From: Incurvaria masculella | Taxonomy: Eukaryota; Arthropoda; Insecta; Lepidoptera; Incurvariidae | Length of the DNA: 64,000 nucleotides | Reading direction: 5' to 3' | Assembly (NCBI GenBank): GCA_946894095.1 | Contig: OX335642.1 | Location: 14,581,021 to 14,645,020, forward strand | Shown: in pieces, positions 1 to 64,000 of the stretch | Layout: each line of letters starts with the position of its first letter | Numbering within the stretch: the first letter of the stretch is position 1 | The notes under the pieces: generated by a model | The model's input: only the letters and a program-made list of their open reading frames with translations | Databases searched by the model: none | Told to the model about the DNA's origin: nothing | Position numbers and translations under genes: made by a program

Positions 1-179
1 CGACTATTTATCTCAGCCTTAGTTTCTGATGCGACTATTTATCTCAGCCTTAGTTTCTGATGCGACTATTTATCTCAGCCTTAGTTTCTGATGCGACTAT
101 TTATCTCAGCCTTAGTTTCTGATGCGACTATTTATCTCAGCCTTAGTTTCTGATGCGACTATTTATCTCAACCTAAGCC
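1..179 (+). repeat. 31-bp tandem array (terminal repeat of a palindromic MITE)
   Basis: Five complete 31-bp units start at 1, 32, 63, 94 and 125. A decayed partial unit starts at 156. The complete units look identical by eye. Read in the right register, the unit equals the 31-bp terminal repeat of the palindromic MITEs at 43612-43950 and 58064-58231, differing at two positions (CTGATGCGAC here, CTGTTACGAC there). The array runs off the left edge of the window, so its full size is unknown. Confidence 0.95.
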
Positions 180-522
180 GTATTTCGGTACAATTAGTAA
201 CAGTAAACGATGAGCGATTTCTTCCCCCCCCCCCCCCCCCCCCCCTCCCGTCAACCACCGTGCGTCGGACCGCCCGCCCCGACCCCGCCCCGCTCCCCGC
301 CATCACCGCCTGCTGGTTTGAAGTAGCATCGTTTTCGCAGCCCCGTGAAAGTTCGAAAGCCCATGGGCACAATATCTTTATAAATTGTAGCCTATGTGTT
401 ATTCTGATGTATAAGCTACATTTTTGTAAAGTTTCATTAAAATCCATTCAGTAGTTTTTACGTGAAAGAGTAACAAACATCCATCCATATTAAAAACTTT
501 CCCCTTTATAATATTAGTAGGA
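180..522 (-). mobile_element. Helitron-like non-autonomous element, 5' part
   Basis: On the minus strand this starts with TC preceded by A (TCCTACTAATATTATAAAGG), then a segment like 'TTTGTTACTCTTTCACG', both typical of a very common lepidopteran Helitron-like repeat. It contains a run of 22 C at 224-245. It shares the G-rich motif GGGCGGTCCGACG (minus strand) with the Helitron at 17691-19028. No 3' terminus is visible before the satellite begins, so it is truncated. The open frames across it are chance frames through low-complexity DNA. Confidence 0.55.
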
Positions 523-3490
523 TTTGCAGGACAAACCAGTTTAGCGCAGTTCTAACTAGCTATTTAAAAATGTTAAATAGGTTGAGATTATTTTTTGCTG
601 CTATCATTTTACAATTTGTATCATTTAACAATTTGATTACTTTATAACACCAGGAGTCAATCAAGTCTATTTGATACTGAGAAAAAATTACCTTAGCCTA
701 TTTTAGATTTTACGAAACTAGTTTTACCTACGGAATTTGTCTTCCTAAATTCCGATAAAATTATAAGGCACTGACCTGGTAGAGGCTAGCAGAATTTAGA
801 GGCGGCACAGACGTACGATTTCCGGATTCGGTTTACGAATACCGAATCGGAATCGAGTTCTCAGAACTCAGCCGCTACTCAAAGTTCATTTTTCAAATTA
901 GAAATTCGAAACGTACAACGGCATGTGTGCGACGGGTCATAGATTTTGTATAAAGGCGCCATATTCGGAGGACACCACAAAGGTATGTCTGCGCAGTATT
1001 TTATACGACTTCATATGCAATGAGATGCTGTTGGATTGTCTATTACTACACTAACTGGGTAGGTAACTTCAACTTCGGTTTTGACTTCCGCCCGGCACGT
1101 CCGCATAAAATGAACACGGTTCCTGAATAATTTCTCACTGTTTGCCGTCCCAAATATATTCATGGTCAGCAGATTTCCTGCTTTGCTCCTCTTCGAGGGC
1201 AGTATCTATGTCGGAAACGAAATTTAATAATATTTCTTGTAATTATCACTACCTGATAATATCTAACGCCTGGCGACTCTGTATTTCCCTTCACTTCACA
1301 CCAACATGGTATGTGCGGCTTGTACCTATGGAAAGCTTCATTGTTACCGTAAATTATAGGCTACTTACCATCACATAAAATCACCTAAGGAGTAAGCTGC
1401 GGGGTTATATGTGAAAGAAGCCGGGTGAAAACCGACAGTTTTCCCCACCCTAAACGCCTAATACTAGTGTTTCGTTACAATTAAATCGTAAATTCCTTAT
1501 AACGAACATCTCTATTCGCCAGAACACGCAAACGACGCAAACGGTTTAGTAAGATATTTCACTCGGCAGCAAGGATTTCTGGGTATGAATATTGTACAGG
1601 GAATCGCTCAGTATTCCGCCTACACGCCCAACAACACACGACACCATTACCATTCACACATTCTAATAAGCACTGACAGATAATACCTACCTACGTACCT
1701 GCATACTTACCTAGTAATCGATAGAACTGCCATCCTTTGGAGAAAATAAGTTTTAGCGAACTGTCTCTTCGTCTTGCCAAATCTGTAAATTGACCTAGAA
1801 AACCAAGTGGTAAAATGTTAGGGGGGCATTTTGGTGTGGTTTCGTATTTCACGGGATATTGACTAAGTGATAAGTAAGTAGATAGGATATACAAGTGAGT
1901 TGACAGTAAAGTCATTCTAGCGGTCATTTTTTTATCGTAAAAACAGGAAAAAGTTTGCGCTGCAAACATTTTACATGCAAATAGTGATTCGTTATTTTAT
2001 ACTGTGATGGATTTTGCGTTGTATTCCACGATTCCAAGTCGTCTTTTAGTTTGCACCAAAATATTATTGAATGAACAAAATGGCCAGTCTCCCTTGAAAT
2101 AAACAACTAACCCCTGCTTCTACATACGGATAGGTATTTAAGTTTAGAATTCCTTGAATTCTTTATTTAAATCGCTGTTCACTGAGCGGCCGTGGTCGAG
2201 GCAGTGTAGAATCGGCACGAGAGATGGACGTGTGGCATATTATGTTCAAAATACACTGGAAAGTGAAAGAATTCCAGTCATTTTTACTCTACGGTTGATG
2301 TTTCAGCGTAATCATCCGTACCATACTAACCTCCTGTAAATAATTATAAAAGGTAGGTACTAAGCATTTGACCTAACCGTGTAACCGTGATCTACGCTAT
2401 GCAGTTTGGAAATCATGTAAAACTTCTGTGCGCAGATTTCCAGTCAAAATCCTCACGAATGATTATTTTATAAAAACCAATACTCGTTCAAATGACATGA
2501 AAAAAAAAATCGTCTTTACCAAATTGGTACCTATTACGTTATCTAGACAAATTTGTCTAAATAAAACATTTAATGTTATAGACTAGGAAATATTGTATGG
2601 AAAGGAGAATGTCGTATTGCGGTTCGCCTAAAATATTGTGTCCGATGGTCTTTCTCAATAAAATGTATATATTTCTCTTTCTCTATTCTATTTCAAAAAT
2701 AAAGACTGATTTACCTATCCCCCACAAACTCGAAGCGCTACTATGGAGCTCAGTATTTCTGAAGGTTGTTTTTGACTTTTTGACTTTTACTTGCAAAGAA
2801 AAAGTTTAACTTACTTGTTTCAACGATCTTTTGTAAAGTAACTATCACAAAAAAATGTATGTACCTACTGCAATTAAAATCTAAGGCTTTTTCCTTTTCG
2901 AAATTCATTGTTTTGTTTTTATTGCAAGCAGACAAAAATATTGTTTAACATACCTACCTAATCAACGGTTGAATGATGAAGGTACGATTGTGTTGTTTGG
3001 ACGTGGGTGGTATCATCATGTCAACATTGAGTAGTGATCCCGCCCGAGGCAGCAAGGGTTCGGATGTGGCCGCGACTGCATGTCGCTTTTTATGGGTCGC
3101 CGTAAAGGAGAAAAAAATAAGAAAAATATGTTTTCGTAATAAAAAGAATAAAGGGACATAAATAATATTCCCTTTTTTGGACGTTTTAACGCGGAGGTTT
3201 AGTGCAAAGTGGAAGATTCGAGGACACGTTTCGAAATCAGGTTATGTTCTGGACCGGTTCGCAGTATCAATACGTTAAAATAACCAAGAACGTTGTGATG
3301 TTGCACTTTGCATCATAGATTAGTTAATAAAATAATAATAATAAGGTGTAAAAACTTTGGAAATTATCGTATAATAAATCCAATGAATACGTTTTCGTTT
3401 TTGAAATATAATCTGCTATATTTAATCAGAACCTGTCAAGACGTATTGAATTTCATATATTGTTTTACGTAACAGGACTCAGATCGCTTA
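523..3490. other. Unassigned AT-rich DNA
   Basis: Nothing recognisable on either strand. The open frames are short (under 100 codons), AT-rich and without splice context or family motifs. No terminal inverted repeats or LINE tails were found by eye. Confidence 0.5.
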
Positions 3491-3642
3491 TACCACACCC
3501 ACCGTCATGCTATTAGCCCAACACACCACATGTGAACTAGGTGCCATGCCAGTACCTTCCTAATAATTGCAGGCTAGGTGCATTGAATTGGATGGAAAAC
3601 ACGGCCATTTTTTACTGTCGCTACGACCGTCGTCCATTAATT
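3491..3642 (-). mobile_element. SINE body/3' fragment
   Basis: Reverse-complement match, diverged, to the body and tail shared by the SINEs at 40533-40917 and 52625-53026. The order runs tail (TATTAGCCCAACACACCACA), then the 'GGTGCCATGCCAG' block, then the 'ATTGAATTGGATGGAAAAC' block. The promoter head is missing. Confidence 0.7.
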
Positions 3643-3683
3643 ATCTGAGTCCATACAGGCAGGCACAAACAATATATATTTAT

Positions 3684-3800
3684 ATAGCTGAGGTTCCCGG
3701 CTCTGCTCGGGACAATTTAGTTTAATATTTACCTGAACGGAGCCCGGTAAAGTCTCACGGCCCCGACCCACCCGCATTGCCCGCCCGCAGTATTCGTTAG
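3684..3800 (-). mobile_element. Helitron 3' terminus
   Basis: Contains AGCTGAGGTTCCCGGCTCTG followed by CTCGGG, the reverse complement of the Helitron 3' end seen at 18999-19028. A C-rich module follows. The 5' end was not found. Confidence 0.5.
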
Positions 3801-3849
3801 TTTTAGCCACAGACTTGCCTAGGCCTATGGTTTTCGCCTAATAATAATA

Positions 3850-3938
3850 TTCTTTAATGCTTCCATACACATGATACATACAAGGGCGGACTTATTGCCT
3901 AATGTCAATCTCTTCCAATCAACCCGATAACGGGCACA
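3850..3938 (-). mobile_element. LINE 3' untranslated tail fragment
   Basis: On the minus strand it reads GGTTGATTGGAAGAGATTG...CAATAAGTCCGCC. This matches the 3' tail of the LINE at 7517-9791 (GGTTGACTGGAAGAAATCAC...GATAAGTCCGCC). It is probably a heavily 5'-truncated insertion of a related LINE. Confidence 0.55.
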
Positions 3939-3979
3939 AAAATATACAGATAGCAACAAGAAAAATAACCTAAGAAGGA

Positions 3980-4250
3980 CTCAGACACGAAGGGTTCCGT
4001 ACCATCAACACCAAAAAATCACGTTTTTTGTATGGGGACCCTTTTAATTTTTATTATTATTTTTATTTTACCTATTTGTTCTTATAGCGGCAAAATAAAT
4101 ACACAATCTGTGAAAATTTCAGCTACCTACCTATTACGGTTCATGAGATACAGCCCTGTGAAAGACGGACGGACGGACGGACGGACGGACGGACAGCGGA
4201 GGCTAAGTAATAGGGTTCCGTTTTCACCCTTTGGGTACGGAACCCTAAAA
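3980..4250 (-). mobile_element. Lepidopteran interspersed repeat with (GGAC)n core
   Basis: Near-complete copy. The end ACACGAAGGGTTCCGTACCAT is followed by a conserved middle (TTATAGCGGCAAAATAAATA; CATGAGATACAGCCCTGTGA), a GGAC tetranucleotide array at about 4167-4193, and a terminal hairpin in which TAGGGTTCCG pairs with CGGAACCCTA. The reading frame across it is a shadow. Related copies lie at 4945, 22120, 22349, 39940, 46137 and 63217. Confidence 0.8.
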
Positions 4251-4944
4251 AACGATTCTCCCAGATTTAATAATTTTCTAGAAATTCACAATATTACTGC
4301 GAACCTGCGAACAAGTCGGGATTGACAAGTTTTTAGAATGTGGTGCAACTGAATATTAAAAATAAAAATGCTTAAATTGTTGGAATTTCAAATTCATATG
4401 GAGATTTATGGAGTGATTAAATTGCAGGAAAATTGCATAAAAATGTTTGACTGACTTTGACTTTCGATTGCGCCACACGAACCGCGATTTCGTAAGCATC
4501 AAGCTGTTGTCATTTACTTAAATACAATTTTGTAGAAAAATAATAATGTAAATAAAGCATTACTTGAACAATACTTACCTAATCACATATTTTTAAGTAA
4601 AGGAACTTTTTAATTTTCCGCCCATACGAAGCAGGCAAAATACCTCCATTAGAACCTTCAGTGATTAGAACAGATGTGATTTAAAAAATATATATTTATC
4701 TGTCTTCAGGAAAACTGAAATAAATCAATTAAAAATATGGTTATCAAACAAACGAACTAAGCGTGTAAGGAACATTCAAGTTTACCTACACCGTTTTTTT
4801 CGCCCATAAAATAATGGTTTAGAGTCCATGTAAACTGACAGGATCTTGCCTGCTAGTTTAGTGATATCAGAGAAGATGGTCGGTCGAAGCGGCAATCAAA
4901 AGTTGTCCACGTTGTCCATACATACCATATCCATATACCATTAG
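4251..4944. other. Unassigned AT-rich DNA
   Basis: No open frame of note, no recognisable repeat terminus and no splice-flanked exon seen on either strand. Confidence 0.5.
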
Positions 4945-5066
4945 TTGTTATAGCGGCAACAGAAATACAAATTAAATTTTAGCCGCCTATCTAGTACTGT
5001 TCATGAGATACAGCCCGCTGAAAGATGGACGGACGGGCGGACAGCGGAGATTAACTAATAGGGTTA
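4945..5066 (-). mobile_element. (GGAC)n-core interspersed repeat, truncated copy
   Basis: Contains the TTATAGCGGCAAC block, the CATGAGATACAGCCC block and the GGACGGACGGGCGGACAGCGG core in the same order as the 3980 copy. It lacks both hairpin ends. Confidence 0.7.
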
Positions 5067-6640
5067 ATTTAAGGTTAGTGGAAGAATACTTCGATTCTTG
5101 TAGCATCCTTGAATGACAAAATATCTGCAGTCCTAGGTAGGACCTAGCTCCGACAAAGCTTAGAGTTTCTGTTGATTTTGTAGGGAATGTCCATCGAAAA
5201 AGTAGCCTGCCTAATTGTGACACAAGGTTACAAATGTAATGAATATAGCCTATTGTGTATTTAAATGCGTGGAGCACTTATTTTGTGCCGGGGGTCGCAC
5301 TTGCAGTGTCTTCTCATGTGCTTGACAGTTTGCATAATTCTTGTGCGACATTGTTAAACCCGTCGGCAGTTGGAATTCACCTACGTACCTATGTAGAAAG
5401 GCAACTTTTATGGTAATTAACAATGATAGTTGAAACCTTTAGGCTATAATAGGTATTATTTTCTTTAGGTACAGTCGAACGAGTTTAAGATACACATCCG
5501 GTTGAATGAAAAGATGAACAGTCGAAATACTTTGACTTTTGGAAACAATTATAGTGTTGAGTATTGATTCAAACATAGTCGAGGATGTCTACTAGCTTTT
5601 GAGTAAACAAAACCCTAACAAAATTGAATCAGAGGTTGTATTTAAATACCATTCATTTTTAAGTTTATCCGGAAGTGTATCCTTTAACCTTTGGTTGACT
5701 GTACGTGATACTGTTATGGTTGGCATAAAATATCTTAATACATATTTTATGACAAACCTAAATTTTCTAATAAATAAGGTAGGAAATTTACCTAGCTCGA
5801 ATCGAAATTAGGGAGAAAATTGGGTTATAAAAAAATACCTACCTATCTCCAATCTAGGATGTTTTAGGTATTACCTAAACGAATCGGGTCTAGCTTGCAC
5901 TAAAACAAGTATCCTGGTTAAGTGTTTTAGAATAACTATGGGCATAAAAGTACCTACATAAAAGATATGGTAATTTGTACTGATTGCTATGAGTCAATGG
6001 AGACATTCGAGTAAAGATTTCATTTGAAGACAAGTAAAGTTACGGTAGGTAGGTAGGTACGTAGACTTGTGGGTAGAAACGGGACAAAAGGCCCATCACT
6101 ATTGAATAAGTGCGGTGCTCAACACACACTTCGTACATAGTAACATATGGATATTTTTGCTGACCAAGCACTACGACTTTTATGAAAAACGTTCAAAACA
6201 GTGATTGATTTGTATCCAATTGAATAAATGTAGGTTTTGTGTCAAAACTCCCATCATTTCTAACTTATAGATAATATTTGCTTTAACTTCTATCTTGGAT
6301 AGATACCTTTGAAGATACCTTTTAACGAAATACGTAAATGAGATTTAGAGCATTTTTTTTGTATTTGGCCCAAGATACATGCAAAGATTTGAGATCTTCA
6401 AATGTTTTAGAGAATCGTCTGCACTGGACGTAATAGCGTCGGTATCGGGTCGGAATACTCTTTACATGAATACCTACGCGATAATCAAGGGTACATTGCA
6501 TCCGTCATCCGCTTTCGGAAGAACTCCCGGCAAAGCGACAACAAGAAGTAGAAGAAACGAGCGTCCGCTGTGCCGTAGTCATGCGTGCGCGCAGTGTTTG
6601 CGATATTGTCGCCGGCGTGATTAGGAAGGGTCGCACGGAC
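5067..6640. other. Unassigned DNA
   Basis: AT-rich, with scattered short repeats such as TAGGTAGGTAGGTA near 6045. No coding frame above 100 codons and no recognised transposon was seen. Confidence 0.45.
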
Positions 6641-6646
6641 ACATAC

Positions 6647-6830
6647 CTCCTCGCAGCTAGCATGTTCCGCCACAAACACTGCACTACACTTCACTCCACT
6701 GCAGGGTCACATGCCGTGGCACTGTCGTTTCACTAAGCGTCGCGAGAGTCTCGCGTCACGGCATGCGGTCGGTCCGCGCGGCGCGGTGCACTGTTCGCTG
6801 CGGCCGCCACACAACAATGCCGGGCGCGCC
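6647..6830 (-). promoter_or_regulatory. GC-rich candidate 5' exon / promoter island
   Basis: This block is GC-rich and CpG-dense in an otherwise AT-rich region. On the minus strand it ends in GCTGCGAGGAG followed by GTATGTG, a good splice-donor match with GT at 6646-6645. That is what the 5' exon of a minus-strand gene extending to lower coordinates would look like. An ATG lies 18 nt before the donor, giving only a few codons, so the exon may be largely untranslated. No downstream exon was found at lower coordinates. A decayed GC-rich transposon end is the alternative. Confidence 0.3.
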
Positions 6831-6963
6831 GAGAGCACGGGGCTGCCAGCTGGAGGAGTTTGCCGCGCAGTTGGGGAATTCGGCGTACCAGTTGGGGAAT
6901 TTGTATCAAATACATTTAACTGAATTTGACTCTAAACTACGTATGAATTTTTCCACGCATTAA

Positions 6964-7509
6964 TTTTCATATGTAAAAACATACATATTTTTAACACAAT
7001 TCTTAAAAAAATATAATTTAAAAATTTAATTAAAATGATGACCTAATTTCGTTGATTAGTGCGCTTCCATGATTTAAAAGTCCATAAAAAATGAACATAT
7101 ATTAAATTGTGCGTTTGAATGAACTCGCTTGGATTAGGAACAGTAAGCTATAAAATTAAGTACACACCAGGACCAATGTAGGTATCTAATATTTAAACAT
7201 ATATGTTATGGAGTGATCAACCAGTTTAATTTTAAAAAAAGCATCTAAAGTACTTAATTACACACCTATGTCATATTCATTTTTGTTATCATTCACTAAC
7301 CTCCTGGTTACTCGCCTGGCTATCGTCAAAGACTTCTCTATATCCTATAGATCGGTATAGATACATAGATCCATGTCTGTGGGTAACGACTGTTTTAGAC
7401 AATATGCGTATCTTTATAAATAAGTGTAGGTGCCTTCATAAAATATTGTTATTATAATAACTTACCATTTTCTTACTATCATATTGAACTCAGGATATTG
7501 TTTATATTC
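6964..7509. other. Unassigned AT-rich DNA upstream of the LINE
   Basis: No coding signal and no LINE 5' UTR features. The LINE frame opens only after the stop at about 7514, so this stretch is probably older flanking DNA. Confidence 0.45.
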
Positions 7510-7516
7510 TTGACAA

Positions 7517-9791
7517 ATAAAAGAATATCAGTCTCGCACCAAGTACAAGCTGCTCAGGAATCGGTGTAACAGGATGTGTAGAGATGCCCAAAGACACCAC
7601 ATTCACAATACCCTCGAAAATTGCTCTCCCGTGAATGCTTGGAAGTTTCTTAAAACTCTTGGAGTCGGTAAGAAATCATCTTGTAGTAAAAATAACATCG
7701 ATATCAACTCCCTTAATAGACATTTTTCCTCTCCTCCTGTCACCATCGATCAAGTGGTAAAGTCTCAAACTCTTTTTCAGCTTTCAGCTTTACCGACTCC
7801 GGAGCACAATTCACTCACTTTTCGCCCAGTCACTGACCGTGAAGTTAAGATGATCCTGAATTCCATTTCTACAAAAGCTGTTGGTGCTGACTGCATTAGC
7901 CTTGACATGCTGTTACCACTGCTGGATGAACTGTTACCAATAATAACTTATATTTTAAACCATTCCCTCTCCAGTGGATCTTTTCCAAGTACCTGGAAAA
8001 GGGCTTACGTTATTCCTCTCCCAAAAATTTCAAATCCCTCCTCTTTCAGCCAATATCGCCCTATTTCAATTTTACCGGTTTTGTCAAAAATCTTGGAACG
8101 CATTGTTCACCAGCAGTTGGCCGACTTTCTTACAGATAACCACATACTGAACCTAATGCAGTCAGGTTTCCGACCTGGTCACAGCACTGTCACTGCCCTT
8201 GTCAAAGTCACTGAAGATGTCCGTACAAATATGGAAAATAAGAATGTTACAGTTTTAACGTTGCTGGACTTCAGCAATGCTTTCAATACAGTTGACTTTG
8301 ACATTATGCTAGGTATTCTAAGGACACTTAACTTATCTCCGGTAGTGCTTGACTGGTTTGATTCATACCTTCGTGGTCGTCATCAGTGTATCAGGATTGA
8401 CAATGAATATTCTGACTGGGCTGATTTGACTGCTGGCGTTCCACAAGGTGGCGTGTTATCTCCTTTGCTGTTTTCCATCTTTATAAATCTGATCACGAAT
8501 CTGCTTACTTCTCTCTACCACCTTTACGCCGATGACTTACAGTTGTATTTGCATTGCTCCTTAGATAACCTGGCAGATACCGTATCTGAAATGAACGTGA
8601 ACCTGGAACATATACTTACTTGGACAAAATCATTTGGCCTGCTGGTAAATCCTACCAAATCACAAGCCATAATAATAGGCAGCCCTAGACTTCTGTCGAA
8701 GGTTGATTACAGCACATTGCCAGCAGTGATCTACAATGGAGTTGTCATACCATACTCCAAAACAGTCAAGAATTTAGGAATTTTCATTGACGAAACTTTA
8801 TCGTGGGTGCCCCAGGTAAACGAGGTCAGCAGAAAAATCTTTGCCGCCGCCCACTCCTTAAAGCGCTTGCAGAATTTCCTCCCAGTCCGAACCAAAATTA
8901 CTTTGGTGCAAACTCTCCTCTTTCCGATTTTGGACTACGCAGATGTTTGCTACTTGGATCTAACTGAAGTTCTCCTAGACAAGCTGGATCGTTTGCAGAA
9001 TCTCTGCATTCGCTTCATATATGGTCTGCGTAAATATGACCATGTATCGCAGTACCGTCGAGAGCTTAAATGGCTACCCATCCGTTTCCGAAGGAACTGT
9101 CATTTACTAATTCTTCTTTACGGAATTCTAAATAACCCTAACTCTCCTGAATATCTTCGTTCCCGGTTTATGAACCTCTCTTCACACGGTCTCCCTTTGC
9201 GATCTAGCAATGACAGTATCCTTGCGATTCCTCGCCATACGACGTGTTTTTTCTCTAACTCCTTTACTGTTCATGCCGCACGTCTGTGGAACTCGTTGCC
9301 CATCACAGTCCGCTCCTGTCAAACTATCAGCTCTTTCAAACTTAAAGTCAAGGAGTTTTACTTAAATGAAATGTAAAGATGATAATATGTTCTCACTGTA
9401 TATATATATTTAATTTTATTGTCCTTCTAATAGTACTGATTTTAGAATCAATGGTAATAGTTATTATAGGTTTTTTTTCCCTGGTTTGTGGATATAATAA
9501 TATGTATTAGTGTATTGTATCATATATATTAGTATATTCAATTATATGTATAAATATGTATATATTATGGTATATGTATGTTTATGGAGTTAATTTTTTT
9601 TTCTTTTCAAATTCTGGTGTGTCACCTACCTACAGATATTTCTATTGCCTTTCCTCATCACCCCAAGGGTTGACTGGAAGAAATCACTCTTAGTGATAAG
9701 TCCGCCTTTGTGCAGTATTGTTGTTTTGCTGTATGTTTTCTCTGAAATTGTATTTTTGTTATGCACAATAAAGAATTTATTCATTCATTCA
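7517..9791 (+). mobile_element. 5'-truncated non-LTR retrotransposon (CR1/L2-group-like LINE)
   Basis: It comprises the reverse-transcriptase ORF (7574-9376, frame open from about 7517), a 3' UTR, an AATAAAGAATTT near the end, and a short ATTC microsatellite tail (9779-9790) instead of poly(A). A microsatellite tail is typical of CR1/L2-group LINEs. The gag-like ORF1 and the apurinic endonuclease domain are missing, so target-primed insertion stopped early. The clade is inferred from the motif style and tail only. Confidence 0.85.
7574..9376 (+). CDS. LINE reverse transcriptase, C-terminal part of ORF2 (endonuclease missing)
   Basis: An uninterrupted 600-codon frame, remarkable among the dead elements around it. 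RT motifs appear in order: 'WKRAYVIPLPK' near residue 140, 'YRPISILPVLSKILERIV' near 161-178, 'QSGFRPGHST' near 196, motif A 'LLDFSNAFNTVD' with the catalytic Asp at about 232, motif B 'GVPQGGVLSPLLF' near 288-300, and motif C 'YADD' at about 318-321. The C-terminal 'ARLWNSLPITVR' near 570 is the usual end of CR1/L2-type ORF2. Motif A has AFN where related elements usually have AFD; the primary catalytic Asp is kept. The first ATG is only the first Met in the frame: coding similarity continues upstream to about 7517, so this is not the native start. RT copies RNA into DNA at nicked target sites. Without endonuclease the copy should not move by itself. Confidence 0.9.
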   Translation: MCRDAQRHHIHNTLENCSPVNAWKFLKTLGVGKKSSCSKNNIDINSLNRHFSSPPVTIDQVVKSQTLFQLSALPTPEHNSLTFRPVTDREVKMILNSISTKAVGADCISLDMLLPLLDELLPIITYILNHSLSSGSFPSTWKRAYVIPLPKISNPSSFSQYRPISILPVLSKILERIVHQQLADFLTDNHILNLMQSGFRPGHSTVTALVKVTEDVRTNMENKNVTVLTLLDFSNAFNTVDFDIMLGILRTLNLSPVVLDWFDSYLRGRHQCIRIDNEYSDWADLTAGVPQGGVLSPLLFSIFINLITNLLTSLYHLYADDLQLYLHCSLDNLADTVSEMNVNLEHILTWTKSFGLLVNPTKSQAIIIGSPRLLSKVDYSTLPAVIYNGVVIPYSKTVKNLGIFIDETLSWVPQVNEVSRKIFAAAHSLKRLQNFLPVRTKITLVQTLLFPILDYADVCYLDLTEVLLDKLDRLQNLCIRFIYGLRKYDHVSQYRRELKWLPIRFRRNCHLLILLYGILNNPNSPEYLRSRFMNLSSHGLPLRSSNDSILAIPRHTTCFFSNSFTVHAARLWNSLPITVRSCQTISSFKLKVKEFYLNEM

Positions 9792-10669
9792 GTCTCCTAT
9801 TTGAATATATTTTTTTTTAATGATTTTAGGTTTGGGGACCGCCACAAGCAAGTAAAAGAAATGAGTGTAGGCAACACTGCTGGATAGGATAAGGCACGCA
9901 CACTCGCATAGAAACTTATTACTCGCACACTGGTCGTGCACATACACGGCGCGTATAAAAAACGAGCGATCGGTATGCAGACGTTTGGTTCGAAGCAGGT
10001 CCTCGGCTTGACGCTGTTTTCGTCTGCGGTTCGGTGTATCTGAATGCAGACCCTGCTTTCCCCCAATATTTAAAATATGTTCCTTGGTGGAATTGTTTAA
10101 AACATATATATATAATTTGTTTCTAGTCCTAGCTCTAAGATTAAATTAAATGTCATAATCCTAATGATGGGAATGCCTTACAAGCCACGTGAGAAAAGGG
10201 GAGAGCTGTCTTGATCAATGGGAACAAACTTTTACCTACATAATTACTACATTGAAGTATACACCTGGTGTTCATGCCTGATTTTGAAGCGTAACTTCTT
10301 TAAAATCAATTAGTTAGTAGGGTAAATTGCTCAAACTACATGCAACAGAAATTCTTCTTCTGTAGAGCTGTCACACACATATTTAATATGAGCATGCGGA
10401 TTTTAGTCTGTCAGCAAGGTTCTATTAGCCATCATAATTTTTTTTGCCTGACTAAAAAACCTACTTCTACACGTTTGTGACTTAACCACACATTCATAAC
10501 AATAAATGATATTTATTTAATACAAAGGTGAGTATGCGTAACTAGGCGAAATGGAAACGAGATGGTAAAAGGAAAAATGTTTCTCACTATGACAGTAAAT
10601 CTATTTTCCCTACTTTCAGACAAGATTTATCGGCATGGCAGTACTAAAAACAAAAGAACGCCAGTCAGC
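9792..10669. other. Intervening DNA with a TATA-like block
   Basis: A GC-richer patch at 9890-10065 contains GCGTATAAAAAACG at about 9950-9963. It might be a decayed promoter or LTR, but no paired repeat was found. The rest is AT-rich and unassigned. Confidence 0.35.
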
Positions 10670-10861
10670 GAACCTTGAGTGGGCAGGCGATACGACTCGA
10701 GCCTGCGCCATGTTGAGCAGGCGGGACGACGCTATATGGAGTGGGTGCCATCTTTCTCACTCACACTCTTGTTAGCGTTATTGCGTGCTCGCGTGCTCCG
10801 TAGTTAAACTCCTTCTAAACTCATTGGACGTATTCTACATAGATTCATTCGGTTATTTCTA
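10670..10861 (+). mobile_element. Possible solo LTR remnant (BEL/Pao-like)
   Basis: GC-rich stretch beginning CTTGAGTGGGCAGGCGATAC, containing TGCGCCATGTTGAGC and ending in GGTTATTTCTACA. It is similar in style to lepidopteran BEL/Pao LTRs, which start TGTTGAG and end in TACA. There is no second LTR, no clear target duplication and no internal ORF. Confidence 0.25.
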
Positions 10862-11655
10862 CATGAATTTAGAAGATTTTCATTTGTTTACCTGTTTGGG
10901 CTCCATATAAAATATTGGACTGTTATTACATATCTGAAAATATTAAAAAATTTTTTTAATATCAATGAAAGATTTGTTTATACAGCACCTGAGAGACAAG
11001 TAGAAATAGAGGAGACCGCTCGTCAACGAATTGTAAAAGTCTCACACACCCACAAGGCACGTCGTATATTGTTATCTTTAGGAGGCTTCTGAGAGTCTCG
11101 CGTTGCGTCGGGATCGCAAGCTTTTGCACTGTGCTTTTGCCGTTTAGGCAACAACCCGTTGCACTCACCGAGAAGTTTTTTTTTACTTTATGATTATTTT
11201 TGATAACTTTGTCGGTAAAACGGTAGAACTACCACAACTAAGTACATAGAAAGTACAACGGCATCACCCTTACCACCACAAATTGGAAGTGGGTCCTTTG
11301 ACCCACATACGTTTTCTTACCAAATTTTGATGCCTACTGTGTGTACAATCAAATACAAAGCTGACTTGGTGATTTGAGGTAAAACACCTATGCTACTTTT
11401 CACTTGGCGCCCATTTTTATCCAAATTTTCAATCTCGTTCTATGTTCCATCTCTACTCCTTTGTCAAAATAAATAAATATTATACACATTTTCAGTGTGA
11501 TTTTACTTTTACATTTAAAACATCTAGTTTTACTAGTTCTGCAGGATCTTTCTAATGCAATGAATGGCCTTGCCATGAGCTGCATTTAATAAACATGTGA
11601 TAACTTCGGAATGATCTGAGGGAATTTAACTATGTGAGCATGCTTACAATAAATA
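10862..11655. other. Unassigned DNA
   Basis: A TGCACAAT-type tract and short frames only; nothing recognised. The sequence around 11270-11320 (CACCCTTACCACCACA...GTGGGTCCTTTGACCCACAT) resembles a few SINE-flank phrases elsewhere but is too short to call. Confidence 0.4.
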
Positions 11656-11656
11656 A

Positions 11657-12038
11657 GCGGGTCGTAGCCTAGTGGCGCGGGGACTGGCCTAGCGTACCAG
11701 AGGTCTGGGATCAATTCCTCGCCCCAGCATGCACCACTTTCTTTCTCTTTCTGAGTTCAATGAGTGCATTTTCGGAATATTTTTTTGGAACAATGCGTAT
11801 GCTCCATGGTTCGGAATCCGTAGGGGAACTTACTAGCCCACCCGATACGTACCATCGCATTGGATGTAAAGATGGTCGAAGCGGCAATGAAAAATTCCGT
11901 AGAAAATATCCAGTTCAATGTAGCTGTGCTCATAAAGGGAAGCATAACACCTAATTCCTTCAGGAATGTGGTGTATTGGGCTAATATCATAACGGTAGTT
12001 GTGTGGTATTAGCCATCCATGTCAGGTTGCATAAAAAA
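11657..12038 (+). mobile_element. tRNA-headed SINE, full length
   Basis: The head starts near 11657. A-box-like TAGCCTAGTGGCG at about 11666 is followed by a decayed B box GGATCAATTCC at 11708-11718. Next come a linker with CTTTCTCTTTCTGAGTTC, the shared SINE body (CCATCGCATTGGATG; GATGGTCGAAGCGGCAATGA), and the shared tail ending GTGGTATTAGCCATCCATGT...CATAAAAAAA. It would be transcribed by RNA polymerase III and mobilised by a partner LINE. From memory the tail resembles an RTE-type LINE 3' end. Confidence 0.88.
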
Positions 12039-12544
12039 ATGCTTCGAATTATTTGCTCCACAGAATCTGTGAATTTTCCGACTTGGCAGACGATTTAGTT
12101 TGGATTCTGTAGAATTGGTCGCTTATTAAAAATCGCTATAAAATAGTTGGTGAGCGCCTTTTTTTGAGAAGATAAGCGATGTTTACACGCGGTCAGTGGC
12201 ACGCTTCGTAGCTTCGGCGCCTTTTAACATTTTTATCTTAGCCGAAACGTAATGTATCATGTGGCGCGTGGCTCTTGTATGTTTTTACGTACAAATAACT
12301 GAGCATTACCGAGATAGTCGCTGAGGCGTGGTTTCTCGGTAATTGATGTTATCATGTTTATCTTGTTAATGCAATCATTGTCAACATTAATTCTAGTTTG
12401 TATTTGCATAGCGGTTTCTCTTGAGACTGATGTTCAGTAAGTTTTTGGTAGACCATTTTTTTTGTAGTTGCTCCCGATATAAGCTAATGTCTCACATGAG
12501 ATGAGCGATGCGCTCGAAAATCATGGCGAACAAGAACGATATTT
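12039..12544. other. Unassigned DNA
   Basis: No recognised repeat and no exon; moderately AT-rich. Confidence 0.4.
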
Positions 12545-13613
12545 GAAGGTATAGCCACCGGCCTGGATATCGCGACAGCGTTTCAACGGGTCTGGCACCA
12601 AGCTCTGCTTTCCAAGCTGTCCTACTATGGCCTTCCACCTGTTTCCACGCTGTGTGATTGACTGCATACAAGTATTGGTTGACTATTGCTACTCCAAAGT
12701 GAATTCCGGCGTGCTCTGTGCTGTTCCCGACCTTTTTTCTGCTGCAAATGAATCATCTGAGTGGTCAGTCTGAGTTCTCACCTAAATTGGCGTTTACGGC
12801 AAACCGATCGACTGGCGTTTTCTCCAAACTCCATACAAGTTTTTACTAGATATTCTGTGGTTTTACTTCTTCAAGCTGTCAAAGTCGAACTCGGACTTCC
12901 GATTTGTATGAAAACGCGGAGTAGACGTAAACGGCAACGTCGACGTATTTACGGCAACGTTGAGTAAGCTGTCAAATCAAGCTCGGACTCGCAAATGTTA
13001 GTTTGCTTAACGCCCGCAGCGCGCGCTCTTCAATTTCTCCATACATTTGAAAACGCCAGTCGATCGGTTTGCCGTAACGCCAATTTAGGTGACAACTGAG
13101 ACTACCGGCTCTGATCAATTTGGGCGACATTCATTGCTACGCAGACAACAGCGCGGTGCTGGCCACCGTGATGGACTCGATGCATCGTCGGGCCGTGCGT
13201 GTCGTCGGCGACCCCGAGGTAGGTATCCCTAAATTAAGGGTGTCTTTCAGTGTTCTATCAACTTTAATATGGTAAGCGTCGGAGATGCATAGCGCTCTGT
13301 CTCTGTGCCCTTTCTACCTCCACCCCTTCGCTCAACGCGGAACAGGCAAATAATGCATCCACTCACAGTGGACATCCCAAATATAAGAGCCTACCGATCC
13401 TCTTGATTCTTTATCTATAGGGTCTGTAAACTATGGTATGCACCTTGCACCACATAGACCTAGCATGCGCGCGCAGCATGCACCATGTATTTCTCCCAAA
13501 GTACAACCTGGAGTCCTTCAAACGTGATGTTATGGAGCATCTGGCCTGCCGGTATAACATTCGCACCCCCTAAAAGTTTAAAAACTCATGGGCGTTGTCG
13601 GCGTACGTCATAT
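12545..13613 (+). pseudogene. Dead LINE reverse transcriptase, split by a MITE
   Basis: The left part (12545-12756) translates, with frameshifts, to 'GLDIATAFQRVWHQALLSKL' (RT motif A, catalytic Asp present) and 'LFPTFFLLQMNHL'. The right part (13114-13613) continues exactly with 'INLGDIHCYADNS' (motif C, YADD changed to YADN). It then jumps by deletion to the 'RRAVRVVGDPE' C-terminal region and a 3' end shared with the fragments at 31640, 46655 and 53130. The 351-bp MITE at 12760-13110 interrupts it between codons for Leu and Ile. It is inactive through frameshifts, deletion and the YADN change. Confidence 0.85.
12760..13110 (+). mobile_element. 351-bp MITE, copy 1
   Basis: Ends are AGTGGTCAGTCTGAGTT and the inverted AGCCGGTAGTCTCAGTT. 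The inverted similarity runs about 65 bp inward to GGCAAACCGATCGACTGGCG. It is flanked by CTG at 12757-12759 and 13111-13113. Removing the element plus one CTG restores the LINE reading frame around it, which proves the borders. Its 68-codon frame has no ATG and is present in all copies only because they are near-identical. Confidence 0.92.
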
Positions 13614-15400
13614 GCCGCGCTTACATGACAAAAAAAAAGTTATTTTGGTTACTCGATGACCACTTAGGTTTTCTCATCGAGATAGGTTTTCTATAGTAAC
13701 AAATAGTTACTATATTATGTCAACATTTTTCCATCAGCTTTCATCTATCGTCCATTATGCTGCCATTTTTTTCGAACTTAGGCCTAAACCGTAAACATAA
13801 TAAAAAATTAGGACATATACGCATGATAATGTGACGAAAATTACTTGTGTAGAAAATTAATGTATCTTTTTAATACCATTCAAAAGCCACGTTGACCTTA
13901 TGGAGGTAAAACTGTCGAACATTCAACGTCATCCCACCATTTAGTGAGGCGCGGTGAGGGGTGCGGAGGTGGGAGAGAAAGAGACGGGAGGGAGGGGGAG
14001 GAGACGCTGGTCAGCCGGTGTAATCGCGGACAGACATTTCACGGCCTATCGACGCGATTGGTGTGACCAATGGGCAGTCGGAAACGTGACATAGACTTAC
14101 AAAACCTGGTTCTCGGCTCAGCCCACAGCCAATAAGTTAGAATTATTACCAAACGATTAGTTTTATATTTGATATCACTGCAGTTGTTATTTATAGTTAG
14201 CACAAATATGTTTTTGCGTTTGTTGCATTGCGCACGCAATTTGAGCCTGTGACATTTTTCAGTCATTCACTTTTGGTTAACTCCACTGAAGAGAAATGAA
14301 GGAAAATAAGCATGCGGTCGATATCGCGTCCGCGCCGTATGGTCAAAGAGACCATACAATTGTATGGGAATCCATGCCACATAGTCGAAACATCGCTACC
14401 GCTCGTGATTGTGCTCTAAAAGTGCGTTCGTCAAGTTAGTTCTCACCCACACAGATACTCAATACGTATACGGCTAGTTTTTGCATGTAGCATTTACAGA
14501 GCGCATCAACCTCGGCGCTACAGTAGGCATTGGCATTTGCATGAAAACATGATGTGGGTCAAAGTCCAATGTGTGGCGTTTAGAGTGATGCCGTTTTTAC
14601 GTTGTGAGTAGATCTTAAAAAATTGAGACACCGGGCTCACAGTACCTAGGCTCGCTAGATGGCATATCTCCTCCCTCTTTATTTATGGTTAACACACACG
14701 CATTTCTATTGTTTTTTTTAAGTGAGCATGGATAGCTAATCAGTTGTTCTTTTCTGTGGCTGACACCCACAGACGTTTTAAAAATACTTAAAAAAAATTT
14801 GCTTGAACTACAAATTATGTCAACACATCGCATTCCCAAAGGAGTAAGACCTTTAATTTAGGAGCACGGTTACATAAATTGAGCGGAAAATAGGACCACT
14901 TTTAATTCCCGTTTCGACCATCTTTTCATGTAATTCCGACCAACCCGCGCGGAATTAGACCCTTCAGTTTAAGGCGCCTATATACCATAGCGTAAAGTCA
15001 AGAATATGCGCGGTGGAATCTAGCCAGTGCCATCATGTCAGCGGGAGGGTACGCACGCTTCGCGCGCTCCGTCCCCGCTGTTTTGTCAAAAAAAATAAAA
15101 AGAAGATTTTTTTAACAACCAGCGTGATGTGTACCTCTTTATGCCTGAAAGGTATAAGATTTTTTTATTTCATTCTTCTAAATAGAAAGATAACAGAAAA
15201 AATGCCTTTGAAATGTACAAAAGGTCCTTTTAGATTTTTTTTATTTCGATTATTATACAAGTGTTTTGGACAAAATGGGGATGTGTACCTTAGCAAACGT
15301 ACGTTCTATAAGCTCAGTATTTTTTCAATGTTTAACAACCAAAGGCTTTACTGTAATCGACTTCAGAAAAACGTTCATATTTAGGTATTTATTCCCCTTA
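13614..15400. other. Unassigned DNA with a purine/G-rich tract
   Basis: At 13956-14001 a G-rich, purine-biased tract contains GGTGGG, ACGGGAGGGAGGGGGAGG and could form a G-quadruplex. The rest has only short frames, including a K/F-rich 123-codon frame at 15013 with no family features. No repeat ends were recognised. Confidence 0.45.
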
Positions 15401-15893
15401 AGGTGGGCCATCCCGCTCAACTCTCCATACAAAAGGGGAAAGAAGATCACGCCCATATTTCTTGTCAGAGATCCAAAATTTTGCTCAAAATAGCTTTATT
15501 TGATCGAACTTGATGTCTGATGATTATTGGCATTGTACAATTGTGTTTGGTTTCAAAGTTATAAGGTCTGAAAGTTCGAACAACGATAAAATCTATACAT
15601 TTTAAAATCATCATCAGACATAGCTTGTTTCATAAAAAATTATAATCAATTTAGTTTTTGTTATATTTTTGACTACAGCGGTCGTGGTCTACTTTTAGCT
15701 AGAAGTCGTTTTGTAATAAAAAAAATCGTAAATCTTACCAAATCAAACACTACGCGCATTGTCTGCTTTGTGGACATGTTGCATCATGGATCATGGAGCC
15801 TGTCTTTGTTTTTGAAACACAGAAAGTCCCAGAGCGCAATAGCACGGTTTTGTACCGCGAATGAGTTAGTTCCGCCGGGAAGGGACGCCTTAA
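15401..15893 (+). repeat. Unclassified ~0.5-kb interspersed repeat, copy A
   Basis: It matches the reverse complement of 51755-52312 over about 500 bp with moderate divergence. Shared blocks include TCCATACAAAAGGGGAAAGA, CTACAGCGGTCGTGGT, GACAATGCG-type (inverted) and the GAGCGCAATAGCACGGTTTT block. No coding capacity, no LINE motifs and no convincing terminal repeat were seen. A third short match is at 63465-63530. Confidence 0.75.
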
Positions 15894-16486
15894 TATGGAT
15901 TAAGAACCACGAACGACAGACATTTTGTACATGCAGGAGAAGAAATTGAATACGATCAATGAAAAAATGATATCAACAATCTTGTGAATGTATAAACATT
16001 TAGACAAAAATAATATTTTCTAATAAATTTCCCAATCCTCTCAAAGTCAACAAGGCACCTAGTCTTGCTTCTGAGCTGTTTGTCTAAATATAAATAAGCC
16101 ACCTAGGTCCAGTAAATTAGAAAAAATACTTTACACATTTATTCTTTTTCTACCTATTTAATTAGATCGCTTTTCATGGATCAAGTTTTTTATTGTTTTT
16201 GATTTTATTTCGTGATCTTGATTGAAACTCTTACATCAAATTGATGGCTATGGAGGTAGGTATTTTATGCCCGGTCTTGTACCATCGAAACTCAAGCTCA
16301 AGAGCTCTACGTGACTTACACACAATTTTAGGATTGGAGTCGCTATTAGGTAACGCTCTTTGATTGCGACGCATTTTATGCAAAGGATTTTATCGGTATT
16401 GTTCTTGAATGTTAGATAAATTACTGTATAGGGATCATAAATTGCAAGACTTTTGAGTTGATTATTGTAAAAAAGTCTTTGAGAAC
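15894..16486. other. Unassigned AT-rich DNA
   Basis: Nothing recognised on either strand. Confidence 0.4.
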
Positions 16487-16678
16487 ATGGCGGTAACCTC
16501 GTGGGCCAGGTCTAAATATTTCATTAGCTTCTCATTTTCGGCCCTGTCGAGGTTTTCGTCATGTGGTATGGTTATGTCTACGAGGAAGATCTCGTTGGAC
16601 TTGGGATCGACCAAGACACTATCTGGCTTTTTGCACTTGATTGTCTTTTCAGTTTGTATTGATCGATCACAATAGAGC
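16487..16678 (-). pseudogene. LINE endonuclease-like fragment (KPD...VDITIPHD)
   Basis: On the minus strand the frame reads 'KPDSVLVDPKSNEIFLVDIT' followed by 'IPHDENLDRAENEKLMKYLD' and 'LAHEVTA'. A KPD, then a separated V-D-(I/V)-x-x-P, then K-x-x-K-Y-x-x-L resembles the restriction-like (PD-(D/E)XK-type) nuclease region near the C-terminus of R2/R4/Dong-like LINEs. It is an isolated fragment with no reverse transcriptase beside it. The family call is from memory of motif style. Confidence 0.5.
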
Positions 16679-17690
16679 TTAGAATTATTATTATTATTAT
16701 GATTATGAAGTATTTATTTATTTATCTGTATTATTTAAGTATAATGTGTATTTATTGTGTATTTTAGTAATTGCCCATTTCTTTAATGCAATAAACATAT
16801 TTAAATAAATAAATATTTTTTCATAGGTTTATATCACGGGTAATAATTAAGTTATAAACAAACAAAATCGTTCAGACATAGATCTCAGTTGATTTATTTA
16901 ATTTGCGAATTTACAGAAAACATTTCTTAATTTCACTGAAAAAACAGGTACGCAGCATTGTATGGAACTCGATCACCTCATTATCCTTTTTTACGAATCC
17001 CAGTGTTTAATATAGGTCAAAATAATGAAACTATAAATGGTTTTGTTTATGATAGAGAAAACAAGGAAAGTCATAGAAGTGCAGAAGCCAAGAGATAAAG
17101 CCAGAGTTTGTCATTGAGATGACAGCAAAATTAACAGCTTCGGATAACACTTAGCTTTTATGTAAGATAAGGGAGAGAGAGTGTAAGGTAACCAGCGTGC
17201 AGTAAAAACGCCATTACTTTTCACATATTTAACCAAATTAAGTATAGTGTGTCCGGTTCTCCATCGCCAGAGAACGACCGGTTGGTTGGCGCTTCTGAAT
17301 CACGAGCGCATGCAAAATGCGAACTCTCCTTATTTATTTTTATTTTATACCGCGCTGGGTCGTTCTGGGAAGCGAAATGAGATGCTGCTTTGGCAGCATG
17401 GCTCGGCTGGTTGCGATTTATAATTTGAATATTTCGTGCCATGGTTGGTAAGGTAACAAGCGTATTGTTTAGGAACTTTGCGGAGATAGCCGCCTTTACT
17501 TTTATATGACTCGTTTGTCAACTGTAGACAGAAAAGAGATGCATTTCGAAAATATAGAGGTAAGGAAGATATAAATTTACTATCTCGTGTACTATTTGTT
17601 CTCCATGAAATATTTTGTAAAAACGCAGTGGCGATGTTATCGTCTGTGGTTCGGAATACACTCCATCTGTTATAAAATAACCCATCTGTA
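16679..17690. other. Unassigned DNA
   Basis: Starts with an (ATT)n stretch and AT-rich sequence with AATAAACATATTT, possibly the tail of the fragment before it. The 129-codon minus-strand frame at 17345-17734 has no recognisable domain. No splice-flanked exon was picked out. Confidence 0.4.
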
Positions 17691-19028
17691 TCTATAATAT
17701 AAAAATGAATCGCAAAATGTGTTGGTAAGCGCATAACTCAACAACGCCTGGACCAATTTGGCCAAATCTTTTTTTTAAATGTTCGTTGAAGTTCAAGGAT
17801 GGTTTTTACGGCGAGAAAAATTAGAATGATTGCTGGAAAAACCCTAAAAATAGCCCTTTTCTTTTTCCCATACAAATGATTTGTAACTAAAACGTAGTCA
17901 ATTTGAGCTTTATTGCTATGGTATAAAGTTCATATTAAATTACAAGCACTCACAGTTGTCTAAGTAATGTAGGTGTGTTCCTAACGTCAAAGATCATATC
18001 TATCAAAAAAAAGTGCGTGTGTGCGTTGGAGCACAGAATACATAGTTGGAGGAGTTTAATGTCGCGTTCCGAAACTCGCGTTTCTTTTGTATTAGTTTCG
18101 GCACGCGAGATAAACTGCATCAGTTTCCACGTCATTACATCAGTCAAACAAAAATCGCGTTACCAACAGTGTTTTATTATTATTAATATCCAAATTCGTA
18201 CGGCTTAAAAGGATTTGACTTCAAGTCATATCAAATTTTAAAAAAAAAAGTTGTCTGTTACCTAATCTACTGAGTTTGCTTTTGTCAACTGATACACGAA
18301 ACAAATTCGTATATCGTGTTTTGTGCAGAGTGTTTAGTTAGTTAGTGTTTGTTTAGTTCGTGATTAGGCGGGCGGTCCGACGGGGGCGGGTGCGGGGAAG
18401 GGGGGGGGGGCGGGTACGGCTTGGTATTTCCCGCAACTTTAGCACTACTTGGCAAAATCCTTGAGAACCAATTACTCGATTTAGATGCGGATTGTATCTA
18501 CGTCTAGCCTGATTCTACTCAAAACTTATAGGCTACATAATATAACGCTTCATTACCTGAAGGGTGAGTAGTGAGTGTTAAATTCTTATAACTTGCGAAC
18601 CACTAACCCGATTTATGTGCGTATTTTATCAATGTATAGGATCTCTGGGAGCTGTCAGGTTCGAGATGGGTTACTGTTTTCGATGTTGAGGCTGGCTGTG
18701 GGTTGGAGTCCACGCAAAACTTACCTACATTACACGTTACTTACTTACTAGGTAAACAATGTTGCAGTGCAAGTGCAGAAAGGTTCTGGCGGCAAATGCT
18801 TTTTTTTTAAATAGCCACCAAATGTCAACGAAGCTCTAAATGGGAATTATTGGATGTTTCTCATTAAATCATGCTATTTCATCTCGAACGATCTTGATTA
18901 AATTTGGTAGATGGATACATTGTCCTGGACCAGTTTGACCCTATTTTGGATCAGCCATGTCGGATACTTTTTATCCATGAAATAATTTAGCCGACGCTAA
19001 CCCGAGCGGAGCCGGGTACCGCAGCTAG
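17691..19028 (+). mobile_element. Non-autonomous Helitron, 1.34 kb
   Basis: The 5' end is TCTATAATATAAAAATGAAT preceded by A. The 3' end is CCCGAGCGGAGCCGGG then TACCGCAGCTAG followed by T. This gives the Helitron hallmarks: 5'-TC, 3'-CTAG, a short GC hairpin near the 3' end, and A^T insertion without target duplication. Inside are a G-rich module (18369-18412, run of ten G at 18401-18410 region) and a decayed 5S-type SINE piece at about 18641-18765. It has no Rep/helicase ORF, so it depends on an autonomous partner. Confidence 0.65.
18641..18765 (+). mobile_element. 5S-type SINE fragment inside the Helitron
   Basis: Decayed match to the promoter-to-body junction of the 5S-headed SINEs: TCGAGATGGGTTACTG for TTGGATGGGTGACCATTCG, then GAGGCTGGCTGTGGGTTGGA and GTCCACGCAAAACTTACC. 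It was either captured by, or inserted into, the Helitron. Confidence 0.5.
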
Positions 19029-19135
19029 TTTATAATAAAAGAAACGGCGCGCGGTGTCTCATCAGAATTGGGGGAAAAAGTAAATGCGATCTGGCAACAA
19101 AACATAGTATCCTCGTGGTCGACAGATTGTTCCGT

Positions 19136-19210
19136 GGCGCCATCTATTACCGATAACAGACATTTATATCGTAATGTAGTTTCGTATTACCCGATAGATA
19201 GCGCAATCGT
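19136..19210. repeat. Short repeat bounded by GCGCCATCTAT / ATAGATAGCGC
   Basis: GGCGCCATCTATTACCGATA at the left and CCGATAGATAGCGC at the right form an imperfect inverted pair. It is similar in layout to the ~90-bp elements at 28464 and 28814. Confidence 0.35.
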
Positions 19211-19436
19211 CCTTGTAATATACATGTTACGATAAAACGAGAATTCTAATCACGGTATGATGTCAAATCTAAGAATGCCAAACGATAATATAAAAAATTA
19301 CTTGTTAAATATTGTCTCGGCGAAATTGGTTGATTTTGAAATAGCGCCACCTAACAGTACAGAGATGCAATTATCCCTATAACGAGAAAAATTGCCCCCA
19401 CAATTTGGAAAACCCACAAAAATGTTTTAATGAGAC

Positions 19437-19710
19437 TGGACATGGATGGGGTGGCTAATACTACACACTGTCATGATATTAGCCCACCAAACCGCATTCT
19501 CGAACGAAATAGGTTTCATGCCAGTTGGCTGCATTGAAATGGTTGGAAAACAAGGACAATTTTTCATTGCCACTTTGACCATCTTTCATGCAACGGATAG
19601 TTTAGATCAACCCTATGACGTAGTGGGAGGAAAGGTAACCTGCAGTTTTATATGGGTTCCGAACCATCGAGTGACCCACATTTTATGATGCACAATCGGC
19701 ATCACCCTAA
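19437..19710 (-). mobile_element. SINE fragment, body and tail
   Basis: Reverse-complement of the SINE body and tail: GGACATGGATG at the tail side, CATGATATTAGCCCACCAAA, TTCATGCCAG, TTTTCATTGCCACTTTGACC, then the GGTTCCGAACCAT piece near the head side. The head is lost. Confidence 0.7.
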
Positions 19711-21240
19711 CCGCCACACATTTAGAGGTCAAGGTTCATGACAGAAATAATTGTATTAAAACTAAATGGCACAGAGTTTTCACAAATGTTTCATGTTGCC
19801 ACTGGAGTAGTGACGATGCCATCGTTCCTTTGTCAAGTCCCCGAGTTCAGCTTCAGACCATGTTGGAAGCATCGATAATTGTAGGTTTGAATATGAATTG
19901 GGCCAAACTGTAGCGTCGAGGATGATTCGTTCCGTACATACCCTTGGATTCGAACCCGTGGTCGTTGACACAAGGGACCCCTCACTACGGGTATCCTAGT
20001 GTTCATATATTTTTTTTAAATACTCAGGTTAGGTTAGTATTCTCGTATCTGGAATTTCTGGCTTAATTATTTTTTACAAACATGATGCAGATGCAAGAAT
20101 TTACCTAATTACTAATATTAATTTGACATCTACCGTTAAGATTCGAAGAACAACATCAATTAGGGAAATGTAAGATTCCACTTTTATTTAAGCACAACGA
20201 TATTTACGATAAGTGGACCTCAATAGCGAGTTTGACGAATGTTGGAATTTACGAAGCTCTAAAAATATCTTGAATCAAATACTTGGTGGAACCTGTTCAC
20301 GTGCTACAGTTTGGAGACATTGTGTAGTATAGAGGGAGATCAGTGTTTGTTTTAGGGTGAAAATGCTGTTGGATCCAACTACAAGGATGCAACGATTGTA
20401 TGTGCTTAAAAATATGTTGAATGTTTAGTTCCAATGTAGCGTAGGTAGGTACCAAATATATGTACAGCTAGCTGCGGCACCTGGCTTCGCTCGGGACAAT
20501 ATAGAATACATTTTTACTGTGATAAAAATGAGCTAATGTCACCTCTCCAGCCACAAACCCTGCAAAAAATTATGGCATCCCTTGCTCTGTTGCTGCTTAA
20601 AGATGAACAAACTAAACATCAAACATTCGTATGCGGGGATGAATTCATCGAATTGTGTGTAGCGTTCACCGTTATTTAATAAATAAAATTGATCGTTCTA
20701 CAACTTAAAATTTCGTACCTAATTTAAATACCAAGACTTTGAAATTATTTTTCATTTTATTTTGCTACCATGGAATTCATAGCTCGTTGTTCACTTAAAA
20801 ATAATACAGTTGGGCCTACTGCATTTCTTCCCGTGCATGTCGTAAGAGCCGATTTGATTCGAGCCCGTTCGTCGTGCGTGTTTCAATTCCACGTACAACT
20901 GTACATGGATAGGTCCTTACTTAGTAGGTAGTATGGTTATTTCGCCGCTGGCGTTTGGAAGGGGTAGGACGACATCCGTGCCAGGTGCTCGTGAGCCAGG
21001 AGAAAGTTTATTGCATACAAGAAATTAACATTAAAATAAAGACAGAAGGCCACAATGAAAAATACATAAAAAACCATAATAAGGGACCCACGGCCTTTTT
21101 TAAGGTCCTGACCCGTAAACTAGTCCTTAGCCTGTACTCTAGGAGGCAGTAGATACATTTCCTTTTATATCTTCAAGGCGGGTGCAATGTTTTACATTTT
21201 ACGACGAGAACTGAAATTTGAAAGCATTTATAACATATCT
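19711..21240. other. Unassigned DNA with a Helitron 3' end
   Basis: At 20466-20500 AGCTAGCTGCGGCACCTGGC followed by TTCGCTCGGGACAAT is a minus-strand Helitron 3' terminus. At about 20829-20890 a phrase containing GTGCATGTCGTAAGAG matches part of the repeat at 38950-39140. Nothing else was recognised. Confidence 0.45.
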
Positions 21241-21245
21241 TTACG

Positions 21246-21251
21246 TTTATT
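21246..21251 (-). terminator. AATAAA poly(A) signal of the Ly6-family gene
   Basis: On the minus strand AATAAA lies about 30 nt after the stop codon of the terminal Ly6 exon. That gives a very short 3' UTR and supports the gene call. Confidence 0.65.
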
Positions 21252-21279
21252 TAGGCGTTCAAATGGTTATGCGTCGAAG

Positions 21280-22879
21280 CTAATGACACAGCGAGGAGAG
21301 CGCCGCCGCGGTCGCCGCGATAGCCGCCAGCAGCGCGTGCGGCGGGGGTGCGCGCGCAGCCGCGTTGCAGAGGTCCCGCGTGCACGCGCAGTAGTGGGTG
21401 AAGAGGTCGTGCGTGCCCGCGCGCCGCGCGCACCGCCCGTCCACGTGCTCGTCGCGCGCGTACCCGCACGAGCGCACGTACCGCTTCTTGCCGTATACTG
21501 GAACAGGAGGGGGGCGTCACTCGAGCATGCCATAGAATAGAATTAGCGAGCATGGAACGGCGCGTCTGCATAGGGCGGCATAGCCGGTGAGTAAGTTGGC
21601 TTACTAGGTATTTTCTCGAGTTCCAACGACACGTAACAGTACGTAAGACCTTCGTAGAGTGATATTTAGTGCAACAAAGAGCTCCATGTTGCGCGTCCCG
21701 AATTCGTAAGCGAACTGAGTGGGCAGTCTGAGTTCTCACCGAAATTGGCGTTTACGGCAAACCGATCGACTGGCGTTTTCTCCGAACTCCATACAAGTTT
21801 TTACTAGATATTCTGTAGTTTTACTTCTTCAAGCTGTCAAAGTCAAACGCGGACTTCCGATTTGTATGAAAACGCGGAGTGGACGTAAACGGCAACGTCG
21901 ACGTATTTACGGCAACGTTGAGTAAGCTGTCAAATCAAGCTCGGACTCGCAAATGTTAGTTCGCTTAACGCCCGCTGCGCGCGCTCTTCGATTTCTCCAT
22001 ACATTTGAAAACGCCAGTCGATCGGTTTGCCGTAACGCCAATTTAGGTGACAACTTAGACTACCGGCTCTGACTACATTTAGACGTTTTCCACTAATTTG
22101 TGGCTACGCTGCGGTAACAAAAACGTGATTTTTTGTGTTAAATCTTTTACGATGGTACGGAACCCTTCGTGTGCCAGTCTGACTCGCTCTTGGCTGGTTT
22201 TTATGTATGAAGATTGTGTGGATGTGTGCAAAAAGTTGCCATTTACAATTAGTTACATCACAATTAGATCTTTGTGACGTAACTTGGTGTAGTTTGACTA
22301 CCAAAAAGTTTAAATAAAAGAAATGAAAATGAAATGAAATGCTAGCCTTTTTTAGGGTTCCGTACCCAAAGGGTGAAAACGGAACCCTATTACTAAGCCT
22401 CCGCTGTCCGTCCGTCCGTCCGTCCGTCCGTCCGTCCGTCCGTCTGTCCGTCTGTCACAGGGCTGTATCTCAGTAACCGTAACAGGTAGACAGCTGAAAT
22501 TTTCACATTTTTTTTACGATGGTACGGAACCTTTCGTGTGCGAGTCCGACTCGCACTTGGCCGGTTTTTAATTTATTGTATGACATCAAATATATAATAA
22601 TGCTCGCCAATACAAAAGTAGTTTCTAACCTCCCAATTTCGGGAAGTTATATCAGAAATAGCGACGAGCAGTCGTGGAAACCCTTTAGATATTCTTTCTC
22701 TATCCTAAAATACTGACTCTCCATTATGATTGTCCGGCAGAGAGTGGGCTCGACATCTTCAAACCCCTCCGGCGGGTCTCGCAGCGAGCAGTTGACGACG
22801 CCCAGGCTGTACGGGTTGAAGTGTTCGCCGCACCGCGGGTCGTACTCGCTGTTGCAGTCGTAGCACATGATGCCGGACG
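21280..22879 (-). CDS. UPAR/Ly6-domain GPI-anchored protein, two 3' coding exons (partial gene)
   Basis: Exons: 22718-22879 (162 nt) and 21280-21497 (218 nt with stop TAG). The upstream exon opens after TTGTGATTGCAG and ends ATGGAGA before GTCAGT. The downstream exon opens after CTCCTGTTCCAG. Both borders are phase 1, so the join keeps the frame. The product has ten cysteines: 'CYDCNSEYDPRC', 'NCS', 'LCR', then 'SCGY', 'GRC', 'YCACTRDLCN'. This is the three-finger Ly6 pattern with its terminal C-N. It ends in an Ala/Leu-rich hydrophobic tail, as expected for GPI attachment at the cell surface. Insect relatives act in septate junctions, ion-channel modulation or signalling; which applies here cannot be told. 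The signal-peptide exon was not found and should lie above 22.96 kb. The intron holds two nested MITEs and a (GGAC)n repeat. Confidence 0.85.
21548..22118. mobile_element. GC-rich long-TIR MITE, interrupted copy
   Basis: The left part (21548-21714) has GAGCATGGAACGGCGCG, TTTAGTGCAACAAAGAGC and GTTGCGCGTCCCGAATTCGT. The right part (22072-22118) has GTGGCTACGCTGCGG. Both match the family member at 47479-47783. The 351-bp MITE copy 2 sits between them, so it inserted later. It lies in the Ly6 intron. Confidence 0.5.
21718..22068 (+). mobile_element. 351-bp MITE, copy 2
   Basis: Exactly 351 bp. Ends are AGTGGGCAGTCTGAGTT and inverted AGCCGGTAGTCTAAGTT, flanked by CTG at 21715-21717 and 22069-22071. 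By eye it differs from copy 3 at about five positions, so the family moved recently. It is inserted in the Ly6 intron. Confidence 0.92.
22120..22205 (+). mobile_element. (GGAC)n-core repeat, right-end fragment
   Basis: GTGATTTTTTGTGTTAAATC, TACGATGGTACGGAACCCTT, then CGTGTGCCAGTCTGACTCGC and TTGGCTGGTTTTT. This is the right end of the family, with a partly decayed terminal hairpin. Confidence 0.7.
22349..22568 (+). mobile_element. (GGAC)n-core repeat, internally deleted copy
   Basis: The left hairpin TAGGGTTCCG/CGGAACCCTA is followed by a long CCGT array (about 22405-22450), CAGGGCTGTATCTCA, and the right end with the GTGCGAGTCCGACTCGCAC hairpin and TTGGCCGGTTTTT. It lacks the TTGCCGCTATAA middle found in the 39940 copy. 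Confidence 0.85.
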
Positions 22880-22993
22880 CTGCAATCACAACAGTATCTC
22901 TATAGGCATTGACTCCAACATCCATTTCCTCCTTTTGGCACACGCTGCCTGACACTGCAATCACAATTTGGAATGGAAATGAAAATGGAGCAC

Positions 22994-23129
22994 AGAAGCC
23001 TGAGTCCGCTAATAGATGACATCACTTTTTTAGCGTTACGAGATAACAGAAAATGTGGTACAATTTTATGTGATTCTCATAACGCTAACGCTCGAAAGTG
23101 GAGTTATATATTAGCGGACTTAGGCTTCT
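22994..23129. mobile_element. 136-bp near-perfect palindromic (fold-back) MITE
   Basis: Starts AGAAGCCTGAGTCCGCTAAT and ends TTAGCGGACTTAGGCTTCT. The inner parts also pair: TTTAGCGTTACGAGA with CTCATAACGCTAA. The whole element therefore folds on itself with a short loop. It sits just upstream of the Ly6 exon on the minus strand. Confidence 0.8.
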
Positions 23130-23934
23130 GGTCCTTTATTCTGCTACATTTAGTTCTGTTCAAATTGCCGGCTGAATTAATCGTATTGAGCAGAAGCTTG
23201 AAGGGGACATATTTGCCGCCTTTCAGTGACAAGCTGACATTATTGGAGGACGAGAGTCGCATGGTTGACACATCATTACCGATGCCGGTAAGTCATGCGC
23301 ATCGCCTTTGTCGCGTGCTCAACCTGACCGTCCTCGTCAGTCCAACCGTATAGCAGCGGTGGACATGGAGCTCCATTGCGCCTTCTGCAAGGACATTGTG
23401 GTGATAGATATTCTGCATTCATAAGTAAGAACGTGCACCGTCGCCGCTTGTGCTATTATTGACTTGGCTGCTACCCAATAAGGGATTGCTCGTTGCCTGT
23501 TTAGTCATGCATGTATTGTAGAGGAAAGCACCACCCCCTCTTGTGTGTTCTGGGCCAACCACAACAGGGAGAACCCTGCCGTAGGTCGAAGCAGTCTGCA
23601 GTGTCGATAACTTACGGGCGGAGGCAACAACCCACAATCTTCACCAAGTTGCCTGCCGGCACAGTATGTGCCGGTAGCAGCGCAGATACCACCTTCCTTA
23701 CATCGTGAGTTCTCCCCGCCGATGCTGGAGCAGCCTAGGGTGTGGCGATCTCCCCCTCATCAAGATGAGTGCCGTCCGGTTTCGCGGTGTTGTTGGCACC
23801 GACGTGGGCTGACGCTAGGAGCGCGAGTAACTCTTCGGTTCGACGCTAAGACGTTGGTGCCTTTTCACCAGCCAAATTTAGACGCCCTGAGACGGTAGTA
23901 CTCCTAATGACTTCAGTGCATGTTTACGTTGCAA
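23130..23934. other. GC-rich repeat-like stretch, unclassified
   Basis: GC-richer than its surroundings between 23420 and 23900, with frameshifted frames on both strands and a (TTTA)n tail following at 23936. It is probably the 3' part of a decayed retrotransposon. I could not find RT or endonuclease motifs. Confidence 0.35.
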
Positions 23935-23935
23935 G

Positions 23936-23962
23936 TTTATTTATTTATTTATTTATTTATTC
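23936..23962 (+). repeat. (TTTA)n microsatellite
   Basis: About six and a half TTTA units. It may be the tail of the retroelement-like stretch before it. Confidence 0.85.
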
Positions 23963-24344
23963 ATGTAACAATATACCTAACATTACAGCGTAATAGCCAA
24001 GGCGTTAGGCAATTTATAAGTACAGTACACACCTTATTTAAAAACTATGCAGCTTCAAAGTAAACAGTAACTGCCTTCTGGAACTCGGCCAGAGTGCAAG
24101 CATAGATGTCTATTTTGTCAGCTATATCATTTAGAGCTGTAAGCGCACGTGTGAGCGGCGCGCGACGCAGCATGTTGGTCCGCGAGGAGGGCAGCGCGAA
24201 GTGAGGGTGAGAGCGCGCGCGACTGTAATTGTCTGGGGCGAACAGATTAACACTCTCTAGCACTGAAAAATTTTGCGCGTGTCCTATTACTAATTTAAAC
24301 ACATATTTTGTTAACGCAACATTTCGGCGTACTTCTAGTAACAG

Positions 24345-24695
24345 AGTGGGCAGTCTGAGTTCTCACCGAAATTGGCGTTTACGTCAAACCGATCGACTGG
24401 CGTTTTCTCCAAACTCCATACAAGTTTTTACTAGATATTCTGTGGTTTTACTTCTTCAAGCTGTCAAAGTCAAACGCGGACTTCCGATTTGTATGAAAAC
24501 GCGGAGTGGACGTAAACGGCAACGTCGACGTATTTACGGCAACGTTGAGTAAGCTGTCAAATCAAGCTCGGACTCGCAAATGTTAGTTCGCTTAACGCCC
24601 GCTGCGCGCGCTCTTCAATTTCTCCATACAATTGAAAACGCCAGTCGATCGGTTTGCCGTAACGCCAATTTAGGTGACAACTTAGACTACCGGCT
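24345..24695 (+). mobile_element. 351-bp MITE, copy 3
   Basis: Again exactly 351 bp with the same inverted ends. It is flanked by CAG at 24342-24344 and CTG at 24696-24698, which fits a 3-bp CWG target site. The 107-codon frame ending inside it is a shadow. Confidence 0.92.
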
Positions 24696-25018
24696 CTGGT
24701 ATCCCACCATTCCTAGAATAAATTTTGTTGGATATGTATTCGGATAAATCGGATAAAAACCATAATTCTTTTTATAAAGGAACCTCAAAAACTTTTTTTG
24801 CACTCTTTCAAGCATGGCAGTATATTTAGCCTCATGAGGGTTCCATATCATTCCGTTGGATTCTAAGTTGAGTGATTTATCATTTCGTGTGCCGCAGCTC
24901 TGTCGGACTAATGCTGGTTACCGTGTTCCCATTAGCAGAATGTGCGATAACTTTAATAATGTATCTGGATATAAACTTTTTCAGAAAAAAATGTTTTAAG
25001 AAAAAGTTATTAATTAAG

Positions 25019-25080
25019 TATTAAATTCAGTATCACGACAAAAGTATTGCTGCTGTGTTGTCATGATACTGAATTTAATA
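25019..25080. repeat. 62-bp hairpin
   Basis: The arm TATTAAATTCAGTATCA plus CGACA pairs with TGTCA plus TGATACTGAATTTAATA around a loop of about 17 nt. The stem is about 22 bp with one bulge. It could be a small fold-back element or a hairpin transcript; no neighbour shows it is expressed. Confidence 0.75.
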
Positions 25081-25349
25081 AATAAAATATTTTTGTATGT
25101 TTTTGATTTTGGTAATAGCTATTGAGATTTTACGCATTTGGTTTTAGGCATTATTAATTTATTTAACGTTTTTTCCTTCCTAATTAATTTTTTTTTGTTT
25201 TTCTAATGTTACTCGTGAAGTACGGTGATGTGTATACATATACAATAATCTGTTTCCTATGTTATCTTATTTGTTACTAAATTATACACCTGTTGGTATT
25301 TCCAATAAATAAAATAATAACTCTCAAGTTTTTAGAGCGCTTATAAATT

Positions 25350-25522
25350 ATGAACGAACGATGGTCGAAGCGGCAATGAAAATTGTCCGTGTTTTCCAAT
25401 TCAATGTAGCCGAACAATATAAGGAAGGTCCTGGCATGGCCCCAAGTTCCCATGTGGTGTGTTAGGCTAAAATCTGACGGTCAGTATCATATGAGCCATC
25501 CATGTCCAGTTACATAAAAAAG
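25350..25522 (+). mobile_element. SINE body/tail fragment
   Basis: AACGATGGTCGAAGCGGCAA, GTCCGTGTTTTCCAATTCAA, AATATAAGGAAGGTCCTGGC, then GAGCCATCCATGTCCAGTTA and a short A run. The head is missing. The CAATATAAGGAAGG variant groups it with the 5S-headed copies. Confidence 0.82.
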
Positions 25523-27064
25523 GGATCCCCATTTAATATTGTCGCCTGCTGCGGCAAATGTTCCAAAATTTCACACTCCAGGACTCGTGGAATTGTTACA
25601 CGGGGCAGAAGTATAGCCGGAATGGCGCTGCTTGGCCACGTGATAACGGTACGGCTCGCACTATTCCCGCTCCTCCAGAAGAGGGTACATGTTGGACTGT
25701 CCCATCTCACTTCGCTATCGTTAATCATCAATTATGTCGCCATCTATATATTGTTGAGCAACTGATTATCGTTTCGAATCACTCCAATTATCAGGAATAA
25801 GCACTGAAGAGGGGAATAAGTATGTAAATTAATATTTTGTGTAGAATTTTTTTTTGAGGCGGTTTAGATAATACCCTAATTATTTAATCCACTTTCACCC
25901 GGCATCACCTCGATACCGCTGCAAATAAGGACTCACTTATAGGTCTTCATACACTTCAAACTGTGTATAGTGCAGCCGTTATGTGTTGGGCGACTGCCAC
26001 AGCACCTTTCAAAGCGGTTTGTATGTGGTGGGCGAGTCACAGAAAATTTAACAAGCTCTGCGTTAGACTTGACCTGCTTTGCATCAACTTTTTCCTAGAT
26101 GCGGATGTATCCTAGATAAGATGTGGATGTATTGCAATAGGTTTATAGGTTATATTTTTATGCGTTTGATGTATACGACATTACCGTATGTCATGAATTA
26201 GAGTTATATGTAATCCGATTTTGACGAGGAAACTCTGTAATTTGTTTTAACCTCACTGCTCACCTCTCCGGTAGTTTGGCTTGATGATAAGGCGCTTATG
26301 GTTGATCCAAACCGAATCCACGTAAAGTACGATATCCATTTGTATCAAAGAGAGAAGGGGGGGGGGGGGGGCAGGACACAGATGGATGGTTATATTTATC
26401 GTTTTGGGTAATGGAACGGCGAGGCTTAAAACCAGCGTCATTGATTTATGCACCTATTTTCCCATTTTCAATGACATATGCTGCCCCTGGATCCGATTTA
26501 TCGATTATCGCATTGTTAATTACCTTGTACTAGTTTGTCTCTAAGATTACTTTATTAAATTTTTGTTATTTTAAATTTAAGTTATTTTATATTATGCTTT
26601 TTTTTCTCTATTGCTGTTTGTTTTTTTAAGGTTTACATATAGTCGTATTTTTTGGTTATTTCATTTCATTTCAAATGTATAATTTTTTTCAACAAAATAA
26701 CGAGGAGGAAAGGAATGTGCTCATTCATGCTCATTCACTAAAATATCTCAGTTTAGACAGAAATGAAACCTATCAGTTACGATAATTGACTTTCTTACAT
26801 TTTAATTTTATTAACCTGGTTATCAACACGGTTAAAATTGTCAAATTCGATGGTTAAATTTAAATGTGACTAAATGGAAACGCATGGATTTTTATCCCTT
26901 ATTTCACCCCATCTAACCTATATCCGGAAACCCCACCGCAGATAATCAGAGCACCCCCTTGTAGTTGACGTTAGGGTTTCACGAACGGTTTCTCAGGGTC
27001 TATAAGGTCAGCCGGTTTTTCACAAAAAAACTAGAGACGAGGAGCTAGGAGTAGGAAACTCCGA
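25523..27064. other. Unassigned DNA
   Basis: A 15-G homopolymer lies at 26357-26371. Overlapping frames near 25502-25800 lack family features. The rest is AT-rich. Confidence 0.45.
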
Positions 27065-27260
27065 AGGGATGTTGAGTCGCATTGTGTTTTATCATCTTTA
27101 CCAAAACGCAACACCTCCGTTCACTTTATACCATCGCTCAACGCGCATAGCAGGCAGGGAATGTCATAGGGTCAGTAAATTGTACAATAAATTCCCCCTA
27201 AAACTCACCCTTTTCAATCTTCAACAAAAACAATATGCCGAAGGCTGCTAAACTGAGACT
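27065..27260 (+). pseudogene. LINE 3'-end fragment
   Basis: Frames give 'VFYHLYQNATPPFTLYHR' and 'SKLYNKFPL', decayed versions of the C-terminal ORF2 segment in the fragments at 31640 and 53130 ('...LHRLYHG', 'YNELPSEVFP'). Confidence 0.45.
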
Positions 27261-27930
27261 ATTTTTCAAACGTAAGGACATCATGGAACTGCAAACACAA
27301 TACGCGCCTTTCAGTGAAACTGCCGCGAGGTAGTGCTATTTCAGAGCTTCAGAAGCCCTACCAATGCGTTTGTCGGCGCCAAGAACTTTAAAAAGGAATG
27401 GTCTAGATGCCTGGCGACCGGCGGCGGACGTGCCGCGTCGCGTCGTCGTGGTGTGCTTGCCCAAAGGTGCGAACCCATGCAACGAGCCCACAGTAATGTA
27501 CTGCGCACACGGCTCGCTGTGATATAAAATTAAAGTTTGTCGGATTAATTCGTCAAAAACTAGAGAACTTTGAGAAATTACAAGCATTCTATCTTATCAT
27601 CTGTGAATATTTCAATAAATTATTTTCGGTATTTCTTTGCAGATAATATTCATAAGGTTTGATTGTGCACACAACCACAAATGCAATATTGTATCTTAAT
27701 GGTATCACTAAATTTCACATGGCAATGGGGGTAGAAAGAAAATAATTAAAATCTATTTTATACAAGAGAAAAATTCTAATCCTACCTACCTACCCCAAAC
27801 TGTTACTTTTCGAACCAACCTCGGTGCAGCAACTTCAAACTCAACATAAAAGTGGTTATTGTTGCAACCAAGAACAATTGTACAATAATTTAATCATCAA
27901 GGATTAAGAGAGTAGCTGCAGTGCCATTCA
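27261..27930. other. Unassigned DNA with a GC-rich patch
   Basis: 27400-27530 is GC-rich (GGCGACCGGCGGCGGACG) but shows no conserved domain, no splice sites I would trust and no repeat partner. Confidence 0.35.
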
Positions 27931-28390
27931 GTGCTCAGTGCTCCATCATTCAAGCAAGGGTGGACCCTGGACCTGTGCACTAGGTTTGTCAAGGAAAACC
28001 CAACTCAAGAAGCCGACAGGAGAACCAGCACCTGGATTATTTGGAGGTACCGATTAAAAGAAAATGTATACAGTCCACTCCCTATTCTAAGTCTCCGAAC
28101 GAAACACTTTGTAAAACCCCTAAACCGTTATGGCGACGCTTTCAGTGATAGCGAAGAAGGAGCATCTCGCGTCCATTCGTTTTTTAACGTTCTTGGCCGG
28201 CGACAAGTTGTTGAATAGGTATCATGAGTTGAATGAGGTCGAGTTTAATTATTTATTTTTAAATATAAAACATGTTTATACTGAACGGAGTAGGCTCAAT
28301 CACTTTGGTCTGGCACCTACACACGGTTTAGTGCCTTTCGATGCAAAGAACACCTTCATGGTGCGTAAGCGTGCTCCCAGACAACGCTAA
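27931..28390 (+). other. Unidentified overlapping open frames
   Basis: Two plus-strand frames (27931-28218 and 28130-28390) have balanced, charged composition, for example 'TQEADRRTSTWIIWRYRLKE' and 'LNRYHELNEVEFNYLFLNIK'. They overlap in different frames. No domain was recognised. It might be a decayed transposon ORF with one frameshift or a real unannotated exon. Confidence 0.3.
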
Positions 28391-28463
28391 TTTCGAAGGT
28401 AAGAATATGCGGGGTCGCGAATTTTTACGCGCAATTTCGTGTTTCCGCAAGAATAAAACTCAT

Positions 28464-28562
28464 GAGCGCCATCTGTTGGCGCAGTAGCATATTGCTTTGC
28501 AATGAGCAGACTATCCAATTGCTGGGAATGTTTAACTGTAAATGTATAGATGGCGGTAGCTC
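28464..28562. repeat. ~99-bp element with GAGCGCCATCTGT / ATAGATGGCGGTAGCTC ends
   Basis: GAGCGCCATCTGTTGGC at the left and TATAGATGGCGGTAGCTC at the right are imperfect inverted repeats. A second copy of the same design is 350 bp away. Confidence 0.6.
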
Positions 28563-28813
28563 ATACACACTTACGAAAAAGGAAAACTGATGTTTTGGTT
28601 TATGACCAGTAAAAGTTCGTCAAAGTTCTAGTAACCAGTTAAAAAAAATATTAGGTGACACTTTAATAACTCTAAATAAATTGATAATAAAATATGTCTA
28701 AATTTTCTTCTAGCAAACCAATGTACGCACAATTCAAAAAGAAAAATATTAGGCCAGAACATCTATGACCTTTCGAGATAAAAAAAAATATTGTCAGGAA
28801 ACGTTCGGTTTAC

Positions 28814-28900
28814 GAGCGCCATCTGTGTGAACAATGGGATATTACAATGCCACTTCCAGAGACTAGGAGTCCACCTGTACATGCATAGATGGCGTCTGCT
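28814..28900. repeat. ~87-bp element with GAGCGCCATCTGT / ATAGATGGCGTCTGCT ends
   Basis: Begins GAGCGCCATCTGTGTGAACA and ends GCATAGATGGCGTCTGCT, with the same ends and length class as 28464-28562 but a diverged centre. Confidence 0.6.
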
Positions 28901-31639
28901 AAACAACTTTTGGTTGGGTCCTAAATAATGTCCGAAAATGTTCGAACCAAAACGGGGAAGGCCTTTTTTCAGATGGGGATGAACCCTCTGTCTAATCGGT
29001 ATTTGTGTTCTTCTGTGACATGTTTTAAACATATTCTCATGTAAATTTGTTAAAAACACCATCCTTTCTCAAGTTATTAATTCTTTTTTTTAGCTTTTTA
29101 ACACTTTTTTGCGCCTTCTGCTGCGAATTAGTGACCTATATTTTTCTGACAAAAACATTACTTTCTAGGCATTAATGTAATATTTTATTAAGGGCCTGGT
29201 ACTAGCCAAATCGCAAAGTTAGACGAGGCACCCCAAGTAAACTAACTAAGTCTGACGATTATAAGTGTCATCCTTACAATATATGATTCCTTGTCTAGTA
29301 ATCGAATGATTTTCGTTAATTTATGTTTCCTTTTTCTATACAAAATACATTGCGGAAACGGTGTCCATTTCCGAACTTTTTTGACTAAATGTAGAAATCT
29401 AAAAGCAAATGGAATTTTTTGTTTATGCATATATGCTGTTTTTGCTTATATCTAGAAATCGAATGACTTTCAGATTTCTAATGAGAAAAATCAACTTTTT
29501 TTATTTTTATTATTATTTAAATAAATGATGGAATAAAAAAATATTAACAATCCATTATCAGTCTGGAGTTCTATTTGGATTTGCTGAAGCGTTTCACTAC
29601 ATATTATTACATTTGTTAAAAAGTGCATTTGTATGGCGCGATTAGTTGGCTAGTCCTAGCGCCTTAACTTCTCTACATTACCGACGACTTTAACTTCTCT
29701 ACATTATTAGCCGTCAACCGACAAATAAAGTTTTCGCATGCTAGGTCTATGGTTTTACAAAAGTAGTATTTTGTTTACATTGCGGTGCGTTTCAAAAACT
29801 CACTCAAATATGGCAAAATTGAACATAGAAGTATTTTAAAATATGAATAATCAATGTTTTTAAAAATCTATTAGTTTTTGGGGAAAATTACCTTCCTTTT
29901 GTAATTTAGATCCCCTAGACGTAATAATAGAAAGGGTAGAGACGAAAGTAGGTTACTATTGGAATTACTACTCCACCAGTTTATCTGTATTAGAGTGCAA
30001 AGCCCGAATGTGAAGGAAGTAGATGTTGTTGTGCTCAAAATCATTGCTCATCCGCAACGCCGCCGGGAAATAGAACTGTCCGCCGGCAGGTGCTTTTTTC
30101 CTCATAAGGTCATCTTCAAGCGTAATTAGAACAAGCTCAATAGCTCAGCAATAGTCAGCAAATCCGCTGGCATGGTGCCTCGCTGAGTGTAATTTCGCGA
30201 GGCGAGGTGTATTTGGCTTTTCTGAGTACCTTTTGGTATCTCAGAACGCAGCCACCCATGCTGGTACTTCATTTCAAAAAAATATAACTATAATGATATG
30301 ATGGTATGAAAGAGAAGATACCTCTTTTAGATCAAAAGCTTGTTTTATAGCAGTGGCAAATACTTTTGTAAACTTAGACTAAGTAGACGTTGAAAAAAAA
30401 ATCTAGCGGAGTTTCTTGCTAGTTCTTCTTAGCTGGAATTGCTGAACTGGCTAATGATAAAATAATTATAAAATATGACAAATTCGAGTGCATTGTACTA
30501 TCTATGGATGATGAAAAAAACAATCAAAATAACAATAACAATTAAAGCATTCGTTTATTTGATTTTATGAAACTGAAATAAATGTTTCATATTGTAACGA
30601 TGCTGAACTTAAATCCATTGAGCTACGCGTTGCGCATACCTCGTGTAATAATGTGTTTTAATTTGAAATCAATGGCGGCATGTGATAAATTGGATAGCAT
30701 GTTCTGCGTGCTAGACGACGGTGTTTTCTTCCACCTGACTGCGGCACGGAGGCGGCGAGGTCTGCCGATCCCGAAAGTGAATCGAACCCTCGTCCGCGGC
30801 CTGCGCACGCGCCGACTCGCCGCCTCCGCCTCCGTCGCCAGGCCTTCTCAACTGTTTTACCATATGTGATAAAACCTATCAAGAATTACATAAAAAACGC
30901 AAAGAAAGACGGAATATCGGAATACCGCAACAGGCGACAGAATTGTATGAAAGGGCTTTTATTACCTTTTACATATCACTGAATTTGAGAACACAATGCA
31001 CCAGCGACTTATAGTTTTATCTTTAAATTATAGCTAGACCATCAATCTATATATTTACTTTCTGGTGTACCGGAATTTGTCGTGATTATTTATAAACATA
31101 ATTTTAAATATTTACGTCTTTATTAAACTGAAAATAATCGGCTCTTATCACGCCCTTAAAAAGTCATTTCATTTATAAAACAAACAAGAATATTTTGTTC
31201 GCTGACCCAACAATATGTATATGCTTTTGAGATATTAGCCAAGTTTCGTATTCATCGCCAATTAATACGCAAAATATAAAACATAATAAATTAATCATTA
31301 CGCATTTTTAAACTTAGTTTAAATTAGTGGATAAATCGGCCTATACTAATTGATTTGGAGTTTAAAGATGTCAACTGTATTATCTTATCTAAAATAGTAT
31401 TGCTATAAATCAACGAACTCTTACCAAAAGGGAAAAGTAGACTGAAAAGTCTTTATAGCGAAATATGTAAGAATTTAACTTTCAGACGAGAATTAGTAAA
31501 AAATTTAGGTCCGTAAGCACTTTGACTCCCAATAACAAGATTTATTGTTATTATAATGTGATTGGCCAAAACTAAGTCCATATTTCCAACTCAATATATT
31601 TATTTATTTCTTCGTCGAACATATTCTCAAGATTACAAA
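28901..31639. other. Unassigned DNA with a GC-rich island at 30.70-30.86 kb
   Basis: Mostly AT-rich. The island at 30700-30860 is CpG-rich. On the minus strand it carries GAGGGTTCGATTCAC (B-box-like), and downstream (minus) CACGAGGTATGC could be a donor. No signal peptide or domain was found. A promoter, a decayed tRNA-type SINE head or chance are all possible. Confidence 0.35.
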
Positions 31640-32345
31640 CTATGCGAGAACGACCACATAGGGATCCTTGGTGTTGAACTGACGCTTGACCTAAATTTCG
31701 GACGTCATATCGAGGATAAACCCAAGCTCGCCTCAAAAAAGGTTGAAGTCCTAAACAGGGTGCGCCAGTGTTGCACTCCTGACCACCACTCCTGACACTG
31801 CTTCTTTACAAGGCGCATATAAGGTCTTGGGTGGAGTATTGTTCGCATTTGTGGGACGGCTCAGCTAAGCACCTGCTTGGCTCTCTGCACTCGATACAGC
31901 GTCGGGCCGTGCGTCTCGTCGACGACCCCGAGATATCCCCAAAATGTGGAGACCCTCCAACTCAGAAGGGATGTAGGGTCTCTCTCTGTCTTACATCGTC
32001 TTTACCATGGATAATGCTCGTTGGAGCTGCATAACGTTTTTCCTACGTCCCTTTTCTACCTTCGGTCAACGTGGAACAGGGAGAAAATGCACAAATTCAC
32101 AGTCGACATTCCAAAAATAAGAACCCACCGATCCTCTAGATCCTTTATCCATAGGATCACTAAACAAATATAATGAACTCCCTTCTGAGGTATTTCCCCC
32201 ATATTACAACCTGGGGTCTTTCAAACGTGGTGTGAAGAAGCCCCTGGCCGGCCGGCATGGTTTTTGCAGCCCCCCTGAATGTTGGAAAACCCATGGGCGT
32301 CGTTTAGGTCCTGTCGTACGCCACATGCCGAGCTTAACATAAAAA
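31640..32345 (+). pseudogene. LINE ORF2 C-terminal region and 3' end
   Basis: Frameshifted translation gives 'LGVELTLDLNFGRHIEDK', 'VEYCSHLWDGSAKHLLGS', 'LHSIQRRAVRLVDDPE', then 'RTHRSSRSFIHRI' and 'YNELPSEVFPPYYNLGSFKR', which is the classic RT-distal end of LINE ORF2. This is the longest copy of the 3'-end family in the window. It is dead by several frameshifts and stops. Confidence 0.85.
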
Positions 32346-32805
32346 AAAATATTCGTGATGACGCGGCCGAATTACACATGTGTCCTTTAATCAAACTAAA
32401 AATACAGATATTCATTGCTTGATAGTCAAATTAAGTCAATTGGAATAGTGGTTTTCAAATGATTACTAAACTGCATTTGTATGGGAAATGGTAGAAAGGA
32501 GACGGATGAATGGTATTATTCAGGTCCAAATCGCATTCTCCGTGGTGGACGGATAAAACACAGAAATAGATGTAGGTACAACACGGGCGAATTAATATGA
32601 CACCTGGCTCGAAACTCGATCCTCCTCCCGCTGCCCTCCGTGCGGCACTGTAGTCAGCCAGTTAATAATCGTATCACTATAACCGTTGCACGAGTCTTGG
32701 CGTTTTAAAGTTTCCGATTTATTCTTGCTTCCAAGCTTTCTGAGATTTTTTGGTTAAAAGTGGTCTGAGGCAGGTGTCATGTTACTTGTCTATGTATAGG
32801 GTCTC

Positions 32806-32945
32806 TTCTGAGTTGTTCTCGTCTTCGGTATTGGACGGTCCTTACATAACTCGGGGTCGTCGACGAGATGCACGGCACGGTGGCGCTGTATTGAGTCCAA
32901 GAAGACAACTTGATCCGTCCCACAGGGTGCAGGTTTTTGAGACAA
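32806..32945 (-). pseudogene. LINE ORF2 fragment
   Basis: On the minus strand 'LDSIQRHRAVHLVDDPEL' is readable, matching 'LHSIQRRAVRLVDDPE' at 31.9 kb. It is short and frameshifted. Confidence 0.7.
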
Positions 32946-33702
32946 TTTCTCTAATTTTGCAATAAAAAAATACTTGCCATTAAATGTTGGTTTTAGTTTC
33001 TTTATTTTCTATATTAGTTGTTTATTACACCCTTTTTCCTCAATTTATTTTCTTTTTCGATACTTGTAGCGAACACGAACCGACAACAAACTTCGCCAGG
33101 GTTTTTAAATTGTTTTTTTTTAAATTTCTGATTACTACTGCTCAAAAAACAAAGTATATACACATAGGTTAAGACCTACCGTAATACTATTTATACTTGT
33201 TCAATTAAAAAGCATATGTTTTTAGTAGATTTCTGTATTCATTGCGTGGACAGCGCATGTTCAAACCTATTAATAAGCTTTATTCAGCAACGGCCCGCAG
33301 CTTCGACAGTTCGCGACACCTGCCTCCAGCGGTTACAAGTAAGAGGGGCGAAAAAACCTCTCCAACAACGGTGTCGCGGGCCGCCTCTCACCAGTCGGCG
33401 CCCGAACCAACTTCGCTCCGGTCGTCTGCAAGCAGCTTAACTTCCGACTACACCCGCCTTGACTGTACCCGAGCTTTCAAGCTCCGTGAGTTCACGAAGT
33501 GCGTTCCAATTTCGAATTTAAAATTTCCTAGTTGGTGCAACCATTTTTATTCGCCAGTGGTTTAAAGTTACTCAGTAGAGTCTGACCGCAGCTTCGATGT
33601 TAGCCGGATTTCCTTAGCGGCCAAAGGCCCCAGGAGATGTTGCAGCCGAGATTAGCCGCGAAAACTGTTGGGAAACTATGTGCAAGTGAGAAAAGTGCGA
33701 AA
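32946..33702 (+). promoter_or_regulatory. Promoter / 5' UTR region of the signal-peptide gene
   Basis: GC content rises from about 33240 towards the start codon at 33703, as expected near an insect promoter. CTCAGTAG at 33571-33578 contains the initiator core TCAGT. I see no TATA box at -30 and only a weak downstream element. The 107-codon frame at 33242 is not supported as coding. Confidence 0.35.
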
Positions 33703-33781
33703 ATGATTGGAAACTCTGGCAGGTGGAGGTGGAGTGTCGTCGTCTTGCTGCTGGCTAGCGCGAGTCAAGTTATATGTCAAG
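33703..33781 (+). CDS. First coding exon of a secreted or membrane protein (signal peptide)
   Basis: The start context is GCGAAAATG. It encodes 26 residues plus one base: MIGNSGRWRW, then the hydrophobic core SVVVLLLASAS, then QVICQ. This is a typical signal peptide with likely cleavage near Ala-Ser/Cys-Gln. The exon ends CAAG before GTAAGT (33782-33787), a near-perfect donor, in phase 1. No further plus-strand exon was found before 54199, where a phase-matched acceptor occurs. The mature protein is unknown from this window. The intron so implied is about 20.4 kb and full of transposons, normal for a first intron of a lepidopteran developmental or neuronal gene. Confidence 0.7.
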
Positions 33782-35916
33782 GTAAGTCACCTTTTTGGCA
33801 TTTAATGTAATGGTCTTGCTTAATAGTGTGACTGATTCATGCGGTGTTTCGTGAAACCTGCTTCTTGTGTGAACAATTGAGTAATTTATATTAATTTGTA
33901 ATTAGAGATATTTTTGCTTATTGCTGGTGCCCTGACACTTCCTAAATGACCCGGAGCTTAATTTCCTATACAATGCCCTAGGTGTGTAATAAAAAAAATG
34001 TAAATAGAAAATGTCTAGGATGCCTAGAAAAATATGTGCTCTGAGTAAAGATATTTTTTTATCAATACGATAATATCGGAACGCGTCATCAAGAAATAAC
34101 CTAAAAGGAATTTAACCAAATAAATTGTTATAATAAAAATAAGTAAGCATAAAAAACTGTCATTAAATATTCGCTAGAAAATAAATAATTTTCTAATTAT
34201 CACAATGTTTTTTTAAAACCAACTTTAATGTGAAATCAATGAACGGTTATAAATGAGAGGGCGCGGAGCAAAAGATTTCAACGCGCGGTGTGGGCTCAAT
34301 TGTATGGGCTCAAATAGATTAGTAGCATGTTTATTTATTTTTGCACATAAAATTAAAAATATATCAGGTCACTGTTTCTGGTCAACATTTTTAAACAGCT
34401 TTCCACCTTTAATAGTAAATATTATACCGTTATTTCACCAAATAATGTAGTTTAATTAAAATTATCATTTAAAATAATACGCGTTCACATTTTGTTAATA
34501 TAGTGTCTTTTTTATTTGTACCTTAAAAGAATTAAGATCAAAGCCAATAAAATATTTTATTCAATTTTATAATTCAAAAAGTACTTTACTTAACAAAGTC
34601 AAAATAAAGAATCCGTGAATAAATATGTATGTGTGTAAGGTAGGGTGTGTATGGATGTGTGAGAGTTATTGTGAATGTGTGTGTGTTTTTTTGAGATATT
34701 TCAAAATGTGGATGTTTACTGGTCGGTGTGGATGTTGCTATTAGTCAATAATTCTTTTTTAAATAATTCCTAAATTTGTAAAGCTTATTTGGTATAAAAT
34801 TATCCGCATCACTAAAATATTATTGTAGATGCATGTCGTACTTGACATAAAAAACAAACAAAAATAAACCTCGCCCAGCTCAGTAAGCTAAAGAGTTTGA
34901 AGACGAAAGTGATCAATATTTAAAACCTTTTACTGTATTACTATTTATAATTTAAGTATTTCACGATTTCTTTGTGCGAGGACTTAATGTCATTCTCCAT
35001 TATTGAATGTAATTGACTGACTTCTGACTGAGTCAATTTGAAGTTAAGTTACGTGCACCTTGACAATATAATTGTACCATTACATTAGGCTTGGTTACGG
35101 CTAATTTTGCCAACGGTTTGAGAAACTAATGACCTAAAAATATCACCTCGAGGAGCTAAATCAATTATATTTTTTATAGTTTTGTATTTTTGTTTCGCTT
35201 TTTATTAAATTAAGTAAGTAAAAATATTTTAACAAATACAAATCATCAATCTTTATCTCACTAAGCTTGATTTTCACCAAGTGCTGATTTATTTTAATTG
35301 AAATTTAAAGAGCCTTTCTTACTAAAGTGCTAATCATCTTGTACTGGTATTGATTGCAATATGGTAAGAAAGGCCCATTATTAAATTATTATGTGCCGAT
35401 TGAGATAAGTTAAACTGTGCACATTTTTTTGTATGATTGGGACCCTCAGTTGGGTGGAAGTCATTAAACATATTAAATATTAAATGCTACGGTTTCCCTA
35501 ATTCCTATAATTTGACATCAATTTAGGAACATTTCCATATTTTCTTAACATGACCTTACGATGTCGATGTGCAGGAAAGTAATTGTTATATCATAGAGTA
35601 AACCCATCCGACGGACAAACAGATGTCGTTATGCAAGCCAGGCTTGAAGAGTTTATGATGGGATGTATAGAGAATGTCCGGGTCACAATGAAATCGCCAT
35701 ATTGTTATTGTATTACATGTAATATTGACGGTTGCTATTACATGCTGTTATTGGTCATAAAATGTATTAAATTTTGAGTAGAAGTGACAGTAGAAAACGA
35801 TTCTTTAAACAATATATGTATTGATGATTAATAACGGTATCTCATTTTAAATTAGCTTTATTTCCGGAGTTACATGAATCTTAACTTCGTCAAATAATAA
35901 AAATGTTAAGTTCCAC
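33782..35916. other. Intronic AT-rich DNA
   Basis: Start of the putative long intron. A GTGTG-rich stretch lies near 34620-34690. At 35265-35400 CCTTTCTTACTAAAGTGCTA and TATGGTAAGAAAGGCC form an inverted-repeat element, whose phrase recurs near 52305-52395. Nothing else was recognised. Confidence 0.45.
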
Positions 35917-36006
35917 TAGGTTAGGTTATGTTGGGTTAGGTAAGGCTGGGTTAGGTGAGGTTGGATAAAGTTAGATTAGGTTGGGTTAGGAAGTTAGGTT
36001 AGGTTT
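35917..36006 (+). repeat. Degenerate (TTAGG)n telomere-like array
   Basis: AGGTTAGGTTATGTTGGGTT and following units are TTAGG/TTGGG variants over about 90 bp. TTAGG is the telomere unit of most insects. The array is decayed, so it is old. Confidence 0.7.
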
Positions 36007-36351
36007 TGCCACCACGGAAATGTTGAGATGAACGAAAACAGTTAAACATGATTGGTAAAGAAAGTAACAAGACAATTTGCACATTTGATTCGTAGTTTGA
36101 CCCTTAATATATTATAATAAATGAGGCCATTTCTCATATAGTTTCAAAGTTTTAATATTATTAAAAGTCATAACCAAGCCTGTTCTCTCTCAATTTACAA
36201 TTTTATGAATTGATTTAATTAAAATAAACGATAAAACAGACACGACGCGACCATGCTTAGTTCATGCATCATCGATGTGTTGGAATGATCTCTATGTCTA
36301 CGTAAATTATTTAATTAATCTTGGCATTTTAATACTACTTTATTACTTAAG

Positions 36352-36557
36352 GTTAATCCCGCCCGGGTTCATACCATCGCATTTAATAAACGTTAGTCGA
36401 AGCGGCCATGAAATTTGTCCGTGTTTTCCATCCAGTTCAATGTGGCCGAGCAATATAAGGAAGGTCCTGGCATGGGGCTTAGTTCCCATGTGGTGTATTA
36501 GGCTTACATCTGACGGTCAGTTTGGAACGAATCATTTATGTCCAGTTACTTAAAAAA
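36352..36557 (+). mobile_element. SINE body/tail fragment
   Basis: CGCCCGGGTTCATACCATCG, GTCGAAGCGGCCATGAAATT, CAATATAAGGAAGGTCCTGG, then ATTTATGTCCAGTTACTTAA and an A run. The head is missing. Confidence 0.82.
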
Positions 36558-37810
36558 AGGCCATACTGAAATAGTAAATTATCCAAGTCGCAACCCTAAG
36601 GTTGACGTCGTATGTCATACAAAGGAGTTTATTGTATTGTGTTGTAGATTGATGAACGGAAACTCCTGGCGATTAATATTTCTTTTTAAAAATAGATTTT
36701 CAAAGATTATTTTATTCGCGACCATTTGAACAATGTGATTTTTCTACGGGGGCTTATAAAATTGTATTTCTCATATTATGACTTTAACTATTGAATGAAC
36801 TAAAATAAAGCTCAGTCAAGAGATTTTGATTATCAAACTTAAGAGCTAGGCCACCTAACTTTTAGGGTAAATTACTACATTATTGATATTAATCTGCTTG
36901 CATTTTTAAATAAATTTAATATAATTTTCCTACTAAACCTTGTGAACCTTTTTCTGTTTGTTTATAGAGCTACTATTTGACATAAATGGAGACCAGGTCC
37001 ACCAGCTTGGTGACTGAGTCTGTATATGGAAACCAAACCTGATAGATCTGTGTCAAACTACAGTATCTTAAGGCGCAACGTAAGGCGGGGTTAATACTCT
37101 ACACCAAAGTAGAGAGTAGGAGTAGACGTGAAGTTTACAATTAATTAATTGCATTCAGATATTTCACATATTTGATTAAACATTTTTGTATGTGTCTTCG
37201 ATTTATACTATTATTATTTTCCTTGAATTGAAAGTGTATATCTAATTGTTTATGTAATTTAATTAAGGCATGTTTTGTTAAAGTTAAAAGTAGGTAACGT
37301 TGCCAAAATAACATGCACATTTTCTCATTTTCCTCAAGGCAAAAAATCCTAAATAGGAAGAATCATCCATCAATACGCAAATATATCGTCACGACGATAG
37401 CAATACACGTCAAAATATGCTGTACCCACTGCACAGGTCAATCAAGTTCTCAGTGTTGCCAACGATACTAGCTACTTATGTGGAAAATGCACTTGCAACA
37501 CCTCGCCTCGCCGACCGTTCGCTGAGCGGCTGCGGTCACCCCACTTGACTGTTGGCACACAGCATGTGAGAGCCGATGTCAACGGATGGGAATCGTCAAC
37601 AGAATATGGGCTTATTTTTGGTTGTTGGAACGGCTAACCTTGGTATGAATGATTTTACTTTTAGCGCAATCTTCCGTCTTGTGGTCATTAGGGCCTAGCA
37701 TTTATGAATGGTTGCTACTATCGCAATATTACACGGTCTCAACTAAAAACACACTATTTTCAAGACATCAGTTTACTTTTATACTTTTTTATATACTAGG
37801 AATTACGTGC
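36558..37810. other. Intronic unassigned DNA
   Basis: No recognised repeat ends. A GC-richer patch near 37490-37580 (CTCGCCTCGCCGACCG...) has no coding or repeat signal. Confidence 0.4.
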
Positions 37811-37945
37811 TCAGAAATCAGAAATCTTGCAAACGAAAAAACGGCCTTTATTGCGGTTGTCAAAGAGATTTTGTCGACGGAAAACGTTGAACTATTTAAA
37901 CACAGTGCTCCGGAATCTTCCGTCGAGAAAATAACTTTGGAGCCG
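37811..37945 (+). mobile_element. MITE with TCAGAAATCAGAAAT end, truncated copy
   Basis: Matches 48867-49028: TCAGAAATCAGAAATC, ACGGCCTTTATTGCGGTTG, TTGTCGACGGAAAACGTTGA, AGTGCTCCGGAATCTTCCG. The right terminal repeat is lost. The 125-codon frame over it is a shadow. Confidence 0.7.
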
Positions 37946-38949
37946 GGTATGTCAGCTAGCTTGAAAATAAACGTAAAGAATATTGCAAATTTTGTTCCCT
38001 TTCGGAACTTCAAAAAAATCTGTTAAATTTATTTTTTATTTGTTAAATTATTATATTACCTATGTAGAATCATAAAATTGGTTGCATTTTATGTACTGAT
38101 ATTATTATGTATCATTTATCGGTACTTCTTATTTAATGGATGACTTCCTCACCTTTCTACTACAACTAATAATTTTGAGAGTTGCTTAAAACATCTTTCA
38201 ATGAGGTTTATGTAAACTAACCTTTACTATCTAGATAGGGTGGTAGTAACCCTATGCCACTTCGTTTGTATGGAATTGGGCCGACTGTTTTCCATGTTTC
38301 AGTGTCTTTATTTCCTCCATTAGATTTATAACACACTCGGATTCGTACTTTTTGTAATGTTTCTGCCGTTTCTATTACTTCTGGGTTCCAAACGAGCTAA
38401 TTAACCATGCGTTTTTGATCCATTAGAAATATAATTTACATTTTTCATTCTGAAAGAAAATCAGAGAAATGTTTGAGATTACAAAGGTAACTGTTGAATT
38501 TAATTCATTAATCTATAAACACGATGATTAAAATAATATGAGAGCTTAAAACATAAAACATTAAGAACAAGTATCAAAATTAAGAAGTTATTACAAAATG
38601 AGTTTCACGAGCTCGTCGAAAGGTCAACTGTGGTCGCCACAGTCATTTCGTACGTTGTTCCAACATTAAAGTTAGATAAAGTATTCGTTGCATAAACGTC
38701 GCCAACATTAACGTATCTTCCATTAGTGGTACTCAAAATGTATACTTATAGGATACATTCTTCATTAAATGCAAATCCGAAACTATGAGAAATTACGAAA
38801 AACACCTAATAGATTAATGGAACCGATTTTAATAAAAAAAACTTCATTATTATTAGATTTTTGAAAAAAAAAAATCTATTCGGGAATTGAACTTAAAAAG
38901 TATCAAGTTATGTGCAAAGTTATAAGTTGGTTGGTTTTTGTCGAAATTT
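37946..38949. other. Intronic AT-rich DNA
   Basis: Nothing recognised. Confidence 0.4.
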
Positions 38950-39145
38950 TCAAACAACCGTTAATAGGAGAACGATTCGGGACAAAACGCGTGTGACCGA
39001 CCGGACACCAGAGCGACGATACTCTCAAAATCAAATGCCATGCTACCAAGTCGGGTTGAACAAACACAAACCAAATCGTGGAATCAGAACCACGAACGAG
39101 GTATCTCTTAGTCGCCTCTTACGACATGCTTGGAAAAAAATCCTG
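38950..39145 (-). repeat. Unclassified repeat containing GCATGTCGTAAGAGGCGACT
   Basis: On the minus strand AGCATGTCGTAAGAGGCGAC is followed by TCGTTCGTGGTTCTGATTCC. A partial second occurrence is at about 20829-20890 (GTGCATGTCGTAAGAG...CCGTTCGTCGTGCG). It is probably a decayed retroelement piece; the family is not known to me. Confidence 0.45.
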
Positions 39146-39939
39146 TGGGAACTTTTAAATGCCTTCTAAAGGCCATGCTAGATATTCTTCCATTAAACCT
39201 TTCCATAACGGGGTCACATCGCCACCTAATCCATGCGTGCATAATAACGAAGGTCTTGTGTGTGCGTATCTATACACACCCACAAGTGAGCGTGTATGGG
39301 TTTCAATACGACATACATATTTATTAATGGTCTTGCAATCAACTTTCTAAATGGTCAACGATTCGAACAGATCAGCAATATGTGGACTTCTTGTTAGAAC
39401 TGTTCGACCACTATATTTTGAAACACGCCCAAAATAGTTTTAAATAATATAAAACTACAAGCATTTATTACGTTGCACTTACTAAGATTATTTCGCAATA
39501 CAGGATAGTTTAATGTTGTTTAATGTCCGGTTGTAGGATAATGTATAAAGTTTAACTAGTGGTCAGAAAAGTGCGATACATTTTCATGTTCAGAAAAGTA
39601 TCTTTGAGGAATTTATAGAAAAAAGTAGTAAGTTTAAATGATTCATTATTATAATCAATCATTTAAAATCCTATAATTTATTCTTATTGTTAACTTACAA
39701 ACTTGTTTTGTTACTTTTGTGTTTGTAGTACATAATATAACATGTGTGTGCTGCATCGGCAGCTTGGGGAATGTACATTCATCTTCTTATCTCTGTATTT
39801 ATTATGTAAGAAAATACAATGTCATTTTGCCGAAAAATACTCCAAACATAATTAGGTTCATTTGACAGGAATGCAGGCGTTTGTAATTATATAAGTTCCA
39901 AGGAACAATTGGTCGAAAGTTCGGCGAAAGAAGGCTGTT
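39146..39939. other. Intronic AT-rich DNA
   Basis: Nothing recognised. Confidence 0.4.
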
Positions 39940-40230
39940 TTATTAGGGTTCCGTACCCAAAGGGTGAAAACGGAACCCTATTACTAAGCCTCTGCTGACC
40001 GTCCGTCCGTCCGTCTGTCACAGGGCTGTATCTCATGAACCGTAATAGGTAGGCAGCTGAAATTTTCATGTGTATTTATTTTGCCGCTATAACAACAAAT
40101 AGGTAACATTAAAAAATTATAAAGATTAAAGGGGGGTCCCATACAAAAAACGTGATTTTTTATGTTAAATCTTGTACGATGGTACGGAACCCTTCGTGTG
40201 CGAGTCCGACTCGCACTTGGCCGGTTTTTT
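39940..40230 (+). mobile_element. (GGAC)n-core repeat, complete copy
   Basis: Left hairpin TAGGGTTCCG/CGGAACCCTA, short CCGT core, CAGGGCTGTATCTCATGAAC, TTGCCGCTATAACAACAAAT, then TACGATGGTACGGAACCCTT and the terminal hairpin GTGCGAGTCCGACTCGCAC with TTGGCCGGTTTTTT. This is the most complete plus-strand example. Confidence 0.88.
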
Positions 40231-40532
40231 TATTACAAATTTTTGTTATGTTCACATGAGAGAATTCGAAATCGATCTGCTGTTTTATTCATTCATTCAT
40301 ATGCAACGTGAATAAGCCCATAATTTTGATAGAAAAAGAAATCGTACGAAATTGGGATGTCCAGTACCAGTTTATGTAAGAGAGTCAGACGAGTTAAACA
40401 GCGCAATCGACGATGGAACTTTCGCAGTTCGTTTTAAATTTTTAAAAACGCAGCAAACCTTAAAACGTTTTTCGTCGAGGGAACGATGTCTGCTCCCTTT
40501 ACTCATCACTACGAGATCCATTGCAACCTCAA

Positions 40533-40917
40533 TTGTCAGCCTCAATGGCCTAGTGGCGCGACACTTCGGCGATCGCTCTCCGAAGTTAAGCAACGCTGGG
40601 TCCGGTCTGGTCTTGGATGGGTGACCATTCGACCGTTGAGAGAGGCTGGCCGTGGTTCGGATTCCACGTTAAACTGTAGGTCCCCTTCCTTACTTGCTAG
40701 GTGGTAGGGTAAATCCCGCCCGGGTTGTTACGATCGCATTGGATGAACGATGGTCGAAGCGGCAATGAAAATTGTCCGTGTTTTCCGTCCAGTTCAATGT
40801 AGCCGTGCAATATAAGGAAGGTCCTGGCATGGCACCTAGTTCCCATGTGGTGTGTTGGGCTAATACCATGACAGAAAGTGTGGTATTAGCCATCCATGTC
40901 CAGTCACATTAAAAAAA
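40533..40917 (+). mobile_element. 5S-rRNA-headed SINE, full length
   Basis: The head 40570-40625 reads CGATCGCTCTCCGAAGTTAA then GCAACGCTGGGTCCGGTCTG and GTCTTGGATGGGTGACC, which follows the middle of insect/animal 5S rRNA including the internal pol III promoter. The sequence before it, GGCCTAGTGGCGCG, is shared with the A-box region of the tRNA-headed copies. After the head come CTGGCCGTGGTTCGGATTCC, the shared body (CGATCGCATTGGATGAACGA; GGTCGAAGCGGCAATGAAAA) and the shared tail GTGGTATTAGCCATCCATGT plus A run. Confidence 0.9.
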
Positions 40918-42968
40918 CCCACGCTTTTAGTTTTCGAGAAAAAACGACTAAAATAATGTTTTTATTACATTTCATCCAGTCTTAGCCTATTTTAAAAATG
41001 TCAAGTCTCTTATCGGGAAGTTAGTATAAAAAAGATTTTAAAAGTACCAAATAGACGGACAAGTAAGCGAGTCAAAAGTGTTAAATACACAAAAATCTAG
41101 GAATGTGTGGTAAAAAGCTTGTTAAATAGCATATAGCATATAAAAACCTTGAGTAACTAAAACCTTCTTAAAACATTTCCATGTATACGCATTATTGTTA
41201 AATTTAATTAAATAATTGAACTTAAATGTGAATTTAAAAATAAAATAGAATACGAAAATTTTATGCCTGCTTAAAAAGTCCACCCAACATTTTAGTTTTT
41301 AACAATACAGTGTGTATTAACATTACGTATGTGCCACGGTGTAGTAGTAGTGTGTTGACCCACATTCTCGGATTCTCAGTCTCGTTGACCCGCCTATACT
41401 TCTGTGTGTATCGTCATAGTACGGTCAGAGGTATTAAAAGAGTATACGATAATTTATCTTAGAAATATTTTTTTTAAAGCTCTAGTATTTATATGAAGAG
41501 TACGTTGAGAGAGAACGAGAGAGAGAGAGATAGAGATAGGCAGAGGAAACATTGATAATTTTATGTATTTAATGGATACGGCCTTCATCTCATTCATTTG
41601 AGTTTCAGCGACACGTACATTTAAGCATTGCAATTTGATTTTAAAAATAATCTGCATGTAACTCAAAGGTCGATTCGAATTCACGAAAGTCACGACAAAA
41701 AACTTTTTCAGATTGTTTTCAAAATCTGATTACAATGCTTCAAATGTAGATGTCGCTAAAACTCAAATTAAAGAGAGGAAACAGTAATGTTTTTGAATTA
41801 TGATGCATGATTCAATAAGAAATTTAGTATTCATTTATATCTTGAGTAAGCTTCCTAAATACGGCTTACTTGTTAGATTTTGACAAATTTTCAATTAAAT
41901 ATATATTTTTTTAATTTATCACCCTAACTATAATCGGGCGCAAATACTGGCCTGTTTGCAAAATATTATGTAATCCTTTGGTACAGTACCATATTTTCTT
42001 AAACGCCTCTTTTGATTTCATAATAAATAAAATATTTGTACATGGCAGTAATACATAGTGATTTGCTGTCGGTACCGGTCGACGACTGGTTCCCGCTGTA
42101 TACTTAACTGTAGTAGAGACGGTGAACGTTTCTCTATACATAAACATTTTACGGCTGTTTGTCCGTCCGTCCGTTCACTATCTCCCACGAGACGGGTCAC
42201 CCAATGACATTCATTCATGCTATTTGCTTAGTCAGTCGGCGTCTGTCCTCGGTAGGATGAACATTTCTCTTTCGAAAGTCAACTTATTTATTTTGTGCCT
42301 GAAAAATTCCGAGAATTTTTTTCAGAGCAGGATTAGTATATACTACTTTAGCTGAGATCCTTTTCGGGCACCTACTAGTACTTGTATTGTCGTAGTTGTA
42401 TGTAGTTCTACAGTCAGTCGGTCGGTGTCAGTGTTTGGGTCCACTGCAGGACATACGCCTCTCCGATTTTCATCCAGTCCTCCCGGCCCTCAGCGGTACG
42501 GAGCCATTGCTTTCCGCCGACGCACTAGATGTCGTCGCCCCACGGTTATTTCACGGTTAACGAAAAACGTAATAATTCAAATACTTTTCAGCATGCATTC
42601 GCTACTATCACGATGACCAGTTGTTTTCGCATATATTATCCATTGGATACAATTAGTACGGGTATTGTTTTCAAAGATAATTGTGTGGTTTTTGTGACAT
42701 AACATTGGTGCTATTGTTCAATAATTTATTCACTGTAGTGTTATGCACACTTACGTTATTGTTGATAGCGTCTTACCAATACATTCTTAGACATTGCTAC
42801 GTATGTGTTAGGGTCAATATTTATTTTAAGAAGAAACATAATTAAGAATAAGAGAAAGAACTTGAAAATTTTGGAATGAATGACGATAAAATTTGTAAAA
42901 ATTGCCAGAAGGTTCAAAGTTAACCAGGTTATTAAGATGTAAGATTTTTTTAAGTTATCCGTTTTTTT
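40918..42968. other. Intronic unassigned DNA
   Basis: AT-rich, with a GA-rich stretch at 41508-41540 and a short GTCCGTCCGTCCGTTCAC tract at about 42159. No coding exon was recognised. Confidence 0.4.
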
Positions 42969-43141
42969 TTGTTAAGCGCAACCGATGACGCCTTTGGCCA
43001 TAAGAACTTTCCAGGGGATGCGGCCTTGTGGCTGTTCACATTACTGCAGGACTACAGTTTATGTTTTACGGGAAATACCTTTGCAGGGTTTAGTTTATTT
43101 ACACTTCACCGACTCTATAGAGATAATAATTCTCTCTTTTC

Positions 43142-43518
43142 ATGGTGTACCACTTAGGTCTGCAGATAATCTCCTGCTCCTTATTCCGTCACATTCTTCC
43201 ACTGCTTATTCGGATTCTTTTAGAGTTCACTCAGCACGATTGTGGAATCAATTGCCTCTTACTATTAGGGAAAGTGCTTCTTTGTCTATTTTTAAGGTAA
43301 AATTAAAATCTTGGTACTTGACATGTTATAACAATTAAATCAATCATATATTTACTGTTTATATAGTTTTAAGTTATTTAATGTTTCTTGCTACCTCTTA
43401 ATATATTTTCTAATATTAAGGTTAGCTGTTAGAGATTGCCTTTGGCAATAAGCTCGCCTTTGCCTACTATGTAATAGTTGTAAGCAATAAAGAATATTTT
43501 CATTTCATTTCATTTCAT
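43142..43518 (+). pseudogene. 5'-truncated CR1/L2-like LINE 3' end
   Basis: The frame (43142-43338) gives 'PLRSADNLLLLIPSHSS', 'DSFRVHSARLWNQLPLTI' and 'SLSIFKVKLKSWYL', homologous to the C-terminus of the ORF at 7574. A 3' UTR with TTTGGCAATAAGCTCGCC follows, then AATAAAGAATATTTTCATTT and an (ATTTC)n tail. It is a short insertion of a second LINE family of the same group. Confidence 0.85.
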
Positions 43519-43611
43519 AATTGATTTACATTCTACGGGATATGCCTTGCTTCCTAAAAGAGCATTATCCGTGGTATCTACATCCATTCGGAGTTGGGAG
43601 CTGGTCTCTAA

Positions 43612-43950
43612 GGCTGAGATAAATAGACGTAACAGAAACTAAGGCTGAGATAAATAGTGGTAACAGAAACTAAGACTAACGAAAAGTAGTACTTTGTGAC
43701 GTCAGTTTGCATTGCTTTGTGATTGCGTCCATACAAAATGTGTCAAAGTGACGTCACAAAGTACTACTTTTCGTTAGTCTTAGTTTCTGTTACGACTATT
43801 TATCTCAGCCTTAGACTAACGGAAAGTAGTACTTTGTGACGTCACTTTGACACATTTTGTATGAACGCAATCTCAAAGTAATGCAAATTGACGTCACAAA
43901 GTACTACTTTCCTTTAGTCTTAGTTTCTGTTACGACTATTTATCTCAGCC
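43612..43950. mobile_element. Palindromic MITE, compound copy with duplicated terminal repeat
   Basis: The left end carries two head-to-tail copies of the 31-bp terminal repeat (43612-43642, 43643-43673). Two consecutive palindromes follow, each running from GACTAACGAAAAGTAGTACT-type arms with TGACGTCA inside to the inverse arms. Right-end terminal repeats stand at about 43778-43808 and 43920-43950. Taken together it looks like two fused copies of the 168-bp element at 58064. Confidence 0.92.
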
Positions 43951-44227
43951 TAAATGTTGGAATCTCTCTGAGTCGCACGGCACGTATCCAGTCCGAGGAC
44001 TACCCGGATCTAGAAAATTCGAGCCACAGTTAGAAAGACGGCTAATATAAACCCACGATATTCTCCAATCACATCGCATTTCGGAAGGAACTAGGTGTCA
44101 TTTATTTTGATCGCACGTATAATACTATTGGTATATACAACTGGATTTGCTTGTTGGCATATGGATTTTTCATAACTTCCTAATAAACTCAAAGTTAACT
44201 AATGAATTTCGGTTTTCATTTGTAATG
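43951..44227. other. Short unassigned stretch
   Basis: Nothing recognised. Confidence 0.4.
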
Positions 44228-44541
44228 GTGAATCAAGTCTGGGCACGGTAACGGTCTGGATGGGTGACCGTTTTCGACTTTTCACGTTGGCCATGGTTCG
44301 GGTTTGACATAAACCTGTAGATCCCTGCTTACTTACTTAATAGGTGGAATAGTACATTCTGCCTGTGTTGGTACGATCGATTTAAATGGAAAATGGCCGA
44401 AGCGAATATCAAAATTCCATTTGTTTTCCAACCTTGTTGGATTAATTAAATTCATTCCTAATTCCTTCGGGAACGCGGTGTTTTAGGCTAGTGTCATGTC
44501 AGGTGTGGTATGAGCCATCCATATCTAATTCAATAAAAAAA
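44228..44541 (+). mobile_element. 5S-headed SINE, decayed copy
   Basis: AAGTCTGGGCACGGTAACGG and TCTGGATGGGTGACCG retain the 5S part. Then come GGCCATGGTTCGGGTTTGAC, the body (GGTACGATCGATTTAAATGG) and the tail GTGGTATGAGCCATCCATAT with an A run. It is heavily mutated. Confidence 0.75.
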
Positions 44542-45844
44542 ATAGAATGGAATAACTATGTATCTACGTGACTATCGGGGTATAATATAATTGATCGACT
44601 TGAGACCACTCCGACAATAAAAGTATAATAAAGCTACAACGAATTACATTTCGCTCGCCAGAACGATGATATCTGCTGCTATCCGGAACGAATCGTTTGG
44701 AAGCGGTGGGTATTAATTATCGCATGATTGGTCACCGCACTCTCTCCCACGACCAATGCCATGGACCTATGTAAGTGTCTAGACCTTCTTTCTGGCATTG
44801 ATTTTATAGCCTTTACAGATGTGCAAATCCATCCAAGAAATAAGATACCAAAAAAATCGTAATACCCCCGTGGGCGATGCATTTTTTTTTTGTTCTGTCG
44901 TAATCGTACTAGATGCCAACTTACAAGGAATAATAGCGTTGTTATTAATAGATCGTTTTAAAATTGATTTCATTATTTATAATAACTTTTTTGTTAACTG
45001 AAATAAATGTAAACCATAACTCAGTCATTATTTTGCACTGAGCTCAGCAGACACGCTATGCGAAGGTTTTCAGTTCGAGTTACCTCGGTTTCTCTGTGTC
45101 ACGCTAACAACTGTCTAGTATCTTTTTAATTACTCATGGCATGGTAATTGCTTAGGATATTGTTTAAATTAAAATAATTAATGTTAAATATTTTTTTTAC
45201 AAAAAAAAAAAACACATATCTTTCATATTTCAATAAGAATGTCACATAATTTTTTTATCTACTGTAGAATCGTTCAAATTACTTTTGTCAGGTTGTTCAC
45301 CACAGGTCCATGGCGCGGACGTCCGACATAGCGTCACGTCTCTAAGCATGCTGTATAAGGTCAAGTGCGCATTAGACTTGCAAAATCCTCCATTTTCGTT
45401 TGCCTAGAAAGCGACGAGTTTCGGGTTTCGTTGCTCATTATGTAGGCGGCTCGGCGTCTACGTACGTGGTTAGTTGTGCACACAGAGATGGAATTATTAG
45501 TGAACAAATGTTGTTTAGGTATCAGATTCTATGAGCTTAAAATATTAATTTACGTACGTAATTAATTTAGTATCGACAATTTTCTTTCTCTACCACTCGT
45601 CTCTTTCATTTTAGATCACTTTGTCATTATGAGAGATGCAGTATAACTCTGCTATTCATTACAACACGAAGTGATGAACAATAAGTAGTGCTGTGTGGTC
45701 CTAGCAGTTTGAAATTCAACATGTCCCACTGAATTTCTTCCCGTACATGAAAAAGGAATTGGATGTCGGTCCAGTATGGCGGGAAACCGTAATTCGACAA
45801 ATATTATGTACAGCAACGGTATATACTTAAGAACATATGAAAGG
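44542..45844. other. Intronic unassigned DNA
   Basis: AT-rich with T/A homopolymers near 45190-45215. A GC-richer part at 45295-45480 has no recognised feature. Confidence 0.4.
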
Positions 45845-46068
45845 ACTTTAGTCGTTCGCGGTGATTTTACATAAAACTGTGGACCTTACTACTAGGTGGT
45901 AGGGTTAATCCCTCCTGGGTTGGTACCGGCGCTCGAATCGGTAGCGAACATTGATTGAGTTTCCATCCATTTCAACGGAAGCTCCCGGCATAGCACTCAG
46001 TTCCCATGAGGTTTATTTGGCTAATAGCACGACAGTAGTAGTTGTATTAACCACCTAAGTCCAAATAA
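45845..46068 (+). mobile_element. SINE fragment, body and tail
   Basis: ACATAAAACTGTGGACCTTA, GGTGGTAGGGTTAATCCCTC, GCTCCCGGCATAGCACTCAG, TTGTATTAACCACCTAAGTC and an A run. The head is largely lost. Confidence 0.65.
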
Positions 46069-46136
46069 AAACGATTGCACACGTAATTCAATTCGTACCT
46101 ATGGCCTTTTCTCCACCTACAGACTGATACTCAAAG

Positions 46137-46442
46137 GTAACCAACGGAACCCTATTACTAAGCCTCCTCTGTCCGTCCGTCCGTCTGTCAGCGCAGTATC
46201 TCATGCACCGTAATAGCAAATATAATACTAATAATTGTAATAGGTAGACAGCTGAAAATGTGTGCTGAAAACTGAATATTGTGTATTTCTATTGCCGCTA
46301 TAATAATAAATATAAAACAAATACGCACACAATAACATGGTTCTCGTACAAGAAAAGCCATTTTTTTTGTTAAATATTGTACGCTGTTACCGGAACCCTT
46401 AGTGTGCGATTCCGAATCGCACTTGGCCGGTTTTTTTTATCA
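46137..46442 (+). mobile_element. (GGAC)n-core repeat, complete but diverged
   Basis: ACGGAACCCTATTACTAAGC, a short CCGT core, TATTGCCGCTATAATAATAA, GTACGCTGTTACCGGAACCC and the hairpin GTGCGATTCCGAATCGCAC with TTGGCCGGTTTTTT. The compensating changes in the hairpin arms keep it paired. Confidence 0.8.
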
Positions 46443-46654
46443 GCGTCATATTGACATAAATCTGAATCATGTGGTAGCACTATTACGTTATTCATTACAA
46501 CTGAAAAGATTCCGACGAATTGAGAACCTCCTGTTTTTTTTTTAAGTCGGTTCAAAAAGGAAGAAGAAAAGCTACAGCGATTTATAGTATTTTGTGAGAA
46601 TCTATTCATCTCTTTGGATGATGAATAAAGAAGTCTACATACAATGATGATAAC

Positions 46655-46858
46655 ACAAACCATTCGCTGTCCACATTTCTCTCATTAGAACTAACCGATC
46701 CTGTAGATTCTTCATCTATGGATTAGAAATACTGTTAAATGCGTAGGTGTTTTCCCCGAAGTACACACTGCGGTCCTGAAAACATGATGTTCTCATAATT
46801 TATGGCCGTCGTCGGGCACTGGTTGCTGAGAGCCTGGCGTAGGTACGCTTAACATAAA
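46655..46858 (+). pseudogene. LINE 3'-end fragment
   Basis: ACCGATCCTGTAGATTCTTC, GTACACACTGCGGTCCTG and GTCGTCGGGCACTG match the last 200 bp of the LINE fragment at 31640-32345. It carries frameshifts. Confidence 0.7.
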
Positions 46859-47478
46859 AAATGTGCTTAGGTAGTCGTAAAGATTTTTGTAAACATAGAC
46901 TAAGAAGTGAAAACATGGCCAGTGAAACTTATTGACAAATCCGAGTGTTGTATGTTACATTAAGCATCTGGCGTCATTTTGACTACTTTTCTGTCTGTCT
47001 TCTTATAACTTGAGAACGATTGACCCGATTTTGATGCGGTTTCTTTCTTCGTATAGCTTGATTCTGCCCATCAACTAAAGGCTATCATCACTTTACAAAT
47101 GTACAAAGGGTAGATCCCCTAATGGCTGACAAATAATAAATACATGCATTTTATTATTTCAATTTGCGTGCTTTCAAACGTAATTGTTTGGTTTGATCAA
47201 ATTACATCCATTTAAGCAACACGATAAGTGATTGATCACCTCTTCTCTCTCTCTCACTACCGCAGCCAACATTCCAAATTCAAACGTGCGTCTCCAGGAG
47301 CTCCGTCTCGCTCCTCCGCACGCTCGCGAGTGAGAGGGAAGGTCGAGCCGGCGAGTGCGCAGGTCGAGGTGCGCGCGCAGGTGAAAGTGGCGGCGCCCTA
47401 CTTGCGCTGAGGGCGCGCGCTCAGTGTTCGGACGTGAGTGGTCATCGGCGGCGGCGGCGGCGGAGGCGTCTGCATCAA
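46859..47478. other. Repeat-like and GC-rich stretch
   Basis: 46980-47150 (TTCTTATAACTTGAGAACGA...ATGCGGTTTC) matches an internal phrase of the Helitron at 17691. 47270-47478 is GC-rich, with a GGC trinucleotide run at 47447-47465 and TCAGTG. It may be a promoter island or a transposon end, and no exon is supported. Confidence 0.4.
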
Positions 47479-47783
47479 CCAGCGAGCATGGAAGGACGAG
47501 AGGAGCAATCGAAACTTATTCGTATGGCGGCAGCCACGAGTTAGTCGTTTGGTCTCTTCGTAGTTAGTTCGCTTACGAATTCGGACGCGCAACATCGAAT
47601 GTTTGTTGCACCAAATATCGTCCTGTGAAGTACTTACTTGTCGTTGAGAAAATCAGTAGTAAGCGAATTCGCAACCGAACTTACTCGTCCGCGCTACCTT
47701 TTTTGTATGTAGAAGTGGCTACGCCGCGCCGCCCTCATACAAACGAGTCTAGGTTGCTACTCCCGTCCTTTCATGCTTGCTGG
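47479..47783. mobile_element. GC-rich long-TIR MITE, complete copy
   Basis: CCAGCGAGCATGGAAGGACG at the left pairs with the inverse of CGTCCTTTCATGCTTGCTGG at the right. Inverted similarity continues for about 60 bp (GAGCAATCGAAACTTATTCG / CGAGTCTAGGTTGCTAC). A second inverted pair is AAGCGAATTCGCAACC / GCTTACGAATTCGGAC. Partners are at 21548 and 62126. Confidence 0.7.
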
Positions 47784-48866
47784 GTAGAGCATTCAATCGA
47801 GCATTTCGAGGTACAGAGGATTCCAGGCTCTGTGTGAAAGAGGAACGAATTCGCCATTTAATCGAAAGCCTTTGTATGTAGTTAGTCATAATCTTAGGAT
47901 GAAGAAGAAAAAACGATTATTAAGATTATACCACGACACCTACATTAAAGCATTTTGTGCTGCATAATCTGAACATACATTAAAGTAGTCGGAAAAGGAC
48001 ATGTTTAGTACGAAAAGGTAAATTTACTTATTAAATAACATTTCATTATATTTAAAAACAACTGCAACGATTTTACATAGTAAAAAAAGTGAAATGGTGG
48101 ATTGATGGTGGAAAAATAAGGACGATATTTTAAATGACTGGTTTTATTTATAGTTAAGTCATGACTGTATCCAAAACGTCATTAAACATTATTTTAAATT
48201 TTTTTTATTATGAAGATTCGTAAAAAAGTTGTGAATTTTAATTGGCAACTTTTTCGGTTATGTTCATCACCTTCGAATGTTAAATTTAATAAGTCACTTG
48301 TCGGTGCCGGAAGCGGAACCGCCAAGTGTCAAGTTAAGCCAAGCCAAGAGACCAAGTGATAATCTAGCAGCAAGCAAGGTGACAGTGCCCTTGAATAGGC
48401 GAACAACAGCTTTAGTTTTTTATGTTACTGGACATGGATGACTTATGCGACTCATAAGATTAGCCCAATACACCTAAAAATCGCCTGTAAATTGATTTCC
48501 ACCTAGCTTAGGGTGCAGCGTTAAGCTCATTGAAATGTTTAAGTACCTGGTGAATGTTAAAAAAGCGAGTTACTAAATAAGGCGGCCACTACGTATCACT
48601 CACGAATCGTCATTCTGTGATAACAGACAAGTTACGTACACAATAATGTATTTCGCAAGACTGCCCGTTTGGTTACTCTCAACGCACGCAAACTCTGCGC
48701 CGGCGCATCCTATTAGCGAGACAGTCACGGAAGATGTGCTGGGTGGAAATCACTTTCATCGCAGGCCTCTCTCTTCGCTGCGCGTGCGTCGCTCCACTAC
48801 ACTATACCAACAGTGAGACCATCCGGGTGATTCGATATCAGTAGGCCTATTCTGGGAAGCCCGTCC
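47784..48866. other. Intronic unassigned DNA
   Basis: A short minus-strand SINE tail piece lies at 48424-48480 (GGACATGGATGACTTATGCG, ATTAGCCCAATACACC). The rest has no recognised feature. Confidence 0.4.
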
Positions 48867-49028
48867 TCAGGAATCAGGAATCGTCCAATCTAGAAAACCG
48901 CTTTTACAGCGGTTGACAAAGTGATTGTCGCGACGGAAAACCTTGAAACATTGAAATACCGTGCTCTGAAATATTTCCGCTAACTATAAAAGTGGTTTTT
49001 CTCGACTGAAATATTCCTGATTCCTAAG
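48867..49028. mobile_element. MITE with AGGAATCAGGAAT terminal inverted repeats
   Basis: Left end TCAGGAATCAGGAATCG, right end ATTCCTGATTCCTAAG, 162 bp in all, homologous to 37811-37945. Inside, AAACCGCTTTTACAGCGGTT is itself a small palindrome. Confidence 0.75.
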
Positions 49029-49154
49029 CAAGGAATTCCATGTATTGGCGTAGTGAAAAACATAAATCGATCAACGTAATTGCGAAGAAAAGTGGAACAA
49101 CTTTATTTAAATAAGCACAGAGGATTTTGAGTTTGCCCCCAATGTTTTTCGAAA

Positions 49155-50431
49155 TGGTCGGGGAAAAAGTCTTTTCGCATTATAGTATGTATGAACTTGT
49201 AATAAAATCTCTTTGGCTATACTATTTGTATCTGGCTGGTTTTGGTATCATTAAAAGTTTAAATTTTAAAGAACATAATTCCAAATTCAAATTAGGAAAA
49301 TGTGTAATTCTCATTTGTTTTTCGTACTGTCAAAATGAGTGAATCTAATGAAGAAATTCGATACATTTTAAAATTTTACTAGAAAAAAGGTAAAAATGCA
49401 ACGCAAGCCGCGAAAAAAATTTGCGATGTTTATGGACCTAGTGCAGTGTCTGTGAGAGTAGCACAAATTTGGTTTAAGCGTTTTCAATCCGTAAATTTTG
49501 ATGTCAAAGATGCACGTCGCTCTGGTCGCCCTATTACGGATAAAATGGATGCCATTTTTGAAAAAGTGGAGCAAGATCGGCATATCAGTAGTTACGACGT
49601 AGCTGAAGAACTAGGAATTGACCACAAAACAGTTTTGGCGCATTTGAAAAAAACTGGGTACACAAAAAAGCTCGATATTTGGGTACCTCACGAGCTCACT
49701 GAAAGAAACCTAATGAACCGTGTACTCATTTGTGATTCTTTATTACGACGTAATGAAACCGAACCATTTTTGAAGAAGCTGATAACTTGTGATGAAAAGT
49801 GGATCACGTACGACAAGAACGTGCGAAAAAGGTCGTGGTCAAAGGCCGGTCAAGCTTCACAGACTGTGGCGAAACCCGGGTTAACTCGCAACAAGGTGAT
49901 GCTGTGTGTGTGGTGGGATTGGAAGGGCATTATTCATTATGAGCTGTTACCACCAGGCAGGACCATCGATTCTGAACTCTACTGCGAACAACTGATGAGA
50001 TTAAAGCAAGAAGTTGAGAGAAAGCGGCCGGAATTAATCAACAGAAGGGGTGTGGTTTTTCATCATTATAACGCTAGACCTCACACATCTTTAGCCACTC
50101 AGCAAAAGAGAGTTTGGCTGGGAGGTGTTAATGCATCCGCCGTATAGTCCTGACCTTGCATCTTCAGATTTCCACCTGTTTAGGTCTCTTCAGAATTCTT
50201 TAGGCAGTGTCAGGTTAACATCACGAGAGGACTGCCAAAACCACTTGTCGCGGTATATTGATCAGAAGTCCCAATATTTCTATAGCAATGGGATCATGTC
50301 CCTACCTACAAGATGGCAAAAAGTTATCGAAAAAAATGGTACCTACATACTTTAGTTAAATGTAAATAAACCATATTAAAAAATGTTTTGAATTTTCTTA
50401 AAAAATGCGAAGAAACTTTTTCCCCAACCTA
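49155..50431 (+). mobile_element. mariner transposon, inactive
   Basis: About 1.28 kb, normal for mariner. The 5' terminal repeat GGGGAAAAAGTCTTTTCGCA (49160-49179) pairs with the 3' repeat TGCGAAGAAACTTTTTCCCC (50405-50424). TA lies at the 3' edge; the 5' TA is mutated. It carries one decayed transposase gene. Confidence 0.92.
49335..50355 (+). pseudogene. mariner transposase, decayed
   Basis: ATG at 49335 starts 'MSESNEEIRYILKFY', which meets an in-frame TAG at 49380-49382. The frame then stays open ('KKGKNATQAAKKICDVYG', helix-turn-helix; 'WFKRFQS', 'DARRSGRP') to 50147. A frameshift near 50110-50125 moves the rest ('MHPPYSPDLASSDFHLFRSL' to the stop at 50355) into the +1 frame. First catalytic Asp present in 'TCDEKWITYD'. 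The second has become Tyr in 'FHHYNARPHTS', where mariners have HQDNA. The third is present in 'YSPDLASSD'. This was a DD34D cut-and-paste transposase and is now inactive three ways. 'WVPHELTERN' is the usual mariner linker motif. Confidence 0.95.
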
Positions 50432-50666
50432 TTATATAGACTGGTACAATGGTACTGGTACTGGCGACAAAAATGGTAATGATAACGTAAATGACTGAAA
50501 CTCGGTTCACAGGATAAAGACCAACCCTCTGAAGCATTTCGGTCTGTCTGCGCCAAGTGGTTGCGTTACCCAGATGTGACGCCTGAAAAAGTAGTTATCC
50601 TGACAAAAAAAAGTATGATAAGGTAAATGGCTGCAAATAACGAAGCATGAAAGAATCAGCTGTCAG

Positions 50667-51040
50667 TTGTCAGTCTCAGTGGCCCAGTGGCGCGAAACTT
50701 CGGCGATCGCTCTCCGATGTTAAGCAACGCTGGGTCCGGTCTGGTCTTGGATAAGTGACCATTCGACCGTTGAGAGAGGCTGGCCGTGGTTCGGATTCCA
50801 CGTAAAACTGTAGGTCTCCTTCCTAACTTATTAGGTGGTAGGGTTAATCCCGCCCGGGTTGGTACCATCGCATTGGATAAACGATGGTCGAAGCGGCAAT
50901 GAAAATTGCCCGTGCAGTTCCATGTAGCCGTGCAATATAAGGAAGGTCCTGGCATGGCACCAAGTTCCCATGTGGTGTGTTAAGCTAATACCATTACAGA
51001 AGGTGTGGTATTAGCCATCCATGTCCAGTCACATAAAAAA
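50667..51040 (+). mobile_element. 5S-rRNA-headed SINE, full length
   Basis: CAGTGGCCCAGTGGCGCGAA, then CGATCGCTCTCCGATGTTAA, GCAACGCTGGGTCCGGTCTG, GTCTTGGATAAGTGACC, then the same body and tail as the 40533 copy with an 11-bp deletion near 50908 (CCCGTGCAGTTCCATG). It inserted about 240 bp after the mariner. Confidence 0.9.
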
Positions 51041-51132
51041 CGCACGTAATTGCTTAGTAATACCAAAACTGAACAAATCTTTCGTTGCATTTCGTAATTA
51101 CAGGCGATTTAGGTTACAGATGTAAGATATAC

Positions 51133-51211
51133 ATCTACCTAACCTAACTTAACCTAACCTAACCTAACCTAACCTAACCTAACCTAACCTAACTTAACCT
51201 AACCCAACCTC
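51133..51211 (+). repeat. (CCTAA)n telomere-type array
   Basis: About fifteen CCTAA units with rare CTTAA/CCCAA variants, which is TTAGG on the minus strand. It is far more regular than the array at 35917. It is interstitial, since ordinary intronic DNA lies on both sides. Confidence 0.88.
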
Positions 51212-51754
51212 TTACATTTCTTGAGAGTTTTTTTCGAAAACCATTCTTTTGTCAATATTGTAAGAAAAATAATATATTACACGATTAAAAAAAATTATAG
51301 CGATGCGATTTTTAAAATCGTTTGACTTTAGATTGTGTATGCTTCCTGATGTCATTGATGAGCAATGAACATATATGCTTAGCAATTGTAGATAACTTCC
51401 TCCTGGAGCTTGCCGATTCAAGCAACTTCTTGTCAACATGACTATTACTATTTGACTAACACCAATCCATATTGGAGGTTACAATAAGTAATAACTAAAA
51501 AATGGAGTTGATAATAATGCAAAACAGACAACAAAATAAGTCGTTGTACACATGACGTCGTTGCAAGAAAGAAAAATACAATTACAGAGAATACCAACAA
51601 AACTGCCAAAAGGCTTACTTACAACTGAAAGTGATTTCTTCTACTCAGCCCTGTATAATAATTGATGAAAGATATACAATCTTAAATTAAAAAGCTTACA
51701 AAAAAATATTATAATTGCCTGAAACATGAATGAATAAATCTTTGATTGACTTTT
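51212..51754. other. Intronic AT-rich DNA
   Basis: Nothing recognised. Confidence 0.4.
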
Positions 51755-52312
51755 CTCTTTCACCGTGTGCTGATCATTGGCGGGACTAACTCAATCGCGG
51801 GCACGGTACAAAACCGTGCTATTGCGCTCTGGGACCTTCTCTTTGTCAAAGGAAAAGACAGGCTCCGTAATGAGGAGAATGCAACATGTCCATAAAGCAG
51901 ACAATGCGCATAGTGTTTGATTTGATAGGATTTACGAAAATTTTAATTTCAAAACGACTTATAGCTAGAAGTAAACCACGACCGCTGTAGTAAAAAATCT
52001 AACAAAAACCAAATTGATTATAAATTTTCATGAAACAGGCGTCTGATTACTAATCTTTTTAAGATGTTTTTAATTCAACGTTGAGTAATCTACCTCCATA
52101 GTTATTGTATAAAACGCGCGAAAAATTCGAACTTTCGGACCTCATAACTTAGATACCAAACATAATTTTACAATGCCATCAGTCATCAGACATCTAGTTT
52201 GATCAAATGAAGCTATTTTGAGTAAAATTTTGCATCTCTGACAAGAAATATGGCCATGATCTTCTTTCCCCTTTTGTATGGGGTGTTGAGCGAGATGACC
52301 CACCTAAAGGGG
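51755..52312 (-). repeat. Unclassified ~0.5-kb interspersed repeat, copy B (inverted)
   Basis: Reverse-complement partner of 15401-15893: CAAAACCGTGCTATTGCGCT, ACCACGACCGCTGTAG, TCTTTCCCCTTTTGTATGGG. The two copies are 36 kb apart in opposite orientation. Confidence 0.75.
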
Positions 52313-52624
52313 CCTTTCTTACCATCTTGCATTCAATTATAGTACTAATGAATCAGCAATTTAGTAATAAAGTTAGCACTTGGTGAAAACCAAGCATATT
52401 CATGTTGGGGTTGCTCATCACTAAGCAGGAAAGACATTTATTAATATACGATTGACGAAAAAAATTTATGCCGCATGCAAAGTTTGAAATGACGATGGAG
52501 TCATTAAAATGTAGGCGTCAGTAGTGCATTGCAATAGAGTTGCATTTAAGATACGAGTGCAGTGGCATCTTTGTTACAGAATTATTAATCTCCTAGAATA
52601 TAATTTTAATGTTTCTGCAGAATC

Positions 52625-53026
52625 GAGCGGCTCGTAGCCTAGTGGCGCGGGGACTGGCCTAGCGTACCAGAGGCCCGGGTTCAATACCAACTTGCACCAC
52701 TGTCTTTCTCTTTCAGAGTTCGATAAGTGCATTTTCGTCACGAATGCGAGCTGCTCCATGGTTCGGAATCCATGTAAAACTGTAGGTCCCCTTCCCCTAC
52801 TAGGTGGTAGGGTTTAAGCCCGCCGGGTCGGTACCATCGCATTGGATGAAAAGATGGTCGAAGCGGCAATGGAAAATTGTCCGTGTTTGCCGTATGTAGC
52901 CGTGCTCATAAAGGGAAGGTCCTGGCATGGCACCTAGTTCCTTCGGGAATGTGGTGTATTGGGCTAATATCATAACGGTAGTTGTGTGGTATTAGCCATC
53001 CATATCAGGTCGCATAAAAAAAAAAA
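52625..53026 (+). mobile_element. tRNA-headed SINE, full length
   Basis: The A box TAGCCTAGTGG (52635-52645) and an intact B box GGTTCAATACC (52678-52688) are at canonical tRNA spacing. A linker follows (CTTTCTCTTTCAGAGTTCGA), then the shared body and tail (GATGGTCGAAGCGGCAATGG; GTGGTATTAGCCATCCATAT) and an A run of about a dozen. It is the best-preserved tRNA-type copy. Confidence 0.92.
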
Positions 53027-53129
53027 TTAACATTTTTAAATTTTTCAGCAAGAAATAATCGGTTTAAAAAATGTGTATAGTTAAGTATTTCTCAAATGTA
53101 TTTAAAAATAAATTTCTTTACAATTTGGG

Positions 53130-53468
53130 GCCCCCCAACTCCGAAGGGATGTATAGGCTCTCTCTCGGTTGTCTATTCGTCTCTAGGATAGATAATGCTC
53201 GTCGGAGCTGCATAACGCTGTCCCTCCGTTCCCTTTCTTCCGTAGCTCAATCGGAATAGGCAGGGAATGAACCCATTCTCAGTCGACAGATTTAAAATAT
53301 GAACCTACCGATAGTGTCCTACAGGTTCAATCTGGAGTCCTTTAATCATAGTATGAAGAAGCACCTGGTTGGCAGGCATGATTTTCGCAGGCTCCGTGAC
53401 AGTTTTAAAGCCCATGGGCGTCATCGGGCACCTCTTATGTGAGGGCCTGCCGTACGTCAAATACAGCA
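53130..53468 (+). pseudogene. LINE 3'-end fragment
   Basis: CCCAACTCCGAAGGGATGTA, GATAATGCTCGTCGGAGCTG, CAATCTGGAGTCCTTTAATC, CCCATGGGCGTCATCGGGCA follow the 31640-32345 copy in order. It is frameshifted with internal deletions. Confidence 0.8.
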
Positions 53469-53682
53469 AAGAAGGAAATTTTAACAAAGGGGTGTGTTTG
53501 TTTTTATTGTGTAGTACAATTCTATGATCTCTATGCACTACATATATCATTCATGAAACATTGATTAATCACGCCACAAGACGAGCACGCGATGATTCAA
53601 GAACGTTAAACACTTTTTTTAACATGATTGGACAGATCATTGACAAGTTAGTATAGTGCTTGGTGTGATTGAACCTAATATT
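53469..53682. other. Short unassigned stretch
   Basis: Nothing recognised. Confidence 0.4.
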
Positions 53683-53835
53683 ATTGATTGATTGATTGAT
53701 TGAAAATTCTTTATTACGCCACAAAAAAAAAAAATTTACAAAAGAAAGTATAGTGCAAAAACAACATAAGTGGGGCGCAAAGGCGGGCTTATCCCTAGAA
53801 GAGATTTCTTCCAGCCGACCTTTGGGTGTTTGAGA
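53683..53835 (-). mobile_element. LINE 3' UTR and tail
   Basis: On the minus strand it reads GGCTGGAAGAAATCTCTTCT, GATAAGCCCGCCTTTGCGCC, then TGGCGTAATAAAGAATTTTC and an (AATC)n tail. It has the same layout as the 3' end of the LINE at 7517-9791 but belongs to a different subfamily. Confidence 0.75.
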
Positions 53836-54198
53836 AGTTTAATAGGTCCATAGATATTCGTAGGTAGTGGCGGTAGGTTTGGTTTGTTACTTTGAGTATT
53901 AACCTAAAACTAAGTAATCATTTGGTACATACATACATACATTAGTTATGTAATAAACTTACTTAAAAATATTATAACAATAAACCTACATATATAATAT
54001 TGCATATAAATATATATATATATATATAATAATACATACATCATACATATTGTGTGTATGTAAATATGTTTTTCTTTGTTATTTTATTATTATTTTATTA
54101 TTATATTATTTTATTATTTCCTTTGTCAAAAGTTTGCATGCATGAATAAAATCTTCAAAGTGATAAAATTTAATAATTTGTGTTTTTTTTCATTACAG
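53836..54198. other. AT-rich intron end with (TA)n
   Basis: Includes TATATATATATATATATA near 54010-54027 and ATTTTATTATTA repeats. The last 20 bases form the pyrimidine tract (GTTTTTTTTCATTACAG) of the acceptor at 54198. Confidence 0.5.
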
Positions 54199-54238
54199 GT
54201 AAATATGCAAGCTATGATAAAGTTCCTGGGTGTTTGAA
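54199..54238 (+). CDS. Candidate 40-nt exon 2 of the signal-peptide gene
   Basis: Preceded by TTTTTTTTCATTACAG and followed by GTGAGT (54239-54244), both strong splice signals. In the phase left by exon 1 it reads GKYASYDKVPGCL, continuing directly after '...QVICQ'. If the donor is not used the frame reads one more Lys and stops at TGA (54240-54242), which would make a secreted peptide of only 40 residues. The exon also begins GTAAAT right after CAG, so it may be a recursive-splice site. Linking it to exon 1 is inferred from phase, strand and signal quality only. Later exons were not identified. Confidence 0.5.
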
Positions 54239-55119
54239 GTGAGTTAAGTATGAAAACGATTGCGTTTTAGTGTTGGCCATTTTTTTTTTTGATGTTATTT
54301 AAAAAGAAAAAATACACCCGACTGGACAAAGCGTGAGAGGTTCTCCAGGTCGCGTCGCGAATTTTGATAATGTCCATAGCGCGTGGTGGCCGAAACGTCG
54401 AGCTGAATAAGTAAGCTGAACAATGTTTATCCGTAAACGTAAAATAATGAATATAGCAAACCGATTTAATTTTTTCATACAAAACAATGAATATGACACT
54501 TTCCAAGCAAAAATATAAATGTATAATTTGTATACGACTTATCAAATTTATATGATGTAGATTAATATGATTTTCATTGCAGAACAATATATATATATAC
54601 GTATAATTTAACACGACTGCAACAATTTGATTCATTTCTTACTTTGAACGATTTAAAATATATACATATTTCAGATACATTTACTATATATCTTGAGTAG
54701 CAATTAATTAATTTATCCATAAAGGTTATAATGATACCATGTTCCCACGTCTCAAAATTTCTAATAAACCACAAAAGCCCGCATTTTTTACCCACAGGCA
54801 ACAAAAGTCGGTGCCTAGAACGGAACTCACAAAAGAAGTGTGAAATAGAGTGAAATGTTTTCTGAAACTAACGACGCGTCATCCGAAGCTCATTACGGGG
54901 CTAGTGAACTAATGATCCGGTGCGTTGCTTTGTGGTAGGTGTTGAGCAATGCCACCGATTCAAGGCAAATGATTATGGGTAATTGATGCAATACACCAGA
55001 CCCAAATGACTGCAAGATGCTTCTTTGAAGAGGCTTGTTACCGGGGTTTTTTGTTTATTCGTCATAAAACATTTCTAAAGTCCTAATTCAGTGTAGTTTA
55101 TTATGATTTAATCTTAGAT
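54239..55119. other. Unassigned AT-rich DNA
   Basis: Contains AT repeats near 54588-54600. The minus-strand frames here are shadows without family features. Confidence 0.4.
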
Positions 55120-55212
55120 TTTTGGACATGGATGTCTAATGTCATGGTAGTCCAAATGCATTTCAATTCCATGCCAGGGCCATCCCTTTATGAGCAAGTC
55201 TGTATGGAACTA
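55120..55212 (-). mobile_element. SINE tail fragment
   Basis: GGACATGGATGTCTAATGTC, CCATGCCAGGGCCATCCCTT and TATGAGCAAGTCTGTATGGA follow the tail-to-body order of the tRNA-headed SINE in reverse. Confidence 0.55.
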
Positions 55213-55400
55213 CATAGATTGATTGAAAATTCCTTATTGCGCCACAAAATAATATTCACAACAGAAAGTAAAGTGCAATAACAACTTAATACGTGGGACC
55301 AAAGTCGGGATTAACCCTCGAAGATATTTCTTCCACCCGACCTTGTGTGTTTGAGATGTTCAATGGGGAGATGTTCAATTGCGATAGGTTTGGTAGGTTA
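55213..55400 (-). mobile_element. LINE 3' UTR and tail
   Basis: Second copy of the 53683 tail: GATTGATTGAAAATTCCTTA, TTGCGCCACAAAATAATATT, AAGTCGGGATTAACCCTCGA, TATTTCTTCCACCCGACCTT, followed by a short diverged extension. Confidence 0.75.
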
Positions 55401-57520
55401 TGTTATGTCGGTATTTTGAAAAGTTTTATATTATAATTTGATGCGTCATATTAAATCTAAACAGAATAAATTTGGGCAGAATGTCCACAACCGCTGAATG
55501 CAATTCGCCACCACGCCCAACCGACGAGCACTTCGAAATCTTTACTTTCACGAGGCGACGGAACGGAGAAAGCGAACACATGTATGTCAATATATTTGTC
55601 CATAGCCTAATACGTTTGTATTGTATACCCTGGGAGATGGTGCGAAAAATATTACTTCATATATAAAATCAATAAATAATTGAAAAGATACGGGGTTACT
55701 TTTTGCTTTATTTGAGGCCAAAAAAAACCCTAAATAATCATTGATTATTTGCACACATTTCAAGGTTGTTAACAATCTATGAAAGAAAACGAAATTATTG
55801 CATGGAAAACAGTTCGATAGTTCATTTAAAATACTTTTCAATATTTGACTAGAATGTTTCTCTTAGTACGTTCATAGAATTAAACAATATACACGTAATA
55901 ACGGTTCCAACAGTGATTGAAATAATTGCATATTACGTTAGAGTATTAAAAAACCACTTACTCTGTTAATATAAAATACGTGCCATAGCTGGGTATGATG
56001 ACTGTTTGCCTTTAAACCTAGAACTGTACCTGTTTTTATTGAGAATAATATTCATGCATAACTTGATCATTCCAGCCATTTATAGGATGCTTACCATCAC
56101 ACTAAATTACCGAAAGTGTAAAGGGTTAAGCAGTGCGGTTAAATGCGAGAAAAGTCAGGGAAAATGTGTCTGTTTGATTCGCAAAGATCTGACTCGCAAA
56201 ACGCGTGAAAGAACCTAAAAAAAACCTATGAGTACGATGGATTAAAATTTACTTTTACGTAATTGTGTCCACTTATGCTCCCGGCCTAACAGCTACTTAG
56301 GAAGAGCTCGGTAGCACGTAGGGGGTTTTGTATTCTCGGATAACGAAGAACTAATATTGTGTTACCGCGTGTGACACAATAAGCCGTGGCCAATCGAGTT
56401 TTACGCCACAGGTGTTGAGGTGAGGATGGTCGGCCTGAGTGAAAAGATTACCATGCTGCTTGAGTCTTCTTTGTACAAATTTTGTGTACACTGAAATATT
56501 GTTAACACCATTTTAGAATGTACAAAAACTCTATAGAGGTTCATTTAGAAAACTTGATGCATAATGCATCAAGTTTCATGGATTACTAAAAAAATGATCT
56601 GATTTTATGTTATGGTGACACAAATTTGAAGAATTGGCACTTTATTTTAAGTTGAACAATTTTTTCTTTACGCCTTTTCCAAACCGTGAACTACACGTAA
56701 ATTTTAAAGAAATTAAAATTTAATACAGATAGTAGATTCTTTTTGAGTTTTCGCAAAAGTTGTAGAATAAAACTTATTTAAAGTAAGGTACAGCACCACT
56801 CTCTAAAAATTTAGATGTTATTGTGTGATAAAGAAAAATGAGATAAGAACAACAAAAATACTTATAAAGCGGACTTATCACTAAGAGTTATTTATTCCAG
56901 GCTACCTTCGGAGCGATAGCTTGGCGCTGTTAGATGGCGTTATAGAAATAGCGCGATCCAACATGAACATTCTAATATATATTACAAAAAAGACCTTTAA
57001 ATAAGCTATTATCAAAATTTTCACAACTATTGCTGTATATGATATTTATAATTATTGAGTGGCTCAAAGTCCGTAACTTTTTTATGGTGTCTAAAAGAAA
57101 CTTCATTGAGTTTGAAAGGTTCTGAACCTCTTAATGCGCCTAATGGAATTCGCTTTATTACGACATCAACGCGCTTTGCACGTCAACAAACATAGAATCG
57201 ATTGTTGAACCCAAGAAAAGCAATATTCAATATGGAGGTCAACACTTTCTCGGTTCACAATGCGAGCGGCGCGCGGCTTTCTCGGCAGGTTGCGGCCCTT
57301 CTGTCTCCGCGTCTCCCTCGGACCCCCCCCCCCCGCCTCTCCCCGCCCCTCCGCTATGACGATTGGGCTTGCGAACACTCCCATAGGGTTGCCAACCGTA
57401 GAACCAAAGATAATACTAATAATTACTTTATAGAACCATTTTCCTCGTACGTAAGCAATTGAAAATTTCGTATTGAGGCCATGAAGCCTTCTACATTAAT
57501 TAAGCTGTTATAGTGTTACT
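55401..57520. other. Unassigned DNA
   Basis: A short LINE-tail-like piece lies at 56865-56930 (GCGGACTTATCACTAAGAGT). A GC-rich block at 57270-57355 has a run of C at about 57325-57333. A cysteine-rich frame at 56126-56215 (CKGLSSAVKCEKSQGKCVC) drew attention but has no clear acceptor. No exon is supported. Confidence 0.4.
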
Positions 57521-57555
57521 AGCTGAGATACCCCCTCCGCTCGGGTAAATGACCA
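57521..57555 (-). mobile_element. Helitron 3' terminus
   Basis: TACTAGCTGAGATACCCCCT then CCGCTCGGGTAAAT, the inverse of the GAGCGGAGC...CTAG terminus. The rest of the element is not delimited. Confidence 0.5.
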
Positions 57556-57726
57556 GGGGTGAACCTAACATTTTATATTATGTGACTCAAAATCGTTGCG
57601 ACGAATTGGGTGCTCGGAATGCCACTACAAAGATAACTGCTCTTATTTTTAAGTACCTCAATGAATTGAAGTATATTGAACGCACCGTAAGGTTATGGGG
57701 CCATGAATCACTTGGATTTTTCTGAT

Positions 57727-57860
57727 AGAACTGAACATGGATCGTTAAACCCACCGTCATGATAATTGTCTAACATACCGCATTCCCGCAGGATTCAGAT
57801 GGCATGCTAGGTTATGAGCATGGCTGTATTAAAATGAATCTAAACCACGGCCAGTTTCAT
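57727..57860 (-). mobile_element. SINE tail/body fragment
   Basis: AACATGGATCG, CCACCGTCATGATAATTGTC, ATACCGCATTCCCGCAGGAT, GGTTATGAGCATGGCTGTAT. This is the inverse of the tRNA-headed SINE tail and body, decayed. Confidence 0.55.
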
Positions 57861-58063
57861 AGCCGCTTTGAGCATGTTCACCTATGAAGCTGGTTGAATA
57901 TTGTCTCAATGAATACTGTTTTATTTGGATGAAAACTCGAAAAAAGGGCATGAATGGGGAGGGAATAGAGCCCATGACCTTTGGTATGGGACACAATTCT
58001 TCGGGCCCCTGAGACACGAGCCGCTTATGCCGGGTCGAGTGATTGCTTAACGAGTTACTCTTC

Positions 58064-58231
58064 GGCTGAGATAAATAGTCGTAACAGAAACTGAGACTAA
58101 CGAAAAGTAGTACTTCGTGACGTCAATTTGCATTGCTTTGCGATTTCGTCCATACAAAATGTGTCAAAGTGACGTCACAAAGTACTGCTTTTCGTAAGTC
58201 TTAGTTTCTGTTACGACTATTTATCTCAGCC
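58064..58231. mobile_element. Palindromic MITE, single 168-bp copy
   Basis: GGCTGAGATAAATAGTCGTA at the left and TACGACTATTTATCTCAGCC at the right are exact inverses over the terminal 31-bp repeat. Arms GACTAACGAAAAGTAGTACT / AGTACTGCTTTTCGTAAGTC follow, each with TGACGTCA. It is non-coding. This is the simple form of the element whose termini make the satellite at 1-179. Confidence 0.93.
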
Positions 58232-58507
58232 TAAATCTAGACGCTTATTGCCTGAGGGTAATCTCTTGTAGTATTCACGATAAAATGAATATGTTCCTAA
58301 AATTCAATCTTATTGACAATGAGTTACGCAGACACCGATGCAAAGAGGTTTCGCTTACACTTTCAAGTCACGACTTCGATGCCTGGTTTGGTACTTGGCA
58401 CTTCTAAATACATCGGACGATGTAGTCAGGTACAGGAATATACAAAAGAGTGGAAAACGGCCAAACATTTAATTAACGTTTCACAAGAGGTTTTTTTTTG
58501 CTAAACG

Positions 58508-58757
58508 CAGCATATGGCGTACGCAGGGACTCCCTTAAGAGGTGCCCGATGACGTCAATAGGTTTTCGCCATGTGAAAGGATTCAAGTATTTACAATCTT
58601 TGGGAGAAATACCTAAGAAAGGGGTGTATTACATAGTTTACCGACTAAATAGATATAGGATTTAAATGATCGGTTGGTTCTTATTTTTTGACTGTCAATA
58701 AATAATGGCTGGATTCCCTGCCTGTTCCGCATTGAGCTATGGTTGAGGAAACTATCA
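58508..58757 (-). pseudogene. LINE 3'-end fragment
   Basis: Reverse match to the 3' end of the LINE fragments at 31640 and 53130: GCATATGGCGTACGCAGGGA, AGAGGTGCCCGATGACGTCA, TTGGGAGAAATACC, ATTCCCTGCCTGTTCCGCAT. Confidence 0.7.
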
Positions 58758-59744
58758 CAAATATCCCTTGAGCTGTCGGATACTAGAAAATGGTCGAATT
58801 ACAGGTACTGTTTTTTCTTGGTTGATTATTATAAAGCAGTTAATATTATTGAGATTTACTACTAATTAATTCTATCTAATGTTAAGGTTTTACATGAATG
58901 CTGTTCATTTATCTGTTCACCGATTGTACCTAAATATAGTGACGGTATTACAGTTTTATAAGATGTTATGGGTTATTTTTTAAAAAACTCAAACTCATTC
59001 GGTCCATGCGAGATAATGTCTCCCGTATTATTATATTTAAACATGTCAGTTCTGTATTGATGAATTATCCAAAAGTAGATTTATTAATTAATTCGTTCAG
59101 CACAGTAGTTTTATTTTAGACAAAAATTGAAGTGCATATTTTTACATCGTAAAGTAAAACAAATAAATCTTCTATAGTGAAATTAGATGTATAAAATTAA
59201 TAGACTATTATTAAAAGTTACTTTAACTTGGAATGAGTCGAGGTAAAGTGGGTATCATTATCGTCACTTATTGATATTTACCGAATATGTCTATATACCG
59301 AATATAGTCTTGTCCACTTATCGTGAAAGTTTTCTATCAATCGAGGCATCAAGTTGAATACGAACTAACTCTGACTTTAACTAAGTAACGAAGTATTATA
59401 TGCAAAAGCTACTAGTACTCGAGCATCATATACCAAGCATAAAACCTTCACTGAAATCTTCATGATTGAGTATTTTAAGCATTTCCAACATCTTCCCCAT
59501 AAACATAATCCCAATGTTTTGTTTAAAATGAAAAACAAATATGAAATTATTTTTAAAAACACCATTAATATTGAAATTCTTCTTTAAATGGTAGAAACGG
59601 GCAAAGGTCCCCCACATGGTAGACCACTGACCTTCCAAGATGACCTGGCTCTCAAAGTTTCTCAAGGGCTGCGGAAACCATTCCGGCCGACCAAGTTCTT
59701 TGCGATATGTTTGTGGACCCGGACTTTACATTTGCGGAAATACC
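58758..59744. other. Unassigned DNA
   Basis: AT-rich. Two overlapping frames at 59588-59851 have no recognised domain. Confidence 0.4.
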
Positions 59745-60010
59745 TCAGTTTACCGACCATAAAGACAAACCTTGTCTATAGGATCGTTTGTTTCTTTCTG
59801 GAGGAATGTGGAGTTTGTGGTTCTGGCCGTTGTGCGTTGAGCGATAATTAGTAGATAGCGTTATGCAACCCTGAAGAACCATTCGTGGTACAGACTGTGA
59901 AACACATGTAGAGACCTTAAATCCTTCCTGAGTCGGAGGATCGTCGACGAAGCCACACACTATGGTGCTATATCGAGTCCAAGGAGCCGAGCAGGTGCCG
60001 ATTGACATAG
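59745..60010 (-). pseudogene. LINE ORF2 fragment
   Basis: On the minus strand frames read 'APARLLGLDI' and 'FVDDPPTQEGFKVSTCV', matching 'LLGSLHSIQ' and 'DDPPTQKGCRVSLCL' in the 31640 copy. One in-frame stop and frameshifts are present. Confidence 0.65.
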
Positions 60011-60424
60011 ATGGTCAAGATGACCGAGTTTAGGGGGCATTGCACCGCACTCAACTAAACCAACACCGTCATGTAAGACGCGAATCTCATTAAGTATTAC
60101 ACGTGAAACATAACCGTACAGAGGCACATAGGTGCTATTGCATACAATTATGTGCTGGCGCGTCATTATACATGCGTACGGCCAAAAACGTCTAGTAACG
60201 CAACTCGGCGGCTAACTGCTCGTCTGTAACGGTGTTTCGGGTTAATTGGCAACAGTTTATGTTGTTGTCATTGGGGTTTGTGGTACACACGATCGACGTG
60301 AATAGCATACAATGATATTTCTATGTATTTTTTGTCGTAAGTATTAATTTCCGTTACGAGATTTAAAATCGTTATTGAATCATTAATTTAGCATGAGGTT
60401 TCTATATAATTTGATCCGGATCTA

Positions 60425-60702
60425 GAGATTTTAGCCCGCGGGAAACAGTAGGTTTTCCCGCACTTACTCTCTCTTTATGAGATGGATAAGTGAATTTTTT
60501 CACGAATGCGGGCTGTTCCATAGTTCGGAATCCATGTAAAACTATCGATACCGCTGCCTCCTACCTACCCCTAATTAGTGGTAGGGCTGACCCGAGTCTT
60601 ATAATAATTATCATTGGTTTCCCGTTAAATCTAAGTGTACAACAAACGGAAGGTCCTGGCATGGCACCTAGTTCCTACGTGATGTGTTGAGCTAATATTA
60701 TT
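60425..60702 (+). mobile_element. tRNA-type SINE, decayed copy
   Basis: ACTCTCTCTTTATGAGATGG (linker), GAATGCGGGCTGTTCCATAG, GTTCGGAATCCATGTAAAAC, then GGAAGGTCCTGGCATGGCAC and TACGTGATGTGTTGAGCTAA. The linker groups it with the tRNA-headed type; the promoter boxes have decayed. Confidence 0.65.
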
Positions 60703-62125
60703 TGAGTTGATCTTTTTTGTTTTGAAAATCTTCATACATGTCGTTATTTTAAACAATATTGAAGTTATTGTGCTCAATTTTATTGAAAATGTGTTAAACA
60801 TTTCTTTGCAAAGCACGGCCACATCCGCTAGACAGCTAGAAGCCCATAAAAGTTAAGCGGTATACAGCGCAACGCAGTAAGCTACATAAAACGGCTTTCT
60901 TCAGCCAATGTCCGGCTGTGTGACATCCGCATTCCTGGATAGATGCCTCGACGGTGGGCACTTTCCGGGTGGCTTCTATGTTGTCTTGAAGATTCGTAGC
61001 TACTGAAAGCACATCCAAAACCTAACAAGTATATTAACCATAGACTTACTAGAATTTAAAAGATATAAAAAGTCAACTGGCGGATGAGACCAAATTTTTT
61101 TCTCAGAAGAAAATTCAGTACATTTGGTACTGAATTTTCTTATTTTACTCAAAAACATCTCAAAATCGCCATCTGAAATAATGTTTCCAGTCTTAATTTT
61201 GTAATATTTGGATGAGATAAGACAAGACAATTGATCGACAGCAGTGGGTCACCTCTTATTTACAAAAAAAAAGTGTTTGTGTCCGGGTTATTATGCCCGT
61301 TTACCTCACACGCTACAAAATTCACAGGTCAACGCACGCTTTCTTTGAGAAAAATGTAGACAAATTTGCAAACATGCATTTTATTTACATTTACATATGC
61401 CCTCGAACTGGTCATAGCGATTCAAAAAGATGACGCATCGGGTAGAATTTTCCATCTCCCTATAACTCGCGGTTGTAATGAAAAGGACTTTAAATAAAAC
61501 TAGAGACAGCGCGGCTGTCTTAAGATCCGACGAAAACATTCGGCTTTTTCTAGCTTCCCTCATATTTGATGTCAATGCTCACTTGGGTAAATCAAGCTAT
61601 ACGCATTGACAAGCCGCATCTAAATCAAATGAGTGGTTCTCTTATTATGAGCGAACATATAGACAGACAGCAGACGGCGAATTGGTAACTTTTTAGGAAA
61701 TAAACACACATACCTATTTATCATCCAGCACGTCGCTTAGAGGGATAGCTAGATGTGTGCCATACGGTACGATCACAGCATACCTACTTATTTACCATAC
61801 GGAAAGCCCATATGTGTGTTGATTTGAATATGTATTTTACTATATATTACCAACGCGCCTGCTAGATGTTTAACTATTTTTTGCTTATTGACATTAAGGT
61901 TATCTAATTGTTACATGGTCCTTTTTTGTCGGGCAGTATTGACATTTGGTAACCGAATTACAGGAAATAATTAATTTCGAATGCAGTAGTCGTTCTTGAG
62001 TAATTCTGTTAATTTTGTTTCTTATTTTGGGCGGACCGGAATGACAACTATCGAAGCCTTTCGCGAATGCGTCGGATATAACTTTATGTAACGTGGAAGG
62101 TAGTTTCCTTATTGTCGAAGACAGC
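60703..62125. other. Unassigned DNA with a perfect hairpin
   Basis: A 14-bp perfect stem with a 5-nt loop lies at 61108-61140 (AGAAAATTCAGTAC ... GTACTGAATTTTCT). No exon or transposon was recognised otherwise. Confidence 0.5.
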
Positions 62126-62360
62126 GGCCATGGAAGAACGGGAGTAGCAACCGAAACTCGTTTGTGTAGGGGCGGCGGGAGGTGTAGCCAATTTTACCTA
62201 CACGGAAATCAACGACGTGTTTCCATAATTACAAGATCAGTCCGCTGACGAATTCGCTTCATACTATTTTTCTCGAGTTCCAACACGTGAAAACTTCACA
62301 GGTCAATATTTAGTGCAAAGAACATTCGATATTGCGCTTACCGAATTAGTAAGCGAATTA
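62126..62360. mobile_element. GC-rich long-TIR MITE, diverged or partial copy
   Basis: GGCCATGGAAGAACGGGAGT, AGCAACCGAAACTCGTTTGT and GTGTAGCC match the inverted right arm of 47479-47783. ATATTTAGTGCAAAGAACAT and TTAGTAAGCGAATTA match its centre. The far end is not clear. Confidence 0.5.
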
Positions 62361-63216
62361 TCTACCTATAAGTGAGACGTTTAGCCGCCATAAATATGTT
62401 ATACATCTCTTTGTATTGACCGCTTCAGACGAATTCTGCTTATATTTAAATTTTATTATAATGCTTCTTTTTAACCGACTTCAAAAAAGGAGGAGGTTAT
62501 CAATTCGTCGGAATCTTTTTTTTTTTTTTTTTTTTTTTATGTATGTTCACCGATTACTCGAAGACCCCTGGACCGATTTGAAAAATTCTTTTTTTGTTCG
62601 AAAGGGTATACTTTCTAGTTGGTCCCATTTTTTTTTTATCAAAATCGGTTCAGTAGTTTGGTACTTAACTATACCAACATCGAATTTCTTAACCCTGCGA
62701 ACCCAGAAATGTGATTTTTTAGATACAGTAGCTTTCTTTTCGGGTGAGATTGCTCAGTATGAGAGGTTTTTTTTTACTTCAACTGTTGGGGGTATTCAAG
62801 GGGGTAAAAGAGGGCAAATTGTACACATTTCTATCTCTAGAGCCGCTGAACCCAGAAATGTCAGAGTATGTTTGTTTTAGATGGGAATGCTTAAGAAGAA
62901 AATATTTTTGGAAATTATACTATTAGGGGGGTAAAACAGGTCAAAATGAACACATTTAGGCGAAAACCACTCATGTTGAGATCTCTGAAACCAATTGTCC
63001 TCGAAACTTAAAATTTTCAGTGACTTCTTGTTAAGACGAAAATGCTCAGTCACAACGGATTTTACAAAATTCAACTGTTAAGGGGGGATAAACGAGGCCG
63101 ATATGTACACATTTTCATACAACCTCAACTTACGCAAGAAACAGACTATCCGGAACGATGTAAGGATGAGAAATTCAGAAGCTCAGCGGTTCCGGTCATT
63201 CGTTGTTTTGTCTTTT

Positions 63217-63306
63217 TAGGGTTCCGTTCCCAAAGGACACCAACGGAACCTTATTACTAAGCTTCCGCTATCCGTCCGTCCGTCCGTCCGTCACAGCACT
63301 CTATCT
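63217..63306 (+). mobile_element. (GGAC)n-core repeat, left-end fragment
   Basis: TTAGGGTTCCGTTCCCAAAG, CAACGGAACCTTATTACTAA, GTCCGTCCGTCCGTCC, CTATCTCACG. It stops at the TATCTCA block. Confidence 0.75.
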
Positions 63307-63436
63307 CACGTGATCTCATCGTATCAATTATCGTACGTATCAACCGTGAACCAATGAATCCAGATAGTTACCGGTCTACCTTTCGTCAGAAATGAGATTT
63401 CTCAATGGTTTCATTTCTGCTAATGCTCGTTCATTG

Positions 63437-63460
63437 TATTGTATTGTATTGTATTGTATA
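63437..63460 (+). repeat. (GTATT)n microsatellite
   Basis: Five tandem GTATT units. They directly precede a fragment (63465-63530) of the 15401-type repeat. Confidence 0.85.
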
Positions 63461-64000
63461 TGTATGTATATCTTCTTTCCACTTTGTATGTGAAGTTGAG
63501 CAGGAGGGCTCGCCCACCTTGAGTCAAAAGTTACGCCACCACTAAAAAGCAAAAAATAAAATATTTTTAAATAAAAAAAGGACCGCCTTCAAAAAAACCG
63601 GAACTAAAAAGCAAAAAATAATTGGTTACTTTTAATTCATGTACGAAAAGCTATTTTAATTCTAACTAATTATGTACAATTTCTTAATTTTTAATCATCT
63701 TTTGAAGTCGGTGCCTTGGGTAGACGTTCTTTAAGGGCTGCAAGTAGTTAGATTAATATCACCTATGGCTAAGAAAGAAATATAAGTAGGTAGCTACTTA
63801 CATTTACCTACTTGAACAAAACACAAAAACAAAAATTAAATAAACAAACAGGTCGGAAAAACGTATGTAAGTAGGTATTTAGGCAAGTACTTTGTAATTT
63901 AAATATGCCTTATACTTAAACTAAATACCTAACACAGTAAAAACAAAATATTTACAAGAAAACCCTACGAACAAACCAATATAAAAACAACGACCACTTA

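Follow-up and report, generated by a model that had tools for sequence, protein, structure and literature searches.

The 31-bp tandem array with which the window opens is, with near certainty, the overgrown right end of a single MITE. By the window we mean the whole 64-kb stretch analysed here, C2:14581021-14645020 in an Incurvaria masculella assembly of 552 Mb in 31 contigs. According to the overall model, to which we assign a probability of roughly three in four, MITEs of this family nest in a target site carried by their own copies, this nesting seeds tandem ends, and later growth lengthens them, the edge array being one such expanded MITE end.

The unexpanded MITE is a non-coding element of 168 bp, consisting of an inverted end R' (31 bp), a palindromic interior P (106 bp) and an end R (31 bp). 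The two arms of the single copy at 58064 (MITE2) differ at only 4 positions over their first 60 bp, and almost the entire element can fold upon itself. Since arm pairing extends well beyond 31 bp, R is an outer module, bounded on its inner side by a C-TNA-G, and is less than the whole terminal repeat, so that the equation of the 31-bp unit with the complete terminal repeat, made in an earlier note on this DNA, has to be abandoned. The same note had recognised a common unit in two MITEs at 43612 and 58064. The unit is indeed found in both and the second is a single MITE; the first (MITE1) is a nest, one MITE inside another, in which the inner insertion has produced a tandem R'R' at 43612-43673. 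Removal of 43643-43810 together with one duplication copy restores a 168-bp MITE, identical to the reversed MITE2 at 156 of 168 positions. The features of the window are collected in the table.

Table. Features of the window (positions within the window unless a contig is given)
Feature	Position	Strand	Basis
Right part of the 26-unit R array, end of the MITE at C2:14580255-14581193	1-173	+	TRF and MITE phase
TAA, right target-duplication copy; left copy TAA at C2:14580252-14580254, outside the window	174-176	.	
Reverse transcriptase frame (RVT_1)	7514-9373	+	Pfam
Quiver/Ly-6-like exon	22647-23018	-	Pfam
Left end R' of the nest's outer MITE, preceded by TAA at 43609-43611	43612-43642	-	
Inner MITE (168 bp, agreeing with MITE2 at 160/168), lodged at the outer MITE's R'/P boundary	43643-43810	+	
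TTA, right duplication copy of the inner MITE; left copy TAA, one base different	43811-43813	.	
Remainder of the outer MITE: interior P, oriented against the inner P, then right end R; TAA next (43951-43953)	43814-43950	+	
Mariner-type transposase remnant	49383-50144	+	Pfam
MITE2, single and unexpanded (R' at 58064-58094, P at 58095-58200, R at 58201-58231), between TTC and TAA	58064-58231	+	

Other repeats share the window with this family. Self-BLAST revealed a second MITE-like element of 355-359 bp in three copies (12757-13114, 21713-22071 and 24340-24698), which are 97-98% identical, carry terminal inverted repeats of about 55-65 bp and have spread recently. Runs of (GACG)n and (GTCC)n at 4164-4194 and 22406-22456 lie inside a dispersed repeat with copies at 3977-4252, 22348-22507, 39939-40231, 46143-46440 and 63209-63308, reminiscent of the (GTCY)n MITE-like elements of Lepidoptera as these are described in part of PMC9659126. 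Short, chromosome-internal 5-bp arrays of TAGGT / ACCTA occur at 35917-36005 and 51137-51210; these units resemble TTAGG, the telomere repeat of insects. Scanning the 64-kb window for Rfam families and tRNAs gave no match, and pattern searches of collections of viral contigs and of genome contigs gave 0 matches.

The array itself was detected by TRF at 1-174 of the window (31-bp period, 5.6 copies, 99% matches, score 341), and a 24-base core of its unit has six matches in the window at up to 3 mismatches, all six of them exact, compared with 0 in 100 shuffles. It is in phase with the MITE, comprising a partial unit at 1-18 and five full units at 19-49, 50-80, 81-111, 112-142 and 143-173, and it ends at the very point where MITE sequence ends, followed by TAA, which also stands to the right of both other MITEs of the window. 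The five tandem units running off the window edge had been seen correctly; the span reported was 1 to 179, and the array stops at 173. Beyond the window the array reaches 801 bp and 26 units, one of them of 26 bp (C2:14580393-14581193), and its left side is joined to an interior P of 107 bp, which shares only 85% with the MITE2 interior and is preceded by one inverted end R'. The whole is a complete MITE of 939 bp (C2:14580255-14581193), R' + P + 26 tandem R, with TAA on both sides; the edge array is therefore a part of one MITE and no free satellite. The proposal that a transposon end had here seeded a separate new satellite falls on this point, and its direction, from MITE to array, is borne out by the junction with an interior both here and in most arrays elsewhere. 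A run of 22 C at 224-245 lies beside the right flank of the array.

The target preference of the family was derived from the best 40 of 775 first-look MITE candidates in the genome, ranked by match to MITE2 and chosen regardless of arrays, a sampling that leans toward the copies most like the queries. One place beside a near twin (C26:25996673) was left out, giving 39 loci with 40 complete cores (L089 has no complete core). Neither R nor P starts at the edges of 30 of these cores; 'no neighbour' has this sense alone, and at least two such cores (L073) lie inside the P of another copy. Equal 3-bp flanks were found in 21 of the 30 neighbour-free cores (shuffled mean 4.4, maximum 11 in 2000) and equal 4-bp flanks in 0 of 30, the 3-bp flank being TNA in 16 of the 21. 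The insertion context of these 21 cores is near-palindromic, c-W-C-TNA-G-W-g, with counts of C 14, T 18, A 19 and G 17, flanking W 18 and 20, and outermost c 11 and g 10. The two duplication copies are unequal in 9 of the 30 cores, often at the middle base; copies of the family with such a difference include L084, L103, MITE2 and the inner MITE of MITE1. Over these copies, then, the pattern is one of insertion at C-TNA-G, or more widely WCTNAGW, with duplication of TNA.

A 3-bp duplication combined with a 9-bp preference, reaching 3 bp beyond each side, is given as a PIF/Harbinger trait in the part of PMC2836001 consulted. Both traits are present here, in a short non-coding palindrome with terminal inverted repeats and a high copy number. 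To judge by these sequence features, the family would be of the non-autonomous PIF/Harbinger (Tourist-like) type. Frames of the Pfam family DDE_Tnp_4, which we take to cover Harbinger transposases, were found in the genome in 150 of 390 candidates; they are frequent on C20 and C21, where several sets share the same score and frame length. A literature text search for the PIF target string gave no match.

This target occurs within the MITE itself. The MITE has four CTNAG motifs, one per tip and one per R/P boundary, and the boundary site, 28 bases from each tip, fits the WCTNAGW core. In the inner MITE of the nest at 43612 the boundary motifs are CTAAG and CTTAG, the left boundary of MITE2 has CTGAG, and the sites on copies read AGTC-TTA-GTTTC and its mirror image. 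Copies of this family, which inserts at C-TNA-G (WCTNAGW) and duplicates TNA, carry their own target at both R/P boundaries. Insertion at the right boundary would leave P-TTA-[R' P R]-TTA-GTTTC..., with two R in tandem, and insertion at the left boundary would read R' R' P R-TAA-P R. Since the duplicated TTA plus the remainder of the outer R make up exactly one R, the period would be 31 bp, and the new R-R junction would again be C-TTA-G, so that the target would be renewed.

Both junctions predicted for such nests, P-tta-R' and R-taa-P, have been found, together with variants with other spacers. The former was seen in L038, L044, L056, L058, L060, L061, L064, L065 and L067, and the latter in L033, L041, L053, L055, L057, L058, L060 and L067; L067 has three P-tta-R' junctions but one R, where stacking predicts more. 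The contexts of the 40 cores chosen blind to arrays were R,P 4; P,R 2; g,R 1; g,P 2; P,g 1; g,g 30. Of the 7 cores next to an R, 6 have P on the other side (Fisher p 1.4e-4). Genome-wide, 2,403 R-R junctions at up to 2 mismatches and 1,014 P-NNN-R' junctions at up to 1 mismatch were counted, with 0 for the reversed-pattern control in each case, and among the 100 P-NNN-R' places listed, all exact matches, the spacer was TNA in 92, 65 of them TTA.

The two junctions were compared over C1 to C4:21.65 Mb among the exact matches listed, using 96 of the 100 R-R places (the last 4 lie beyond this stretch) and all 100 P-R' places. The R-R places form 56 runs, 48 of them with a single junction, the edge array counting as two runs because its 26-bp unit breaks the 31-bp step. 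A P-R' junction stands exactly 163 bp inward in 20 of the 56 runs, as an insert of 168 bp requires, and 150-176 bp inward in 23, and over five windows on the other side in none; both junctions had to match exactly, so that 23 of 56 is a lower bound and the other 33 runs are those without an exact-match partner at 150-176 bp. In the 20 exact nests the spacer on the P side was TTA in 11, TAA in 6 and others in 3, and the duplication copies differed in 9, often at the middle base. Of 19 inner/outer pairs (3 of 22 were dropped for an incomplete module), 14 showed the lower divergence in the inner copy (p 0.064), as did 5 of 5 from the array-blind set. That the nests all stem from amplification of one nested composite was also considered and rejected, since the outer interiors are dispersed across the P tree (built on about 106 positions) and both relative orientations occur (L069, L086). 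This junction geometry shows nesting at the element's own target, and the view that the first tandem pair often arises in this way is well supported.

Longer arrays were studied in the best 40 of 475 candidates, which gave 37 clusters, 38 stretches and 43 arrays of at least 3 units. Of these arrays, 34 adjoin a MITE interior. They lie at the outer end, with no outer neighbour in 36 of 43, and expansion is one-sided, L040 alone among the sampled loci having three or more units at both ends of one element. Equal duplications flank copies with tandem modules (TGA/TGA in L040, TTA/TTA in L055, TAA/TAA in L064). The longest uninterrupted run seen has 49 units, about 1.5 kb, and some stacks of ends seem to have become short minisatellites. 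On C4, 45-49 R units and an unrelated 402-bp spacer together form a higher-order repeat of about 1.8 kb (identity 99.7% over 1,804 bp), with at least two full units at L034:1-3735 and L035:2279-3176 (C4:25361000-25371675); a third 402-bp spacer sits beside a MITE-attached array. This repeat is the nearest approach to an independent satellite among the arrays seen. If satellite DNA is understood as long arrays free of their source element, the R arrays do not belong to it. Other tandem units drawn from the same MITE were also observed, namely end-bearing units at spacings of 140 bp and 144 bp and 92-bp units made of a partial P plus R (C23:7991352-7991942, C3:26806872-26807448 and L081:404-679).

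Partners indicating a nest become rarer with array size: of the 21 arrays with 3-6 units 11 have one, of the 10 with 7-19 units 3 do, and of the 12 with at least 20 units a single one does (p = 0.027 for 3-6 units against longer arrays), and none was seen at the edge-array locus, where one was looked for. Taking into account this scarcity in long arrays, and the absence at the edge array, we infer growth by unequal exchange or slippage from a local founder. Such exchange or slippage would lengthen and homogenise an array from the tandem pair, and recombination between stacked direct repeats would remove the extra R'P. Units inside arrays differ from one another, and several long arrays have variants of their own at the four variable bases (GTCA in 42 of 49 units of L043, GTTG in 14 of 20 of L051 and GTAA in 17 of 32 of L047), which is what growth in place from a founder at each locus would leave; in the remaining 8 among the 12 arrays with 20 or more units, GTTA prevails. 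The edge array, with 26 units, one interior and TAA on both sides, would represent a late stage of this process, and the chances that it began by nesting are about even.

The edge array has GATG at these four bases in 24 of its 26 units. The two consistent differences formerly reported, GATG for GTTA, are real within the window, where all 5 full array units have GATG and none of the 6 MITE units does. GATG was also tried as a marker of long arrays in general and discarded, as it dominates just 2 of the 43 arrays. The exact GATG unit occurs 86 times in the genome, 19 of them in the edge array and 5 in L032, with further ones at 140-bp spacing (5 on C23, 2 on C1). A second such unit is missing nearby for 55 of the 86, and 46 of these 55 end in CTCAACC. 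The outermost unit of the edge array combines GATG with CTCAACC, the other units ending differently, nearly all in CTCAGCC. The isolated ends and the shared outermost unit indicate that GATG did not arise with the edge array; it is an older MITE-end subfamily that predates it.

Some of these facts could be read in another way. Thus, slippage or unequal exchange of the end module of a single MITE might have built the arrays in place, aided perhaps by the similarity of AGTC/TTAG at the P/R boundary to the outer edge and its TNA flank, with nesting absent at the edge locus and minor in general. The want of a nest partner at that locus and in all but one of the 12 longest arrays would suit such an origin, as would the outer position of arrays mostly lacking an outer neighbour, and similar models have been published for the miDNA4 and CMITE arrays, as described in parts of PMC12628747 and PMC2872659. 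However, it predicts neither a P-TNA-R' junction at 163 bp from R-R, exact in 20 of 56 runs, nor the P found opposite R in 6 of 7 array-blind cores, and the outer edge of the edge element agrees with the boundary at 5 of 8 bases, a level that 2.6% of window positions reach. We regard expansion in place alone as unlikely. By analogy with foldback-type elements, extra end modules may instead be retained as added transposase binding sites that aid transposition, a benefit proposed for Tetris and Galileo in the part of PMC4079207 consulted. Tandem modules inside terminal repeats do occur on copies with target duplications (L040, L055, L064), yet growth at one end, with L040 as the sole sampled exception, and the single ends of most array-blind copies speak against it, and the foldback trait of two long terminal repeats built of subrepeats was not found. 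Such a role would be quite improbable.

The reverse order of events, in which a satellite came first and gave the MITEs their ends, had been named as a possible refutation of the derivation from the MITE. The unit is shared, and nothing in favour of this order was found; on the contrary, the arrays terminate at the MITE tip in its own phase and are attached to MITE interiors, most sampled cores have single ends, and GATG is widespread as an isolated MITE end, so that hardly any credence is left to it. An assembly artefact would have to account for the 2,403 R-R junctions, at up to 2 mismatches and with a control of 0, in an assembly of 31 contigs, for differences between units within arrays and for TAA at both edges of the edge element, and it is scarcely believable. 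Nesting at the element's own target followed by local growth thus remains the preferred reading. The stronger statement, that self-insertion at an own site a fixed distance from the tip makes tandem ends of fixed length and so seeds the longer arrays, the edge array included, is in our judgement an even bet.

A tandem repeat derived from a terminal inverted repeat and borne on a MITE is known from other organisms, as the consulted parts of the following sources show. In Xenopus, the Xstir repeat derives from the terminal repeat of the Xmix MITE (Hikosaka and Kawahara 2004; PMC9659126, PMC12628747). As in that system, the MITE terminal repeat is the source of the tandem repeat, and the MITE alone, the array, and the MITE with an array all occur; in Incurvaria the same end sequence is shared by MITE2 alone, by the MITE1 nest and by an array on a MITE. 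The difference lies in the proposed origin, loop excision between neighbouring copies in Xenopus and, here, insertion at an own target that would set the unit length. Tetris/TIR-220 of Drosophila virilis (PMC4079207) also has tandem modules within its terminal repeats, with copy number changing inside the element and longer arrays remaining attached to elements, although its duplications are of 8-10 bp, its unit is of 220 bp and its terminal repeats are long, whereas the Incurvaria MITE has a 3-bp TNA duplication, a 31-bp unit and one-sided growth on an element of 168 bp.

Nested MITEs are likewise familiar, since 11% of rice MITEs are in multimers (Jiang and Wessler 2001, quoted in PMC10664404), with MITEs inside MITEs at preferred sites, but the passage quoted there holds no tandem repeat of ends. 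Tandem repeats borne on MITEs are also described for miDNA4 of Xenopus tropicalis and CMITE of corals, their growth being attributed in the parts of PMC12628747 and PMC2872659 consulted to microhomology or slippage; there an internal repeat or the whole MITE is repeated, in contrast to the end module in Incurvaria. In the open-licence literature searched no account was found of own-target insertion as a source of terminal-repeat arrays. A text search for the unit found four longer strings absent and a match for a 12-base term only, in 18 papers with titles from unrelated fields, and a term search of three Lepidoptera satellite papers (PMC9026859, PMC11565590, PMC8042265) gave nothing relevant. 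The kind of repeat is therefore known (Xstir, Tetris), and its origin by insertion into the element's own target seems to be new within the literature searched.

How the first two copies of an end come to adjoin, and what fixes the length of the unit, can seldom be seen. In Incurvaria the first step leaves a readable signature, the target duplication together with the 163-bp spacing of the two new junctions, and stages from the single copy to 49 units coexist in one genome, with a unit length that follows from the insertion site. If the model is true, transposition itself would be the maker of tandem repeats, and monomer length would be set by how far the internal target lies from the tip. The idea of self-targeting may be applied to any genome with MITEs of such a type.
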